Source: Datnioides undecimradiatus (lineage: Eukaryota; Chordata; Actinopteri; Lobotiformes; Datnioididae). Taken from it: a stretch of DNA of 64,000 nt. A model generated the notes under the pieces. It saw nothing but the letters and a program-made list of their open reading frames with translations. It made no database searches and was not told where the DNA came from. Shown here in pieces: positions 1 through 64,000 of this stretch; the stretch's first letter is position 1, and every line of letters starts with the position of its first letter. The stretch covers positions 10,053,107 to 10,117,106 of the forward strand of contig WARS01000029.1 of assembly GCA_008933995.1 (NCBI GenBank), in the 5' to 3' direction. Made by a program: the position numbers and the translations under genes.

Positions 1-3000
1 TCCGTGAAATTTGGGGGTTTTCTCAAAATCGAGCTCCAGCTACAGTGGACCTTTTTATGATTCCAGATTATAGGTATCTTAAGCAACAGCAACCATCCAT
101 AATAACTAGTTATAGCAATTAAAATGCACCATCGTTCATGGCAAATTGGTTTGAAACCACGTGTTTCTGTAGTAGAGCCTGTAGTTTCTGCAAGGTAATT
201 GATCAGAGTAGACACACATGCACACTCAAACTACATCCATGCAGGAACAAGGCCTTTCAAGCTCAGTCGTATTTTTGAAAATGTTAGCTTAGCTCACATT
301 TTGCAGAATAATTTAAGTTCAAGTGTCCTGAATTGTCACCTATGGGAACGCTGCACTTTTTCAGTCTCAGCATTTCCCAAGTCAAACTCTCTGCTAATTC
401 TGACTCAGAGAGGTACACTGCAATGACTAATCGTATCACATTTGCTTGTGACAATATACGATTGCTTATAATGCACGCTCTCCAAGGGCATACCTTCCAA
501 CTTTGCAGATGAGTAAATACGCCAGGTGGATGAGTCGTGATGACACCCAACAAGCTAATTTTGATCATTTTAGCATTTTCAGGTGTTTCTCATATAGCTG
601 CGCTCTCAGTCGCTCTTGGGCTTTTTAATTGACAGAAGAATATTTCAAACAATGAATATGAAAGTTCACTTGATCTGCCTCGCCTGCTTGGGAAGGATGT
701 TTTTTTTTTTTTTTTTTTTAGCTTTTAAGTGTTTTCCACTTCATTTGACTGTGCCTGAAGGTATATTAAAACCATTTTCATAAATATTCTTGAATAAGCC
801 CTTGAGATGTTTTTTATAGCCAGGGTTTTAAGGAGTGTAGATAGACACATCAATGGCTGTTTGTGTGTGTTGGGGGTGAGGGAGCAAGTAATTACAGTTG
901 TGTGTGTAATTGAGTTTTCCTGGATTCGGGGTGAAAGTCTCATCTGACCAACGGAAATTTGTTCCTGGGTGCTTTTTTTTTTTTTAGCCCAGTATTACAT
1001 TGTGGAAGAGGGAGACTAGTTGTGGTATCAAAGCAGTTTCAATCTCAGCGTGATTTTTGTGGATATTACACACTTCCAAAATTAGTTGCACCACTTCCCA
1101 CAACCTGGCCTCCACAAAAGGCGAGAAAATGATGGAATGTAATTGAATTGTGCTCGCACGGAAACACAAAAATTCCAATACTCCAGTGTTTTTCTTTGTT
1201 GCATCTTTCTCAGGTGCCAAAGAGGTTGTAGGAGGTTAGGGTTAATACACTAGCAAATATATCAGTCTATGCAAATCATTTATCAATTGAAGTCTGGTGG
1301 TACAAGAAAGCAAATCTGCAGATGCGGATGATTGTGTGGCTAGGAAGACTTGAAGGTTTGCATCATGTCTGCCACGTTCTCCCTGAGGGCGTTCTAGTCT
1401 CGTAACATGCACACACACACGCAAGCACGCACACAAGCTACCGTTTTTCCTCACAGCGCGGCAGGAGTCTGTCTTCATCTGTCCTATTGATTGATGAAGC
1501 AGGCACAGTGGGGTGTCCAAGAGAGGCTGAAGTCTAGATCAAGGCTGTGAGCTGCATCACTAGCAGTCGCACGACACACACACACACACAACCACACACA
1601 CGCCCACACGCACGCACACAGACACACGCTTACTCACCCTTTCACTCTCTCTGTCATGTTCTCTCTGTGTCTGTCACAGCAGACACTGTAGACACGGGCA
1701 GCCATGACACACAAGTGTACACACATGCATACTGAGAGACATGACACACACAGCAGTGCTGACACACACGTCGTCATAGCTCATAAATACACCATATCAC
1801 ACTTAAACACACACACATTTGGAATGAATTAGCATGGCTTGGCTGTGTGGCCGCCTAAGCTGGACAGGCGTTTTCTACAAACATAATGTTTGTAGATTAG
1901 CTGAGGTTAATGATCCGATCGGCTGGGAGCTGCCACAGCGTCTGTATGTGCGTGTGTGTGAATTTACATGTGTGTTTTTGGCTAAGGGGAAAAGGCACTG
2001 CTCTACTGTGCTGTCTCCCTCACTTCCAAATGAGACATGCCCCAGGCACCATTACAAGAGCAGTATTTATGCTATTAGAGAACTGGGTTTGCCGCACTAG
2101 CGGTGGTACCAGAACGAAACAGCTAAAATTATGTCTTGACTAACCTCAGTGGGCAGGTCCAGTATTTTCTTTGCATAAATGAGAAATTACAAGTTGTGTA
2201 CTTTAAGGCTATTTTTGCAAATCGCCTGTTGGAATATCACGCACATTATTTCTGAGCCATGTAAATGTAAAAGCCAAAGAAATACAGCTGTTTTTTTTTT
2301 TTAAGTGTTTGCTTTTTCAGAGCAGAAATAAAAATCCAGAGTCAGAGTTTTTTTTTTCCTCCTCCATCTTTACTTTGGTGTTTAAAATTAGCTTCCAAGT
2401 CCAAACCAGAAATAGTCCTCCGCAAACAACTTTCTTCAACTTTCAGTCAACTGGAGGTGGGGGTGTTCACTGAGGGTGTAGTCCCTCCAAAATCGCCTAC
2501 CTCCTCCCCAGAAACGCGCTCAGAGAAGCCTCTCTCATGTAATGCTGAATGGACAGAAAAGTACAGGAATGAAAGAGAAAAGAGACAGAATGAATGAAAA
2601 AAATGACTGTAAGCCCCCGACTCTTTTTTTAAAGTGCTCGCCCCTCCTCTCCACCTACATATTTTTCTCCTATCCCTCCCTCCTTTCTTCGTCTCCTCCC
2701 TTCCTCTCCTCCGGCGTTCCTGTCGAGGCATGCCTCTGTCGCCGCCAACCAGCATCGTCCGGGGCAGAGCGAGGGGGCAAGAACAGAGGAGGGAGGGGGG
2801 GGCAAACAAAGGAGCACTGTTGCTGCCTTGCTGGGGTTTTGGGGAGGGTTGACACCCAGAGTGGAGGGGTGTGGGTGGAGGGGTACAGACAGCGCGAGAG
2901 TGTGACTGAGAAGGTTTATCATTAAGAATAGAGATTAAAATGAATGGGAGGGGAGCAGGGGTGTCTGTTCTGTTCACAGTAATAAAGAGGACAAGCAGTG

Positions 3001-3030
3001 CCAGTCATTTTTTCACACGCAACCAGACAC

Positions 3031-3053
3031 ATACACACACACACACACACACA
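3031..3053. repeat. (AC)n microsatellite
   Basis: Uninterrupted AC dinucleotide run read directly from the sequence. Confidence 0.9.
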
Positions 3054-3965
3054 GTTTGCAACGCTGCAGTTAGCGTGAATGAGTGTGTGCGAGGGGAGGG
3101 ATGGGGATGGTTCATTGTTTCCTGGCTATTGTACAATATTTGCTTAACCCTCGCGCTTTATCTGTGCAGCTGTATGCTACAAATGAGATGGGCAAAGAGC
3201 GTGTATGTGTGTGCAATGGTGGCTGTCACAGCTGTTAGCAATTTCATCAGTGCACTGTAAGACTCACGCACACACACACACACAAACCCTTTCAATTTAC
3301 GAAGCAGTATAGCCACGATGAAATCATTCTCCGAGCAGCACAATTACACGTAAACTTAGTTTCCACCAACAAAAATTGAACGCTGAAACTGATGCAGTAA
3401 CAAGCCAACGCAAGGTATGCAAACCATAAATGGCAATCATGAAGCCATACAGGAATGTAGCAGTCATTATCCTAGGGTTCTTCTTTGCCATTGCCTGCCA
3501 GCGAGCACTGCCTGACCCCAACTTGAACCTCATCCTTCCTTATTTTAAGCAATCATGACGTACTGCGCAAATATAACACCACTGGGTTTTAGCTGCACGT
3601 TTTTTTTTTTAAAAAGTTACTCAACACTTGGGTTGAAATACAAAATTTAAAGAAATACATCTTGACTGTAGGCTTACATGTAAGCACATGTTTCATTAGG
3701 TCACGAACTGCATCGATTTGTAATCTCTGCCCCTATCTTGTTCATACATTCTTATTGCTACACACTGAGTAAAGAGACTGTTTTGAAAAAGAGCTGAGTT
3801 TTAGAGGCAAAAACTGGAGTCCCACAAGGCTCAGTTCTGTGAATGGAGTATTTTATTTATTTATTTTTTCTTGTTGTGCGGGGTGCTGGTGAAGATATCT
3901 CCATTCCACACAAACAGTTTCTTAATGGTTCGTTTCCCCTTCTGTCTTTTTTTTTCCCGTTACAG

Positions 3966-4086
3966 GTCTCAAAAGCTGGCACAAGAAGAAGAAACAGAAT
4001 GAGCGCTAGCAGCGTTAGCCTTCACCACTGAGGGAAGGAAGTGAAGCAGAACACAACGAGGAAAAGTCAAGAGTGATGAAAGAGAG
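3966..4086 (+). other. Exon-like island (possible UTR, lncRNA or terminal exon)
   Basis: A strong acceptor (long T run then CCCGTTACAG) precedes 121 bases that end at a strong donor (GAGAG|GTAAGA). One frame reads LKSWHKKKKQNER and then stops. The pairing looks real, but I know no protein ending this way and I found no partner exon, so it may be non-coding. Confidence 0.25.
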
Positions 4087-4124
4087 GTAAGAGAGCTCAG
4101 TTAGCCCTAGGGTTAGACATTGTC

Positions 4125-4125
<1 letters not shown>

Positions 4126-4158
<33 letters not shown>
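4126..4158. repeat. (GT)n microsatellite
   Basis: About 16 uninterrupted GT units. They lie about 40 bases downstream of the exon-like island ending at 4,086, and open frames crossing them (Cys-Val or Thr-His runs) are artefacts of the repeat. Confidence 0.9.
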
Positions 4159-4159
<1 letters not shown>

Positions 4160-5634
4160 TTCTGGCCCTTGCACTTGATTGCCAGTGTCAGCTGTGTACT
4201 CGGGGTGCGTTTGGTGTTTGCACGCGTGTGTGTTTGTTTTTGTCGTGTGTTTGCGTGTCTCTGTTTGTGTATGTCCCTGGCCTCGAGCCACAGCCGCCAG
4301 GTGAAGAACGACCATCCTGACTGAGTCACCTGCACCCTCAACTCCTCTATTGTCTTTATCCCTCCATCTTTTTCTCTGCTTGTTTTCCACTCACACTTGT
4401 TTCTTTGTACTGAAGAGGAACCCACCAGCAACAGTCATGAATATTCTTTGCGTATTTTATTTAATCCTGAATTTATCGAGAATTGTATTAAGGAGCCAGT
4501 CAAACAAAGACAACTTAAATTCAGTTGTCAATTCAAAGGAAAACTGTCAAATCTTTGTATTTCATGTATTTTTGGGTAATGATTACTGTATATTATCCAA
4601 AAGTTGCAAATGAGTATCAGTATTGATCTAACTGGACCCTTAATCATTACTGTATCCCACCGCATATGAACTCCACCTGTGTTGCTACAGATATGTAGCC
4701 TGTTTCCTGTTCTGTGTCAAGACAGAGAATCCATTTCATATTTTTGGGATTCGATCTTTTCTCTCCAGCATCTGTTAAATTTTAAAAAGGTCCCAGCATT
4801 TCAGGGATGCAGGAAGTCAAAAATAAAACATTACCTTGGAAGAGAGCATAGCCAGAAGGCAAAACACAGGAGTGAAACTGGGAAAAGAGCCACCTTATTG
4901 TCTTAACTGTGTACTGTGAGCTGTTCCCAAAGTGAGCAGCCTTGCAGAGAGTCTCTCTATCTGTGCGGCTGAAAGCAGCAGCAAATCATTTTCTAGCGTG
5001 CAGGCATGGCCCGAACGGCTGCCACCGTTCACAGATAGGGGGATGGTTAAAGAGGAGAGGCAGAGAGGGGAAAAGAAAATGTTGTTTTTCTCAGTTCTTG
5101 TCATCCTCCCTTCTGATGAGACTCTCTTCAACCTCAACCTTCCACCCAGAGGTTACAAAAGCAAGCATGGTGTGATATATTTTCTTTTTTTGGATCCAGT
5201 CCATCTCCTTCATGCATGAGATTACTCTCCTTCCTTCTTTTCACCCTGATCCTTTCATCACTTTGTATTGTATTTTCATTGTTGTTATTATTATATCATA
5301 CTATTTAAAAAAATGGTAGAATCTGTTTTTATACTCTCTTTATTCTTCTTCTTTCTGGATAGAACAAATATAAAAACTTCAATAAATAGCAAATTGTAAA
5401 ATACTCTCACCGAACAGCGATTGGTGATTAAAAGATCAAAGTGGGAATGCACAACAAATGAGCACGTAGAGTAAATGAACCTGGGACTCTTACATGACAG
5501 CAAAAGACTTGCCTTGCCAGTACAAATGTTGTTTTCCATCTGTCTCTCTTTTCCCCAGTCCAGCTCTCTAAGCATCGTGCACAATACGACCTGTATCTCG
5601 CAATAACTTTGCAGACGACAAACAAATTCAATTC

Positions 5635-5705
5635 ATCTTAGTTCAGTTCATTTCAGTTCAACCCAACTCATTTCATATCAACCCAGTCCAGTCGAACTCA
5701 ATTCT
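5635..5705. repeat. Degenerate ~10-base tandem repeat
   Basis: Repeated variants of AGTTCATTTC / CAACCCAACT follow each other for about 70 bases (for example TTAGTTCAGTTCATTTCAG, then TCAACCCAACTCATTTC, then TCAACCCAGTCC). The unit is about 9-11 bases and is imperfect. It looks like a short decayed minisatellite. Confidence 0.6.
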
Positions 5706-8700
5706 CTCCTCCAGCTCTTTCTGTCTTACACTCTCACTTGCTTATTTTCAGTCTGCCCGAGCCGTGTAATCTTCTCACATTTTCAACTCCCTTCAGTTCC
5801 TTCTCTCTCAAGTGACCACAATTTCATAGCCACCGCCACCCTCCCCATTTGTCAGGTTTGTGCACATTCAACTACTCTTTATCTTAATTTATGTCCTCAT
5901 TTCACTGCTTTTCTTAAAGACAGATTAGGAGGGTCGTGGGGGTTTAGAGCTAGGATTTAAAAGAATGGGATACCATCCTCCACTGTAAAGGATCGTCCAA
6001 TGCCAATAATAATTGTTTTTAATCATCGGAGCTCCTCATGTTTCAAATATCTGTCCACTTAGACAAGACCAAGTTGTTTTGAAATGGAAGTGGTTTTGAA
6101 CTAGTTTGAGAAAGAAATGCCTTTTCCCTCTTCTTTCATCATTCTTTTGATGGATGTACTCTGTGTCAACCAACTGGTATTGCCGGAGTCGCAAGTTGTA
6201 CAACTACACACAACCCCATTGTTTTTGGAACTGGTCAAATGATGCAAGTGCAGTCTGGGGAAGAAAGAAAGGAAAAAGGTGGAGGATGTTGTAAGCAAGT
6301 ATCCAGACATGCCACTGCTCTTTCTTCTACCCGCTTTTTCCTCTCAAGTGTGTCTGTCCTCTGCTCCGGTGGAAGAAGGTCTTTCAGGAGCAGCCGAGTC
6401 TGTCTAAGCTGCTTTTAAAAGCTGCAGGACTCAAGGAGCACCATGGTTCTCTTTTGGTGTCCATTTGTGTATGCCGAGGTGGAGTTGCGAGGCTGAAGCC
6501 ACAGCGTGTCACACGGTTTCATATTTCAAAAAACGCATATGGGGAAATGACAGGCAAATGAGTCACTCCGTCAAGTCATATTGATTCACTGCTGAACTGG
6601 GGGACAGAGCGAGTAATTGTCAGTTTCACGCTCTCGCAAGATAACTGGCAAATGATGGACGATGGTTTACAATGGTGAAGATGGGTTGTTTGGGGGGGGG
6701 TGCACACTCAGTTGGGGAACAGGCATAAAAGCCTGATGGACAAGTGTCGAAAATGGTAACATTTGTGTCTGCACAAAGGAAAGCATAGAACAACAGGGTG
6801 CTCCTCTATCAAAGCCTTTTTTCAACCCCCTCAGCAAAGACACCCATCACCACCGGAGGACTAAAGATTAGAATGAGAGCTCTTATTGAGTTTGAAGGCA
6901 CAGCAGTTTCAGAGTGGATAGATGGGTGGATGGAAGAAAGCTTCATGGGTATGAGGAGGCAGAGATAGGAAAAAAAAAAAATAAAAACAAAGAAAGAAGG
7001 CGGTGGGCAGATGAGAAGATTTGGAAGAGAGCAGGAATCAACAAGGAAGTGAAATCAGTTGTTGGTGGAGAACATTTCAAAGTGAGCATGAGAGCATTAT
7101 CTATGAGAGGGAACCAAAAAGGGGAGAGATAGTAGTGAAGTGGGGGGGTGGTGAGGGCCAATGGAGCGATGCCTCTAATGTCTTTATAAGGCCATAAAAT
7201 ACTGCACTTCCTGGCCTCTCTCTAATTGCTGCGAGGGATGGGATGGGATTGTTGGGGGGGCTCGACTCTACCTGCCTACTAAATGAAGCCTCTAAATCCT
7301 CGGTGCTTGGCCTTGGGGGCTTTCTTTTGAATTGCTATGCCAGCAACATGGACGCAGAGTGAGAGCAACTCAGGGAAGGTCTACATGTGAATATCCTTTA
7401 TTGTTCTGTTGCTGAAGAATAAAGTTGAGAAAGAAAGATAAATGCAAAGAAAGACTACAAGGGATAGGGTACCCTAATGATCCCCTTAGAGTTAACTTGC
7501 CACAAAATAAAGGGGAATGGAGAATGACAGAATGGTGAGAGAGAGAAAATATCCAAAGATGGAGAGCTGCGAGTGAAAATATAATGTACTTTGGGCTATT
7601 CCTAACAATAACTACTTGAAAATAAGGCTAAGAAAGAACACTTAGAAATAAATAGGTAGAGAGACTGGAGATTTTATTGACTCAGCGGGAAACGGCTGTG
7701 GAAAGGGCTATGCTTCCCCAAGGAGCTGTATGCTGAACTCTTCAAAATGTGAAAAGTAACGCTTGCCATCATTGGAAAAGAAAACATTTTCATTTCATAA
7801 ACTGCTTGTCTAAGGGACCCTGCCCCAACCTCTAACCCTCAAATAAGCACAGTAACTAACAGAGCCTTCAGGGGTGGAGAAAAGCTTCATTTACTTCACA
7901 GTGTGGAAAGCTATGGAAAAAGGCACAGACTCATCCTAAACTCTGAAGTTGAATGGAGGAGCCATTAATATCAATATTTGTTTTGAAATGAGACGGCATC
8001 AGTTTAAGAACAGGGATAGTCTTGTGAAATGTCTGGGAGTATGAATCATAAAAGATGAAAGTAGATGAAAAATCCTTGCCAGAGTTAAAGCCTTTAAATA
8101 CATCCAGGTATTTAATATCCCGGTTAACCAGCTGCATCTGTGGACATCATGTCAAACATTTCATAGACAAAACTTCACCTTCAATATTTAACATTATTTT
8201 TCAAGTGCTCCGATAGCAATGTCAACAAAAATAGTGACTACTAATGTACTTTTAAATAATTTTTTAACCCTACATTTTTTATATCATCAGTCTCCCCTTA
8301 TTCCTGCTGTTGCCTCATTAAAGGAATATTGAAACTACACCACCACGCCCACACATCTTGTGTTTTTTTTGCAGTATGTACTATGTTGTATATATGTATA
8401 TAAAACAAACGGTAATTTCAGGGCATTGTGATTTTGTTTTCCAAAAATGTAAATCCCAGTGTTAATTTTTATCTTTTGTCACTGACTTATGCAGAGTTCA
8501 TGAGCGGCTCGCCTAACTTTTGCCGATTTTGATGGCGGGAGTACGGGGGTGTATTGTGTCTCAACTTGCCACGCTACTGGAGCTGTATAACAGTTGCCTT
8601 TTTTGTGCTGGGTTTTATCAGTGGGTGAGAGAATGAAAAGGAGTCAAAGGCAGCCCCCTAAGCTTTCCATAATGCGTCCCGCGAGGAGACAAAGGCCCGC

Positions 8701-9560
8701 ATTCACTGCTGGGTGTCGATAAGACCTATCATTAGTCTGCCATTGGAGGTATTACCAACACACACAAACACACTGACATACACACACATATACACAGAGT
8801 GCAGTAGGGTACTTATTCCTGTACCCATTCTCTTTTTCCACACACACGCATAAATGTTCGTATGCGTGCCAGAGGAGTGAAAGAGGCAGCGAGGCTCGAC
8901 TTGAATCGAATAAAGGCAGGAGGAGTGGACCCCCTGCCGTTATCCCATCACAGCAGAATTCACTCAGCCGCACATGGCTGGGGTATCCACGCTCAGCTAT
9001 ATATGCATGTGTGTTCCTCAATATATATGGCTGCAGCTGCTACAACAAGCCAACAATAAAGAACGCACAGGATGATGAAAGTGAAGTTTATATGTTAGTC
9101 ATTTATGCTGAAGTAACTTTAGGTTGGATTGATGGTGTTGTATTTCCATAAACCTGCAGTGTGTATATTGTAAGTGCAACCATCAGACGACTGATTACTT
9201 CAACGCCAGTGTTAATGTTACACTGGATTTGTTTTACTTTCTGCCACAAAAATGATATCGCTACTAGCTTTACTCTTTGTAATGTCTAGAGCTGTAAAGC
9301 ATTTTGTGCAGTAAAGCACACCAGCAGATTGTCAAAATCCACACACGGTTGAATGCAGTTAAAAGGCCAAAGAAGGCTGGCAGCCATCTTCATGATAGAA
9401 CTCCTTGTTTACAGTAATAATACCAGTGTCTCAGCATTAATGTGGTATTGACTTATCGATGAAAAATCACAGCACGTAGCACATTTACTTAACAAGACAG
9501 GAGTAAAATTAGGTGCAAGAGGGGGAGGATGGTTGGGTTTCCTATTAAGGTTTTCCTCTG

Positions 9561-9564
9561 TGAG

Positions 9565-9602
<38 letters not shown>
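9561..9602. repeat. (GT)n microsatellite
   Basis: Long GT run with one early C interruption, followed by an imperfect GTAC/GTGT extension to about 9,620. Frames reading Thr-His repeats on the minus strand are products of this repeat. Confidence 0.9.
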
Positions 9603-9606
<4 letters not shown>

Positions 9607-10169
9607 TGTACGTGTGTGTACACACTCAGGGGAGGACGACAGCACTGCTGTCTAGGTCCTAAGTAGATGATGGACCGTAGCTCGTATTCCCATTCCCTCT
9701 CATTAGCTCGGCCCCCCCGAGAATATATGAGGTTACTTACCTTCACTTGCTCTTAGTTCCCGGCCAAACGCCAAGCGTCGGCTGAGGGTCATTAGCCTCG
9801 CTGCTTGGAACAAATGGCCTTCGATAGCATCTCAGCTAAAATACAACAGGAGCAGATTAACCCCTTGATCCTTGGAGAATAGCATATTGGAAACATTAGG
9901 AAAGAAGGAGTGGACAGGGGTGATATTTTAAAAAACATTTTTAGCCTTTTCTATTTGTCTTCGAGCTTGTGTTTCTTTGTTTTTTTTTTTCAGCAGATTT
10001 TAAGAGTCCTCCTTTTTTTGAGGCCTTGGAATCTCATTGCACTTCAGCTAAACATCACAGTTGTTTGCCCGAAAACAAAAACCGCAGAAGGAGAAGTGGG
10101 CAGAGGATCAAAGCCTGGGGAGGATTTGTCTGGCAGATAGTCGCTGGGGTCCTGCCTGTGTAGACTCTT

Positions 10170-10200
<31 letters not shown>

Positions 10201-10341
10201 CTCTAGTCTTTCTGTATGTGCACAGCACTAGGTCACCCCCTCACACTGCCAGCTTGAAAATTATAGATCATGAAAAAGAACAGTGCAGTCACAACAACCT
10301 CCTCCCTGGAGCAGACGCCTCCTTATTACAAAGTGCAGGCA

Positions 10342-10373
<32 letters not shown>

Positions 10374-10794
10374 CATCGCATCACATCACATCGTCTCTCT
10401 TTCATCTAAGTGCCGTTTGCAGGTTTTGATATTACTGGTATTTCATCTCTTTTGAAATGGTAAACAATTCTCCACTTGATTTTAACATCCTGCAGATTTT
10501 GTTATCAAAAGAACCTGGAGCTATTAAAGTCAGGGATCATTTACAAGTCTTAGGGTAAAGGAGTAGATAATCCAACAATAAACAACATAAAATCAGATTG
10601 TCTCTGTAACCCCAGTGAAAATAACTCATGACAAAACTGAAAAGGTTTATTCCATCTAAGGTCAATGTGTTCACTAAAAAGTTCTTTCCATAAGGCCTCG
10701 GTGAGGTTTGTGGCCTGTTGGTTGGGGGGGGTGGCTCAGATGTCTGTTTTGGGCAGAAAGACACGCCCAGAGGATGGATATAATTAAGACTAGT

Positions 10795-10797
<3 letters not shown>

Positions 10798-10828
<31 letters not shown>
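10798..10828. repeat. Poly-T run of about 31
   Basis: An uninterrupted run of thymines, long enough to be length-polymorphic. It may be the reversed poly-A tail of a retro-insertion, but I could not recognise an element body to its right. Confidence 0.85.
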
Positions 10829-10829
<1 letters not shown>

Positions 10830-13800
10830 GAGAGAAAGGAGGGTGTTTGGGGAACTGCTCTGGGTGGTCTAGCTCTACATGTCTGTACTAGTTTTATTAC
10901 AAACAGGCACAATATGGTAAGAAGACAGACATACCCTGACAAAGCACAAAGATCAGTGTGTATAGTATGCTCAGACATAAGGTAAAGAAATGAAAACAGC
11001 CATGTCATTTGTTTCCTGGTCTGGTACCCCTGCTGGCTGTTTGGACATGGCACTGCAGATTTGATCAAAGCAGCTGGCAGACGTACCTGACATTCATAGA
11101 GGTACACTCGCAAATGATTATTTTACTTCACAAAGACCAACCTGTGAGTCGATGCCCTCTGCATTTCATCACAGAACCAACCTCAGCAACTTTTAGCATC
11201 AGGCCATTTATCTGCAAGCCTTCACTTAAGCATCTTATAGTATCACGCTGGTCCTTATTTAAACATTGAACTCAAGCCATCTGATCCAAAAAAAGACTTA
11301 CATATATTAGGTTACCATGAGGGCGCTCTCCTCCTTCAGAGGTTTTGGGGTTTGGTTTTTTTTTTTTTTCTGTTTGCAGTTATTCAAAGAACCTGAGATA
11401 TACAGTAGGCTGTGGGATTTTTCCATAGACAGCAGACATCGTTGTCTATGGAGTGTCTTACGGTTCAACCCTGGGAGACTCAATAGACGTTGAAACTCTT
11501 AACTTTTATTCCTTGCTTATTGAGCCAAGGGGGACAGCAAGTACAAAATGCAAGGGCACATTCATTAGTAAATTTTAGCTGGGTTTATATGCTGAATCCT
11601 ACTGCCTCTCTATAGCAGTCAGTAGAAAGACAAATGTCACCATGGTCACCAGAATAAAAGGTGTTAGCATCTCATGCCTGCGTTGTACGACTGCAGCCAC
11701 ACTGCGTGCACCATTTGAAAACTCTCACGCGACCTAGGGGCTGGAAGTAAATGTTTGTCAGGATATGCAGGATTCAGTGTTCCCGGTTAGTCTGTGAGTC
11801 TTTCTAAAAGTTAAACACATGCAACCGTCTGCTGTCTGACACATTTGCAAACAAACTGTAACTCGTACAAGGCTTCCTTTGCTCTGTGGAAAAAGAACAA
11901 AAACTGCAAGGCCAGTCGAGCCCACAACAAGGGCTTTTTCAAGCACTCAATCCTGATTAATAGCATCTTCTCATTAACACGTAAACACCCTGTGTACCAT
12001 CAAACGCTCAAACGTCCGTTAATTTGCAACCTCTTTTTTTTTCCATTCGCGTGAATTGGCTCATTTAGCCGGCAGAGAGAACACAGATCTTTATTGTTGC
12101 ATTTTGTTATGAGGGGGCCTAAACAAGTGGGTGGTCCCCACCCCCCAACCCTTATTTTTATTTTATTTATTTATTTTTTTAATGTACTGAGCAGCACATG
12201 GATCTGTTAATGAGAGTGTAAATTGGTGACTCCGTGCCGGGACCTTAATGATGGAGGTGCCCTCCCCGGTCTCAGCAAGTCTGCTTACTGGAGCAGATAC
12301 AGAGAAAGAGAGGGGGATTGGAGTGGGAGAGGAAAAAAACAATAGGAGAGAAATGGAGAGGTGGGAGAGAAATGATGCAGGAGGAGAAAAAAACGTAGAG
12401 ATTGCAGGAAGGAACATACCATAGAAAAGAGCTGTAGCTGAAGGATACATTAGCTCGGCAAGACACAAATAGCAAATTGCATTTTTATTCTGGCAGATGC
12501 AGGCAATTGAACAGAGGAGAAGTTTCGAAAGAGAAACGAGGGGGGCATTTCTTAGGCGGCATAAAAGGTTTAATTTCTCCTACGGCTGTGGTGAGCAGCT
12601 TTCCTGCGCGGCCCTGTTTCACTGTATTTAACATCAAAGTGAAGTATGAACAATTGAGGCAATTTTTCATCTGGCCAAGGTCAATCATTGTTCTTTCTCT
12701 ATGAATGTAGATCCGGCTGAGAGGAGCCGTATTTCACTGGCAAGTCTATTTTAGCAAGCCACCTTTCAACAACCTTTTGGACTCCTTTTTTTTCTTCTTT
12801 CATGTGTGTGTTTTCCTTTGCAGCAAATTTAAGGTTCATTCATTACAGCTGTGGTGTTATTTTCTTAGCATGGGTTTCATTAGAACCATATCTAGACTGC
12901 TTTAAATAATGCATGTGCTTGCAATATGAAAGAGAAGATTGATCTCAGCATAAAAGCTTAATACTACTAAAGTTAATAAAATACCAAGGTTGAAGTTCGC
13001 CTTAGTTTCTGCAAAATACAAAATTGTCATTTAAGTCACCTGGTCCTGGATCGGCTTTATTTCATACTTACAAATAAAAAATGAAACGACAAACATTAAT
13101 ACAGACAAAATGGGCTCAAAAAACACTGATGAACATGTCTTCCACTGGGACTTTAATGTGCTTATTGACCACAAATGAAGTTTTCAGAGCACACAGTGCG
13201 ACTCATTATTAGTCACAATGGGAGACCAAACGGCTTTTGAGTCAAAGAAAGCATCAGGGGATGAAGAGAACAATCATGACTGACTGATGGAAAAATAGCG
13301 ATGGGATCCGATATGACTACTAATACCACTACTTCTACTAATACCATCACTACCAATAATAAGATCATGTATACATTTATAATTTAATAATATAATTTTC
13401 CCCTTGACTGTTAGATAATATTGTACAGTTCCCAGACGTCTCATTTAATTTCCATGCTTTCCTGTTGCTCTGACACAGATGGTTTTTGTACTGTAAATTA
13501 GCCTCAATCTGCATTTTGATTTTCCAACAGCGCTGTTCACTTTAGAGCTAAAAAGACTAAACTATTAACTGATTAACCAAGGAAATTATCATCAGATTAA
13601 TCAGTAATAAAAATAATCATTAGCTGCAGCCCTGCTTCGCCCCTCTCTCTCCCTCTCTCAATTTTTTTTTTTTTTTTTTTTTAAATCTCACTTGGGTAGG
13701 TAGCCTTTCAAAAAACAGAAAGACCTCACACACATGGACTTTGTTATATGCTTTTCCACACTTGTGTCCCTATAATACTTTTCTTTTGACGTCTCTTTGA

Positions 13801-14599
13801 GGTCATCATTGAAGTTAAATGCATGTTTGTCGGTTTACTAATTAGGTTTTTATACTCAATGCCAAATAAATTATGTATAGGTTGAATACCAGGAAGGCTA
13901 CATTAGTTACCCCCCTGCTACATCTCCAGGTTGTACTGGATCTTTTTTCTCCCCCTCTCCATCTGGTCAACTTAAGAAGTTATACTCAGAAATTCTTTTT
14001 GATAATTCATTCTGTCTCAGCGCACATCACTGCCTGCCTCATCGTGATGTGGGCATGTCAGACACCCGGCTCTATATAATACATTGCAGTCGGTGCTGTC
14101 ATTATCCCCAAATTCTTTATTGTGTTTAGGGCCCCACATAAAAGCACATCAGTGACAATTGGGCTTTATTAGAAGAGACAGAGCAGCCATCGCAACACAC
14201 AATCAGTGTCCATGTTTATCAAGATTGGATTTTACAAACTGTACAGTGGCTTCAAAGGCTGATTCCATATGTCTGTGGTGTTGGTGGAGCTCTTGTTCAT
14301 GAGACATCACCATTTTTTTTTTCCTTTGAACAACCTAGCTCACATCCCTGCTCTTTTTTTTTTTTTTTTTTAAGATGAATCATGTGGTAATGTACACAAA
14401 CGGCGGCTCCTTGTCATTGTTTCTCAGGACCACCCAGAGTGTATATAGGAATTGGGTTGCGAGTGGGCTTGTTGTACATCTAAAATCATGTGTGAGTTCT
14501 TTAAAGGAGGTGAAGTGGAGACTTATTACAGCTAATACTGTTGTGCGCACACACACTCAACTGTCAGTCAGTGCTGCTGAATAATTTAAGTGCACATCA

Positions 14600-14600
<1 letters not shown>

Positions 14601-14643
<43 letters not shown>
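14601..14643. repeat. (GT)n microsatellite
   Basis: About 21 uninterrupted GT units. A second, CA-oriented microsatellite lies at 14,747-14,768, so the region can fold back on itself. Confidence 0.9.
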
Positions 14644-14645
<2 letters not shown>

Positions 14646-17600
14646 CATTTTAATAACATGGTTTACCAAACAACACCTGAATTTATCCCGTGCTCTCTTC
14701 TCCTCTGTTTGTTTTCTGTCCAGGTCCAGACATGAAGGAGGCACGCACGCACACACACACACACACGCAACGGCACCTACAGTCTGTCTGCGGTCTACCA
14801 CCATCCTGCCACACACACGCATACACACACAAATGCCTGTTACGGTAAGAATCAGAGACCACCGAGTTAGGGGGATAATAATGGTGTGAATGTGAGAAAA
14901 CAAACTCATTATCCTCTGCTGTTTTCTTCTCTGAGTAATTTCAAGACAAATTGACTTGTTGTATTCTAAAATGCTCTAATTCAGTAATTTGAGAAAAAAG
15001 GTGATTTCAATAATTTAACATCACAGGATACGATCTGAAAAGTAGTTTCATGGTGCTGTTAAAAAGGCTATTAAACAGACGTCATTTGATCAAATTTGGA
15101 TGTCTCCATTTGGAACAAATCTTAATTTACACACTTTATAAAAGGTGTAATTCAATGTGTCTTCTGTCGTGCGTGTCATTTGCAGTGTGGCTGTGCGTGT
15201 GTGTGCATAAAGCCCCTTTTTTCTCTCTGTTTCCATCAGTCAAAACCAATCTTCACTAGTCAAGTTTAACAGCCGCACCACATATCCCACAAAGACCCAT
15301 ATCCAACCCCCCTTACCCTCCCTGTGCCCCTCCCAGGCTTCCCAGCATCCTGCTTTGCCCTCAGTCCAAAAAAACATGCGTGCCGAAATTACAGTGTCTG
15401 TGGCGGCATTGTGGCAAACCCTTCCCTCCCTCTCACCCACTGTATTTGCCCTTTTTGTCCCTCCTTATCTTTTTCTCATTCCGCTACTGTTTTCGGGTGG
15501 GTGGGTATTATTTTGCTATTCATTAAACTCTCAAACAGCTCACCATGTTAATTTGCATCTACAGTTTCAGTGACTAAAGTTCAGACTAATGTTAACAAGG
15601 TATTACCGCAGCTATAAATAAGATTGGCCTCTTTCTATTGTTAAGGGGTTTTTTTTGTTGTTTGTTTGTGTGTTTGTTTGATTGTTATAGTTTTTATGAT
15701 TGCTGAACCTCCATGATCTGTTTGAACACAAAACATAGCTCATAATCAAGTACCTAATATATTCATTTTCAGAAATCTATCCATAATATTTCCATGTTAT
15801 CAAAAACATAACAACTGCAGTACATCAACTAAAATATAGAGGTTAACACTTTGCGTTGATTGATGGTGTTTAAAGGGAATTTCCTATAACCACACAAATC
15901 AGCACTGATGAGTTTGGCCACTATTACTAATGGATGAAACTCAGTTGGATTTAATTTTATGCACACTTTAGTTTGAAACATTGGGATCATTTCCCCTGAA
16001 GTGACTTCGAAAGTCCTTGTGAGCAGCAGTTAAAAGGACCAAAAAGCACCACCTACAAATATCTGAAAAGAAATGGCAATGATTTGTTATTTATTTATTT
16101 TGCAAAGATGTTACAGCATTAGAGTACAGACATGAGTGAAATAAATAAATGCATAAATGAAAGAGGAACTACTCCGTTGGCTGCATTTACCAAAGCTACT
16201 TAAAGCAGAAAGCAGCCCCATCCCCTCAGTTTCTAGCTTCAGGTTAACTGACGGCACCTCCCTCACAGCGACGGCTTTACTAACCAGCTGTGATGACACA
16301 CTCCATCAGTTTGGCTTCGCCTGTGCGGGGCTAGCTTGGTTAACAGTCGGCCGAGGTGCGGCATGAGAGTGTACGTTTGTATGTGTGTGTTAGCGTGTGT
16401 GTGTGTCTGTGCCGGCTATTAAAGCACTTGAGAATCAGAGAGGAAAGGAGTCGCGCTGCTAATGGATGTGTCTATTGATGTTCCTATTTAGCAGCACACT
16501 GTAAACGATAGGGCAATGATTGTGTTGAAGACGGAAGGAGGTGGAGGAGGAGTGGAGAGCGGTTTGGCCGGGCGATGATAATGACAAGGAAGGTTATTAT
16601 TTGGCACCCTGCGGAGTCTCGCTCTGCTTTGTGTGCGTGCGAAAGAGAGAGAGAGAGGCACTCTTCCTCCAGCTCTCTCGCTCGGGTCGCTCGCCCTGCC
16701 TATTGGCTATTATTCTCTTCTCCCTTTTTTTTCTCCCCCAGTCCTCTCCTCTCTCACGACATTACTCACTGCTGCTAGTCTACATCCACTTCTAGTCCTC
16801 TTTTCTCAATGGCTGTCCCTTTTTTCTAAATGTGCAGGACTGATATCTTTTGTGATGTTTGATAAAATAGCAGAGAACGAAGTCAGACAGAAGAATGCAG
16901 CAGAGGCGGCAAAATCTTTTCTTGTTATAAAATTTTTAGGATAGCAGGTTGCCCTTGAAATATTGATTTACTCACCGGCAGATATTTTTTCACCAACTCT
17001 GTGTGTGTGTATGTGTTTTTGCGTGAGTGCGTGTGCCCTGTCAGCTCCAATCAGTGTGTGTGTGATGAATATGAATACAGTCAGCCTGCCTGCAGGTTTG
17101 GCAGGAGACCACCTCCAGCTGGACTCAGACCCCTACCCAAGTATGTCTGTGTGTGTTTTGTGAGCGTGGTTGTACACGTCAGCCTGCATCTGTCAGCGCT
17201 GTGACAACCTGCGGATGAAATAACGCAAAAACTACATAACATAATATGCCACTTGGCACACGAAGCAGCCAAAGGCCCTCACTGCAGAGAGGAAAGCATC
17301 CAGTTTCAGCATCAGTGGGACTCGACCCCTTTTGCTCTCTACAGGGTGAAATGCATTGAAATTAGATGGAAATGCATGTTTGAAACAGGTTTTGCTAGTT
17401 CTGGTAAATGCTTGCAAATGTTAGGCGGTTTTATGTCCATGTTTCAGTGCACGCACAGTCCTGCCTTCCTCACTTCCTTTCCCCCCAATTACTGTAATCA
17501 GCCCCATTCTTCCCAGTCCAGCTTGTCAGTCCTTGTGTGCATCTGTGTGTGTATGTGTTTTTTTTGTTGACTCCATATTGTTTTCTAGAAGATTAATAGT

Positions 17601-17733
17601 GTTTAAATTTGTAAATACCTTGTCAGTATAGCAAAAGTCAATCTATCATTCTGTGTGTGTGTGTGTCTGTAATCGCAGGGCAGCAGATAAGGAGGGAGAC
17701 GCCATTCCAGCTGTGAGGAGACGGAAGAAGTCA

Positions 17734-17735
<2 letters not shown>

Positions 17736-17771
<36 letters not shown>
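17736..17771. repeat. (AC)n microsatellite
   Basis: Uninterrupted AC run of about 17 units. A short GT run lies at 17,652-17,667 upstream, giving a potential GT/AC fold-back of about 120 bases. Confidence 0.9.
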
Positions 17772-17773
<2 letters not shown>

Positions 17774-17947
17774 AGAGCCGGAGGCGCGTGAGCAGGTGAG
17801 CATTAAGTCAGGCAGCTAAACAGATCACGTCGCGGTATGATATCTGCAGACAGGCAGACAGAGGAGGCCGGTCTGTACCTGCAGGCAGAGAGCAACAGCT
17901 CACAGCACCCTCGCCAGGAATTTCCTCCCCCTCCTGGGAGAGAGAGA

Positions 17948-17973
17948 GGGTGGAGGGGGTGGGGGTGGGGGGC
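17948..17973 (+). other. G-quadruplex-type G-run cluster
   Basis: Four G-runs of three to six separated by one to four bases: GGG TGGA GGGGG T GGGGG T GGGGGG. This fits the usual intramolecular G-quadruplex pattern on the plus strand. It is a structural prediction only. Confidence 0.55.
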
Positions 17974-20822
17974 AGTGAAGAAGAGACAGGCATAAACTGG
18001 GGTTTCCACTGACATGTCATGCAAACCAAGTAAAAGAAAAAAAAAAAAAAAAATCAAGTAACACCTGGTTAAAAACTGACTGCAACCTCCGTTTTTTTCC
18101 CCAAACACAATTAATGTCAGAAATGACATTAACTGTAACTTGAAGTAGATATTGGTGTTGATTTAAAAAAAAATGTGAAGAGGAAGCAGCAGAGACACAT
18201 TTACTAAAAGAATAATGACAGACCTGCTTTTCAGCCCAGCATCTCATGGAAAAAAAGATGAAAAGGATCAGAAGAGGCTTTGGACATTCAGACATTTTGT
18301 CAGTTAAATGTGTGTTGTGACTGCAGAAGTCTACCACATAAAGTGCATTAAAAACTTTTTTTGTCTTAAAATATTACCATATTAAGATGACAATATGATA
18401 GACATTTACATAATTGCTCAGATCATCACTGTCTTCATATCTAGTCTCTTATAGCAGGTTCAATAATTTTATTAGCTCTCAAAACTTCCAGTTTTGTTAC
18501 TACATTTTCAGTTTTTTTTCTTTTCATGTAGTTTCATATTCAACCCATTTTGGGATTTAAACTTTGCCTCGTAGAGGTCAGTGAGAGAAAACTACTCCCA
18601 AAATTTGTCCTAATGTGCCCCCTCCTTTGGTTGGCCATATTTTTAACCCCGTTGATGAAAGGGTATCGCTTCACACCAGTAAAAGAACAGCACATTCACA
18701 CGCTACTGTAATATCGAGTACAGATGCTTCTTTTGTCATTTTGGAGTAATTCGATCACTTTCTGTATGATTTGTCTTTCTCGCATTGCTCTGGTTTTTTG
18801 ACAGGGTCCGCGGCGCTAATTGTGAAACTTTGAAAGTATCCGTTACGCAAACTTGTTCTGCTAGTTTGCTTTTGTTAGCTGCTCCTTAGTGCGGCTTTGA
18901 CATTTTCTCTTTTTTTTTTTTCTCTCAGGTGTTTATGGCTTCCTTTCATTCACAGTCTGCTCAGCATATGTGTCCGTTTATCTTTGGCATCTTGTATCAC
19001 GTTCATAGTAATTCCCCTTTGGGAGATGCCCATTACACTTGGTGGTTTTCTACAGAGCAGCTTCACTGAAACAACTGTGGGGAATGATGTTGCTTAAGAG
19101 AACCTCAACAGTAGTTACTAAATAAGGGAGTTTATATCAGTTATATCAGTATTTATATCAGTTTATACCTCCTGCGCAGAATTTCCCAACTGCTCCGCCA
19201 TCTACCTTTGTCCTTAGATTGAGGTTGTTTCAGGGAGATTGTCCATCGCTATTATTTCTTAGCAGAGTTTTTTTTTCTTCTTGCGTTTTATATTTAGCAC
19301 CCCCCCCCAAAAAAAAAACGCCTCCTGAAATTTTTACAAGTCACAGCTCTCCCCTCACAAACTACCACATCCACTTATCTAAAAATGATTCAGTGGTTAA
19401 ATGTCAGAGCTGTCCGTGCCATTAAGGCCAGCATGTTTGAAGGAAGGACACCCTTGCCTGCCCTCTCCCTCCTCCTCCCTCTGTCTCCTCTTATTCCTCT
19501 CACTCTCTCCTCTTTCTCTCTCCTCACTTCCCTTAGCCCCCCCCAGCCCAGGCTGGTTTGAGGGCTGATGTGCAGACCTTGTCATTCAGATTAGGGCCAC
19601 ATTGTCAGCTCAGGGCCCTTCTCTCTCTAGTTGCGTGTCCTGGATCTTTCTTCCTACTGTCACCCTCGTCCTGCGGCCAGAGAAGACCTTATAAAGCAAC
19701 ATTCCTTCTCATCCACTTCTGTCAATTCCAACTCTGTCACTCAAATCGCTGTTCGGGAGAGCGGACAGAGGCCGAGTTAGCGGTGTCCCTCGCAGCAAGG
19801 ACTGTGCTTTTTGGTCCGAGTGTGGGTGACGTGTTAGCAGCTACCAAACTTTTTTTAAATATATTTTTTGATTGAGGTATTTTGAGTCATGGTGATTAAT
19901 TTTCTTTTTGCTTTCCTCTGACAAGCTTTTCAGAGAAATACTTTCACTCAGATACACAGAGAAGAGAAGACACATACTTCTTACTGTCACATGAAATTCA
20001 GGTCTGTTAAAAATCTTCATATATTAATACTCATTGGGTTTGCCATTGAGTAAAGGCTTTCATGGTCATGCCGTCACTTTTTAACTCTACGTGTTCTGTG
20101 TGAAATAAATATCTGGCAGGACATGAGATATCCACCACATCATCTTAGTCACTCCTTATCCTGTGTTGTAAGTCCCAGCACCATATTTATCATCCGACCA
20201 CATCTTGACTCACCGCCACAGTTTTATTGTCACGTCGTATCTAATTGTCACAGCAGCTCTGTGGCATTTGATTTTTGTGCTTCTCACAAACACTGTGCTC
20301 TTTTTTTATTCTCTCATGATGAGCAACAATGATTCAGCAGTGTGTAATGAAAACCTTCCTTGCAAGATGGTGGACAGTTCCTTTCCTGGTATTAGTACAA
20401 GAAGGAAGAAAAACACCCCGGTCCTCAGCCACAGCGCCACATCATAGCGAAACAACAGACGCTATTGATCTGGGTGAGTCGACAGTTTCATACCCACTGT
20501 CTTCCTCATCCTCCACCTTGCATGAAGCCCTCGAGGCACGCTGGTTCCTCTCTAGAGGCCACGTCGCTGTGCTTCAATACACCATATGAGGACTAGCTGC
20601 AGCCTCCACCCAGGTGCTGTATTTACTAGAACCTGCTTTGAGTCAGAAGTTTCAAGATGACTTTCGTCTCTTAACTGCTGCTTGCATTGAAATAAAATGT
20701 GCTCTCATGCCCCAACACTGTCTATGGTGTCATAATGACCATGTGCTATGGAAGTTAACAGTGCATGCAGGATTGAAGACCAGGTGGGGCAAAGCCAGTT
20801 CTGCTTCTTTGTTTTATGTATT

Positions 20823-20846
20823 TCTTTTTTTTTTTTTTTTTTTTTT
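20823..20846. repeat. Poly-T run
   Basis: About 23 uninterrupted thymines within non-coding sequence. Confidence 0.85.
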
Positions 20847-21999
20847 ACAAAGGCTAAGGTGGAAGAAAGCACAGGGGGCAGAGGTTTTAATAATAAATCT
20901 AATAAATTGCATTTCATATATATCTCTGCATGTTTGTTCCTTCTTATTAATTCCTCTTCCTGTCTGAAAACGGTACAGTGCGACTGGCCAACATTAGATG
21001 GACAAAAAGCAACGTTAGATATTCATGATGTATACATTTATTTATCAGTAGGTGTGTGAAAACTCTACTGTGAGTAGGGAGAGAGTACAGATTTTTAGTC
21101 TGTATCTGATGAGCCTGGATGGATGGCATCATCAGAGTATGTTAAAATGCTCATGACTTTTTTAGTGTCCTTTCCACTCAGAGAATTAAAGAATGATTTA
21201 GTGAGAGAGGGTGAGAGTTAGAAGCCTCTCCGCCCACAGAGACGACTTGCTCCCTCTCTGCATCTCTAAGCAGACTGTCATCCCTGGTCACCATCAGGTC
21301 TGTGCTCGCCCCAGTGAACATTCAACGCTGTCGGTGAGTTTGGGCTAAATTGAAAAAACCATCGACCGTTGATTGTACCCTGTGGCCAGCCTTTGTCACT
21401 CAGTGTTTGAAGAAAAGAAGGGAAAAAACAGGTAAAACTCACGCAGGAACCTGCAGACATGCATGGCCAATGACTCCTTGAACAGTCACACGAAGAGCAC
21501 TGCATCTAACCTCCGCAAACAAACAAAAAGTACCTCCAGCCTCCAAACCGCAGCAAAGGTCACAATCAACATTCATTGCTGTCGGTGGGTTTAACTGTGT
21601 GGAAGAGCTCACTGAACGATGAATGCAACTGTGTCCCAGATTTCATCCAAACGTCAAAAGGAATAGCGTCACGATATGCTGATGATGGCATTATTTATTT
21701 CCTCTGCCTGTCTTCGCCCCCTTCGCCTCCCACCAACAACAGGCACGCACAGGCGGCGTGAATTGACAGGCAGTTCAGATTGCATCTCGATCACGCATGC
21801 TGGGGCGGAGGGGTCCGGCTCTGGCTACAGCAGCAGAGGAAGAAGAAAAAAAAAAGATGCAAGAGATAGTTGCAAGATGACCTTTAAAGAAAAATACACA
21901 GAGAATATATGGCTTACATTGCATCTGGGGTCTGATAAATGATTTACTTGTTGTAAATATTGCATCAAAAAACCTAGCAAGAATATGTTGAATATGAAT

Positions 22000-24900
22000 A
22001 GATGTTTTCCAACATGGTAAGTGACCTTTTTAAATTAAAAAAAAAAAATGCAACACATGTCATTTTGGAGCAAAGCTGTTCATATAATGTGGAATAAAAT
22101 ATTTTTTTCATGTTTTGTTTTAATAAGCTTGCCAACTTGCCTCTGGATTTTAACACTGCATGCTAAATCATGTTGTATTTTGTCCAATAAACTGTCACTA
22201 GTACAGCCCTCAGTGATGTGGTGGGTCTTTTTTTGTTCATTTGGTCATTATGGGTTTGGTTAGAGATGACAACGTGATGAACTTGGACATAACACAGTCA
22301 AATCAATGTCCTTTAAACATTCAGAAAATTTGTTCCAGTAAAGCCAGTCTGCTGTAGATCAAAGCAGCACACCACTGATCTAATGCTTCAGTCAATGGTC
22401 TGTGACGCTACTGAGTATTGACGAGCTTTATTTTTAAGCAACACTTTTGCTCAGTCATTAATTTGTACTTTCTGTATGTGCTGAATGTGATAGCCCTCAA
22501 ACTCACCACAGATTATACAGCAACACACGTTGAAAAAAATGACTAAATTAATGTATTAATTAATGTAAAAATATTGTTTACATTTAAAGAATGTATTCAT
22601 ATTTTTTTACATACTAGACAACCATGTAATATACACATGAAGAGTAAATTATTAAAATAGTGTTTTGCAACTAGCTCTATGTACCCTTGTCTGTAGGAAT
22701 TCTGCAAATGTTAAAAAGCATTTTTTTGTTCAAAACATTTTTGACCAAAATACTTGTACACTGAAAAGAACTCCAGTTATGACAGCAATACACACACATC
22801 CTCAACAACTAAACAAATAGATTAAAAAAATGCTACTGACAATGACAAATCTTTGTGACTCAACATGCCAGCAACAACAAAAATGCAAACTTTTTATTTT
22901 TTTTTTTTTTTTTTACAATTTTACTCTGGCCTCATCTGCCTAAATTCACTTAGACCTAAATGCAGACAGAAAAAAGATATAATCTAAGAAAGAAATCTAA
23001 TCTAAGGGGAAAAAAATGAAGGCGAAATAATTTTAGTTTAAACCAGCTGCCATTCGTGAGAACAAACAATTGCAGTAAATCAAATGTGAAAAAGCTGTAT
23101 TGTAATGAAAAAGAGTTCATGTCATGTCATACTGCAACCCTTCTCTGTGTAAGCTCATTTGTCTTTTTCCCCAACAAATGATTACAGTGACACAGTTCGT
23201 GCCTTCATGTTTACCAGCTGGTGTAGTTCGGTACAGTCTGTAAATGACGAGGTGTGCTGATTAAACACTCATACACAATTAGATACTGACTTACTGTAAC
23301 AGTCTGCTACACATTTCTGTTGTTGTTCCTGCAGGCTTCTATCCTATCAAGTCGGGAAAGTACCTGCAAAGTGTTTCAATGAAAAACTGAGCCATGCTGA
23401 TTCTGTATCATAACCACTGCTTGACCAGCTGAAATGGAAAACAATACTGGCGTAAGTGGAAACCCCCACATTACTTGGTTTCATTTAGACACTGCAAGGG
23501 TCACAACTGTAATTTTAAGTCCTGCAAATATTGTATTCAAAACACAGTTTCACCAATATTTAAAATACTGCAATATTTAGTATTTTTTAATGCAATGCCA
23601 TTTTATGTTATTTATTCTGCACATTTAAGACAATGCTCTGCTTAGCCAAGCAATTTAATGTGTCTGAGGGGGTTATTCTTATACATGGTGTTTATTCTAT
23701 AAACCACATTGATGCTTGTTTGAAATACTGGCTAACCACTTGCAAGAAGCTGTAGATTTATGAAAGTAATGAGTCACAGTAACAGTAATTGAAGACATTT
23801 TTCCCCAAATTAGACGTCATCATTTAAACAAGAGCAAAAAAAAAAAACCTCATTCCTGCAAAGCAAAGGCCTATGTGGTACACTGAAACCATCATGGTAA
23901 ACATCTGTACAGTGGGTGGACTGTATAAATATTGAAATGAACCTGAGGTTGTGAAAATGATTTGTTTGCAGTTTGTTAAACAGAGATATTAGGCTTAAAC
24001 ACGACACAAAGCCTGCGTGTGAAATAACTGCTTGCAATATTAAGACATTAACACTAGATTTAATGATTCATAGTGGATGGAGAGCGTTTACTGCAGGAGC
24101 AGAGTAACTGTAGACTGGAGAACAAAATTAAATAATGACTTCCTTTGCCCACTAGAGGGACACCAAAGAACAGGACATGAAACAAGGACAGAAAGACCAA
24201 CTCAGCTCAGGTTTGTCATTTCTATTTTACTACATTTACATAAATGTAAAATAAAAAGGCAAGAAAACATGACAACAAATGTAGGAGTTAATGATTATTA
24301 TGAAAAGAGTGGACTTCATTGCCTGTGCACGTTATAATCTGTATTCTTACATGACTGATGTAAGGTTGGTTTGACTGGTTCATTTTTAAAATTAATTAGG
24401 AAAACACATTTCACAATGAAGAAGCTTTAGAAACCTAATCAATGTACTATCCATACGTTCACTGTTTTTTTGTCATTTTATTGCAATAGGGTAAGTATTT
24501 TCAAGTAATTTTCTCACCAGTACATAAAAAAATATATCTCTCAAATACAAAATTGTGTTTGCAAGTGTTAGAATTAATGCTTTTGGTGTGAAACAAAAAA
24601 TATGTGCAGCTTCCAGATATATCAAGTATTCTACCCTGAGGATATTAAAAACAATTCTGTAGCTCACTGCCTCAGACATGGGTAGACAATGAGAATGACT
24701 TTAGTTTGGGATTTCTTTGATAAACATCCCTGTTTCATTGATTTTACTAACATGCAGGATTATGATGAACAGATTATGAACCAATAAAAACTGAAATCTA
24801 ATGATGTGAACTAATGCAAACTGACAGTCTAACTGTCCACTGATCTAAACATCATAAATACTGATGTACTACCTACAGATTTGACCACATAACAAATTAT

Positions 24901-25700
24901 TAACAAGATAGCACAACAAACAAACTGGAAATCCAGTCATGTAAACAGCCTATAATCACATTTAGTTTATAAAATTCAATTCAATGTTGATTTTGAAAAC
25001 TTATCTTGCTAAGTACCAATTATCAGCCTCTTCAAAAGTCACCATCAGTTCTTTTTTAACATAATTTGGTATCAAGCTTCATTTGTCAACTCTCCCAGCT
25101 CATTCAGAAAATATTTTTTTAAGACATTATGCATCGATTTGTTTGTGTGCAATGTGACACTGACTAATTTAATTACAGAGAAAAGCATTTGAGATGGTTA
25201 TGGATCAATTTGAAAAAAACAAAAAACAAAAACAAAAAAAACCCAACAAAACAGACTGCAGCACTAGAGAAGAGGAGTGTATGCTGAGAGGAATGTTTTT
25301 TGTAAATAGTAATCAGGCTTATTTGTCATTATTTCTAGTCTCAAAATTGTAATTTCCACATTTTTGTCATTCACCTGCTTTTTTAAAAAATGTGTACACA
25401 ACTAAATTATGACACAGGGATTTTGTATCAGTGTGACAGAAATGATGCATTTCCAGTCCATATAAGCATACAAATAAAAAGAAGTCTTTGTGTTTTTAAA
25501 TGGAAAATAAGCAAAATGATTAAGTTCACAGGATGGAAACATTAGCAGCAAATGTCCTTTGCTTGACAAACTGTTTAGTGCAGAGGTTGGAGAGATCATT
25601 TAGAGCAGAAATACGTTTGCATCTCAAGAGATCCTTATGTTTTAAACCCCAACTTCTGAACCCACTTTTCAAAGGACTGCTTTATATTTCGAATTAGTGG
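22000..25700. other. AT-rich gene-free stretch downstream of ANKLE1
   Basis: This stretch is AT-rich with many short A and T runs, including poly-T at about 22,894-22,914. No coding exon is recognisable. The part next to 25,762 must include the ANKLE1 3' untranslated region. The first minus-strand poly-A-signal candidates are the variant ATTAAA at 25,168-25,173 and a canonical AATAAA at 24,476-24,481; I cannot say which is used. Confidence 0.55.
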
Positions 25701-25761
25701 TTTTTCCTCCCGTGTGTTGGAAATTTGCTGCTGTGCAACCCCCGCCCCCCGTTGGGGGTCC

Positions 25762-28700
25762 CTACTGTCTGATGTCTGCTGGTCTGAGCTGTCTCTCACC
25801 CTCGGCCAGGAAGATCTGCATGGCCCGGTAGAGCAGGTGGATGCCCAGCTCTCGTTTCTTCTTCCCATGCCAGTTGGACACCACGCCATAAAAATCCCCT
25901 CGCTTCTGATTGGTGAGCATATTCAATCCTGGAACAATTGGAAAATTAAGTAGGTTACTGACGTGCTGGACTGGCGGGAGGTCGATGTTCCCTGAGTTTG
26001 CCGTTTCATTTGTTGTGCAGATTTCTGAAAAATCAGCAATGCCTCATCAAACTTTGTACTCAATAAAAGAAGACGTCATAGGTTTTCAGATACTTTTGGT
26101 TTTGCATGTTTTATGTCTTGAAAGTATTTAAAAGGTGTAAAGTTTATAGAAAAACACAAATGTGCTACATTTCACTATGATAAAGTGTTTCCTGGTCTGC
26201 TCCTGGCCTCTTTTGCTCATTATGGGGCAAAATGTCAATACTACTGTTTTAGTAGACTGTCACATGGATTTAACCCAATAAAATTGCTAACAGCACCATG
26301 TCAGCCTATCCCTCCTGGAGGCCTTTATGGGGGAATTTTCCACTCTAATACAAAGCAGATGGGTTTGATTGAGTATTCACACAGGAGAACCAGTGAATCA
26401 CTGCTTACTACTTGCGACGGGATCACTGGTGATGAGTTCTGACCTCCGTTGTACTCACCGATGGCCTCCACAATGCAGGCCTCTCTTGTGTAAGCCTCCA
26501 CTGGGATGACATTCTGGAAACAATGCAGAGAGATCACACCCTGCTCAGCGTTCCACACCTGGAGGATGTGCTGCACTTTGGGGCACAGTTTCTGTCACAC
26601 AGTGAAGAGAGGCAGTGTTTTATACACATCTTGTACATCTTATTTACCTCTGTTTCAATTTAAATCACAAGTATATGCTGTGTGCTGCCTCACTTTGGAG
26701 GTTTTGTCGCCTTTGTAGTATTCCAAAGCCTCATACAGATGGCTGTAGGGGCGGGAGCGTTTTCCTTTGCCCACGTAAAATACTGCAGGGATAAATGTCT
26801 GGAAACACTCCTGTGGAGTCATGGTGTGACTGCGGAATGGGAGGTTTTTCGTTACTCTGGGAAGAAAAGCAAAGATTAAAGATTAATTAATTAGAGTGAA
26901 TGGTGATTATCTGTAGATGTTCTGCAGTTGGTAGATGCAAACTGGATATCATTTCAGTGGATGAGAGCAGGTTGGTAAAGTTAGGTGAGGCCAGCAAAGA
27001 ATACCAGCAATGGTAATAGAAGAAGGCACCGCCATCCAAAGACAAAGTTCATATCTGGGGTGTTCCACACACTAGGAGCAAACATGGCTGATCTGGATGA
27101 GATTATTATTTTATTGCAGCGACACCAAGTGCAGTTTTCTTTTTCTATCCACATAGGAAATTAATGCTTGACCTTGCATTTTGGAGGGAATATCCTTTTA
27201 TTTTTAAGTCTACAACAGAATATTAAGCGGAATCTATATCTCATAACTAAATGCATTACTAGAATAATTACTTGAAACAATACAAAACACAATAAAAATG
27301 AATTTCTCTAAATAATACAACGTTGCTATAGCTTAGTTTTGCCATCCTGTCATCTCGTCTGACTGACTGCAGGTAAGTTTGTGAGCTGCACATCATCCCT
27401 TAAAGAACTGGCAGCATGGACAACATGGGGGGGGAGAGCAGACCTTGGGTCGAGCAGCAGGTAGTTGAAGCTGGACTTGATGATGCCCTCCCTCCACTTC
27501 CTGTTTTGATCCGGTTGGTCGAACTGCTGGCACAAAGCCTGCTCGTCAGCCTGGCAATCAGGCAGCTGGAAGGTCCGCAGGGCCCGACACAATTCTGGGC
27601 TGTAACCTAAATTTACTGAAATAAAAGAAGAAGAAAATGACTTGCTGTGTCAGTGACAGCGATAAGCAAAATTATAATAAGTGCATTAATATGCCTCATT
27701 TATTCAGTGGCTCTAATCTAATCCACCCACAAAGTGATGCCAACTTGAATCCCTCCAAACAGTGGTGGTGAGTTTCAATACAAATAATGAGTTTAATTTT
27801 CCATTTTCATGCTTCTTTTATGAGTGATTTTATAGTCAACTAAAGGACCCAAATATTTCACTACTTGACAGGACAAACATTAATTTAAATAGTATCATAA
27901 TTGTAAATTTGTTATAAAAGAACATTTTTTTTTTTCATTAATTGTCTCAACCACTCCCATCTAACTTCAAAACTGCTCATAACCCAAGCCACAAGTTTAG
28001 AAGTACTATCGTCACCTTATCATACCTATGTATGTAAATAAAGATGATGTCCCTGTGGCTCAACATTCCAAATTTCTTTTTTTAGATAAACATTAACCTT
28101 AAACCTTACAAGAAAAAGCATACACGTTACCCGTTTGTGGCTGGTGGATCTGCTTCTGGTGATGTGGTGATTGGGATTTTGACTCCAGCATTAGGCGGCA
28201 CAGCCTTCGCATGTAGGTTGGCCTGGTACGGCTACTGATGGGGCCCGGGCTCTCCCCAAGCTCTACCAGCCTCAATCTCAGCTCCTTGTCAGTTATTCCT
28301 TTGGTCTCTGGCAGGAAACTCTGCTCATCATCCTTCTCTCTCTGTGAGATCTTTTCAGGCTTCTGGTTCTCCTTTCCTCTGTTCTTAATCACGTCAGTCT
28401 GCATAGACCTCCAGTCATAAAGGATGGTCTCCTCGCTGCTGCTAGTGCTCATACTAGAGCTGAGTGAAGTGTTTGCTGTCGGCGGGACATGGGTCTCAAT
28501 CAGCTTGTGGCCCTGTTCCGTATCTGTGTAGAGGTACTCCACTGGTTCGTCCAGGTCTTGAATGAGTGGACGCCCTCCAGGGGTGTAAGACAGGTTAGCC
28601 AGGTGCTGTGGCCTGCAACGGCTGGACAACCGGCTCATACTGTACCTGGGGGTGCATCCAGTGCCTGGAGTTGAAGGAAGGTCAGAGTCTTCCCTGGACC

Positions 28701-30589
28701 TTCTTGGGGAAAAATAGCTAGAGCTGGTTGAAGATGACCCAGAATCCTGCTGAGAGCTACAGTCCTCAGTAATCCAGCCATCTTCAGTTTTCAGACTGTC
28801 TATTTTGTCCTTACCAGTAACATCGTTTACATTTCTCTTCGTTGCTGCCTCATCTGTACTTGTCAGATCATCAGTCAGAAAATCACTGCCTTCAGCAACA
28901 TTATGTCCTTGCATGGCCAGAATAACCTCTGCAAGGTTTCGTTCATAAGCGTCCATTGAAGAGTCCTGGTTCTTCTCCATCACAAGTGTGTCAGACAAAG
29001 TCTGTGATTCAGAAACAGAGCCACTTTCACTCTTGGAGAGGATGAGTGTGTCAGCTTGGCTACTGCTAACAGTTGATCCTGCTCTGAGTGTGCAGGTTTG
29101 TGTGTCCTGGCAATCAGCAGGGAAGGAGTCTCCTCCTGTGCTACTCCCTGAAAAGGATGGTGTATAACACGGCGCATGTGGTGACCTGAAAAAGTCTTCT
29201 CTGCTCTGAGACCTGGGAGTCTGGCGGTGTGTTCGAACTGGTGAAGGGAGGGTCTCTTCAAACAGAGAAGATGTGATGAGGACGCTGTCAGGGGTCCTGC
29301 TTGTTCTAAGCGAGCACCGACTCAACCTGGAACGAGTCCTGCCAGTTACAAAAGGACTTGGTGTGAACTGAAGGTCGAAGTTGTCCTGTAATGCTTTACA
29401 TGCATCAACTGGCTGCTCAATGTCACCTTCATTTGAAGTGGTCACAGCAGGGACAGTACAAGCTTCAAATTCTTTAGTGTCAAGGTTTTTCATATCAGAC
29501 AGGGCTGGTTTATCAAGTGCACATGTTAAGTGCTCCATAGTTTCAGGTTTTGAATCTATCTGTGGTTCTGTCTGAGCAGGCGGAGGGTTCCCACATGGCT
29601 CTGTAAATTCTGAATCAGAGTCTGTAGAAATCTGAGTCTCTTTCTCAGAAACTTTAGGTAGTGAGAGATGTCTGGGGTGTAGAGAAGCATCCAGGGCACT
29701 GGTGTAATGATCACTTTCACAGCTACTATAATGACTACTACCTGTCCCACTGCTACAGCTGTCAACACGGAAACAAGCTGGTTGTCCCTGCACGTTCACC
29801 TGAGCCTTTTTTGCATGTTCACCCTCCTGTTCATCATCACTCTCTTCCAAAGCACAGTGGCTTAAGACCGTTTTCTCCAAGGTCTCCTCTGTGCTCTCAC
29901 TGCTTTCCCTACAAAAAACATAAACGTGATCCGGCGATGTGACGTCAATGCCCTGCTGGGGTAAAACGGTGGCCATACGGTCTGAGTCCAGGAAGTCAGA
30001 GTAGTCAGACAGGTCAAAAGGTACGGTGCTAGTGCACTGGGTGCCATCAACAGCAGGTTGGTGTTTGGGAGTTTCGGGACTAAAGACTGGGAAATATTCA
30101 TCAACATTACTAAAGCTCACACTCTTACGGCTCACTTGCCTGGAGAAAAATGCTGGGAGTGTGTCTCTTCTGGATGGGGAGATTTTACCATCAGCTCTAG
30201 CAGAATGGTCATCTGCTTTTGATGTAACAACACCATCGCAAGTATGTGAATAATCCTCTTTATGAATGGGCATTGCAACTACAGGTCCCACTGCAGACAT
30301 GCGAGTACTTGACAGTATGGAGGGACCTTCAGAAGCCCAGTGCAAGGAGGAATTGTTCAAGTGATGCTTCTTGGTGTCCATATCAGAAAGTCTGTTATAT
30401 GATATTCCTCTGCAGCCCGGCCTTCCATTAATGTTAGACATGTTGAAAAACGACGAGCGCCTTGTGCTGCTCAACGGGGCTTCGCCAAAGTCACTTATCA
30501 TCGAAGAGTGCGAACTGAGGCTGTAGTCTGACTCAGGACAGCTGGATATGTCTGTTTGGTCTGAACAGACAGCTATGGAGAGAAAAAAA

Positions 30590-30653
<64 letters not shown>

Positions 30654-32524
30654 TTACTCCTCTAAACTGGTCTTCATATACTACAAGACACTTTCAAAAT
30701 CAACCTTCTGTTTATTTTTCTGTCTGAATGGAAAATTAGGCAGTAAATTAGGCACTGACAACAGGTATTAGCAAAATATATTTTGCCTTATTTTCTTACA
30801 TTTTTAAAACACACAATCAAAAAAAAAGAAATGTAATCTTGATGGAGTCTCCATGTTGAAATGCTGTAAAATAACCTAATCGTATATGCGTGCTTTTGAA
30901 TTTTCGAGGCATCTAAGGCTGTTGACACTTGAGACCGACACGTGGTCACTGATAATTGTGGTATTACAATGGTATGTCAAACACTTGAATGGCTGAATGA
31001 ATGCAACTGTAACGCACTGGACTTCTATGTGATTTCTAACACTAATGTAGAAGTATGATTTTCTTCCAAACACAAGGGTAAACATGCTTTGCATTAAAGT
31101 ACTATTGTTTTAGGATTATGTCTTCTTGAGTACTCCCTAACAAAACAAAGCCTTCAAAGAGACTGTCTTACAGTACTGGAACTTAGGCAAGTCATCCTCC
31201 TCCGTGTCCACTGAGCTGGCCTGGTACTCCTGAAGCAGCTGGGCACATTTTCGATTCTCCTGTTGCTCTGCAAGCTGTCCTGGGGTATTCCCTTCCTATG
31301 TAAACCAAAAATGAGACAACAGGTGTAAAAAAAAAACCTGAACCAAAACATTTAAAGCCAAATATTAGTGGATCTCTTGTTACAGCTCAGCCATTGTATC
31401 TGCATTCATTTAAATTTAACACAGAACAACTGGAAAAACTTCACTTTACAAAAAAATCATACTTAATGTTTATGTATATGCATCTTGGTAATAACACTAA
31501 AAGCTATTCTTACATCATCTTCACTGTTGGCGTTCCCTCCATTCATCAAAAGCAGCTTCACATTTTGATAACATCCCCAAAGTGCAGCAATGTGAAGAGG
31601 TGTCAGGCCCTCTGATGACCTGAAATAATGAGACAACATCATTTAATATAACACACACACACAATAATACATGGAATTGCTATAATGCTCTATTATACTG
31701 AGTCTATATTCATAACATATTCCTAAAATGAACAAGACACTGGAGATAGCATAATGCAGGAAGGCACTGAGGGCTTTCTATGATGCAAAAAGTCTGTTTA
31801 GGATTGCTCAAAGTTCTATACAACCATTATCTAAACTGATGCTGCGTTTGTATTGAAATTTAACAGTGATTTCAGGCGTAATTTCAGCTCTGTGGTTATA
31901 CAGAATGAAAATGTGAAGAGGACGATGATGGACATTGGCGTTTTTAACCACACCTGATATTGGGGTCCGCTCCATGCTGCAGCAGCATTCTCAAACAGCG
32001 TGTGTTCTTCTCAGTCTCTTTGCCAACAGCCAAGTGTATCGCAGCCACGCCTTTGTCTCCCACCAGGTTAGGGCATGCACCTTGTGAAAGAAGATGCTGC
32101 ACAGATCTACCACGAAAGAGAAAACCCTTAAAATCAGACATCAATTACAATGCATCTTACAGTTTTGCTGTTTTTAAAACGATGGTGTGAATGGTATGTA
32201 TGTTGTCAGATCAGCTGTTCTTGTCACACCCCTTGCAAACAATATGCCTGGACATTAAAATCGTATCTTATTTCTTAATTTAACAAAGGCTGTCAGTTTA
32301 CTTCCACTAACATAACAATACATCCGGATAATAATTTAACTATAGGTTAAACTCGAGATAGCTAACGTTGCCTACAAAAGTGTCGGTCAGAGCTGCCGCA
32401 TGCTATCAACATAGAGGGCATGTCCGGACAAAACAAAGAGAAAGAGGGCTGAGCATCACCTGGGGTCAACATCGTTCACAGCTTTACACAGTTGACTTTC
32501 GAGCCTCGTCGTCCTTCGATCCAT
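25762..32524 (-). CDS. ankle1: ANKLE1, ankyrin repeat and LEM domain endonuclease
   Basis: Nine coding exons join in frame to about 1,174 residues: 32524-32460, 32106-31954, 31619-31514, 31295-31172, 30572-28131, 27615-27444, 26856-26694, 26591-26459 and 25928-25762 (stop). Residues about 22-125 form ankyrin repeats (TPLHIAALWG, LLLMNGGNAN). A long Ser/Thr-rich region follows. A LEM domain lies at about 909-948 (LRLVELGESPGPI). A GIY-YIG nuclease domain covers about 1012-1130, with FNYLLLDP standing for the GIY strand and FYVGKG at 1047-1052 for YIG. The C terminus (TNQKRGDFYGVV, FLAEGERQL) matches what I remember of the human protein. The family cleaves DNA and has been linked to chromatin bridges at the midbody (C. 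elegans LEM-3); function here is by homology. The human protein is about 615 residues, so the fish form is much longer because of exon 5. The start is the first in-frame ATG and is followed by a good donor. The exon 6 donor (AAG|GTCTGC) is weak, but required by the protein. Confidence 0.93.
30592..30648. repeat. (AT)n microsatellite in ANKLE1 intron 4
   Basis: About 28 uninterrupted AT units. The repeat ends only about 18 bases before the acceptor (CCATAG at 30573-30578) of the giant ANKLE1 exon, so it fills the usual branch-point zone of this intron. Confidence 0.95.
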
Positions 32525-32866
32525 AACCAATGTTTTCCGAACATAAATTGTCTGTTGTCTCCTGTATTAGCCCATAATCGCAGGATGCGATAGATTACGT
32601 TTAGTCTAGGCTAGCTGGCTAAGCTAATAGCGACAAAGAAAATCCACGTAAACCCATGTAGTGTCTGCACGCATTGAACTCCGTTTTCTGTAGAGTCAGG
32701 TTTCAATTATCATCGGGTTAGTGCATTAAATAGAGACAGCGGTGCATCGACGTCCACACACGGAAAGCCAATTATTGTCCACAGTCTCATTTTTCTGGGA
32801 GCTGCACGTCTATTTTCATTGAATTTCCCTCCAAGCACCCAAACCTTCTCCTCCTTGTTTTCAGCA

Positions 32867-32924
32867 GGCGGAAGTCCCGCCCATACTTGTCTGTGATTGG
32901 ATCATGCTTGCATTACACCCAATC
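32867..32924 (-). promoter_or_regulatory. ankle1: Probable ANKLE1 core promoter elements
   Basis: About 340-400 bases upstream of the ANKLE1 start there is a cluster typical of TATA-less housekeeping promoters: an ETS-like GGCGGAAGT (32867-32875), an Sp1-type CCCGCCC (32876-32882), and two CCAAT boxes in opposite orientation (GATTGG at 32895-32900 and CCAATC at 32919-32924). No TATA box is seen. Assignment to ANKLE1 rests on position between its ATG and the end of the next gene. Confidence 0.5.
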
Positions 32925-33340
32925 ATGTGAGACTTCAGTTAAAACCGCTTTTACAATATCAGTGTCAGTATCTCATTTATGCCCGTTTATTTTTGTTTCA
33001 ATCTTCTTGTTTAGACAAGTACAACTATCACACAAGATATTGATAGTTTATTGATAGATTGATTAGAAATACAATAATGTCCCCTTTTAAGTGGAATGAT
33101 TGGAATGTGAAGAACTTGGGTGGAGAAAGATGAAGTGGCTAATAAATTTTGCAAGAATAATGAAAATTAAGCGGAAATGTGAATCAGTTCAAAGGCTATA
33201 AAGACTATAACAAGATGAAGCAAAGTGTCAAGTTTAAGTGGGAGGTATTCAGCTTTGGAGAACTAGCTGATAAAGTAACTTGCATCAACTTGCAATCAAA
33301 AATGATGACACCAAAAATACAAAAATGCAACTGTCAGGTT

Positions 33341-33346
33341 TTTATT
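33341..33346 (-). terminator. ALP-A poly-A signal candidate
   Basis: Canonical AATAAA on the minus strand, about 250 bases after the ALP-A stop codon. It is the first good candidate downstream of the gene. Confidence 0.5.
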
Positions 33347-33597
33347 CAAAATATCTTCAAAATAATTAAGACCACATTTTCATATAAATAAAGTCAACAG
33401 AGTGATACAAGTTATTACTATATGCAACAATAACACAAGGACATCTTGTTAATTTACTTAAAATGGCAGTGATCTCAAGGTTGTTCAACTATACAGCTCT
33501 TATATTCCACACAGAAAATAATTGTGTAGAAAATGATTCATTTTTCAGATAGCACAGTTATTCCAAGATCAGGACAAATTTTCCAAAGGCTGTCATC

Positions 33598-34778
33598 TCA
33601 GACAGAGCTGAAGAAGAGGAGAAGGACACCCATGAGGAGGAGCATCAGGCTGGGTTGGATGCATCCAGTGTGGTTGAGTTGTAGTTTACAGTTCTCATAG
33701 GGCTCCAGGCAGGCAGCGTAAGCCATGGCATGGGCAATGTAGTTCTGTTCCTGGACCCCGTGGAAAAGCTGTGACATGGGACCTTTGGCAAAGATGGCAA
33801 CATCGTCTATGCCATGGGTCTCAGAGTCGAGAGGGACAGGAGCCTGCTGACGGTAATCATTACCCGCTGGGGATAAATGGGACAAAGGAGTATTGTATTA
33901 GCTATATTATGCTTCTCTTTTACATGGACAAACTAAAAACCTACAGTTTGCACAGACAACTAAAAATTGTATTGGTTAGGCTGCCTGATACTTATCCAGT
34001 GTTTGTAATATGATAACAGTTATCATCATCGTATTACCATGTCACATAAAATGTGGCATTGACAATGCAACGGCCAGATTTACTTGCTCTCTGTGCTACT
34101 ACTGTAGCTGTCCTACTACACCACAAGATGGAGCTACTATATTACTTGGTCATTACTAGAATGATAATGTACACTTACATGAAACTGACTCGTTCATATC
34201 TGGCCTAGTACCATTGACAATCTGGTATCCTGGTCCATTACCATACACGGCAGTGGTGAAGTGCTTGTTGTCCTCAGCAAGTGAGTGAGACACTCCTGTG
34301 AATCACAGAACAAAATGGTAACATTAGTGTTTGATCATAGTTTGAGCATTGGATGATATTCACTTTTTATCATTAAAGCTCACTCAGCTCAGCTCTGACT
34401 GAATTTTGAGTGTGTATTTTACCTAAAACAGAGTTTCCTCTAGCAGAGTATCCTCCAAAAGCAAAGACATGGGAGTGATCAGCGGTGACCACAGTCAGGG
34501 TGTCCAGCTCGCTGGTCATTTCTGCTGCTCGTCCAATCGCCTGGTCAAACTGAACAGCTTCATGGAGAGCCATTTTGGCCTTTCCTGCATGGTGACCATG
34601 GTCAATTCTCCCACTTAAAGTCCAGAAGAAAGTTCAAATAAGCAAAAGTAGTCTACCTCTCAAATTAGTATTTAGCACAGTAACCTGAATTGTTGATTAT
34701 ATTACAGTCTTATTGTTGTTGATAACAAACACATGATGCAACTACAAATAATCTGGTTAAAATTTAAGATGTTTCCAA

Positions 34779-34809
<31 letters not shown>

Positions 34810-37800
34810 TATCCACAATTTGAAAGGTGAGATCCCAAAATAATAATAACCATTGTTAAAATTCGCCAATATGAAACTAAAACACACTTTGAACTTTCAA
34901 CTGTTAAAATTTAAAGTGTTTAGATTTTTATTTATGTGTGTAAGGGAGAGTGGCACTGAAAGTTTATTGTAAATACATGGTTGTTTGGCTACAGAGTACA
35001 ATTACACTTATCTTCCACAAAGAGAAAATATCCTTTTGGGTTCTTGTTGAGAATATGAATTGCTTTCTCCACCATCTCTGTGAGGGAGGGGTCCATTGAC
35101 GGATTACGATCCAACTCGTAGCGACAGTCTCCGGGCTCAAAGAGGCCTACATGCAGAGAGAAACAGCAGGCTTCAGTTTGAGGTTGTTCCTATGAACTTT
35201 GAGTAGAGCTGGCAGTGATTTTACCATGATGATACTGAATGTGCACGATTTGTGCGAAGGCCAAAACATAAAACAAACAAAAATTACTGCTGTCGTCTTA
35301 ATTTGAAAATTGATACTGTAAAAATTTTAATGTCAAACAGACTGGGGTGAATCAAACAGGGCCTCAAATGAGCAACTTGGGTGGTTATCTATAAATCTGT
35401 AATAACTGATTCTGATTTTCATCTAAACTAAAGATCTGTTTTACATGGGTTAACATACCCTAACTGGGAGAAAGCAGTACTGTATGTTTGCACCGTAACC
35501 AGAGCTATTTTGTGATTTGCCCTGTACATCAGGTACCACTTGCACAGCAACTGGTGAACTGAACTGAACTGAATATCTTCTTACCCATCAGGAAGTCTGT
35601 ATTTTTAGGATCCACAGCATCAAAATCAGCTTTGTTCCAAACGTATTTAACATTCTGTAGGCGATAAATAAAAACAGACAAATTAATTTTGGAAAGCATA
35701 AGAGGAAGAGACATTTAAATTAAATTAAGTTGCAGCCAGAAGGGAAAATAACTCAATAAAATAATAATTCTCAATAAAACTCAAGCCTGATGAGCACACA
35801 CTGAAAATCCACCTTTTACCTTTTTGTTCTTTGCCCACTCCAGAACAAGATTTTGTCCATCATTTCGGTCTCCTTTAGAATTTGGATACTCTGGGTCAGA
35901 CACAGTTTTGGGAAACATGTATCGACGACCTCCACCAAGAATGACCTGAATTAAGACACATAGTGAGATATGGTTTATTGTGTATTTGAATATTAAGATT
36001 TTAGCATGCTGTCAAATCCATAACGATGTCCTGACTATGTCTATTCTATTAACTCTGTGCACACTGTAAGCACCATCTAAAAGAGAGTAAAGATGTGGAC
36101 TTCACTGAGTTAATTTTACAATATTTCTCAGGAGATTCTCATCCAGGTCAAGTTAATAAGTCATTGGCGCTTTACTGTTTTGCCACAAAAATACCTTTAC
36201 ATCAAGGCTTACATTTATCTCTACGTTGTGAACCAGTTGGTAAGCAATGTCACGGCAGCCATTTTTGATAGCCTCAGAACTGAGGTCAGAGTCAGAGTAC
36301 CAGCCTCGGTTGGCAGTGTGAGCATATGTTGCACCAGGAGAGGCATGCTGCACTCTGGTTGTGGTGACGATCCCCACTGATTTTCCTAAAACACACAGAG
36401 CAGTTTTGGTCATTAAGTGGCCACCTTATTTATATTGTTCATATATGTACATAGGTCAGCTACGAGAAGTTAAAGAAAACTGAAATTTGAATCAAATTAC
36501 AGTATCACATCAATCAAATGTAATACTGATCTGTCTGAAAATGTCCTGAAAGAAAGATGCATTGACACAGACTGATCTGGACTGTGTCAGACCACATAAG
36601 AGTCCAAGTCTCTAAGTGAAACCATAAAGCTACGTGAACCTCAACCTACCTGCTCTCTTAGCACGGTACAGAATTGATTTGACCTCGTTCCCATAGGTTG
36701 CACTACAGTTGTACCTCGGGGTGGCGGCAGTGACACCCAGTGTGCCGTAATTGGCCTTCACACCACATAAATAAGCTGTGGCTGTGCCAGCACTGTCTGG
36801 CATCTGCTGGTCCACATTGTACGTCTGCAGGGGCCAAATAAATTTGCACATTTTAATATGAACACTTATCATTTAGCAGGTGTACTTTTCCACAGTGACA
36901 TGACACTCAGAGTTACAGCAGAAAATGATTGTGTAACAAGCTCAACTGAGTAGTTTCTGGTGATTGTCTATGTAATAAAAGTCCATTTTACTCAAGAAAG
37001 GATAGCAGGTTCTAATATCTGCAGCTGGTTGAAACAAACTGTTTACTAACTCTTACCTGAGGCACATTTTCCTTACTCTGCTAACAACACATACCCTGTT
37101 AATGATGGAGAAATGCAATCTTTTGTTGATGCCAGTAACACTGTCTATATTTGAGAATTCGGATTTATAAAATTTGATGAGTCAGATAAAATAACAACAA
37201 GTTGGCTGATTATAATGACACCCTCCACAAAGTAAAATCAGTGTGAACTGTTAGATAATTACACTTTCATCTTGTAAGTGTGCTGTGAAAGTACAAGCAC
37301 CTCAATTAAGTAAATGCATGTGTGGTTTTCAATCCAACAGTTTAAAGGCACATTCCTATGTAGACTGAATGTGTTGGTCAGAGAGGGCGAACCTTAGACA
37401 GGGCCAGGTGTGGGAAGGTATCCATAACCAGACTGGTCTCCTCCCCAGATTTTCCAGCCAACTGGCCTTTGAGGATCCGTGCAGCAGTTACTGTCGGTAT
37501 CCCCATACCTGGAAGCAGGTGGAAGCACACCTGAGTGTTAGATAACATCAACCAGGTAGAAACAGGGCTGCCATTGTACCCTGTGAACCCCAAAGGATCA
37601 GCTGATGAGGAGAGTTTAAAGGGTGGTGAAACACATCTGAATTCATAAATGGTGGATAATAAGCAAAGCAAATATAGTAATATTAATTATTTTTCTTTTC
37701 AACAAAATTGGTTATTCTTTCCTATATTTCAGGAATTGTCCAAGGCATCTGGTCATCTTGTCCTGCCTTTGAGAATTTGCACCCCTCTACTGCTTATTAC

Positions 37801-39586
37801 AGTTTCAAACTGAATATTTTGTTCTATATATCATTTCGTAGGTGTCACTGTGGTCTCTGCCTGATTGGATATATCTTTTACAATCAAGTCAAATCTACTG
37901 TATTTCAACATAAATCTGCAAACTCTCTGGCCATTAAAGTTTAAAGTCAAAATATCATTGCACTGCAGGAAGGTATTGCCACTGTGTCATTAACAGTAAG
38001 AACTTTGGCAACTGGTTTCCATTAACATGTCACTTATTGGGTGATTAAAAGTTAGTGATCGCTTCCAAACACTGATAAAATCTTCAATGTGCTGCTATCA
38101 GCGTGTGTGTGGGTGGGGGGTGGAGGCAACTCTAACCATAAATTCATAATTCATCTGTACATTTAGAATTATGTATAAAAGGATTTGCCAAAGATTGAGC
38201 TTGGATCATGGAGTAAACAGGAAGTGAATGGCAGTAATAACCTCAGTGTGTGAGGTCTCAGGTCATTGCAATGTAATTGCTTGTTTGTTGTTACATTTTC
38301 TAAAACACATTTTTTAGTCAGAACTAACAGTGGAGATTTGGTAACCAGCCATTCTACCAATGTAGAGATTTTAGTATTAGAAGGTCAGGCAACAAAAATT
38401 TCAGCAGTACATCATGGACTTATTCAAACCCCTTGCACAGTGGTTTACCTTTTTTGGTGCTCAGATCAGTTAAGAACACATGGGGAAATAGCTGCACATG
38501 CAGTGTAGACTGTGGTTTAGCTTCAGCTCATTTTGTTATGCTTGGCCTTCCAAGCAGTATTAACAGCAAGTGATCAGATGTCAACATTCATCTTCCTCTA
38601 CCCATAAAACCAATGCTTTTGGGGTCACATAGGGTTTGCGATGCATTCTCACTCTTGGTGAACACCACAATGATGAGACTCACACTTTCGAGCTCTACTG
38701 GTTTCTTCTCACCTGAACAAACGAACTAAACCAAAAGAAGAATGTGCTCCATAAATCAAAGGGACTACTTGAACTGTGGGAAAGCTCCTTTCTCAGACTC
38801 ACCGTCCCCCAAGAACAGGATGAGGTTCTTGGCTTGGTGGAGATTAGGCTGCACATTTAGGGCTGTGTAAAGTGCCTGCTTCCCTTTGTTGTTCCAGTAG
38901 CTGGCATGGAGCTCCTCTTCTATAAACACAAAAAAGACAATATGATGTTACTAAAGAAGCAGATAATTAATGGGTGTTTACAGTGTGAATCTACAGAAGA
39001 TGATGTTCTTATTTTGCATGACTGGCAATAACAGGTATATAAACACTGACTCTAGATGAATCAGAGGTAGGAAGGAAAAAGAAACAGTAAAGTCATGAAG
39101 GTCAAATTTCCATAACCCTGGAATAATCATACAAGAAATAGATGTTATGAAAATAATCTGTAAAATGAATCAAACTGTTATATTCAAAATTTTTTGTAGA
39201 AAAGTAAGTATTTACTATCAACAGATTAGCAGCATTATTGATACATTAGCATATGCAACATTATTAGAGTCGCCTATTTCATCAAGGGTATAATAAAAGT
39301 ACTGGCAGCCCATTAACAATATTTTGTTCTTATATATACAAGAATATACAATAAACATTATTTTTCTGTCTTGAATCGAAGGTTGATATGATTACATACT
39401 GTATGTATGGCTGGTCTTTGTATTGTCTTTGAAATGCAGTCGTTTAAATCTGATAGTAAGCATTCTTAGTTCCTGTAGATGCCTAAAAACAGCAGCAGTA
39501 TGTAATATATCCTTACCTGAAACAGACAAAGTCCTCTGTATTGACATGTAAGTCAGTAATCCAATAAAAATGAGCTTGCTGGCCAT
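33598..39586 (-). CDS. Alkaline phosphatase, intestinal-type, GPI-anchored (ALP-A)
   Basis: Eleven coding exons give 519 residues: 39586-39517, 38919-38803, 37508-37393, 36824-36650, 36385-36213, 35945-35820, 35654-35585, 35146-35012, 34614-34423, 34295-34179 and 33866-33598. The enzyme hydrolyses phosphate monoesters outside the cell. A signal peptide fills exon 1 ([15 protein letters not shown]). Family metal and catalytic residues are present in precursor numbering: Asp62 (LFLGDG), nucleophile Ser112 ([10 protein letters not shown]), His173/Ser175 (QHASP), Arg186, Glu327, Asp332/His336 (RIDHGHH), Asp373/His374/His376 (ADHSH) and His448 (ETHG). The hydrophobic tail after the Cys/Asn-rich end ([13 protein letters not shown]) suits GPI attachment. 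Exon number matches human ALPI/ALPP rather than ALPL, hence 'intestinal-type'; which fish alpi copy this is cannot be told. Exon 8-9 joining follows the AT-AA model discussed in the findings. ETHGIDD departs from the usual ETHxGED. Confidence 0.93.
34780..34808. repeat. (TAA)n microsatellite in ALP-A intron 8
   Basis: About nine TAA units inside the intron that carries the non-canonical splice ends. Confidence 0.85.
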
Positions 39587-39655
39587 TGTGCTGATTGTAT
39601 ATGACTAAAACAAAAATAAAATGGAGTACAAGTGTGCTTGTCTGTACACTGATGT

Positions 39656-39688
39656 CCCTTTATAGCCGCAGTTAAGGAGCAAAGGGCA
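39656..39688 (-). promoter_or_regulatory. ALP-A TATA box and HNF4-like DR1 site
   Basis: On the minus strand GCTATAAAGGG (39656-39666) lies about 70-80 bases before the ATG and is a good TATA box. About ten bases further upstream, 39676-39688 reads on the plus strand GGAGCA-A-AGGGCA, a direct repeat with one-base spacing as bound by HNF4 and related nuclear receptors. HNF4 is an enterocyte and liver regulator, which would suit an intestinal phosphatase. The binding is inferred from the motif only. Confidence 0.55.
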
Positions 39689-39741
39689 CATGGAGGACTC
39701 TTCAACGTGAGCCAGAGGTTATATACAGCACCAATATGCAC

Positions 39742-40175
39742 AAAGTTAAAGTTAAGTACTTTACTTAAGTACAAATTTGAGTTACTTGTAGTTTACATGA
39801 GTATTTTCTGCTCTACCACGTCTACTGTGTTACAGTTAGGAGGGATATATTGCATGTTTTACTTCACAGCATTTAACTTACAGCTTAAGTCACTAGTTAC
39901 TTTACAATTTTATATTAATTAATTACCATCTATTTTGATAATCATTGTCATTGCTCATGCAAAAATTGTCATGGCCCAAAAATGTGAGTTTATTTCTTGT
40001 AAATAATTTTGTGCCAAACACTGTGAAGGTGTCTCCTTGGATAATTGTGTGGGATCATTTTCAGAATTTTTTACAAATTAATCAATCTATCCACAGCTTG
40101 AGTACTTTTACTTAAATAGATCACATTTTACTGATTACACTTTTGATTAGGGGCCTTTTTAATGCAGGACCTTTA
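39742..40175 (+). mobile_element. Diverged teleost interspersed repeat ('TTTACTTAAGTA' type)
   Basis: The block starts with AGTACTTTACTTAAGTAC, continues with GAGTTACTTGTAGTTTAC and a segment on 'ATATTGCATGTTTTACTTCACAGCATT', and ends with GAGTACTTTTACTTAAATAG and TAATGCAGGACCTTTATTG. I remember this order of motifs as a very common fish interspersed repeat. No coding capacity is present. Boundaries are approximate and the family name needs a repeat library. Confidence 0.55.
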
Positions 40176-41602
40176 TTGTCTTATAGCTACCATAAATCAT
40201 AATAATGATGCTCATGATGATTACATTGTTTTATGGTGCCCTGCATGTATTTCATTGCTGTATGGTTTTAAAAACCCTACAGCTCATGTTTTAGAATTCT
40301 TTCTGAAAACAGTTTTTCCATAGAGCAACCATTTGTTTGACTTTGAGGCAGGATGAATTGATAACATGTGAGTCTGTGTGTGTGCAGGTGGGTTTGAGGG
40401 TACATCTGTGTGATGTTTTGCAGCAGCTTGGTTAAAAACCCTCAGCACCCTGACGCTGACTGGCATTGTGGTTCAGATACACCATCACAAGGTCACGAAG
40501 GTTTTTTTTCTGTTAGAATCAGTTTTCAGATGTCTAACAGCAAAGGATTCTGTGAAAGTATATGACAATACAGCACTTTGGAGAGATAATAAATTTGACT
40601 TTCAATGCCAAGGAATTTGCTGGATTAACTACTGATTGTTTTGTGTGACAGTGTAATATTTCCATTTTTTCCAACTTTAGAGTTGTGCATTATAGCTTCC
40701 ATGTGTGCTTGCATGACGTTTACTACAGTTGTGCCTCAACAAATCTAGTCTGTTGCTAGACCTAAAGGTGTTCTGTGCCCTTCAGTTGTTTCTTCTTTAT
40801 TTCCTTCTGAAGGAATAAGCAAACACTGTCATTTACTTTCAGTTGCTTTCTGTGAAATGTTGATGAAACTACAGAAAAGGGACTAAATCAAGATGTTAGA
40901 AGAGGAACTGCTATCAAGTGAAGTAAAGAAGGAACTCACCAAGAAAAAGTGATGTTTTTCATCCTTATTTAAGTAACATTTGCCAAAACACAGTATAAAA
41001 ATACGACATTGACAATATTTGCTTACAAAATACATTCATGTACAATCCAAATAGATTACATATCAAGTGACAATTTGCCATATTTGCTATTTGGAACCAA
41101 TGAGGTCGAGATAAAAAACAAAACAAAACAACAAAAAAACTTAATAAAAAACTTAGAAGCTACATATTTTAAACTCCTGAAAGAGGTACAGTATCTCTAT
41201 GCATTCTTGTAAGGTCTGTAGGTGTTGCAGCTTGGCATGGCATGATGAGATGGCATATAGGTCAGGTTTATTTTACCGTCATATAGTCATTCATTCCATC
41301 ATGCTGCTGTGTGTCCTGCCTGAGAGTCCACTAGCTGAACTGTGACACCTCAGCCTACTTCCTTGTTTCAAGTTATTCTGGCTAAAGCCTCAGGTGAATG
41401 TGTAACTAGCAATTACAGTTCTTTGGAAATGTTTGATAGCTCTGAACGAGCAGAGTGCCAGCAGGGTTCGTATTTAACCTTAGAAAATAAGAAGTGGACA
41501 AAAATCTAACTCACTAATGAAAGGAGTAGTTAGTTAGTTAGTAGTCATGTTGCAGGTATGAAATAGGTTCATGTTTGCATATATGTTTTCTACTGCTGAC
41601 TG

Positions 41603-41608
41603 TTTATT
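41603..41608 (-). terminator. ALP-B poly-A signal candidate
   Basis: Canonical AATAAA on the minus strand about 315 bases after the ALP-B stop codon. Another AATAAA near 41,268 could serve a longer transcript. Confidence 0.4.
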
Positions 41609-41876
41609 CATTTTTGAATTAGAGCTACTATATGCATGGTTATGCCTGCTTTTTTCATGCATTCTAGGTTACAAGCTCATGTGAATGAATACTAAATGAT
41701 GAGGATGTGTGTAAATGTTTCTGTTAACAAATACAGTACTTTCAATGTTTATCCCTGCATTCTGACTTGGCAGCCTGTGTGCATACAGTGAATTTGTGAG
41801 CATGTACTCTATGTACAGTATGTTAAGTACATTGAGTATCTGTATTGCTGCATGCATACAATGTATTTGTGTGCTT

Positions 41877-41902
41877 GTGTGTGTGTGTGTGTGTGTGTGT
41901 GT
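41877..41902. repeat. (GT)n microsatellite in ALP-B 3' UTR
   Basis: About 13 GT units starting 20 bases after the ALP-B stop codon, so the transcript should carry a CA-repeat in its 3' untranslated region. Confidence 0.85.
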
Positions 41903-41921
41903 TGATGTGTGTAATTGGGGG

Positions 41922-44900
41922 TCATCTGAGTAAACAGAAGAAGCCAAGCAGGCCAAACAGGAGGCTTGATGGTGTGTTCACACCCACACTCGAGGTGTGG
42001 GTGTGGGGATGAGGAGGGCAGTTTGTATAGGGCTCCAAGCAGGCAGCGTATGCCATGACATGCGCCACGTAGTTTTGCTCTTTCACCCCATGAAACAGGT
42101 GAGCCATTGGGCCTTTGGCGTAAATGGCTACATCCTCTCCACCATGCGTCTCAGCATCCAGCGGGACAGCAGCCTGCTGCATGTACTCCTCATCATCTGG
42201 AGAGAAATGAATAGAGTGTTACAAAACACAGTTTAAAGCAACTTGGATCATCAACTGCTAAAACAAAACAGATGCTGTCATAGACAATAAGCTAACCATG
42301 ATGTCAATCCAGATTAACTTTATTCTTCACTGTGGCTGTGTCACCGACGATTTACTGAGAAATTAGACATGGCACTGTTTGCTCACAGCAATGGTCCATA
42401 CAAATAAAGTGTGCTTGAGTAAAAAATTGGAGCATCCTGCCTTTGATACCTTGACTTTACTTAAGTGCCTTTATTACAGTAGATTGCACTGGATCTCCTT
42501 TGTTTTGATGTTTAAATACCACCCACACCAGAGGCCCTCATTAGATAGCTTACATTTGCTTCATAGATGTTTTTGTGGCTGTTTTGCTCATGAAATGGGT
42601 TTTGTAAATCTTCTGTAATTCACCAAATTAAACTTAATTACAACATTTTCAAAACCCAGAAGGTAATTTAAGTCCTTTTGACTGCCTGACTTTCTAACAG
42701 TGAAGTTTACTGGCAGATAACAAAGCTATTTCCTTCCCAAAAACAAAAAGTAAACTTGTTTTTCAGACATATGTTTGTAACATACATGTTTGTATGTTTG
42801 ATACTCAAGTATTCTTGACATTATGATGGTAACAACTGCAGCATTGACAAAGGGTCCATGTGTACAATTGTGGACTGAGTTTTGCAAATTCTCTTTGGCT
42901 CCACTCTGAGAAATGTCTTCTATATAGGCTAATGACCTTGTAGTCTATATAGTCAGAATTTCAATACTGACCTTTGCAGTGCTTTATATTTCCCTAGACA
43001 GACACATAAAGTTTAAGAGATGAATCCCTCATTTGCAACTGCATGTTTACTTAAGGTACCACATGAGTGTGCACTTTTGAGACACAACTATTGGTTCCAA
43101 AAACATAAAGTGACGCCAGGATATTCAAAAAGACAAAATTGGGGGTTTTAAAATGCAATTCATCCTTGGATGGAAGTATTTTCACAGACAAGTATACATA
43201 ATCATGCAATGACTAAAGTGAATGATGCAGAACAAGAAGAGGAGGAAGTGGGTCATTGCTGTCCAGTGTTCCACAAAGAAATACAAATACTTTTCCTGAG
43301 TGCAGTTACATGTACACAGAGTGGCTTTGCAGAGAAAAGAACAGAAGACAGCACAGTGAATGCCACAAACACCATATTTCTTCTTTGCTTTCCAGAGAAA
43401 AACACAGCCATGAGTCAGCCATAACCACATCAGTTCACACTGTCTGTGCACACATCAGCACAGACGACTGCAGCATCTGAAAGACATTAGTTTGTGCTTA
43501 CAGTAATCCACCATTGTGATGTTCCCTCTGGTTCCATTTATGTGGACGTAACCAGGACCGTTGGCGTATAGGATGCTGGTGAAAGGCATTTTGTCATCAG
43601 CTTTCTTTGGTGCCAGACCTGAATGGCAGAACGTGGCAGAGAAAGTGAGCAATAATACACTGGTTTCAGTGTCTTTTCACAGAAGGAAAACTAGGCCCAG
43701 GGACTCACATGTACTATCTGAAACAAAAAGGAACCTTTTAACAACATTTTAACTTAAATATTATGTAAATATCTACATATATGAATGTCAAAAAGCAATG
43801 AGAGTAATTTTAGGTTAGTTCTACAATTTTCAACATGTGGACTGCATTCACATCCACTTTGTTCTATACTCTTCATCCCAATTTAAGTCTGGTTTGCATT
43901 CATGTGTTTGTGCTTTGAACCATACCAAAGATGGGATTCCCTCGGGGTGTGTTACCACCGAAGGTGAAGACGTGGGAGTGGTCAGCAGTGACGACGGTAA
44001 GAGTATCGAATTCTCTGGTTAGCTGTGCGGCGCGCTGAATGGCTCGGTCAAACATGACAGCTTCTGTCAGTGCCAGTTTTGCAATGCCATCATGGTGACC
44101 GTGATCAATTCTCCCTCGTAACAGAAGAGCACAAAATGAGCAAATTAGACCCCAAATCATCTAGTTAGTACAACTCCATTTTAGGACATTTTAGGAGTAC
44201 CTGAAATGAAAATGGCTATTTGACTGTGCTACATGCTGCTTTTGTTTATCCTCAATTTCTTTACATTCCTCCATAAAAGTGTTGGGAGCTGTAGAGTAAC
44301 ATTTTTCAAAAATGAAAGAATACACAAACATTTGTATTTATTACCATTAGAGCATGGAAAATGTAATTTGATTTTAACAGGCTTTACATTTTTAAATTAG
44401 ATTATTAGACATAATACTCATCTTCCACAAACAGGAAGTAGCCTTTGGGATTCTTGCTGAGGATTTGTATGGCCTTCTCTGTCATCTCCACAATGGATGG
44501 GTCACGTGTGCTGTTCCGGAAAACCTCAAATCTCATGTCCTTTGGCTCAAAGAGACCTGGAAACACCAGAAAAAAATGGGGAAAAAGCAGATTTTCTTTT
44601 TTTCTTCAAAAATTGACCTTGACATTGTACGGTGTTAATGATGAGTTCAATCTAAACTGGCAGAGCTGAAGAACAGAAGTTAAAGAAAACAGAAGACTGT
44701 GGGGCCAAGTGAGAGTAGTAAGAGCAAAAATCATTGAACTGAAAAAGTGGAAACAACATACCCTGACCTTGTTATCTAGCTTCTTAGTTCAAATCCAAGC
44801 TGCTTCCAAGACCATTCCCATTCATTTTATGAATTAGACACAAATTACTGCGTTTACTTCTTCTGCCCATCCAATTGATAATAAATGTTCTTCGATAATG

Positions 44901-47900
44901 CTAATAATACTTAGAATAAAACTTAATCGTTGAGATTTGGGGAAGCGTGCTCTGTTTTCCTGTGATTCTTTACTTCAAATGAAGCACACATCACACGCTT
45001 GAATGCATTATAACAGTGTAAGGCAATAACAGTTGTATTGTTACTGTCACACGCATCACCGCAAGAAACATGCCCTTTGGATTTTATGATTGTGTTAAGG
45101 TTAATAATACCACCTAACTGTGAATTTACAATGCGTCGTCATGACTACTTTGTGTGGCTGTAAAGATGAAAGCTGACCTGACTGGAATCCTTGTTTCTAA
45201 GCCACTGAGAAGTTTTCATAATTTAGATAAGAACTTATCAGTCAACACCTGAGGAGCATAGACAGAGAGGTGCAAATACCATGTGTGTGTTAGTATATAT
45301 GATGTGTGTGTTGCATTTTGTATTTGTTTTTTTTGCCTGACAGTCTATCAGGCTCAAGCATGTGTATGCTGTCAGGAGCAAACTGCAGTATATAAAACTT
45401 ATCTGTTCAAACTGAGATCTGTCTGTGTTGACACCCACCCATGAGCCGGTCAGTGGTTTTAACATTTATCTCGTCAAACTCCTTCCTGTGCCAAACATAC
45501 TGTGACTTCTTGTTCTGGAAAACAGACCAGAGGACACTTGAAGCTGTGAGACATCTGTTGAATTAAAGGGCACTATCCAGCAACAACTTGAGCTCCTACC
45601 GGTTTAGCCTTCAGCCACACATCAATGAGGTTCCTCTTGTCTTTGCGGTCACCCTTGCGAGAGCTGGAGGTAGGGTACTCTGGGTCTGGGGTGCCCTTTG
45701 GTGTCATGTACATCCTCCCTCCCCCAAGAATCACCTGAAAGGGACACCAGATGGAAGGATTATATTTACAGTGGTAGTCTATGATGGTCCTTGTACAAAA
45801 CAATTGCACAACTTTGACAATAGAACACTGTGGCTTTCACTGAACTGCTGATTTTCTATTTCACCAAGCACCTCACTTTATTCACCTTACATTTATATAT
45901 ACATTTTTTTATGATTATGTGGCTTAAATTTGAACTGGTAAGGCCCAATACTATAAACAGTAATATCACAGTCCTGGTGGACTCACTGAACTTTTCAAAT
46001 AAAATCAGTCATATTTCAATAAAGGTCCTCATTTATATCCAAATAACACACTATAAAGTTATATTACAGCACTTACAAACGATTTCCAAACTGCTTAATA
46101 TCCATTTGAAAACAAAACAATTGTCAAAGGACATGCTGCTATTGCAGATAAGCACTAAGCTACTTTTTTTTTCCACTTGTGCAGTGTGCAGTATAACATT
46201 AGCACAGTATCTGATAACTTGATCCAATCAAATATTTTTTTTGGTGTTAAATAATGCATCAAACAGAATATGGCTATTACATACATCAATGTCAACATTG
46301 GTGACCAGTTGGGTTGCAATGTCCACACATCCCTGTCTGCGGGCACTGGAAGGAAGATCTGCGTCGCTGTACCAACTGCGGCTGACAGAGTGGGCATAAG
46401 CAGCAGCTGGGGAGGCATGCTGGACACGGGTGGTGGTCACTATGCCAACAGATTTACCTGGACAATGAAGAGATGTAGCCAAATATGAAGTTCAAGTGTT
46501 GAGCTAATCGCAAGCATTGTGACTTTTTCTGTGACACACTGGAGGTGTGTTATTTTCCTCGTCATAGAGCTGCTCTAGAGCAAGAAACCCAACATTTAAG
46601 CTCATTTATGATCCCACTTTTTTCCTTGGCAAAGTAATGAGGCCCAGTGGAAGAAGTTTTTACCACAGCAATGAATGAGTGAAAAACAGAAATCACTTAC
46701 ATAAACCTTTACATATATTTAATTCTTTGATTTTCACCAGCTTTTAGGATTCACTCAACACATTGAAAGTACTTTAATTAAAATGCCAGTTAATTTTCCC
46801 CTGGGTTCAACCAGCTTCACTTTACCAGCTTTATGAATACTGTACTTAATAGCTTCATGAAAACAAAGTCAAAACATATGTGTCAGTCATTTTAAAGCAC
46901 AATATAATGACTATCTGTGGTACTTTACATTGTAGTGTAATGTGCACATGATATACATAACTATTGGAACAAACACTGGTCAATCTGAAATGATCTGTGA
47001 TCTTAATTAGATGTTTTATGGACATTGAACTACAACTGGTGACTTACAAGTAGCAGGGAACACGCTTATCAGATGATTGCTTTATTGTATTTTATTTCTC
47101 TGTATATGTGGTCATTGCCTATCTTGAGATAAGAATGTAATTCAAATCAGATGACCTTTACATTGTACAGAACACCCACCACTAGGCAGGCTATTTAGTG
47201 TCTTTACCTTGTGCTTTAGCACGGCGTAATACTGAGTAGACCTCGTTACCGAAGGTGGTGTTGCACTCATAGGCCACTGCATTAGCACTGAGCCCCACTG
47301 TCTTAGCGTTGGCCTTCACCCCACAGTGGTAGGCTGTAGCCGTGCTAGCACTGTCTGCTACCTGTTTATCAACACTGTAGGTCTGTGGAGCAGAAACACA
47401 AACACTGCTAAAGACGGTAGAAACATACAGTATATTCAAAGTCAGATTACACTTTCTATACTATAGGTTAGACAGCCATGACACTGAACACTTGACTCAC
47501 TCACACTCTTATTCACACTTTAATTAAAATAATTGAGGGATTACACTGAACCATGAGGCTGAGTCCCACTTTCAATTGACTTTCAAACAGTTTTCACTGC
47601 TTCTACTGCAGTGTCAGCATTTTTGCTCAAAGTGACAATTTTACCTAAATCCCTTGAAAGTCTTTTCGCACAAAGGTTTGGAGTATTTAAGTTGCAGCGT
47701 GGTGGTATGAAGCAAGAAGCAACATGTTAAGAGAAGAAAGCATGTGAAAAATGGACACACACACAAAAGCCATCCTTCTTTAGGTGTGTGTATTCATCTG
47801 CATCTGTGTGTATCTGTCTCTCACTGCATGTCTCCTTTATCTCTCTCTCCATGTGACGCACTGTACACGTTTACCAAGCATGCACAGACACATACACATA

Positions 47901-50900
47901 CATGCACACATATGAAAGACATTGTATTAGCATGCTGTACCTCTCTCTCTCTCTCTTTCTCTCTCACATACACACACACACTCACTTACTCACTCACTTA
48001 ACATCTGACTACAGAGTTCATCCTTGGAGTCCATCCAGTGATATCACGCTCGATGGGGTGCAGAGTGTGTGTGTGTGTGTGTGTGTGGTGTACGGAGGCA
48101 AAACACATAGGAGGTCAAGGAGTGCAGAGTCATAATAATAAAAATATGTAACGTTGGCCTGTTTCTTTTTTTTTAAACTGTAAGGGCCTTTGAAAAATAT
48201 CAACATGTTAAAAGGCTGACTTACTGTGTCATTGTCATTTTTCCCCATTTAAACTTATTTACAAATCAAGGGATGTCGTAGTAAAATGTAGTAAAACTAT
48301 AAAAGGCTATAATAAAAGTGAATAAAAGTTAAACTGTAAACAAGCCAATCAAGCCAGGGACATGTACAGGTATCTAATAATCCCCAAGGGATTATTGAAA
48401 AAAAAGAAAAACAAATTGAAAAGAAAAATTAATGATTTAAGTGGTGAAGCCTTGAAAGACTATGAAGAATGTACTCATCAGAACAATGCAGACAGGAGGA
48501 TTTTTTTTTTTTAAAAAGTCTTCTTCCTGAGAATAAAGGAAATAATTCATATAACGCAGCTGAAGTTACATGATGAAACACTGCTAGCTCTTTCACATCA
48601 GACCTCATATTGAAGTCTACCCTGAATAATGGCTGAACTGCAGGTCAACAGTGTTGTGTTGTCACCTTTGACAGAGCCACATATGGGAAGGTGTCCATAG
48701 CCAGGATTGTCTCCTCGCCTGATCCACCCTCCATCTGACCTCGCAGGATTCGAGCTGCCGACACGGTGGACACACCCATCCCTGAGATACAAAGATTGAC
48801 AGGTGAAGGTCACAAAAACCTTGATTTGGAAATCTTTACTGCGTATGTATTCATGTCATACAAAGGTTTTGCTGCTCTGACGCCACAGGGCCCAGAATAC
48901 TGCTCTCTGTACAGTGTGTTTTGTTTTTTTTTTCAAAGCTCGGGCTATAACTGTCAAATGAGAGGGAAAAAAAGTTTTGATTCAGTAATGCTCTAAACAA
49001 ACAAAGTCAACGCATGTCAAGGCCATTAACATCAACTGAATCCACAAATACAGGGCATTTAAGGCAGTGGTTTTCTAGGAGAACCACATGTTCAAACAAA
49101 ATCATCACAGAGACCAACACAGACTCCTCCAGGGAACTATTCAGACCTGTATTGGTAGGATATAAATATACATGAAGATGCTGCTGTGTAACTATTAGGA
49201 ATTTATTACATAGAACACACAGAATTTATATAACAGTAACAATAACGATAAATAACAAGGGAACCTGTTTTATCTCTTTCTTGTGGTCCATTACTGGACT
49301 TCACCCCTGACTTTGAAAACCATACTTTACCAAGCCCACGCCACTGTGATGCAACTTTAACATTATGGCCATAAAACTGAGAACATACTCAGGGCAGGGC
49401 ATTGCTGGAGAGATGCACAAAGAAAACTCAGCCTCGACCACCCAGAAATGTGACTCAGTAGGTCTGATTTAAAGCAGATATTCTGGTAGTTAACAGGAAA
49501 AACACTCTTAAATCTACGTGGCTTTAAACAGCTCCCCTTACAAAAATGACTTTCATGCCTCACCAGTTGTAAATACACCACGCAAGTGACAATTAATGTG
49601 ATTTGCCAATCAAATCTGATCCAGATGGAAATGTTCCCCAGCAGGCAATTGTAGCCCCTACGCTGAATGCCAAACTGCACTGCAAAAGGACATGACGTGT
49701 AACACGAGTCAGCAGTGGATCTTCAGAGTCATGGCCACACCCTGCACTAATTGAAATTGCCACCTCAAAAAGGTATTCTTTAAAGCATTTGACCAATTGT
49801 AATGTTACGTAGCCATATTTTTTACAAGCAGCTCCCTGTTTTGTTTGAATCACGCACAGGCACAGTTCCAGCAAACACAGCTATGTGCCAGAAAAGGCAG
49901 TGAAGAAGAACAAGACTGCAAGATAACATGAATATAAACTATGCGCAATTAAAAATATGAGTTTTGTGAGTGTTTTGTGGGGAACAATGCATTCGATAAA
50001 TGTGTTAGATCTAAAATATGCACGCAATGCATTTTGTTTAGCAACACTGAATGTAATTTGAGGGAAAAATCTGCCTCTTTATCTGCTAAATTTTCCACTC
50101 CATTTGATGCACTGTTGAAATAAAACATCAGTGCAGCTTAAAGTTTAGGCAGCTAAAACTACTTGGTTATGAACAAGCATTTTCACAATCGGAAGAAATC
50201 AGCGTTGGTAGGAGATGAGATGTGATCTCCTCCTGTCTAAGAGATTAATGGCGCACAACTTTTGCCTTTCTACTTCTGAGTCATTACTCACACGACTCCA
50301 AATGTTTGCGTGTGAAGCCAACGGAATCAATTTTGAACAAAAAACATAAAGTTGTCCAAACTTTTATTCCAACCATAGACTCATCAACTTTTACAAATCT
50401 AGACGCAGGTCTGCACTACCACTTACACGCAGTTTCTCAGTTCACTGTACACAGCCAAACATACTGGAACTGTCTTGCACTGCATATTGAGCTGTATTTG
50501 TCAGTGAGGTTGAAAGCAGCAGCCTTTTCTGTTTAAACTTGCACCACAACCAAGTCGGTCTTGAATGTTGGAATAGATTTCGTAATAACATAATAACGCA
50601 CCGTCGCCGAGGAACAGGATGATGTTCTTGGCCTGGTGGTCTCGAGGGCGTAGTTTCAGCGCAGCATCCAGTGTTTCCCTGGCCTGGGCATCCCAATAAG
50701 CAGGTTCCTTCTCAAGTTCGTACAGGGCTACAGAATGATAGAATGAGACATGTACATGTACATGTGTTTATGTGAGATTTTTTTCTTCTTAGTATGTGTG
50801 AATGTGTAGTGTTTACATGTGTTGAATGGTGAAGATCCAGTATAGAGAAATTTCAAGTGAATTCAAGTGTGTCTGCAGGCACCTACACACTTATGCATCC

Positions 50901-51458
50901 CACTCCACCTTTTTTACTGACACTTTGAATTATATTTGGCCTCCGGTAAGACAAGACAGGAGGTTTTTCAAGATGTGTCAAACAGCCAGGAAGACACTCG
51001 GGTTTCTGTCTGTTCATGCCCACTCAGAGTCTCATGGTAAGGGAAGTCAAAAAGAAACATTCCTCCAGCCACACACACCAAAACAACGGAAAGACAAACA
51101 GTCCATTCCAAATTTTACATAAACACGTAGACACAGGCAAAAATATACTCACATGCTCTTTTGTGCATCTACAGGCTCCCCATCACACCTACACACCTGA
51201 GTTTGTCCTCATGAACAAAGTTCTCAAACACAGTTTGTCCTAACACACTCACCCTTTCCCAGGTTGAGGTTACCTGCTTGAGTTGCCCTGCACGTCCATT
51301 TGTCTGCCCACAAAGTGCTACTAATATCCCAGCCGCGGGCAGCAATAATAACTCGTCTCCTCACCTTGGCTCTCCATAGCAGCCCGAACCACAGCCAACA
51401 GTATGGGGCCCAGAAGGATGAGCAGGAGATCGGGGGCCCTGCAATGTGGCGCCTGCAT
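41922..51458 (-). CDS. Alkaline phosphatase, intestinal-type, GPI-anchored (ALP-B)
   Basis: Eleven coding exons give 537 residues: 51458-51365, 50727-50602, 48781-48666, 47382-47208, 46457-46285, 45734-45600, 45514-45439, 44556-44422, 44117-43926, 43618-43502 and 42196-41922. Intron positions and phases are the same as in ALP-A, so the two are tandem duplicates. Exon 1 is a signal peptide ([14 protein letters not shown]). Key residues in precursor numbering are Asp73, nucleophile Ser123, His184/Ser186, Glu343, Asp348/His352, Asp389/His390/His392 and His464 (ETHGGED). The tail [15 protein letters not shown] fits a GPI signal. The nucleophile segment reads [12 protein letters not shown], with Ser125 and His131 where ALP-A and usual members have Gly/Ala and Leu. 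Exon 8-9 joining uses the AT-AC model (see findings). Activity is expected because all ligands are kept, but substrate preference may differ from ALP-A. Confidence 0.93.
48065..48087. repeat. (GT)n microsatellite in ALP-B intron 3
   Basis: About 11 GT units. CT and CA-rich short repeats lie at 47,940-48,000 in the same intron. Confidence 0.85.
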
Positions 51459-51582
51459 CTCTAATCCGAGCGACCTGGAGGCTGGAGAGGTTGACACAGC
51501 CGGCTTTCAGAGCAGCACACTGAGACCAAAACACACAGGCGCAGGCAGAGAGTGTGTGTGGCTGCTAAGACCTCCGGCCCTG

Positions 51583-51593
51583 CCTTTTTAAAG
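51583..51593 (-). promoter_or_regulatory. ALP-B TATA-like box
   Basis: On the minus strand CTTTAAAAAGG lies about 125-135 bases before the ATG of ALP-B exon 1. The spacing allows a start site about 100 bases before the ATG. It is flanked upstream by a long purine tract on the plus strand (51,652-51,722). Confidence 0.45.
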
Positions 51594-51651
51594 CCCCACT
51601 GGGTGTGTAGTAAGGAAGGGCCAACGCCAGCTCATAGGCTTAGAGCCACAA

Positions 51652-51722
51652 AAGAGGGAAGAGAAACTGTGAGAGAAGGAGGAAGAGCCAGGAGAGAAAG
51701 AGAGGGAGAGAGAGACAGAGAA
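51652..51722 (+). repeat. GA-rich purine tract upstream of ALP-B
   Basis: About 70 bases almost entirely A and G on the plus strand (GAGAGAAGGAGGAAGAG, then GAGAGAAAGAGAGGGAGAG). It lies 60-130 bases upstream of the putative TATA box. Confidence 0.6.
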
Positions 51723-54700
51723 GCTGGGGACCACACAGGAGCTCTGTAGCATCGCAGCCCCTCTACTCACTCCTGAAAATGCACCACTCCCTTTTTATTG
51801 TTTTAAAAGGTTGCTTTAATGTCGTTCTCCCTCTTTTCCATGTCTTTGGCACTCAGAAATGTGTATGATAGAAATTTGAACGTCCTTTGATGTGGTAAAT
51901 GTATAACGGGTTTCTCTATGCAGCAGCCCCTTTAACAGCATGAGAAAAACATGGCTACCCAATTTGTGTTGGCATCCATCACGATGCGAATCATAACTGT
52001 GTCTCTTTCCATCCCCCCATTCCCTGGAAAAACAGGCCAAGGCAGGAAAGGGAACCTATTCTTGAAAATATCATGATTGAGTCTTGATGTGCTCTGCTTT
52101 TCAAGTCAGGAAAATGGTCATATTTCCATTTCCCCCTTCGAATTTTTGCATTTAAAAAGACCCCAATATTTTCCCTCTCTTACCAAGTCAACTTGGCTGG
52201 TTTTTCCGTGGGAAGTGAAGTGGGGTTAGCATTTTTCTTCCGTGAGGTAGTGGAGACCGCCTGCAGAATGAAAATGTCTACGCAAACACAACATTTAATG
52301 TGTGAAATGAAGTGAGTTGGGCCAACTTTGTTCCACACGGCCAGAAGAATCAAATTCCCGGCGAATGGCTCTCGCCTCGTGAACCCGCGAGGCGGAATCT
52401 CGTTACAATTCAGAGCTCTGGAAGACCTCTGCCTTCTGCCAGCCACTCACCCATTGCCAACAGGGGTTTGCAGTTAGTCACATGTGCCTAATCAAGACTG
52501 CAGTAAAATCATAGCTGCAATCTGGGTAAAGAGGCCTCACATGATGTGGCCCACACCACATGAATTGGAAATACCAGCGGCAATGTGCAAGAGAAGAAAA
52601 ACTTGCGGAGGCATGTCTGTGTCCATTTGTTATGGGTTTGCCCCAGAGAGAAAGTCTAGCTTATGTTGGGAAAGTCAAATTGGTTTCCTGCAAGACAAGT
52701 GTAAACACCTGGTGGCTGTTTTAGGTCTCAGCATGGATCATACATCCACCAAAAAGCTTAGCGTTTGCTGGCTGATTATATGGCAAGCTTGAGTCTTCAT
52801 GGGAATGTAGGGAACCCCTGACAAACATAACAAAGTTTAAGAAATCTAATCCCAATGTATAACTTATATACATTATAGGAAGAAATTTCTGGTGTTCAAC
52901 ATCCAGTATCTAACAGACCCACAATGTTATCTTAAAAGGTTATACATGAAATTTCTGACGGGATCTACTATGTTTAAAAAAAATACATCATTTGTTTACA
53001 TTTGTGCCTACTGCTGCCACCACGGGGTATATATCTGAAGTTCCTGTCAACAAAAACATATTTCAATCTTTTACTGCTCTGAGCAGTAAAAGCAGTCATG
53101 GCTATGAGTCACTCCAATCAAATGTAATAACACGGTACCTGCAGATGGGAGAAGGCGATATCTGCTGGGAAAATGTGTATGTATATACATATTTTTCTGG
53201 CCTCTGATGGAGAGCAAGTGTATATGGGATATTTATAGTGTAGCAGATGGTGACTTGTGTACAGTATTGCCATCACGAAGCAGAGGACAGTGTGCAGTGG
53301 GGGGGCTCCTTCTTCATCATGCGGTGTGTTAAAAAAGATTTCCTGTTCTATTCATCCAACAACAGCACGTGCTCATGGATCTCAAAAATGTATATCTAAA
53401 TATCCAGCTTGGAGGGGACTAATCATTGTGATAAATTCTTTCAACTTTTGCTTAAAACAGTATATTGTTTCTTTCTATTTTAGTGTGAAAGGTAACTCTA
53501 GTCTTGTGAAACTTGATTTTCTTCTGTTTTTGTTTTGCTGTTGTCTGCTCTGTCAAGTGTTTGCGTCTCCTGGCTGATACTGTTTTGTTTAAATGATATT
53601 GTCCAAAAGGAGAAAAGAAATGGTGAAAGAGGCTATGTATGATCTAACCCAGCCGTTGGCTGAATCCAACTTCTACACCACCTCCCTTTCTGAACAAAAC
53701 ACAAGAGGAGCAACAGGCCAACCTCAGGAACTATAACTGGAAGTTGGCATCTGGCGAGTAAGGCATGAAACATGCAACTTTAAAGCCAATAAAGAAAAAA
53801 ATGCTCCGTACCAAGAGAAACACCTTGAAAAATTGAAGAATTGTGTGTTCTGGTGAACTACAGGGTTAAAAACATAAATAAGTCCTATTTTAACTCTAGT
53901 GGTCCTATGCAGCTATCTACTATCCAGTGTCTCAAAAATACCAAATACTAATAAGATGGACAAAAAAGCATCCATGCACATTTAAGTACCTTTGGATCCA
54001 TGAATTCTTATTAAGGAATCCATGACATTTGCCTCATATGGTTGATATGCAAGGAACCTAAATCAGACCTTTCTGAAATGTATGGGAATGCACGCTGGTT
54101 TTCCAGTTACACATATAGTCACAGATATATCTTCATTCACACACAAGCATTCCCTTTTTTCAGCATCTGGATCCTGAGTCAGACTCCCCTAAAAGTAAAT
54201 TACAAAGGTTACGCTCCCCTTCCCCCTTCCTTTGCCCTCCTGCTCTTAACAGGCACGACTCTTTTAACCTATAGATTCTGTAAATTGCAGTGGTTAGACC
54301 AATTTTGTGTGTAGATTACAACTCATGGAAGGAAATATTTAGGTTCAGGTTGTCAAAGCGAGGATATACATGTGGGTGGTGCCAGACCACACAGCCACGG
54401 TTTCAAAAGAGAGCCAAATCCTTTTCCCCGACTTTTTTAAAGGTGGCTTTTAAAAGGATTTTTTTTTTTTTGGAGATATGGCAATGATAGAGAAGAAAGA
54501 GACTGGGCCAGGGATATTGATGGTGAAAGTTATAGATGCTTGAGATGGTATCTTGAAAAGAGAACAGTGTTAGACATTCAGTAAGGGAAGAAAAAGACTG
54601 AAGAGAGAGACAGACTGCCAGATCTTAAAGAGAAGAAAACAGAGACAGCAGTGATGGAACAATTACACAGTCTTCAGTGATGCCTGTGATCTGTTTTGGC

Positions 54701-55078
54701 CTTGTCACAAATATGCCGCCACCCCACTCCCCCAAAAAACACACTCCGAATGGCATTCATAAGACAGATGAAGAATATATCTAGATCAATTTTAGGAGGC
54801 ACCGTAAATGATGTAACTCCTTTTTATGTGAAGCACTAGTGACTGAGATCTCGGAACAGTTGGAGGACCAGTCATAAAAAGGTTTTTACTGCTGGCATGG
54901 AACTCAATTGGGGGACAATTAGAAGTGAGACCACGTCCTGACTCAAGAGGGCTCGCAGCAGCTACGGCAAGAGATAGCTACCTCAACATCAAACAGTCTG
55001 ACAGCTTTGAGAAGTGGCTCCTCTTAGTTTTTAATTGGACTCATAAAGGAAATATGGAAGTTTACCCTAATTAAGCTA

Positions 55079-55123
<45 letters not shown>

Positions 55124-55400
55124 ATGGTGAGGGAGTAAATTAAAGAGGCTGGTTTAGTGCAAGAAGCAGAGAGCATGTGAGCATAAGAGAAATCGAAGGA
55201 GAGGCATCTTTGTAGATGTGTATGTGTGTGTGTGTGACTGCAGACATGTTTGCCTGCCTGACTGCCTGCCTTGCTGTGATGTGTTATAATTGTCCACAGT
55301 TTGTTATGTCTGACTTCAGCCCTAAAAGTTGTGACATGGAAAAAAGTAAATTGCAGTAAAGTCATATCCACGCTTATAGCTTCAGTGTTTTACTGTGTGC
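51723..55400. other. Gene-free stretch upstream of ALP-B
   Basis: No exon of a known family is recognised and no further alkaline phosphatase exon is seen in either orientation. The segment 52,320-52,450 is unusually GC-rich and non-repetitive for its surroundings. A long GT microsatellite lies at 55,081-55,121. Confidence 0.5.
55081..55121. repeat. (GT)n microsatellite
   Basis: About 20 uninterrupted GT units. The minus-strand frame through it (His-Thr runs) is an artefact. Confidence 0.95.
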
Positions 55401-55559
55401 ATTGAAGAATATATTGCACTTGACATCATGTCATAAAAAAAGTGCTTTCATGGGCACATGGTGACCACATCAAATATTTGCTCATGGCTGTTGGTTTGGT
55501 AACCTTCACCCTTTTTCTTGCTCCCTTAGCAACATCACAAATATGAAATTCTGACTCAC

Positions 55560-55608
55560 CTGCGTGGCCACATGCAGTGAGGAGAAGTAAGCTTATCAAC
55601 AGTATCAT
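55560..55608 (-). CDS. Possible alternative signal-peptide first exon for ALP-B
   Basis: On the minus strand an ATG opens MILLISLLLLTACGHA and stops at G|GTGAGTC, a strong donor in phase 1. This is the same phase as the first coding exon of both alkaline phosphatases. If spliced to ALP-B exon 2 (50727) the junction codon is GCC (Ala) and the frame continues. The peptide is a textbook secretion signal. It could instead be a relic first exon of a lost third phosphatase, or the first exon of an unrelated secreted protein whose other exons I did not find. No matching downstream exons other than ALP-B were seen. Confidence 0.4.
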
Positions 55609-58600
55609 CTTGCGTCTGAGCCTGAAAACCTCTTCAGCTGTCAGACTTATTTCTCTTTTCCCAACACTGCTATAGCTCTCTCCACTTTCCTCTTCTTGCG
55701 CCTCTTCTTTTTATTCCAACTACGCTGTTTTTTTTTTTGTGGCTCTCCAAATGTCTAGCGATTACAGTCTGCTTCTCACACCTCCTTCTGGTACAATGGC
55801 GTGCGAAGTTTCTCACCTCCAAGGTATCCCAGGAACTAATAAATGACTGATGGAAAACAAAAAGTTATTTTCCTTCCACCACTACCATTTTTGTAGCCTT
55901 GACTTGCATCTTTTGTTTGAGACGGAGGCTGAGGAGGAGGTGGAGGAGGGGGAACCACACTTATTTGGATGCGCACACACACACAAACACACACATATCT
56001 GCACCACTCAGCACTCACCTTTTTACCAGTTTGCGTCAGAAATATCCATCAAATCAGAGAGCGGACCCATTTCCCTCCCCACACTGCCCATTTTTTTCCA
56101 CCACAATGCATCGAATCAAAGTCTTTTTTCCTCTCATGGTCCTTTGTGGACACATGTCTGTCAGCAGCTCACACAGGTTGAGGCTTTGTAGTTTGCTGCA
56201 GGAAATGTCTGAATTGGTTTCAGTGGAGTCAAAGTGGGACAAAGGGTTTAAGGAATGCGGGGAAATAAACCAGTGTGTAGATACTGTACATTACAAAGAC
56301 AGGCATGTGAAAACAAACTTGGACTAATGAGCTAAATGTTGATTGAAAACCAGGATTATGCAGGAGGCGGAAGACGACGGCACATCCAGAGAGAGATGCA
56401 TACGTATTCAGGATGGTCGAGCTTGGTCTGATGGGAGAAAACAAGACTTTTAATCAACACACACAACCGTGGTGTACCTGCCTCGCATTCCTCGCCTCCC
56501 ACTCAACTAAGCACTCTGCTTACCCTAGATCTCCTCCACATCAAAGAGCACTCATTACAGAAGCCATCACACATGCACAGAAAGATTTGGGGAGGGAAGA
56601 AGAGAGCGCCGGGGGGAGAGAAGGAGGTGAGAAGACAGAGGGGGTGAGGGAGAGCAACCACACTCCCACTGCATACAGAAGTATCATTCAAAACAAATCA
56701 ATTCCAACTGCTATTTGCCTCACCTGGCAAGACCTTGGATAAGACCAGGCAGAAACACAAGAAACAACCTTGCAGTTGCCAAAGAACAAAATGCAAAAGC
56801 ATTCACAGATTTTATTTTTGCCTGAATACAAAGAAAATGAAGGCCATGAAGCAGTCAGCGTGGTGGAGCAGCATAAAATAGGAGTCTTGCACTTTCGTGT
56901 CATGGCTTTTGTTTTTCCTTCTGAAAGGATGCCAAAGAGAGTTCCCCTCTCCTGCGCGGCCACCCAGGCATGATGCTCGTGCCTGTGGGAGGAACATTGT
57001 GTCAGGTGGTGAGGTCGAGAGACTCTGCGACTGGCGCTTGAGGTCAGACGGAGGTTTATTTTTCTAGGCAGGCCTCTGTCCAAAAACATCCTCCACAGCG
57101 TCCTCAGCGTCCGCCAGGTGCTGACCAGACAGGGCCTGTTAGCAGCATAACTGTGAGATGAACTGCTTTGTTCATTCATCTGGTATGGTGGTATTCATTT
57201 ACACACATGCTAATGCATGAATTACCAATAAGGCCACACTGGACCACCCTGCATGCACTGTAGATAAATCTGTAATTCACAAACTATGAGCATCATCAGT
57301 GAACTGTATGCACTGCAACCTTTCTCCTTGTTTCTGGTACAATCCCCACTTGTGCGTTCACAAGAGATGAATAAGCTACCAAGTTACAAAAGAATTGTCC
57401 AGTGAGGAGGTCTCAACCTTCACTGATGCAGAAGAAATGTTACTGAGGCAACAGTTTATCCAACCCAGTCATTGGGTCATTTTTTTGAGTTGTCCAGTAC
57501 TTCAGTGCTTTAACTAAGGTGTTTTAGTGTTCAGCGTCATGGGATAGCTTAACAAAGCCACCAGCATTTCTGATGAGTCTCTTTTCTTATTTTATGAATC
57601 TATTATGAGATCATTGCTTCTTTTTATTAGTAATGATATGATATGCATAGACAAGAGAGCACAAGGGGTTTATACATCTTGCTCAACAAAACTAAACAGA
57701 GAATGCGCTTCTTTCTGTGGGAAAAAGCCCCTTGTAGGCTAAACATCCTGCTGCCCAATTCTCCAGATGCTTGTTGGGGTAACATACAACTGGTCGACAC
57801 AACAATATTGAAGCTGGGAAAGAGGCTTGTGGAGCCGCCAGAGTACTTTGTATTAGTGCTGTTTGAAGCACGGTCTCTGGCGTGTGTTTGTGGCATAAAG
57901 ACGTGTATAATGAATGCATGCAAAAGTTCACAAGCAAGGAAATGCATTTTAATTTTGATTTACTTTAGAGCATCCCAGTGGAGCACAGATTGTTTCAATC
58001 TTTTGTTTTTGACTCTGCTCATAAACACATTACTTAAACTTTATTAAAGCCATTTTGCAAAGAGTAGACCTTGGTGTGAGAAGGCAATGACTGATGTCAG
58101 TTGGAGAGATTCATGAACCCCATCGAGGAATGACAACCACTTTGATTGTTTCCCTTGTGTTTCTGCTCTTTTACATATTGCATAAACCTGCATTTACATA
58201 GACTGTATATGTAATTTGTTGTTTGCTTTTTAGATTTTTATTTAAATATAATTAATATTTTTTTGTATTTTTACATTTCTTCAAAGCAGCTGTCTAACCA
58301 GAAAAGAGGACATGTTTTGAATGGAACACCAAATTCATCCAACATCAGTCAAGAAAAAACCCACAAACTAGATGGATAGGTCTTAGTTTGACACGATCAC
58401 ATTTTAAAAGCTATGTTTTGTTTGTTGCACCATAGAAAGAACACATTAAAAAAATCCCATTTCTCAGTTGTTCAGTGGCTCACAGAGGCTGCAAAGCAGT
58501 CTCAGCACAGTCACGTTAATATCACATTTTTTTTTCCTGGAGAGTGACCTGCATACTTCTTTAACTTGCTGACTGTTGACTGGTTTGTTGACTGCTGTTT

Positions 58601-58980
58601 GATGTCTTTGTTCATGCCTGGCATCCCTGAAATTGAAGATCTCCCTCTGTTTGGATGACTGAATGAGTCGCATTAACACAAAAACAACTCTCCTTTATTG
58701 TTTCATCAAGTTCATCAAGCCCTCAACAGAAGGCAACACTGTGGACACACATTGCAGAAGTGAGGCTCAGGTGAGGATGAAAGGAAAACAGCAGCAGCAT
58801 AGCAACTGAGGAATGTTTTACTACTGTCTTATCTTTGTCAGAGAGTTTTTTTATGACGTGCAGAAATGTGGACAAGCCTGTCAGCAGCTGCCAATAAGGC
58901 CTCCTTAAAGGCCTAATCCATTTTCATGACCACATAAATTTCAAATATATTAACCTGCATAGTTTAAACATTTTAAATAC

Positions 58981-59040
58981 AGATGATGATGATGATGATG
59001 ATGATGATTCTTATTATTGTTATTATTATTATTATTATTA
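58981..59040. repeat. Compound trinucleotide repeat (GAT)n-(TTA)n
   Basis: About nine GAT units are followed by TTCTTATTATTG and then about seven TTA units. Confidence 0.9.
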
Positions 59041-60881
59041 CAATGCAATTATAACAGGTAAACCAACCAAGTCAAATTGTAACTGAGCTAGATCACCATG
59101 GTACCCTTCATAGCACAGTTGAACTGCTCCAGAGCTCATTCATCTCAGAGGATAAGAGAGATCAAAATGTGAAACAACAATTTAGTCATAATTTCTCACC
59201 TGATCCCAAGCTACTTCATAATGTCATCAAATTACGGCTTTTGTTTGTTATTGGCTTAGACTGAGAGGCAGAAATAACATACTGGCCTTTAACAAACATC
59301 AGGAAGTTAAAGAAGTACTATTATACATGCAATTAAGATATTTTATAACATCACAGCTTGTTTTTAGCACTACATGAAAAAGTGTATTGTGTCACCCGGA
59401 TGATTGTGAATCAAAAATTTATACTCTTAATTTTAAATTTTTCAAAATCATGTTCATTTTAGGATATGGGATAATAATAATTGGACATGTCCCTGTCAAA
59501 TTTCATAAATTATACATTAAATATGTTACTTTAATGTTCATTTCTGTATCCTGTATCCTCTGAATTTAGTGACCTAAGTTCAGTAGAGTCTTCATCTTGA
59601 TATGTTATGTAGTAGGTTAATGACTCAAGTTATACCACACACCTATTTCTGTGAAGGGGTGCAGAGCTGAACAGTTAAACTCAGAATTAGTTAACTGCAT
59701 TTGTGGGACTGCTTATCAAAGAGTTAAGTTTTAAATGTCTCTGAAAAGGTTTTCACTGACTCTAATTCCATGTTTTGTACCTGTTGTTGCAAGATGTATA
59801 TGTCATATACATCATGCTATTAGTTGTTGTGTTAATGTTTTTGTTTATAGTTAATTTCACATTCTGCTATATAACCCCATTTTTTGTGCACAATGAACAA
59901 TAAATACAATAAACTTTGGAGCTGGATGAAGCATTGATGATAAGTCGAGTAATTACATTACTCAAAGACATGTTAGTGTCAAAGCATGTCATAAGAATAA
60001 ACATATATAAATACAATATAAAAATCTGGAATAACAATTTTAGATTGTCAAACTGTAATATATGATATATTAGTCTCTCCTATTGTACCTTTCTGCTCTG
60101 CACTGCCACAGCATTTGTTGCCTGTTCCTTTCAACTACAGGTAAATTAAAACCTTTGGTTGTCTCTCACAGGTCTTGAGTCAAAGTGTTCTTTGCACCTT
60201 CCAGTGGCAGGAAAGTGAATTTAACATTTCTCTTTAGCAAGGGAGTCACAGTGCAGCAAACAGCTCTGACAAATAGTCTTTGTTTTAATCTCTCACCTGA
60301 GGCAATAAACACAGACACAGAGATAAAGGATGCTCCTTTGAACTGTATCTTAGCCTTGTTAAATAATCAATGCTTTGTAAGAGCAAGCCCAGGTATGAGT
60401 AACTGAAGTTTGTTAGAAAAGCCTGGAGAAAGGCTTTAGTTAAGCTGGATGCTGTAATGCTACATTCACAGATTAGAAATGGTGAGACATTTGCTGTGGT
60501 AAAGTTGATGTAAATAGGAAACACAACTGCAGTGTATTGAACTTCTGAGAAAAACACAAAGCTGAAATAAGCTCAAAATAAAATTTCCTTTAAACTATAT
60601 CAGAGAGCATTTCTCTCAAAAACAGAGTAAGATCATGTGTTTGTAAGCATGTGAGGCAAGAAAAAAAAAAGGTGAGGTGTAGTGGACCAAAGTCCCTTGC
60701 TGAGTGGAACAGCAGAGTTGTGGGGCAGCTTATCATTAGACATCATCTGATTAGGTAACACTGACTGTAATAAATTCAGTTTTAATTGTAAATAAAGTGA
60801 ATTACAGACTAAACACTGGCAGAGCGGTCACTGAGTCTAATGGCATGATCAAAGACCGAGAGTGAGATTGTGTGCGCGTGA

Positions 60882-60886
<5 letters not shown>

Positions 60887-60917
<31 letters not shown>
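60887..60917. repeat. (GT)n microsatellite
   Basis: About 15 GT units, slightly interrupted at both ends. Confidence 0.85.
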
Positions 60918-60920
<3 letters not shown>

Positions 60921-61589
60921 TGTGTCACAGTAGCAGACATGATGATGAGGACATGTCTGGGGGCTCTGCATCTGTCGACATTTTCCATCTGCCAGTCTGA
61001 CTCTGGTTGCCTTCAATTAACCCCTACTGAAAAACCACAACTGGCTGTACTGGGAAAGCAATCAAACATGGGGAAATTTATTGTTTCTGAAAAATTCTTA
61101 GTATTTGTTGTAATAAAGTAGATTGATGCATGGAATTACACTCTGCCAGATAAAATAGATTTTTAATGTAGACACATGGGGGAATTTTCTAATGCACCTT
61201 GTGTCACTCCATACTGGCCTCCCATACTCTTGCAACACCTTAATAACTACACATAACATAAATACTACAAACACACCATCAAGCTAAATAGCAACGTGCC
61301 CTTACATTATTTATTCAGATTATATTTATGTATAATAATAATTCACACAAGAGTAAATATAGCAGTTTGTCTTTTCATGTTTACTAATTTCAAACCCTGA
61401 TATTTCCCTATATCTTTAATTGCATGATACAGATTCAACAAAAAGAGAATCAAACCTGCATCTGTCAGGTTGTTTAATGTAATTGTTAAAAGATTTCATA
61501 TGTTTTCAGTTTTTCATAGCAAGCTTAAAATGTGGTATTTAAGGTATTGTATGAACCAATACCATCGCTATGAACTCCAGCCCAACTGG

Positions 61590-61628
61590 TGGCGGTAATG
61601 CGCAAGTAATTTGGTTAATCAACCGCCA
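61590..61628. promoter_or_regulatory. Inverted repeat in the SREK1IP1 promoter region
   Basis: TGGCGGT (61590-61596) and its exact complement ACCGCCA (61622-61628) face each other across 25 bases, in CpG-containing sequence 145-180 bases before the SREK1IP1 ATG. I remember similar 'GGCGGTAATGC' sequences as recurrent in fish genomes, so this may be part of a repeat or a promoter element. Confidence 0.4.
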
Positions 61629-61771
61629 GCGAGGGTAACAAAGCGGAACCAACGTCGTGAAATGTTTCTGACCGGCGATATTTTGACTGAGGACTTGCGA
61701 AAGAGTTTGCTTGATTCGCGCGTTAACAACCATCAGTTCTTTTACTTTTTGGCTTTATCGTCGAAAGTACA

Positions 61772-63538
<1,767 letters not shown>

Positions 63539-64000
63539 AACACCTGCACTGTGCAGTGTCTGGAGGACACAGTTTATTCTCCAGCCCTTGAAAAGTGTGT
63601 TTTGCAAACATTTTGTAAATAAGACACCTCTTCTTGTCCTATACAAGCGTTCATTACTGTCCATTAGTGAGGACTTAAATGATTCAGCATTAAACAAATG
63701 CTGTAAAGTACAGCGCACATTGAGTTTTATACCATCATGCAAGTGAAACAATCCTTTGTGGTTCTCTGAAGCATTTTGTAGAACGTGCTCAAGGTGGAAC
63801 ATATTTTGATTTTATTGTTTCTGTGTCCCTCCAGACCCACTGTCATTTCACACATGACTGGGATCTTGTGTGTCATATGACTCAGTCTTTTGTCATACAT
63901 TATATTGAACAGTTCAGGGGAACAATGCTTGAATACATGTACTGTGATTGGTTCTTTTAATAAGTTAAGACCTTTTGTTTTCATTCCTTTTACACACATT
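63539..64000 (+). other. srek1ip1: SREK1IP1 3' untranslated region
   Basis: Sequence after the stop codon is non-coding. No canonical AATAAA is seen before the window ends; a variant ATTAAA lies at 63,689-63,694. The transcript may use it or run past the window. Confidence 0.5.

Follow-up and report, generated by a model that had tools for sequence, protein, structure and literature searches.

The window analysed here is a stretch of 64,000 nucleotides from Datnioides undecimradiatus (assembly GCA_008933995.1, contig WARS01000029.1, positions 10,053,107-10,117,106 of the forward strand), and it carries two neighbouring paralogous alkaline phosphatase (ALP) genes on its minus strand, ALP-A and ALP-B, with 61% identity to each other. 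At the catalytic and metal-ligand positions checked both match placental ALP (9/9 in ALP-A and 9/9 in ALP-B), whose ligands and residue numbering are followed here. Ser155 of ALP-A and ALP-B is common to rat IAP and human ALPP, with Thr at this position in the other three sequences of our comparison. The two genes were mapped as follows.

33598..38919, minus strand: ALP-A exons 2-11, open throughout with intron 8 taken out as AT-AA, the other 8 introns being GT-AG
41922..50727, minus strand: ALP-B exons 2-11, open throughout with intron 8 taken out as AT-AC, the other 8 introns being GT-AG
55560..55608, minus strand: candidate ALP-B exon 1, with signal peptide MILLISLLLLTACGHA and a phase-1 GT donor; one of two candidates from the scan

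The same scan found no exon 1 for ALP-A. The mapped introns are thus introns 2-10 of each gene (n=18, intron 1 being left out), and 16 of the 18 are GT-AG, the exceptions being the two intron 8s.

Intron 8 and the metal-binding motif

The features around the two exceptional introns are these.

44422..44556, minus strand: ALP-B exon 8, 3' end GTG GAA G (the codon of the Mg-ligand Glu and base 1 of the next codon)
44416..44421, minus strand: ALP-B 5' splice site ATGAGT, read as AAG|ATGAGTAT, as in the sodium-channel loci L016 and L018
44118..44421, minus strand: ALP-B intron 8, 304 nt, ATGAGT...TGTTAC, AT-AC; first bases ATGAGTAT, last bases CTTCTGTTAC
44164..44170, minus strand: ALP-B branch-site candidate TACTAAC, the branch A being 44165, 47 nt upstream of the intron's final base
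43926..44117, minus strand: ALP-B exon 9, 5' end GA GGG AGA ATT GAT (GGRIDHGHH)
35012..35146, minus strand: ALP-A exon 8, 3' end GTG GAA G
34615..35011, minus strand: ALP-A intron 8, 397 nt, AAG|ATAAGT...CTTTAA|GTGGG, AT-AA, at a junction homologous to that of ALP-B intron 8
34664..34670, minus strand: ALP-A branch-site candidate TACTAAT, the branch A being 34665, 50 nt upstream of the intron's final base
34423..34614, minus strand: ALP-A exon 9, 5' end GT GGG AGA ATT GAC

An earlier, sequence-only reading of this DNA had ended ALP-B exon 8 with GTG GAA G, opened the intron with ATGAGT instead of GT, closed it with AC and begun exon 9 with GA GGG AGA ATT GAT; both edges agree with our coordinates (44422/44421 and 44117/44118), and the required 5' end of exon 9 at 44117 is GAGGGAGAATTGAT. 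Around intron 8 of each gene 105 x 121 = 12,705 donor-acceptor pairs were scored as joins. For ALP-B, 1,677 of these are in frame without a stop and a single one, the AT-AC join, yields VEGGRIDH, which bears out the claim that the family protein needs an AT-AC intron at this point. The in-frame GT-AG joins number four, all of which change the motif; joining GA|GTATTA to GGGAG gives VEDEIDH, as the reading had also maintained, and no in-frame GT-AG join gives VEGGRIDH. An AT-AG join (44422/44114), absent from that reading, is likewise in frame and gives VEGRIDH, with one Gly fewer. For ALP-A, 1,325 of the 12,705 joins are in frame and VEGGRIDH again comes from one only, here the AT-AA join, while five in-frame joins are GT-AG and one of them gives VEDNGRIDH. 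An AG lies one base past the AA end of the ALP-A intron, and joining it to the AT donor shifts the frame. GT-AG, GC-AG and AT-AG alternatives for intron 8 were rejected on this scoring, in which a single join of each gene restores VEGGRIDH.

Cryptic GT-AG splicing would use GA|GTATTA with GGGAG in ALP-B and TAA|GTGTAA with TTTAAG in ALP-A, and the resulting VEDEIDH and VEDNGRIDH would mean either that the spacing between Mg and Zn ligands is altered by one residue or that the enzymes are inactive. In-frame joins of this kind are available in both genes, and modelled U1 pairing at the GT sites comes near that at the AT sites (see below), but the Glu-x4-Asp spacing is constant in 7/7 aligned vertebrate ALPs (ALP-A and ALP-B entered with their AT joins) and is found also in two ALP loci on viral contigs. 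The mapped parts of both genes are, moreover, otherwise open with their catalytic residues kept, and the AT sites of both retain TRAGT at +2 to +6. We regard cryptic GT-AG splicing as unlikely and hold with modest confidence that AT-AA splicing in ALP-A is likelier than the GT-AG alternative. Gene predictors restricted to GT-AG would be expected to annotate both genes wrongly in the metal-binding motif.

An error of sequencing or assembly, or decay of a pseudogene, could also produce non-canonical ends, and one decayed gene might account for two of them. Against this, the same pattern occurs in two paralogues as divergent as ALP-A and ALP-B, both with exons 2-11 otherwise open, and the C that closes the ALP-B intron is the very base reported to compensate A+1 (PMC8283771). 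A 501-base probe across the ALP-B site found its own locus as the only match in the 581 Mb assembly, and hence no second copy of the site. This explanation appears extremely unlikely. The oddity of ALP-B is more than chance, since the homologous junction of ALP-A, whose AT-AA ends the sequence-only reading had left unmentioned, departs likewise from an otherwise GT-AG set of mapped introns.

Splice signals and intron class

Behind A+1 both introns have a U1-type donor with +5G (ATGAGT in ALP-B, ATAAGT in ALP-A). The sequences ATATCCTT and TTCCTTAAC are the consensus of the U12 donor and branch site; the former is matched at 3/8 positions in ALP-B and 4/8 in ALP-A, and the best match to the latter in the last 45 nt is 5/9 and 6/9, so that neither intron counts as U12-like by donor or branch site. 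The perfect TACTAAC that the sequence-only reading had noticed in ALP-B is present, but its distance was overestimated, at about 55 bases from the intron end as compared with the 47 nt that we measure to the last base. TACTAAY lies within the last 70 nt of 2/2 intron 8s and of 0/16 other introns (hypergeometric p 0.0065), against an expectation of about 2% per intron tail; the motif was named beforehand from ALP-B, so that ALP-A is its sole independent test, and seven copies occur on the minus strand across the full window, those of both intron 8s counted. A minor-class (U12-type) AT-AN intron would account for the ends, as AT-AC and, less often, AT-AA are known in that class (PMC8280824, PMC10639083), but the poor donor and branch-site matches, the ATRAGT donor with +5G and the position of TACTAAY 47-50 nt from the intron end speak against it, and we think it very unlikely.

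Modelled U1 pairing of the AT donors is moderate, at -5.9 kcal/mol in ALP-B and -5.8 kcal/mol in ALP-A, inside the span of values for the two genes' 16 GT donors (-3.2 to -11.8 kcal/mol) and slightly better than at the downstream cryptic GT sites (-4.5 and -5.0 kcal/mol). The intron 8 donors of two further ALP genes, on contigs C315 and C43, pair more strongly (-12.6 and -10.1 kcal/mol, respectively). On their own the pairing energies are not decisive between AT and GT sites.

As a positive control we read the III-IV linker intron of sodium-channel genes, which we take to be SCN4A intron 21, in eight loci of this genome located by a conserved linker-peptide pattern, the 3' ends being placed by reading frame. 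In 8/8 loci the preceding exon ends AAG, the donor has A+1 (AT) and +5G, and the intron ends AC. The exact ATRAGT donor is present in five (L013, L015, L016, L018 and L019), and in L016 and L018 it reads AAG|ATGAGTAT, identical to ALP-B. The other three donors are off consensus, namely ATAAGC (L012), ATATGT (L014) and ATAAGA (L017), and all three introns still end AC. The match of the preceding exon is weaker in L014 (3 mismatches), L012 (2) and L018 (1). SCN4A intron 21 is described as a U2-type AT-AC intron that needs the major spliceosome (PMC2831892).

The ATRAGT donor with +5G, the poor U12 match and the likeness to the sodium-channel donors and AC ends uphold the proposal that ALP-B belongs to the U2-type 'AT-AC II' introns, and on this sequence evidence ALP-B intron 8 is very probably a real intron of that type. 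The AT...AA of ALP-A lies outside the AT...AC definition, and the intron is accordingly not classed as AT-AC II, only as working alike.

The same junction in other ALP genes

A search of the genome (581 Mb in 497 contigs) with Pfam PF00245 gave at least 28 matches, which we read as four ALP genes, a lower bound: ALP-A and ALP-B in the window, one gene on C315 and one on C43. The C315 gene is alpl-like (81% identity to human TNAP across the pieces that were joined); by exclusion, the C43 gene is probably alp3-like. Intron 8, the one intron read in these two genes, is GT-AG in both, with GTAGAAG|GTGAGT...GTCAG|GAGG in C315 and GTGGAAG|GTGAGG...GTCAG|GTGGG in C43, at a junction identical to that of ALP-A and ALP-B intron 8. 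The C43 gene (L010, C43:763000-769000) has GRIDQAHH at the place of GRIDHGHH in ALP-A and ALP-B, and its Gln is common to rat intestinal ALP (GRIDQGHH).

A scan of viral contigs with exon 9 gave the two loci mentioned above, whose ALP frames run unbroken through the intron site. They stand at the contig end in the IMG/VR contigs L021 (about 2101-3519) and L022, show 60% and 52% identity to the fish exon 9, and include VEGGRIDHAHH among their motifs; our guess is that they are perhaps bacterial host or prophage flank. An NCBIfam search returned one bacterial model, with a score under its cut-off.

Since the ALP genes on C315 and C43 are GT-AG at this junction, the comparison suggests that the AT-A* ends are a derived state of what had been a usual GT-AG intron of the major class, a reading that depends on the gene tree. 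The tree was built from seven ALP sequences, the C43 and C315 peptides being joined from tblastn pieces and C315 lacking exons 2 and 7. As regards an intestinal (Alp2) type, in the best tree ALP-B groups with rat IAP and human ALPP (66% support) and ALP-A has no clear place; ALP-A and ALP-B are not sisters in it. Among the four topologies compared, two of which are the same unrooted tree, the one with ALP-A and ALP-B as sisters lies 8.6 log units below the best; p-AU (0.062), p-KH (0.073) and p-SH (0.171) do not reject it, but with bp-RELL (0.044) and c-ELW (0.043) it drops out of the 95% set. Grouping ALP-A with the C43 gene costs 0.85 log units and is within the accepted set. The tree thus leans against ALP-A and ALP-B as sisters.

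Recent gene conversion of intron 8 was considered and rejected, as the best local alignment of the intron interiors scores 22 and 251/500 single-base shuffles score at least as high. Because the interiors do not align above shuffles, the two AT donors are not recent copies of each other. The NG86 dN between ALP-A and ALP-B is 0.32 and their synonymous divergence is beyond the method, which together with the dissimilar interiors implies that A+1 is old in both genes or arose twice; the shared A+1 could accordingly be an old intermediate or the product of two parallel changes. Tentatively, and a little short of calling it probable, we propose that a GT-AG major-class intron acquired A+1 directly, without a U12 stage, and that the tandem genes now hold an A-C version (ALP-B) and an A-A version (ALP-A, a major-class AT-AA intron). 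In zebrafish, two tandem alpi genes, alpi.1 and alpi.2 (cDNAs JX847416 and JX847417), are reported as co-orthologues of human ALPI (PMC3469785); a word search of the main text of that paper finds neither 'intron' nor 'splic'.

Proposed splicing and relation to known AT-AC introns

The first and last intron bases are reported to pair in the second step of splicing, and in yeast the G-G pair was found replaceable only by A-C (PMC8283771, citing Parker and Siliciano 1993, Chanfreau 1994 and Scadden and Smith 1995); in mammalian introns, according to the same source, A-A also seems to support splicing weakly. By this literature AT-AC fits ALP-B, and AT-AA in ALP-A is possible but weak. In ALP-B, U1 and then U6 would read AAG|ATGAGT through the intact bases at +2 to +6, and U2 would pair with TACTAAC. 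In step two the first A and the last C may then pair instead of G-G, so that AC would be used and the nearby AG would not, and the AT-AC join would restore the invariant metal-binding stretch. In ALP-A the A+1 donor and the terminal A would form the weaker A-A pair, which this intron probably uses. As the join would be tied to the active site, an ALP enzyme might serve as a handy reporter of terminal-base pairing.

Several observations count against AT-AA splicing in ALP-A. PMC8283771 has a human table whose third row (A-A by its position, the label being lost) carries no major-spliceosome value, from which AT-AA introns of the major class would be rare or new; an AG stands one base on; VEDNGRIDH is in frame; and an AA end occurs in 0/8 sodium-channel linker introns. 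Another account of ALP-A is A-to-I editing at the two ends of its intron, both of which are A; this would give a GT-AG-like intron, and editing has been considered for some non-canonical sites (Parada 2014, PMC4176328). The same source, however, describes GT-AA and AT-AG sites that show no trace of editing. Folding of the ALP-A intron and its flanks is not better than that of shuffled sequences (z 1.06; 86/100 shuffles at least as good) and so points to no special duplex, and the C at the end of the ALP-B intron would be left unexplained, so that editing seems hardly credible to us.

Major-class AT-AC introns have been proposed to descend from U12 introns and to have then been trapped, a change of subtype needing both ends together (PMC2831892). 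If the ALP case is confirmed and GT-AG is ancestral, it would be a direct counter-example to that proposal. With GT-AG and AT-AC/AT-AA at one homologous junction in one genome, the direct route and its intermediates become testable. In a literature search that covered few subscription papers, we found no paper linking ALP with AT-AC or non-canonical splicing, and the phrase 'AT-AA introns' was absent. As far as these searches show, a known kind of intron (AT-AC II) is met here in a new gene family, and the surprising parts are the AT-AA sibling and the apparent switch from GT-AG to AT-AC.

Compared with known systems, ALP intron 8 resembles the U12-type AT-AN introns in its AT-AC or AT-AA ends and differs from them in donor and branch site. 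It shares with intron 8 of the C315 and C43 genes the exon junction GTRGAAG|...|GNGG, whereas those introns have GT-AG ends. With the class of SCN4A intron 21, ALP-B has in common the A+1 donor with +5G and the AC end; the ALP introns differ from that class in belonging to another gene family, in having GT-AG copies at the same site in this genome, and in that one sibling, ALP-A, ends AA.
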